This document shows positions 1-10,489 of a stretch of 10,489 nt of DNA, piece by piece. The position numbers and the translations under genes were made by a program. The first letter of the stretch is position 1. Every line of letters starts with the position of its first letter. The stretch is taken from contig CAJVYZ010000042.1 of the NCBI GenBank assembly GCA_913009915.1, forward strand, positions 1 through 10,489, written 5' to 3'. Source of the stretch: an uncultured Gemmatimonadota bacterium (lineage in GTDB: Bacteria; Gemmatimonadota; Gemmatimonadetes; Gemmatimonadales; GWC2-71-9). The notes under the pieces are model-generated. The model had not been told where the DNA came from. It made no database searches and saw only the letters and a list, made by a program, of their open reading frames with translations.

Positions 1-415
1 CGTTCAGCCAGGCGCCGCGGCCCTTCTCGGCCCAGTACATCTCATCATTGATCGGCTGATAAACCAGGCCGGCGACCACCTTGCCGAAATGTTCCAGGGC
101 GATCGAAATCGCGAAATGGGGAATGCCGTGGAGAAAATTGGTGGTGCCGTCGAGCGGGTCGACGATCCAGACCAGCCCCTCGGCCGCAAGACCCGGGGAG
201 AGTTCTTCTCCGACGATGGAGGATTCGGGGGTCTCGGCCAGCAGGAGGTCGCTGATGAGCCGCTCCGCCGTCCGGTCCACCTGGGTGACGAAATCGGCGG
301 CTCCCTTGGTTGTCCAATCGGCCGGGTCGGACGGCGGACTGGCGCTACGGATGTACCCGGCCGCCGTCTGTGCGGCGCACGAGGCCAAGTCGAGTAAGTT
401 CAAGGGGGATAGCAT
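1..415 (-). CDS. suhB: Inositol monophosphatase family protein (SuhB-like), 3' end missing
   Basis: The reverse strand encodes the first 138 residues of an inositol-1-monophosphatase-type Mg2+-dependent sugar phosphatase; the reading frame is open to the left window edge, so about the C-terminal half (family length about 260) is missing. Visible motifs are DFVTQVD at residues 41-47, the metal-binding GEE at 69-71, and WIVDPLDGTTNF at 83-94, the family signature with both metal-ligand aspartates (D86, D89). The HGIPHFAISIAL stretch follows, as in SuhB proteins. The ATG at 415-413 is chosen because it gives a normal N-terminus and has a GAGGG-like ribosome site about 10 nt upstream. It is divergent from trpS with 36 nt between starts. 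Family membership is clear. The substrate (inositol phosphate, fructose-1,6-bisphosphate or another sugar phosphate) cannot be settled from this half. Confidence 0.93.
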   Translation of the reverse strand, partial: MLSPLNLLDLASCAAQTAAGYIRSASPPSDPADWTTKGAADFVTQVDRTAERLISDLLLAETPESSIVGEELSPGLAAEGLVWIVDPLDGTTNFLHGIPHFAISIALEHFGKVVAGLVYQPINDEMYWAEKGRGAWLN

Positions 416-416
416 C

Positions 417-445
417 TTGCAACCGTTCCCTCAGGTAGCTAGCTT
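417..445 (+). promoter_or_regulatory. Candidate trpS promoter giving a leaderless mRNA
   Basis: TTGCAA at 417-422 and TAGCTT at 440-445 are separated by 17 nt and look like -35 and -10 elements. The A of the trpS ATG is at 452, only 6 nt after the -10 box, which is where transcription would start. No Shine-Dalgarno sequence precedes that ATG, which fits a leaderless message. The -10 overlaps an 8-nt palindrome, AGCTAGCT (437-444), in the short gap shared with the divergent suhB-like gene. The promoter is inferred from sequence only. Confidence 0.45.
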
Positions 446-451
446 GGCCTG

Positions 452-1462
452 ATGCCACGCATCTTCTCAGGCATCCAACCTTCCGGAGAGCTCCACATCG
501 GGAACTGGTTGGGTGCGGTCAGGAACTGGGTCAATCTACAGTACGACTTCGAGTCGTTCTACTCGATCGTCGACCTCCACGCGGTCACCACCGGGGCTAC
601 CGACCCCGGCCACCTGGCGCAGCAAACGATGGATATGGCCATCGGGCTGTTGTCCGCCGGCATAGATCCGGAGAAGGCCACCCTGTTCGTCCAGTCGCAT
701 GTGCCGGCCCACTCGGAACTCATGTGGCTGCTCAACGCCGTGACCCCCGTCGGTGACCTCGAGCGGATGACGCAGTATAAGGACAAGTCCCGCGGGCTGA
801 AGAGTATCCCGGCCGGCTTGCTCAACTACCCTATTCTGCAGGCTGCGGATATTCTCCTCTACCGGGCCGATACCGTGCCCGTGGGCGAAGATCAATTCCA
901 GCACCTGGAGTTGGCCCGGGAAATCGCCCGCCGGTGGAACCAGCGATTTGGTGGCGGGGAGGCGTTCTTTCCCGAGCCGGTCGCCCGCAAGACCGAAGCG
1001 GTACGGGTCATGGGACTCGACGGCAAGGGCAAGATGTCAAAAAGCCAAGGGAACACCGTGGGGCTTCTCGATTCCCCCGACGACATCTGGCACAAACTCC
1101 GCCCGGCCATGACCGATCCGGCCCGCAAGACCCGGAAGGACCCCGGCGATCCGGACGTGTGCAACATCTTTGCCCTGCACGGTCATTTTTCTTCGGCCGA
1201 CACCTGCGGTATGGTTGCCGAGCAGTGCCGCACCGCGGGATGGGGTTGTCTGGATTGCAAACGGGTATTGGCCGACAACATCAGCGAGCGGTTCGCGCCG
1301 ATGCGGGAGCAAGCGCAGGAGTTGAAGGCGGATCCGCAGCGGGTCACCGACCTGCTGGCCCGCGGCGCCGAGCACGCGGCAGCAATCGCCAACGAGACGC
1401 TGGACGGAGTGCAGGCGTGCATGGGTCTGCTACCGCCGTTGGTGGTTTCGTCCACCGCCTGA
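452..1462 (+). CDS. trpS: Tryptophanyl-tRNA synthetase with predicted [4Fe-4S] cluster motif
   Basis: This class I aminoacyl-tRNA synthetase charges tRNA-Trp with tryptophan in the cytoplasm. The 336 residues match the usual bacterial TrpRS length. The HIGH-type signature appears as HIGN at residues 15-18 in the typical SGxLHIGN setting. The tryptophan-pocket and ATP-site region DTVPVGEDQFQHLELAREIA follows mid-protein, and KMSKS lies at 194-198. Four cysteines, C237, C259, C266 and C269, are spaced C-x21-C-x6-C-x2-C. This closely matches the [4Fe-4S] motif described for Thermotoga maritima TrpRS (C-x22-C-x6-C-x2-C), at nearly the same residue numbers; an extra C252 lies between. The start is supported by the family N-terminus and the adjacent -10 element rather than by a ribosome-binding site. 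A 25-nt gap separates it from the PilT-like gene, so the two may be cotranscribed. Confidence 0.97.
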   Translation: MPRIFSGIQPSGELHIGNWLGAVRNWVNLQYDFESFYSIVDLHAVTTGATDPGHLAQQTMDMAIGLLSAGIDPEKATLFVQSHVPAHSELMWLLNAVTPVGDLERMTQYKDKSRGLKSIPAGLLNYPILQAADILLYRADTVPVGEDQFQHLELAREIARRWNQRFGGGEAFFPEPVARKTEAVRVMGLDGKGKMSKSQGNTVGLLDSPDDIWHKLRPAMTDPARKTRKDPGDPDVCNIFALHGHFSSADTCGMVAEQCRTAGWGCLDCKRVLADNISERFAPMREQAQELKADPQRVTDLLARGAEHAAAIANETLDGVQACMGLLPPLVVSSTA

Positions 1463-1487
1463 ACGCCGCAGGCGCATTCGAGGATCC

Positions 1488-2576
1488 ATGGAAAAAATCA
1501 TCAAAGCAGCCGTCAAGCGAGGAGCCTCCGACCTGCACATCAAGGCAGGCGACGTCTTCCGTGCACGGGTGAATGGCGAACTGGTGCCGCTCACGAAGGA
1601 ACGCCTGACACCGGACCAGACACGCGCCATCGCGCTGAAACTCATCGCCAGCGAAGATGTCAGGCGGAGAATCGACCAGCTACAGGACTACGATTGCTCG
1701 TGGGGCATGCCCGGTGTCGGTCGGTTCCGGGTGAACATTCTGCGGCAGCGATCTTCCTTCATGGTGGTGATGCGCGTCATCCCGTTCGCGATCCCCAGCC
1801 TGGAGTCGCTGGGGGCCCCGGATTCGATTCTGCCGCTGGCGAACACCGATAACGGATTGGTTCTCATCGCGGGCGCCGGCGGCAGCGGCAAGAGTTCCAC
1901 GATCGCCGGCCTGATCGACCAGATCAACCGGAACCATCACCGGCACATCGTCACCATCGAAAGCCCCATCGAATTTCTCCACCGGGATCTCAAGTCTTCC
2001 GTAACCCAGCGGGAGGTGGGGATCGATACCGAGAGTGTCGTCAAGGGACTGCAGGCGGCCCTCCGGCAGGATCCCGATGTCATCGTCATCAGCGACCTCC
2101 CCGACCCTGAGACGCTTGACACCGCCATCACCGCGGCCGAGACCGGGCTGTTGGTCATCTCTTCCGTGCCGACGCCCGACGTCGTGACCACGGTGGAACG
2201 CGTGATTGCCATGATCCCGGCCGACGAACGCGAGATCGGGCGGGTCCGGCTGGCAGAGGTGTTGCGCGGTGTGGTGGCCCAGCAGTTGTTACCGCGAGCC
2301 GATGGAGAAGGACGGGCGCCGGCGTTCGAAGTCCTCGTGGGCACCGATCAGGTCCGCGACATTCTCAAGACCGGCGCGCCCGAGGCACTCCTCGCCGTCA
2401 TGGAGGCCGACAAGGACAGTCAGGGAATGCAGTCCTTCCAGCAGGAAATTGCCGAACTCCTTACCGAGGGCGTCATCGATACCAAGACAGCCGAGGCGGC
2501 CGGCGTGACGGCGGCGCCCAGGCGGCGCGCTCCTCGCAGGAAGCCGCGCACGCAAACCAAACGAAGTTCTTCCTGA
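1488..2576 (+). CDS. PilT-like secretion/twitching ATPase homologue with degenerate catalytic boxes
   Basis: The 362-residue protein aligns by eye along its whole length with PilT, the hexameric ATPase that retracts type IV pili at the inner-membrane base. The N-terminal PAS-like region opens with ASDLHI near residue 14. Walker A is GAGGSGKSST (129-138, K135 kept). The Asp box reads TIESPIEF (156-163) instead of TIEDPIEF. Walker B reads DPDVIVISD (195-203) instead of the usual DPDVILVGE, so the catalytic glutamate is aspartate. The His box reads AAETGLLVISSVPT (216-229), with both histidines replaced (L221, P228). The C-terminus ends in a basic Arg/Lys/Pro-rich tail. The start has GAGGA 4 nt upstream. 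No other pilus gene is in the window. It could be a weak or regulatory ATPase paralogue rather than a retraction motor; family membership is secure, function is not. Confidence 0.85.
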   Translation: MEKIIKAAVKRGASDLHIKAGDVFRARVNGELVPLTKERLTPDQTRAIALKLIASEDVRRRIDQLQDYDCSWGMPGVGRFRVNILRQRSSFMVVMRVIPFAIPSLESLGAPDSILPLANTDNGLVLIAGAGGSGKSSTIAGLIDQINRNHHRHIVTIESPIEFLHRDLKSSVTQREVGIDTESVVKGLQAALRQDPDVIVISDLPDPETLDTAITAAETGLLVISSVPTPDVVTTVERVIAMIPADEREIGRVRLAEVLRGVVAQQLLPRADGEGRAPAFEVLVGTDQVRDILKTGAPEALLAVMEADKDSQGMQSFQQEIAELLTEGVIDTKTAEAAGVTAAPRRRAPRRKPRTQTKRSSS

Positions 2577-2606
2577 GGCTCCTGACAAGCCTGGGCGGCG
2601 GTACCC

Positions 2607-3692
2607 ATGTCCCAACCGCGTGAACTCCTCGAGTTGCTCCTGTCGAACCCCCGTGAGGCGGGTACCGACGGCGCGCTGCAGGCTCGGCGCCTCCTGAGCG
2701 AACACCTGTCGCAACTGGGATTCGACGTCGAAGAACAGCCGCTCCGCTTCTCCGCGGCCAGTCTCACCGCCTACCCGCTGTTCGGGGCCGGCCTCGGTTG
2801 GCTCATGCTGATCCAGATTCTTCTACTCACTGTCCCGGCGGCACCGTCATGGGCTGCGCTGGCTACGTGGGGCATCGGCGTGGCGGCACTCGGCGTCCTC
2901 CTCGCCGGCGTGAGCCTGGGGTGGGCACCCCTGGGCGGCCAAATCCGGGACTCGGCCAATCTGATCGCCACCCGGGGGGGGATGGACCAGGTGCGCCGCT
3001 GGATCGTGGCCCACTACGACGCCAAGGCACAAGGGATATCGCTGGCCGGCCGGCTCGCCGCCATGATCTACGCGGGAGCGGTCGTTCTCCTGATCACCGG
3101 CCTGGCGGTGAAACGTCTCTGGGGCCCGATCGACGTGGATGTCGTGGCGGGCGCCGCCGTCCTGGCCCTGATCGCATGCGGATTGGCAGGGCGGGGCGCC
3201 TTGCGGGGTAGCTCGCCCGGCGCTCGCGATAACGCCACCGGGCTGCTGGCTGCCGTCACCCTGGCGCAGCAGAGCAGCGACCCCGGTACCGGATTCCTGT
3301 TTACCAGTGCCGAGCAGTTCGGACTCGTCGGATCCAGAATCTTCGCCCTCACCTACGGCACCATGTTGCCGGGGGCCGAGGTGATCAACCTCGACACCCT
3401 GGATGATAGGGGCCCGCTCAGGGTGTGGTATCACACCGGCGCCGGCGCCGGCCTCGCCCGCGAGGTGGCCAGGAGGCTGCAGCACGATTCCTTGGCGGCC
3501 CGAACCCGGCGGACGTCACTGTTTTTGGCGGTGGACAGCGTGCCGCTGGCCCGGTCGGGTGCAGCCGCCGTGACGGTGACCAGGTTCGACTGGTCGACAC
3601 TACGCCTGGTACACACCGCCAGGGACGGGGCCGAGGGCCTCGATTTCGCTACCGCTGAGGCGGTCGGACGGGCGTTGGCGCAGGGCCGATAG
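2607..3692 (+). CDS. M28-family metallopeptidase homologue with interleaved membrane segments
   Basis: This 361-residue protein shows the ordered landmarks of M28 (aminopeptidase Y/S-type) zinc exopeptidases: AHYDAK (H136, D138), SPGARDNATG (203-212, bridging D208), TSAEQFGLVGS (base E236), NLDTLDD (D263) and LVHTARD (H336). Position 237 is glutamine where the usual EE pair supplies a zinc ligand. Four hydrophobic stretches split the fold: two before the first metal motif (about residues 57-78 and 84-108) and two between the HxD and the PGARDN motif (about 149-170 and 176-197). It is therefore probably an integral membrane protein. No signal peptide is evident at the N-terminus. The start is the first ATG of the frame with a weak G-rich ribosome site, 30 nt after the PilT-like gene. 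The substrate is unknown, and activity is uncertain because of Q237. Confidence 0.75.
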   Translation: MSQPRELLELLLSNPREAGTDGALQARRLLSEHLSQLGFDVEEQPLRFSAASLTAYPLFGAGLGWLMLIQILLLTVPAAPSWAALATWGIGVAALGVLLAGVSLGWAPLGGQIRDSANLIATRGGMDQVRRWIVAHYDAKAQGISLAGRLAAMIYAGAVVLLITGLAVKRLWGPIDVDVVAGAAVLALIACGLAGRGALRGSSPGARDNATGLLAAVTLAQQSSDPGTGFLFTSAEQFGLVGSRIFALTYGTMLPGAEVINLDTLDDRGPLRVWYHTGAGAGLAREVARRLQHDSLAARTRRTSLFLAVDSVPLARSGAAAVTVTRFDWSTLRLVHTARDGAEGLDFATAEAVGRALAQGR

Positions 3693-3707
3693 CGGTCGTT
3701 TGACCGC
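3692..3707. other. Short inverted repeat after the M28 gene
   Basis: GCGGTC (3692-3697) and GACCGC (3702-3707) form a perfect 6-bp stem with a GTTT loop, starting at the last base of the M28 stop codon. No T-run follows, so it is a poor intrinsic terminator. It covers the -35 element of the candidate purA promoter and could instead be a regulator site. Neither role is established. Confidence 0.3.
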
Positions 3708-3728
3708 CAATGGTTGCTGCCTTAGGTT
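3700..3728 (+). promoter_or_regulatory. Candidate purA promoter
   Basis: TTGACC (3700-3705) and TAGGTT (3723-3728) are separated by 17 nt and resemble housekeeping sigma-factor -35 and TANNNT -10 elements. The gap between the M28 and purA genes (129 nt) is the longest in the window, which supports a separate promoter here. Transcription would begin near 3735, giving a leader of roughly 85 nt. No start-site data are available. Confidence 0.4.
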
Positions 3729-3804
3729 GCAGTCGTCACGGCGGCTCCCTCCCGGGTGCCGTCTTCTTTGTGCCGGCCACTCCGGCGGCCTGCGCCCACG
3801 CGTC

Positions 3805-3810
3805 GGAGGA
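3805..3810 (+). promoter_or_regulatory. Ribosome-binding site deciding the purA start
   Basis: GGAGGA here is 11 nt before the ATG at 3822 but overlaps the in-frame ATG at 3810, which it therefore cannot serve. It favours the 3822 start over both 3810 and the more distant in-frame ATG at 3756. Confidence 0.5.
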
Positions 3811-3821
3811 TGAGTTACCGC

Positions 3822-5102
3822 ATGTTCGGACCGAAAACGTACTGTGTGGTCATCGTCGGCGCCCAGTGGGGTGACGAGGGCAAGGGAAAGATCGTCGACG
3901 TCATCGCCGAGCAAGCCGACCTGGTAGTACGGTACCAGGGGGGAGCCAACGCGGGACACACCGTCGTGACCGGCGACAACGAATTCATCCTTCATCAGAT
4001 CCCGTCGGGCATCCTGCACCAACGCACAGTATGCGTCATCGGTAACGGCGTGGTACTCGACCCCGAGACGTTCTTCACGGAACTCGACCAGCTGGTGGAG
4101 CGGGGAATCGACGTTACTTCGCGAGTGTTCGTGTCCGATCGTGCCCACCTGGTGATGCCCTACCACAAGCTGCTGGATACCGAACGAGACAAGAGCCAAA
4201 AAATCGGCACTACCGGCCGGGGCATTGGGCCTGCCTACGAGGACAAGACCGGGCGGCGCGGGCTCCGGGTGGGCGACCTGCGCCACCCGGACCAACTGCC
4301 CGATCTGCTGCGTGAGCGGGTGGATCGAGTCAACCAGCTGCTCCATATGATGGGCTCGGAGGCACGGGCCTCACTCGATCAGTCGATGGCGCTCCTAAGC
4401 GATCTGACCCCGCGTATGCTCCCCCTTGCGACCGACACCGGACTCCTGGTGCACCGAGCGCTCGCCGACGGCAAGCGGGTACTCCTCGAAGGGGCCCAGG
4501 GTGCTCTCCTCGACGTGGACCATGGGACCTACCCATACGTCACCTCATCCAACACTACGGCGGGCGGTGCCGTGACGGGGACCGGGATCGGTCCCACGGC
4601 GCTCGACGAAATCGTTGGCGTGGTCAAGGCCTACACCACCCGCGTGGGTAACGGCCCGTTGCCCACCGAGGCCGAAGGTGCCTTGGCCGATCAGCTCAGG
4701 GAACACGGCGGCGAATTCGGGGCCACCACCGGGCGCCCGCGGCGCTGTGGCTGGTTCGATGCCACGGTGGCACGCTACTCGGTGCGCATCAACGGCCTGA
4801 CCGCCCTGGCGGTCACCAAGCTGGACGTCCTCGACCACTTTGCCGAGATTCCTGTCGGCGTGGCCTACCATCTGGACGGGGAGCGCCTGGAGGAAATGCC
4901 GGCCGACCTCGAAGTCCTGAACCGGGTGCAGCCGCAGTACGAAGTCCTCCCAGGGTGGCAACAACCCACCAGTGGGGCACGGCGGCTGGCGGACCTACCC
5001 CTGGAAGCCAGGGCCTACCTCGACCGGCTGCAGGATCTGCTGGGCACTCCCATCCGCTACGTCAGCGTGGGAACCCGGAGGGACCAGATCATCGAGGTCT
5101 GA
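3822..5102 (+). CDS. purA: Adenylosuccinate synthetase
   Basis: PurA makes adenylosuccinate from IMP and aspartate with GTP hydrolysis, the first committed step from IMP to AMP, as a cytosolic dimer. Numbered from the ATG at 3822, the protein has 426 residues, close to E. coli PurA (432). The GTP-binding GAQWGDEGKGK lies at 13-23 with the catalytic aspartate D18. NAGHTVV carries the catalytic H46. The IMP-site GTTGRGIGPAYEDK, the EGAQGALLDVDHGTYPYVT segment, and TTGRPRRCGW are all present. The C-terminal guanine-site motif reads VGTRRDQI, whereas many family members have a proline after the glycine. The frame extends upstream to an ATG at 3756, but that extension is low-complexity, Arg/Pro-rich and outside family homology. 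It is probably transcribed from its own promoter and unrelated to the aromatic operon downstream. Confidence 0.96.
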   Translation: MFGPKTYCVVIVGAQWGDEGKGKIVDVIAEQADLVVRYQGGANAGHTVVTGDNEFILHQIPSGILHQRTVCVIGNGVVLDPETFFTELDQLVERGIDVTSRVFVSDRAHLVMPYHKLLDTERDKSQKIGTTGRGIGPAYEDKTGRRGLRVGDLRHPDQLPDLLRERVDRVNQLLHMMGSEARASLDQSMALLSDLTPRMLPLATDTGLLVHRALADGKRVLLEGAQGALLDVDHGTYPYVTSSNTTAGGAVTGTGIGPTALDEIVGVVKAYTTRVGNGPLPTEAEGALADQLREHGGEFGATTGRPRRCGWFDATVARYSVRINGLTALAVTKLDVLDHFAEIPVGVAYHLDGERLEEMPADLEVLNRVQPQYEVLPGWQQPTSGARRLADLPLEARAYLDRLQDLLGTPIRYVSVGTRRDQIIEV

Positions 5103-5164
5103 GGCATCGGCCAGTTTAGTAAAGCTTCTTCATAAAATATTCACAGTGCCTTTAGGGGTCTCCG

Positions 5165-5194
5165 GCAAAATTTGAACGGTGATTCAAATTTTGC
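5165..5194. promoter_or_regulatory. Perfect palindrome, likely TetR-family operator
   Basis: GCAAAATTTGAA (5165-5176) and its exact reverse complement TTCAAATTTTGC (5183-5194) flank a 6-nt spacer. The site is 14 nt upstream of the regulator's start codon in a 106-nt AT-richer gap (5103-5208) that also holds TTCACA (5140-5145), a possible -35 element. TetR-family dimers bind such dyads, and autorepression of a downstream operon is their commonest arrangement. A single exact dyad in an otherwise GC-rich region argues against chance. The exact promoter elements could not be fixed. As RNA the dyad could also form a hairpin, but it lacks a following T-run. Confidence 0.75.
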
Positions 5195-5208
5195 TGGGAG
5201 CACTCTGA

Positions 5209-5835
5209 ATGGCTTCTTCCGTGCCGGTCGTCGGCCGGTCTCCCCACATCCAGGAAAAGCGTCAGCGCCGCCAGGCGGAGATTCTGCGCGCCGCCATGAT
5301 GGCGTTTCGCTCCCGGGGCTACCACGCCACTACCCTGGAGGACATCGCCGACCGGTTGGGCGTTCGCAAGACAGCCCTGTACCACTACTTCCCGGACAAG
5401 GACGCCATTCTCTTCGCCTGTCATCAGCAGTCGCTGTCGGAGCTGTCGGGGCATCTAGCGGCAGCGCGCCGGAAGTATGCTGGTGCCACCGCGCGCCTGC
5501 GTCACATCATCCTTGAGCACGTTCGCGTCATGACCGACAGCGGCGAGGAGTCACCGCTCGCCTTTGATATCCCGGCGCTGTCATCGCCCCTGCAACAACA
5601 GGTGATCGAGGCCCGTGACCGTTACGAGCGCTCGCTCAGGAGGATCATCGCCGAGGGGGTCCGCAGCGGAGAGTTCCGGCCGGTGGACCCGAAGATCGCG
5701 GTGTTCGTTCTGCTCGGCGCGATCAACTGGATCGCCCGCTGGTATCAGCCGCGCGGGAGCGTGGATCCCGCTGCCCTCGGTCAACAATTTGCCGACCAAC
5801 TTCTTGGAGGAATGTCATGTCCCCCGCAACCTTGA
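5209..5835 (+). CDS. TetR-family transcriptional regulator of the aromatic operon
   Basis: The 208-residue protein has a TetR-type N-terminal DNA-binding domain. A basic arm (QEKRQRRQAEIL, about 15-26) leads into the helix-turn-helix at about 42-61, with the family-typical TTLEDIADRLGVRKTALYHYF. The C-terminal ligand domain ends in a helix pattern (INWIARWYQP) reminiscent of acyl-CoA-responsive members such as KstR2, so a CoA thioester inducer (perhaps benzoyl-CoA or a ring-cleavage product) is a reasonable guess. The start has GGGAG 8 nt upstream. Its last 19 nt overlap the hydrolase gene, coupling the regulator to the pathway it probably represses, and the palindrome sits immediately upstream. 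Well-known benzoyl-CoA regulators are of other families (BzdR, BadR, AadR, BamVW). The family call is certain; the ligand is inferred. Confidence 0.92.
   Translation: MASSVPVVGRSPHIQEKRQRRQAEILRAAMMAFRSRGYHATTLEDIADRLGVRKTALYHYFPDKDAILFACHQQSLSELSGHLAAARRKYAGATARLRHIILEHVRVMTDSGEESPLAFDIPALSSPLQQQVIEARDRYERSLRRIIAEGVRSGEFRPVDPKIAVFVLLGAINWIARWYQPRGSVDPAALGQQFADQLLGGMSCPPQP
5806..5810 (+). promoter_or_regulatory. Ribosome-binding site for the hydrolase, inside tetR
   Basis: GGAGG lies 6 nt before the hydrolase ATG at 5817. The nearby ATG at 5812 is in the regulator's own frame, near its C-terminus, so the site sets the hydrolase start at 5817 and creates the 19-nt overlap. Confidence 0.7.
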
Positions 5836-6881
5836 CGCGGCCGTTCCCGAGCCGTGCGTCCGACACCTTCGAGTTCCAGGACATTCTCTACCACAAGGCG
5901 GACGGCGTGGCCCGGATCACCATCAACCGGCCCCAGGCGTACAACGCCTACTCGACGGCCGCGTTGGAGGAATTGGCCACGGCGTTTCGCGACGCGAGCT
6001 TCGACGACGCCGTGGGGGTCATCGTCTTTACCGGCGCCGGCGACCGCTCCTTCTGCACCGGTGGCGACGTGAAGGAATACGCCGAGGCGTACATCGACGT
6101 CCCGCGCGATTACTGGAAGTACATGGCGCTGTTCCGCAGCTATATCGAGAGCATCCTCAACACCGGCAAGCCGGTGGTGGCCCGGCTGAACGGCATGGCG
6201 GTGGGCGGCGGCAACGAGAGCCAGTTGGCGTGCGACCTCACGGTGATGGGTCAGCACGCCATCATCAAGCAGGTTGGGACCCACGTCGGCTCGGTGGCCT
6301 GCGGCGGTTCTACCCAGTGGCTCCCGCTGATCGTCGGCGACAAGCGGGCCCGCGAGATCCTGATGCTCAACGAGCCCATTTCGGCCGCCAAGGCCCTGGA
6401 ATGGGGACTGGTCAACTGGGTCGTGCCGACGGTGCGGCGCGGGGACGAGTGGTTGCCCGACGCATCACCGGCGGACATTCGCAAAGCTCAGAAGGGTGAG
6501 GATGGGCTGAGCATCGATCTGAGCCAACTCGACAGCTTCACGGACGACATAGCGCGCAAGCTGCTGGCCTCGTTCCCGGAGTGCACCCGCTACACCAAAC
6601 AACAGGTGAATTTCTGGAAGGACTTGGCGTGGAGCGCGACGGTGCGCCACGCGCAGGACTGGCTCTCCCTCCACTACGTCTGTTGGGAGCCGGCCGAGGG
6701 TATGAACGCCTTCGTCGAGAAACGGAAGCCCGATTTTGCCCTGTTGCGGCAACGCGCCGCCGAGGGTGGATCGTCGGAGGCGCCATGGGGGCCGCCCGTC
6801 AAGGGGTGCCAGGCGTGCGGCGCCAAGAATCTTCCACGGACCCACGAGTACTGCGGATCATGCGGCCAACCGCTGTCGTAA
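5817..6881 (+). CDS. oah: 6-oxocyclohex-1-ene-1-carbonyl-CoA hydrolase (Oah/BamA family) with C-terminal zinc-ribbon-like tail
   Basis: This crotonase-fold enzyme would add water to 6-oxocyclohex-1-ene-1-carbonyl-CoA and open the ring to 3-hydroxypimelyl-CoA, the hallmark step of anaerobic benzoyl-CoA breakdown. It has 354 residues. The first oxyanion-hole segment is SFCTGGDVKEY (F79 to V85 core), and the second is MAVGGGNE (127-134). The following QVGTHVGSVACGGSTQWLPL and the REILMLNEPISAAKALEWGLVN stretch are characteristic of Oah/BamA and not of ordinary enoyl-CoA hydratases. The long C-terminal helical region also fits this subfamily. Unusually, residues 331-349 carry CxxC-x11-CxxC (C331, C334, C346, C349), a small zinc-ribbon-like tail I do not recall in characterised Oah or BamA. 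The gene overlaps tetR by 19 nt and the dehydrogenase by 22 nt. The subfamily call is strong; the substrate is inferred from homology and operon. Confidence 0.88.
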   Translation: MSPATLTRPFPSRASDTFEFQDILYHKADGVARITINRPQAYNAYSTAALEELATAFRDASFDDAVGVIVFTGAGDRSFCTGGDVKEYAEAYIDVPRDYWKYMALFRSYIESILNTGKPVVARLNGMAVGGGNESQLACDLTVMGQHAIIKQVGTHVGSVACGGSTQWLPLIVGDKRAREILMLNEPISAAKALEWGLVNWVVPTVRRGDEWLPDASPADIRKAQKGEDGLSIDLSQLDSFTDDIARKLLASFPECTRYTKQQVNFWKDLAWSATVRHAQDWLSLHYVCWEPAEGMNAFVEKRKPDFALLRQRAAEGGSSEAPWGPPVKGCQACGAKNLPRTHEYCGSCGQPLS

Positions 6882-7573
6882 CCGGAGCCGCCAGTGGTAT
6901 CGGCCGGGAACTGGTGGCGGCGTTGCAACACGACGCCTGGGTCGCCGGGTTGGACCGCGATCCTGTCGACGACGACTCTCCCGCGGCGGTGCACTTCCGC
7001 GTCGACGTCACCGACCGGAATGCGGTTGGCGATGTCATCGACAAGATCGCCGACGAGCGCGGAGGGATCGACTGGGTCATCTGCGCCGCCGGGATCATCC
7101 GGGACCGCGTGAGCTGGAAGATGGAGGGCGACGAGTGGGATGACGTCATCCAGGTGAACCTCACCGGCGCCTTCAACGTGGTGCGGGCCTCGCTGGCAAT
7201 GCTACGCCGTTCACGGGCCGGGCGCGTGGTGTTCATCGGATCCATCAACGGCACCCGCGGGGGCTTTGGTCAGGCCAACTACGCGGCCTCCAAGGCAGGC
7301 CTGGTAGGACTGGCGCGATCCCTGGCCCTCGAGCTGGCCCGCGACGGCGTGACGGTCAACGTGGTGACTCCCGGCTTCATCGAGACACCCATGACCCGCA
7401 GCATCCCGCGGGAAGCCCTGCAACGGGCGATCGCCCGCACGCCCCTCGGCCGAATGGGGTTGCCGGAAGACGTGGCCGCCGCGGTGCGGTTTCTCTGCAG
7501 CGAGGAGAGCGGGTTCGTGACCGGTGTCGTGTTGCCGGTAGATGGGGGACAACTCCTGGGAGCAACACCATGA
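6860..7573 (+). CDS. Short-chain dehydrogenase/reductase, probable 6-hydroxycyclohexenecarbonyl-CoA dehydrogenase
   Basis: A classical SDR of 237 residues. The cofactor motif TGAASGIG lies at 8-15, and an acidic residue ending strand 2 (GLDRD) suggests NAD(H). The NNAG motif is CAAG here. The catalytic tetrad is N100, S128, Y141 and K145 (YAASK), and the C-terminal VLPVDGG is typical. It sits between the ring-opening hydrolase and the dienoyl-CoA hydratase, exactly where the oxidation of 6-hydroxycyclohex-1-ene-1-carbonyl-CoA to the 6-oxo compound is needed. In Thauera that step uses Had, a zinc alcohol dehydrogenase, and no such gene is present here. The ATG at 6860 gives the normal SDR N-terminus; the frame runs further upstream only as antisense-free overlap with oah. 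It overlaps oah by 22 nt and dch by 4 nt (ATGA). An alternative is a BadH-like 2-hydroxycyclohexanecarboxyl-CoA dehydrogenase. Confidence 0.85.
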   Translation: MRPTAVVTGAASGIGRELVAALQHDAWVAGLDRDPVDDDSPAAVHFRVDVTDRNAVGDVIDKIADERGGIDWVICAAGIIRDRVSWKMEGDEWDDVIQVNLTGAFNVVRASLAMLRRSRAGRVVFIGSINGTRGGFGQANYAASKAGLVGLARSLALELARDGVTVNVVTPGFIETPMTRSIPREALQRAIARTPLGRMGLPEDVAAAVRFLCSEESGFVTGVVLPVDGGQLLGATP

Positions 7574-8334
7574 GTAGCGACATCCGAGTGGCGGTCGTGG
7601 ACGGCGTCGGCCGGCTGACGCTGGACCATCCACCGCTCAACATCCTGACGCGCCAGGCTATGCGGGAGCTACGCGAGACCGTCGCCGCCCTCGAAGGTGA
7701 CCCGGAGGTACGGGCCATTCTCCTGGGCGCGGAGGGCAAACACTTCTCCGCGGGGGCGGATGTGGCGGAGCACCTCCCGCCAGAATACCAGGTGCTGATC
7801 CCCGAGTTTCTCGACACCGTCCGTGCCATCCGAGGCGCGGCCGTCCCCGTCATCGCCGCCGTCCAGGGACGATGTCTCGGAGCCGGCTTCGAGTTGGTAC
7901 TGGCCGCGGACATGATCGTGGTCGCCGAGGATGCCGTCCTGGGCCAACCGGAGATTCAGCTGGGCGTTCTGCCGCCGGCGGCGTGCGCCCTGTTGCCGGC
8001 CCGGTGCGCCTGGGGAACAGCCATCGAGATCGTGTTGGGTGGCGACCCAATAACGGCCCAGGACGCGTATCGGGCCGGACTGGTCCAGCGGGTGGTTCCC
8101 GGCGAGGCCGTGGTCGATGAAGCGTTGGCGCTGGCGCGGCGCTTGGCGCGTCACAGCGGTGCCGTCATCCGTCTGGGGAAGAAGGCCATGCTGGAGGCGG
8201 CCTCCACCGGGGTGGTGAGGGGGCTCGAACGGGCCGGCGAGATCTACCTCGACGAACTGATGGCCACAGAAGACGCGCTCGAGGGTCTCGAGGCCTTCGG
8301 GGAGAAGCGCTCGCCAGTATGGAGGCATCGATGA
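7570..8334 (+). CDS. dch: Cyclohexa-1,5-diene-1-carbonyl-CoA hydratase (Dch family)
   Basis: A 254-residue crotonase-family enzyme that would hydrate the cyclic dienoyl-CoA product of benzoyl-CoA reductase to 6-hydroxycyclohex-1-ene-1-carbonyl-CoA. The oxyanion-hole segments are KHFSAGADV (57-65) and GRCLGAGFE (100-108). GQPEIQLGV contains E128 at the usual catalytic glutamate position. Beyond generic crotonase motifs it shares, from memory of Thauera Dch, the AEGxHFSxGAxVxEH pattern, LGQPEIQLGV followed by PPAACALLP, and the C-terminal YLDELMATEDALEGLEAF. These together favour Dch over fatty-acid enoyl-CoA hydratases. The start is the ATGA overlapping the SDR stop. The end overlaps the reductase gene start (ATGA at 8331-8334). 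Confidence in the specific substrate is good because of the neighbouring reductase and hydrolase. Confidence 0.87.
   Translation: MSSDIRVAVVDGVGRLTLDHPPLNILTRQAMRELRETVAALEGDPEVRAILLGAEGKHFSAGADVAEHLPPEYQVLIPEFLDTVRAIRGAAVPVIAAVQGRCLGAGFELVLAADMIVVAEDAVLGQPEIQLGVLPPAACALLPARCAWGTAIEIVLGGDPITAQDAYRAGLVQRVVPGEAVVDEALALARRLARHSGAVIRLGKKAMLEAASTGVVRGLERAGEIYLDELMATEDALEGLEAFGEKRSPVWRHR
8321..8325 (+). promoter_or_regulatory. Ribosome-binding site deciding the bcrC start
   Basis: GGAGG lies 5 nt before the ATG at 8331, which forms an ATGA overlap with the dch stop codon. An in-frame ATG at 8319 would start inside this site and has no ribosome site of its own, so 8331 is preferred. Confidence 0.65.
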
Positions 8335-9512
8335 CGGACCGGCAATCTATTCCCGAGGTGTTTCCGGAATGGCGCGACCGGGATATCGACGAGGTGTTGT
8401 ACCAGTGCCGCGAACTGCTGGAGGACATGACCTTCCCGACCGTACAACGGTGGCGTGCTGCGGGCGGGAAGGTGGTCGGGCACTTTCAGGTGTATTTCCC
8501 CGAGGAAATCGCTCACGCCGCCGGCGCACTGCCGTTCAAGGTGCGCGGCGCCCCGGTGGAGCCGATGCAGGCCGATTCGCGCTTTGGATCCTACTTGTGT
8601 TCGATCATCAAGACCTCGCTCGAGTTGGTGTTGAGCGGCCGGGTCGACATGGAGATGTTCGTCACCCACCCCATCTGTGATGCGGCGCGGAACATGGCGG
8701 CGGTGTGGGGGCGGAACACGGAGTACCCGTGCCAGATTCTCTACCTGCCGCAGAACGCCAACTCGCAGCACGCCAGCCGCTACCTGACCGGGGAGTACCA
8801 CCGCCTCAGGCGCTCGATCGAGGACGTCACCGGGGCGACGATCACCGACGACGACCTGCGGGCGTCGCTCGCCGTGTTCAACGAGAACCGGGCACTGCTC
8901 CGCGAACTGTATGTCATCAAGCGTGAATCCCCCTGGCAGATCTCCGCTGAGGATGCCTACGCGCTCATGGCCGTGGGCGGAATGATCCCCCGCGAGGAAC
9001 ACAACGCGCTGCTACGGCATAGCCTGCCGCTCATTCGTCAGCGTGGCGCCAAAGTTCAGGACCGAATCCGCGTCGTGTTCGAGGGCGCGTTCTGCGAGCA
9101 GCCGCCGCTCGACCTCATCCGGGCCATCGGCCGCTCGTGCTACGTGGTCGATGACGACTTCCTCATCGGGCTCCGCTGGCTGGTGGACGACGTTGCGGTC
9201 AACGGCAATCCTGTCGAGGCCCTCGCCGGGGCCTACCTGGAACAATCGACCTACAGCCCGGTGCAGCACGATCTGCGCAAGCCCAAGGAGCGCATGTTGC
9301 TCGAGCGAATCGAGCGATCCGGGGCCACCGCGGCCATCGTCACCGCCGCCAAGATGTGCGAACCGGGGCTGGAGGAGCAGGTCACCTACACTCGAGCCCT
9401 CGACGGGGCCGGTGTGCCGTACTTCGTGAGTGAGTTCGAGGAAAACATGACCAGCTTCGATCACCTGGAGATCCAGCTGGAGACGTTCGTCGAGAACCTG
9501 TTGTTCGACTAG
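8331..9512 (+). CDS. bcrC: Benzoyl-CoA reductase subunit, BcrC/BzdN type (2-hydroxyacyl-CoA dehydratase D family)
   Basis: This 393-residue protein belongs to the HgdA/HgdB-like family whose pairs hold the active-site Fe-S cluster of ATP-dependent benzoyl-CoA reductase, which reduces the aromatic ring to a cyclic dienoyl-CoA at very low potential. The N-terminal half has the family's VYFPEEIAHAAGALPF segment. Three cysteines sit at family-typical places: C90 (GSYLCSIIK), C116 (HPICDAARNM) and C343 (AAKMCEPGLEEQ). The QADSRFGSYLCS context recalls Azoarcus-type BzdN more than Thauera BcrC; I judged this from memory without an alignment. It is followed after 13 nt by the BcrB/BzdO-type partner, the order seen in bcrCBAD, badDEFG and bzdNOPQ. 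The alternatives are other dehydratases of the family, which the Dch and Oah neighbours make unlikely. Confidence 0.86.
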   Translation: MTDRQSIPEVFPEWRDRDIDEVLYQCRELLEDMTFPTVQRWRAAGGKVVGHFQVYFPEEIAHAAGALPFKVRGAPVEPMQADSRFGSYLCSIIKTSLELVLSGRVDMEMFVTHPICDAARNMAAVWGRNTEYPCQILYLPQNANSQHASRYLTGEYHRLRRSIEDVTGATITDDDLRASLAVFNENRALLRELYVIKRESPWQISAEDAYALMAVGGMIPREEHNALLRHSLPLIRQRGAKVQDRIRVVFEGAFCEQPPLDLIRAIGRSCYVVDDDFLIGLRWLVDDVAVNGNPVEALAGAYLEQSTYSPVQHDLRKPKERMLLERIERSGATAAIVTAAKMCEPGLEEQVTYTRALDGAGVPYFVSEFEENMTSFDHLEIQLETFVENLLFD

Positions 9513-9525
9513 GACTGGTGACGCC

Positions 9526-10394
9526 ATGACCGAGACCACGATCATCGGACGAGGAAACGCGGAAGGCGCCCGGCTGTTCCGGGAGTGGTTCGACGGCCTG
9601 GGGCAGGCCGCGGCCGAAGACCGATCAGCCGCCTACGTGTTCGTGATGGGGAGCCTGGTGGAACTGCTGCGCGTGTTCGACTTCCCCATCGTCTTCCCGG
9701 AAATCAATTCTCTGCAAACCGCGGTGCGCCGCGTGGCGCACGAATATCTCGACGAGGCAGAGGACTACGGGTACTCGCCCGATATCTGTGGTTACGTCAA
9801 GGCCGATGTGGCGGTGCAGCTGCGCGGGGGCCAGCACCCCATGGGACAGATTCCCCGGCCGGGGCTGGCGGTCTACACCAACGCCTGCAACACCTACATC
9901 AAGTGGGCCGAGATCTGGGAGCGGATGTACCAGACGCCGACGTTCACGCTCGACGTGCCCGGGACACGCATGGCCGGCGGCCAGACACAGGCCGGCGATC
10001 CGGACTTCGAGAACGACCGGCGTTACGTCGAGGCGCAGGTTCGGGACCTGATCCCCCTGTGCGAGTCGGTGAGCGGGATCGCTTTCGACATCGACCGGCT
10101 CCGGGAGACACTCGGCTACGCCAATCGGATGAATCGCTCGTGGAAACGTTTGCTGGAGCTGAACCAGAGCCGTCCCTCCGTGTTCAACGCCCTGTCCGAC
10201 GGCACCATCTATCTGGGCGTGGCCAACGGCTTCCGCAGCACGCCCGAGGGGGCGCAGTACTTCGAGGATCTGGTCGAGGAAATGGAGTACAAGGCCCGGG
10301 AGGGCGTCGGCACCCTCACAGAGGAACAGTACCGCCTCGTGTTCGTCGGGGTGCCGTGCTATCCCATCTTCCGGCGATTCAACGAATTGTTTAC
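9526..10394 (+). CDS. bcrB: Benzoyl-CoA reductase subunit, BcrB/BzdO type, truncated by adapter
   Basis: About 289 genomic residues remain of a protein that is usually about 430-450 long. It is the partner of the preceding subunit in the dehydratase D / benzoyl-CoA reductase family. Near the N-terminus are LVELLRVFDFPIVFPEINSLQ and DICGYVKADV (C88), both typical of BcrB/BadE/BzdO. C121 lies in TNACNTYIKW, and C278 in VGVPCYPIFRRF, giving the three expected cysteines. The true sequence stops at the phenylalanine codon 10390-10392. The codon straddling 10393-10395 and all later residues come from adapter sequence, including the frame's stop at 10459-10461, so they must not be annotated as protein. 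The start lies 13 nt after the bcrC stop and has only a weak GGTGA ribosome site. The A- and D-type ATPase subunits are expected beyond the missing end. Confidence 0.87.
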
Positions 10395-10460
10395 AGATCG
10401 GAAGAGCACACGTCTGAACTCCAGTCACACTGATATATCTCGTATGCCGTCTTCTGCTTG
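10395..10460 (+). other. Illumina TruSeq adapter (sequencing artefact)
   Basis: From 10395 the sequence is the TruSeq indexed adapter: AGATCGGAAGAGC, then the ACACGTCTGAACTCCAGTCAC portion, an 8-nt index ACTGATAT (10429-10436, which I recall as TruSeq index 25), then the P7 end finishing in CTTCTGCTTG. The window's genomic sequence therefore ends at 10394. In-frame translation gives the well-known contaminant peptide beginning DRKSTRLNSSH. Confidence 0.99.
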
Positions 10461-10489
10461 AAAAAAAAAATTCTATTTTTCTTATCTTT
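10461..10489. other. Poly-A run and low-quality read tail (artefact)
   Basis: Ten As directly follow the end of the adapter, then a T-rich 19-nt tail of near-random low complexity. This is what a read shows after running off the end of a short library molecule. It is not a terminator or genomic feature. Confidence 0.95.

Follow-up and report, generated by a model that had tools for sequence, protein, structure and literature searches.

A probable operon for anaerobic aromatic acid degradation, with an Mbd-type reductase and a divergent ring-opening pair, in an uncultured Gemmatimonadota bacterium

Introduction

Class I anaerobic ring reduction is best known from proteobacteria. The window analyzed here, the whole 10,489-nt stretch of a contig from an uncultured Gemmatimonadota bacterium, carries a row of genes that a preliminary description had read as a compact benzoyl-CoA operon, and it raises the question of which aromatic pathway these genes serve and how they are controlled. 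On the basis of the kinship of the reductase subunits, the gene order in relatives, the segregation of the ring-opening pairs and the recurrence of a palindrome, we propose, with a probability of about 0.8, that the 5' part of an inducible operon lies in this locus and that the operon serves to degrade an aromatic acid anaerobically by way of the CoA thioester, with an Mbd-type reductase and the divergent enzymes Had' and Oah'; the substrate, the inducer, repression and the activity of each enzyme are what we infer. The bacterium probably degrades aromatic rings without oxygen using this operon. New here are the two ring-opening pairs, never mixed in the loci seen, on a shared chassis; the operon is otherwise of a known type.

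Results

Layout of the locus

The ORF list and the position of the adapter confirmed the six genes and the adapter-cut end at 10394 that had been described before.

5165..5194, no strand, perfect inverted repeat, probable TetR operator (repeat search and recurrence before orthologous TetR genes)
5209..5835, + strand, TetR/AcrR-family regulator gene, 208 aa, TetR_N and TetR_C_24 (ORF list and profiles)
5817..6881, + strand, Oah' gene, predicted divergent crotonase-family ring hydrolase with a C-terminal CxxC...CxxC tail, 354 aa
6860..7573, + strand, FabG-like short-chain dehydrogenase (SDR) gene, 237 aa (profiles)
7570..8334, + strand, Dch-like dienoyl-CoA hydratase (crotonase) gene, 254 aa (TIGR03189 top profile)
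8319..9512, + strand, Mbd-type class I aryl-CoA reductase gamma subunit gene (MbdN/BcrC-like), start at 8319 or, more likely, 8331
9526..10394, + strand, Mbd-type aryl-CoA reductase beta subunit gene (MbdO/BcrB-like), 3' third missing, adapter-cut
10395..10489, no strand, Illumina TruSeq adapter and tail, non-genomic (TruSeq P7 adapter starts at 10395)

The last genomic base of the window is 10394, and the adapter core was also present on further contigs of the same bin. In gene order, the profile families are TetR, crotonase (Oah/MenB-like), SDR, crotonase (Dch-like) and two HGD-D proteins. The computed overlaps are, in order, 19, 22 and 4 nt, and a 13-nt gap follows the gamma subunit gene; the Dch-like and gamma subunit genes overlap by 16 nt from the first ATG (8319) or by 4 nt (ATGA) from the ATG at 8331. 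The figures given earlier (19, 22, 4 and 4 nt and a 13-nt gap) were thus reproduced, the fourth overlap being 4 nt only with the start at 8331.

The view of a compact operon with the TetR gene at its front is supported, as the arrangement recurs in relatives (numbered with the prefix L). Among the Gemmatimonadota loci, L069, L072, L073, L088, L102, L103 and L122, for example, have the order TetR-Oah'-SDR-Dch-BcrC, and L057, L074, L080, L083 and L101 the order TetR-Oah'-Dch-BcrC, lacking the SDR. Wherever the sequence extends 600 nt or more downstream, in 73 loci, a BcrB-like gene follows BcrC; these were counted among the window and the best 80 loci of relatives, the remainder of which are too short. 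A wholly reversed gene order, as described previously, did not hold: Had' lies at the far end in relatives, so that the order is scrambled rather than reversed.

The reductase subunits belong to the Mbd branch

When the gamma subunit was compared with solved proteins, it scored 517 bits with MbdN, 111 with HadC, 95 with BzdN and 41 with 7yyl ('Dehydratase family protein'); its identity was 56% to MbdN, 34-36% to BcrC-type proteins and 27% to BzdN. The beta subunit (290 residues present) scored 358 bits with MbdO, and the next matches 87 and 51. With MbdN and MbdO as the best solved relatives, the earlier assignment to the catalytic subunits of a class I aryl-CoA reductase is supported, and by sequence kinship both subunits fall, within the class I benzoyl-CoA reductases, in the branch of Mbd, the 3-methylbenzoyl-CoA reductase.

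The results of the family models were as follows. The gamma subunit stayed below the cut-offs of TIGR02263 (BcrC; 270 of 421 bits) and of the Bzd-type TIGR03190 (102 of 454 bits), and the incomplete beta subunit below that of TIGR02260 (143 of 487 bits). With the BcrC model, MbdN itself reached 230 bits, and the distant relatives that belong to the same order 471-492 bits in six of seven cases and 407 in one. The score gap and a split in a quick tree suggest that Mbd and Bcr are two branches. The Bcr-type systems, which further Gemmatimonadota of this order also have (L026-L031), share class I membership and cysteines with the window, and their C, B and ATPase genes stand one after another, as would be expected of the complete operon here; they differ in the low identity and model score given above. 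As to the question raised earlier of whether the reductase subunits group with dehydratases, they were placed away from these, in a tree of the quick form only, in which the long rows HadC, BzdN, L032 and MbdN make deep placings unsure.

Cys94, Cys120, Cys259 and Cys347 of the gamma subunit were invariant in 81 of 81 aligned rows. The BzdN double-cubane cluster has six ligands, at positions given in PMC11971306, and three of them correspond in the alignment to Cys94, 120 and 347. The bzd system thus has in common with the window the reductase class and three cluster cysteines, whereas BzdN Cys36, 263 and 293 are replaced by Q57, L282 and S313 in the gamma subunit; MbdN is also without them. 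The MbdN cysteines at 94, 120, 259, 274 and 347 are all present in the gamma subunit by alignment, as candidate Fe-S ligands. In the beta subunit, the positions of the first two ligands (BzdO Cys95 and Cys128) are Cys, as judged by eye from the L057 alignment and the window translation, and the third falls past the contig end.

Genes beyond the contig end

ATPase subunits had been expected downstream, and this expectation withstood the comparison: both genes (A and D) follow in all 59 loci whose sequence continues for 3.2 kb or more downstream. The window's own ATPase subunit genes would lie beyond the adapter. The L057 genes after the reductase pair score 418 bits with MbdQ and 311 bits with MbdP. 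No PF01869 match above the cut-off was found in the window's own, 76.5%-complete genome. The small protein encoded after the D subunit matched no Pfam family in five of five scanned cases and no fold (best E 1.0).

Contig C445 of the same genome carries a Had' that is 74% identical to the Had' after the L057 reductase genes, and we infer that the operon goes on there; the gap from the window end to C445 would amount to about 3 kb, and C445 may not be the continuation.

Two ring-opening pairs on a shared chassis

The best model for Oah' was Oah (TIGR03200) with 212.5 bits, followed by MenB (181) and BadI (171). The earlier reading as a canonical Oah is not borne out: the cut-off is 464 bits, and 10 of 10 canonical proteins were above it. 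Had' likewise stayed below the cut-off of canonical Had (TIGR03201, 338.65 bits), the partial gene on C445 scoring 194.5 and the full gene in L057 254.6. Had' with Oah' occurred in 19 loci, canonical Had with Oah in nine, and mixed pairs in none (28 loci with both members seen; raw counts, not corrected for kinship). The count leaves out L062 (Oah only) and L089 (Had only), and the weak Had matches of L059 (31%) and L064 (27%) were assigned to neither class. In L035, TetR, SDR, reductase and Had' were present, and no Oah match was found within 19.9 kb.

The two pairs come from the same superfamilies, and the TetR-Dch-reductase chassis carries canonical Oah and Had in five loci (L053, L086, L098, L104 and L130). 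Oah' and canonical Oah share 58 conserved positions; they differ in that their identity is 34-40% and that a zinc-ribbon-like CxxC...CxxC C-terminal tail was found in 31 of 31 Oah' versus 0 of 10 canonical proteins (L114 was dropped from the Oah' alignment and the primer count, so that 31 of 32 were used). These comparisons suggest that Had' and Oah' are a divergent pair standing in for canonical Had and Oah.

At its best site, the bamA reverse primer had 5-7 mismatches in 31 of 31 Oah' genes versus 1-3 in 10 of 10 canonical genes, and the forward primer did not discriminate (4-8 versus 0-6). If Oah' does hydrolyze the ring, its genes would probably escape the bamA PCR assay. It may be, although we regard this as doubtful, that Oah' and Had' form a second, biochemically distinct ring-opening route on a different intermediate (e.g. 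ring-substituted or another regioisomer), which would occur across Gemmatimonadota, Chloroflexota, Acidobacteriota and Zixiibacteriota and go unseen in surveys of anaerobic aromatic degradation that rely on bamA PCR.

SDR and Dch-like protein

The SDR had been proposed to catalyze the ring dehydrogenation. It probably does not, because five relatives are without it and relatives have a Had-like gene after their reductase genes; the window's own genome has Had' on C445. No SDR match (E 1e-3) was found anywhere in the available DNA of L057, L074, L080, L083 and L101, and the SDR was thus rejected as a Had substitute; L057, L074, L080 and L101 carry Had'. The five TetR loci with the canonical pair retain an SDR, perhaps not the same one (38-48% identity). 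The SDR may act in beta-oxidation of the ring-opened product.

The Dch-like protein scored 173 bits with TIGR03189 (cut-off 292.5), which was the best model by 6 bits, and 167.5 with general enoyl-CoA hydratase; the latter ranked first for its counterpart in L113. On the question raised earlier of whether the hydratase belongs with the fatty-acid enoyl-CoA hydratases, these scores favor neither side clearly. The gene recurs upstream of BcrC across TetR-type loci.

The TetR protein and its putative operator

The inverted repeat at 5165-5194, GCAAAATTTGAA-N6-TTCAAATTTTGC, is perfect and has the core TTTGAAN6TTCAAA at 5171-5188; one match with at most two mismatches was observed in the window versus 0.09 expected. 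Recurrence was scored before those TetR genes of the 81 loci (window included) that reach 50% identity, 18 in number, leaving out the weaker L089 (41%) and L113, L120 and L131 (24-27%). The palindrome had 0-2 mismatches in 13, three in four and five in one, L098, the locus without a good operator site; none of 300 shuffled sets reached the mismatch sum of the 18 genes. In the incomplete own genome it is the only site with at most one mismatch, but a backwards control pattern also yields one site, which is chance level. The genome-wide count is therefore no evidence, and the case rests on place and recurrence; on these grounds the TetR protein probably has its operator here. A search of 5050-5300 gave no sigma-70-like promoter. 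Gemmatimonadota have very few cultures, and the recurring palindrome gives the phylum a regulator-promoter pair that can be tested.

TetR control is not novel as such, contrary to the preliminary description: according to PMC4424350, the TetR-family repressor MbdR controls the mbd cluster in Azoarcus sp. CIB and its palindrome is ATACN10GTAT. The window's TetR protein was rejected as an MbdR orthologue, since it scored 39 bits with MbdR (4uds), 26 distinct PDB sequences scored higher, and the palindrome here is a different one; the inducer is therefore a guess. The mbd system (Azoarcus/Aromatoleum sp. CIB, MbdONQP and MbdR) otherwise resembles the locus: all four of its reductase subunits have kin, two of them in the window and the others in relatives such as L057, it has a TetR-family regulator, and upper-pathway enzymes are encoded in the same cluster. 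It differs in that its reductase genes lead the operon, whereas here they come after the hydrolase gene and the TetR gene is first, and in that MbdN is 56-64% identical to the clade of the window's gamma subunit.

Proposed pathway and alternative readings

In the proposed operon, binding of the TetR-family protein to the palindrome would repress transcription, and an aryl-CoA, by analogy with MbdR, would probably release it. The Mbd-type reductase (gamma and beta here, two ATPase subunits past the contig end) would use ATP and a low-potential donor to reduce the ring of the aryl-CoA. Water would be added by the Dch-like protein, the Had-like MDR (Had', C445) would oxidize the hydroxyl, Oah' would open the ring hydrolytically, and the SDR would probably serve as 3-hydroxyacyl-CoA dehydrogenase for the ring-opened product.

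As to the substrate, we lean slightly towards the ordinary benzoyl-CoA pathway, whose substrate in nature would be benzoyl-CoA itself; Mbd kinship would then be uninformative on methyl groups and Oah' and Had' would be lineage-specific forms of the same enzymes. In L168-L171, which belong to the same order, Oah'-like genes (56-65% identity, partial genes at stretch ends) and genuine Bcr-type BcrC genes are about 10 kb apart, which was counted in favor of benzoyl-CoA, as were the five loci where the same TetR chassis takes canonical Oah and Had; the nearest characterized reductase, that of the 3-methylbenzoate pathway, and the unmixed pairs in 28 loci were counted against it. A methylbenzoate-type pathway is possible but rather unlikely. 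The best relatives are 3-methylbenzoyl-CoA reductase subunits, and the methyl-6-ketocyclohexene-carbonyl-CoA hydrolase of Azoarcus CIB (CCH23022.1) was used as an outgroup to BamA sequences (PMC3794298), so that a divergent hydrolase goes with the 3-methylbenzoate pathway; the occurrence of Oah'-like genes also near Bcr-type reductase genes argues against such a substrate.

The HGD-D pair could also be a 2-hydroxyacyl-CoA dehydratase or a double-cubane reductase, with the crotonases and SDR as fatty-acid beta-oxidation genes, but this is highly improbable. The pair shares its Pfam family, PF06050, with such enzymes, and the second crotonase is barely nearer Dch than general enoyl-CoA hydratase (173 versus 167 bits). 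However, HadC and 7yyl scored far below MbdN, NCBIfam puts BcrC first for the gamma subunit (270 bits versus 139 for HadC and 109 for double-cubane reductase), and all 59 relatives with enough DNA carry genes for two distinct ATPase subunits downstream. The pair was thus rejected as a 2-hydroxyacyl-CoA dehydratase, MbdN and MbdO scoring far above HadC.

Distribution and host context

The window's own genome contains NarG, as would suit a nitrate reducer with a class I reductase; a search of this incomplete genome for CtaD gave no match, and the best match to TIGR02262 (benzoate-CoA ligase) was below the cut-off, on a partial frame. Plasmid records contained only relatives below 60% identity (best 31%), and PMC10803450 mentions none of the phylum names searched. 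Strong matches to the Mbd-type gamma subunit gene were found in 43 of 395 sampled Gemmatimonadota genomes, its own included, and the best 80 loci also carry the labels, as deposited in MAG records, of Chloroflexota, Acidobacteriota, Planctomycetota, Eisenbacteria, Zixiibacteriota, Marinimicrobia, Pseudomonadota and others.

Reductase genes and their downstream partners

ORF calling and scripted re-measurement bore out the six genes and the overlaps reported in the preliminary description. The product of the fifth gene (8319–9512) matched MbdN, the gamma subunit of the 3-methylbenzoyl-CoA reductase of Azoarcus sp. CIB, with 517 bits across 384 residues, the runners-up being HadC (111 bits) and BzdN (95 bits). 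Its identity was 56% to MbdN, 34 and 36% to two Bcr-type proteins of the same order, 27% to BzdN, and 23% to HadC. The sixth protein scored 358 bits against MbdO, the beta subunit, on the part present in the window, and its full-length relative in locus L057 scored 508 bits. On the NCBIfam BcrC model (cut-off 421) the window protein reached 270 bits; since MbdN itself scored 230 bits, this low score is not a sign of a foreign family. On this model, six distant relatives from the same order scored 471–492 bits and a seventh scored 407, and therefore both class I reductase branches are present in the order. In a quick tree, the seven Bcr-type rows formed one side of a branch (support 99), MbdN fell on the window's side inside the 80 related loci (fork support 94), the window paired with L053 (support 91), and BzdN and HadC lay outside on very long branches.

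There is no subunit A or D gene inside the window. When the window and the best 80 of 460 loci were examined, leaving out those with too little downstream DNA, BcrB followed BcrC in 73 of 73 loci where 600 nt or more lay downstream, and genes for A and D followed the reductase in all 59 where 3.2 kb or more did. BcrB of L057 is followed by two genes that matched the ATPase subunits MbdQ (418 bits) and MbdP (311 bits). A PF01869 profile search of the window's own bin (3.47 Mb, 676 contigs, 76.5% complete) produced no match that reached the cut-off; the sole trace was a 28.5-bit stretch on contig C199. We conclude that the locus is a true operon for a class I aryl-CoA reductase of the Mbd type.

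The window ends in TruSeq adapter from 10395 (to 10489). Adapter was also present near both ends of contigs C445 and C199, and its core occurred in 11 of 165 fetched loci, all 11 from this bin; the parts of C390 and C305 that were fetched had none. Contigs cut off by adapter are thus frequent in this assembly. The gene truncations where contigs end in untrimmed Illumina adapter (window 10395–10489; ends of L162, which is C445, and of L163) are artefacts. From gene order in relatives, we infer that C445 continues the window's contig.

In many loci of several phyla, the gene directly behind that of the D subunit encodes a small protein of about 100 residues (L057:13266–13589, L074:14195–14527, L065:14227–14532, and others). 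It carries the pattern GWERRF...LYxxLGxEV...CxxC...YTRK, with two invariant Cys across 20 aligned copies; it had no match in L101, L102 and L103, gave no Pfam family in any of the five copies scanned, and found no match in a PDB fold search.

The ring-opening pair

The second gene (5817–6881) had been called Oah. Its product scored 212 bits on the Oah profile, far below the cut-off of 464, with MenB at 181 and BadI at 171; it is thus Oah-like by rank only, not a canonical Oah, and is here termed Oah′. Among the same 81 loci, 32 had Oah′, 10 had canonical Oah, none had both, and 39 had neither in the DNA examined. The ten canonical proteins (L053, L062, L086, L097, L098, L099, L104, L124, L128, L130) all scored 520–574 bits and showed 34–40% identity to the window's Oah′. 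The Had of L053 was also canonical (459.5 bits, cut-off 339). In the 28 loci showing both members of the pair, 19 had Oah′ with Had′ (the divergent Had-like protein), nine had the two canonical proteins, and none was mixed (Fisher p 1.4e-7, with loci counted as independent and kinship ignored). Five canonical loci (L053, L086, L098, L104, L130) share the window-type chassis, namely a TetR orthologue (56–63%), a Dch-like protein (52–62%) and the reductase genes, and their SDR is 38–48% identical to that of the window; the other five had no TetR orthologue in the DNA examined. Since the pairs are never mixed in these 28 loci and five canonical loci share the chassis, Oah′ with Had′ looks, from sequence comparison, like a stand-in for Oah with Had. 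L035, outside the 81, has Had′ and no Oah match, which counts against a strict pairing rule.

Alignment of the hydrolases showed 58 positions conserved in both groups and 18 fixed differently between them. A zinc-ribbon-like CxxC...CxxC C-terminal tail was present in 31 of 31 Oah′ proteins (the window's and 30 relatives) and in none of the ten canonical ones. Oah′-like genes also lie about 9–10 kb from a Bcr-type BcrC in L168–L171 (56–65% over partial matches at stretch ends), and Oah′ is therefore not bound to the Mbd-type reductase. These four loci are Bcr-type clusters of other Gemmatimonadota in the order, and a thiolase is also present.

The SDR had been proposed as the ring dehydrogenase, and this assignment was not upheld. 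A search at E 1e-3 of 11–21 kb at each of L057, L074, L080, L083 and L101 gave no SDR match in these stretches, and an SDR may lie elsewhere in those genomes; four of the five carry Had′, and the contig of L083 ends before that point. In L065 and L092 the SDR has a MaoC-like hydratase on one side and a thiolase on the other, which suggests a role in beta-oxidation.

The bin's own Had′ lies on C445, where adapter cuts off its start; it shares 74% identity with the Had′ of L057. About 30 nt past this gene, a gene for a hemerythrin-like protein begins (L162:1813–2283, minus strand). Such a gene follows Had′ in six of 12 Gemmatimonadota-type loci with Had′ behind the reductase genes (L041, L048, L101, L102, L103, L122; not L035, L057, L069, L074, L080, L088). 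The bin has a total of three PF01814 genes. One reading of the hemerythrin-like protein would be that it senses oxygen or protects an oxygen-sensitive reductase. Some further loci have a hemerythrin-like gene downstream of the reductase genes.

The TetR regulator and a putative operator

The following feature lies 14 nt upstream of the TetR start:
5165–5194, perfect 30-bp inverted repeat

The repeat core had a single site in the window at up to two mismatches (0.09 expected) and a single site in the bin at up to one, where the backwards control pattern also gave one. Upstream of 18 TetR genes, among them that of the window, which had supplied the pattern, the best site had 0–2 mismatches in 13, three in four, and five in one (L098); none of 300 shuffled sets reached the observed mismatch sum. 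Sites with 0–2 mismatches occurred with either kind of ring-opening pair. TetR control of such a pathway is already known from mbd: PMC4424350 describes MbdR as its repressor, released by 3-methylbenzoyl-CoA. Kinship between the window's TetR and MbdR is only distant (39 bits).

Distribution and genomic context

Of 395 sampled Gemmatimonadota genomes, 60 had a match at 1e-40: 43 strong (at least 549 bits, the window's own included), 16 weak (34–43%; one with an internal stop) and one fragment. As far as the accessible text of each source goes, PMC10936416 detected neither bcr nor bam genes in 37 representatives of FCB, PMC10581226 reports genes for benzoyl-CoA degradation in some Gemmatimonadota MAGs, and PMC5736913 a class I reductase in Chloroflexi; going by the last two, occurrence in these phyla has, in general terms, been reported before. 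Among the papers listed by literature searches of a collection that lacks most subscription papers, no title or abstract opening described the Mbd-type operon, the Oah′/Had′ pair or the operator in Gemmatimonadota.

The bin encodes NarG, the respiratory nitrate reductase (C30:4921–8496, 1416 bits, over the cut-off), and CtaD was not found in the 76.5% complete assembly. Two stretches, C382:2820–3560 and C305:5–739, encode the N-terminal and the C-terminal part of a protein resembling benzoate-CoA ligase (TIGR02262, 183.5 and 295.7 bits); a contig break may have divided a single gene.

Ordinary neighbour genes occupy window 1–5102:
1488–2576, PilT-family ATPase (profile match, 359 bits, cut-off 319)
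2607–3692, M28 peptidase (profile match)
within 1–5102, tryptophanyl-tRNA synthetase, adenylosuccinate synthetase and part of an inositol-monophosphatase-like gene (recognised by eye only)

L055, L075, L078, L087 and L124 each carry a second and distant HGD-D set (24–28% to the MbdO query) no more than about 10 kb from their Mbd-type genes, with an activase-like gene in four of the five; in L075 the set adjoins an AMP-binding protein that contains a DUF2889 domain.
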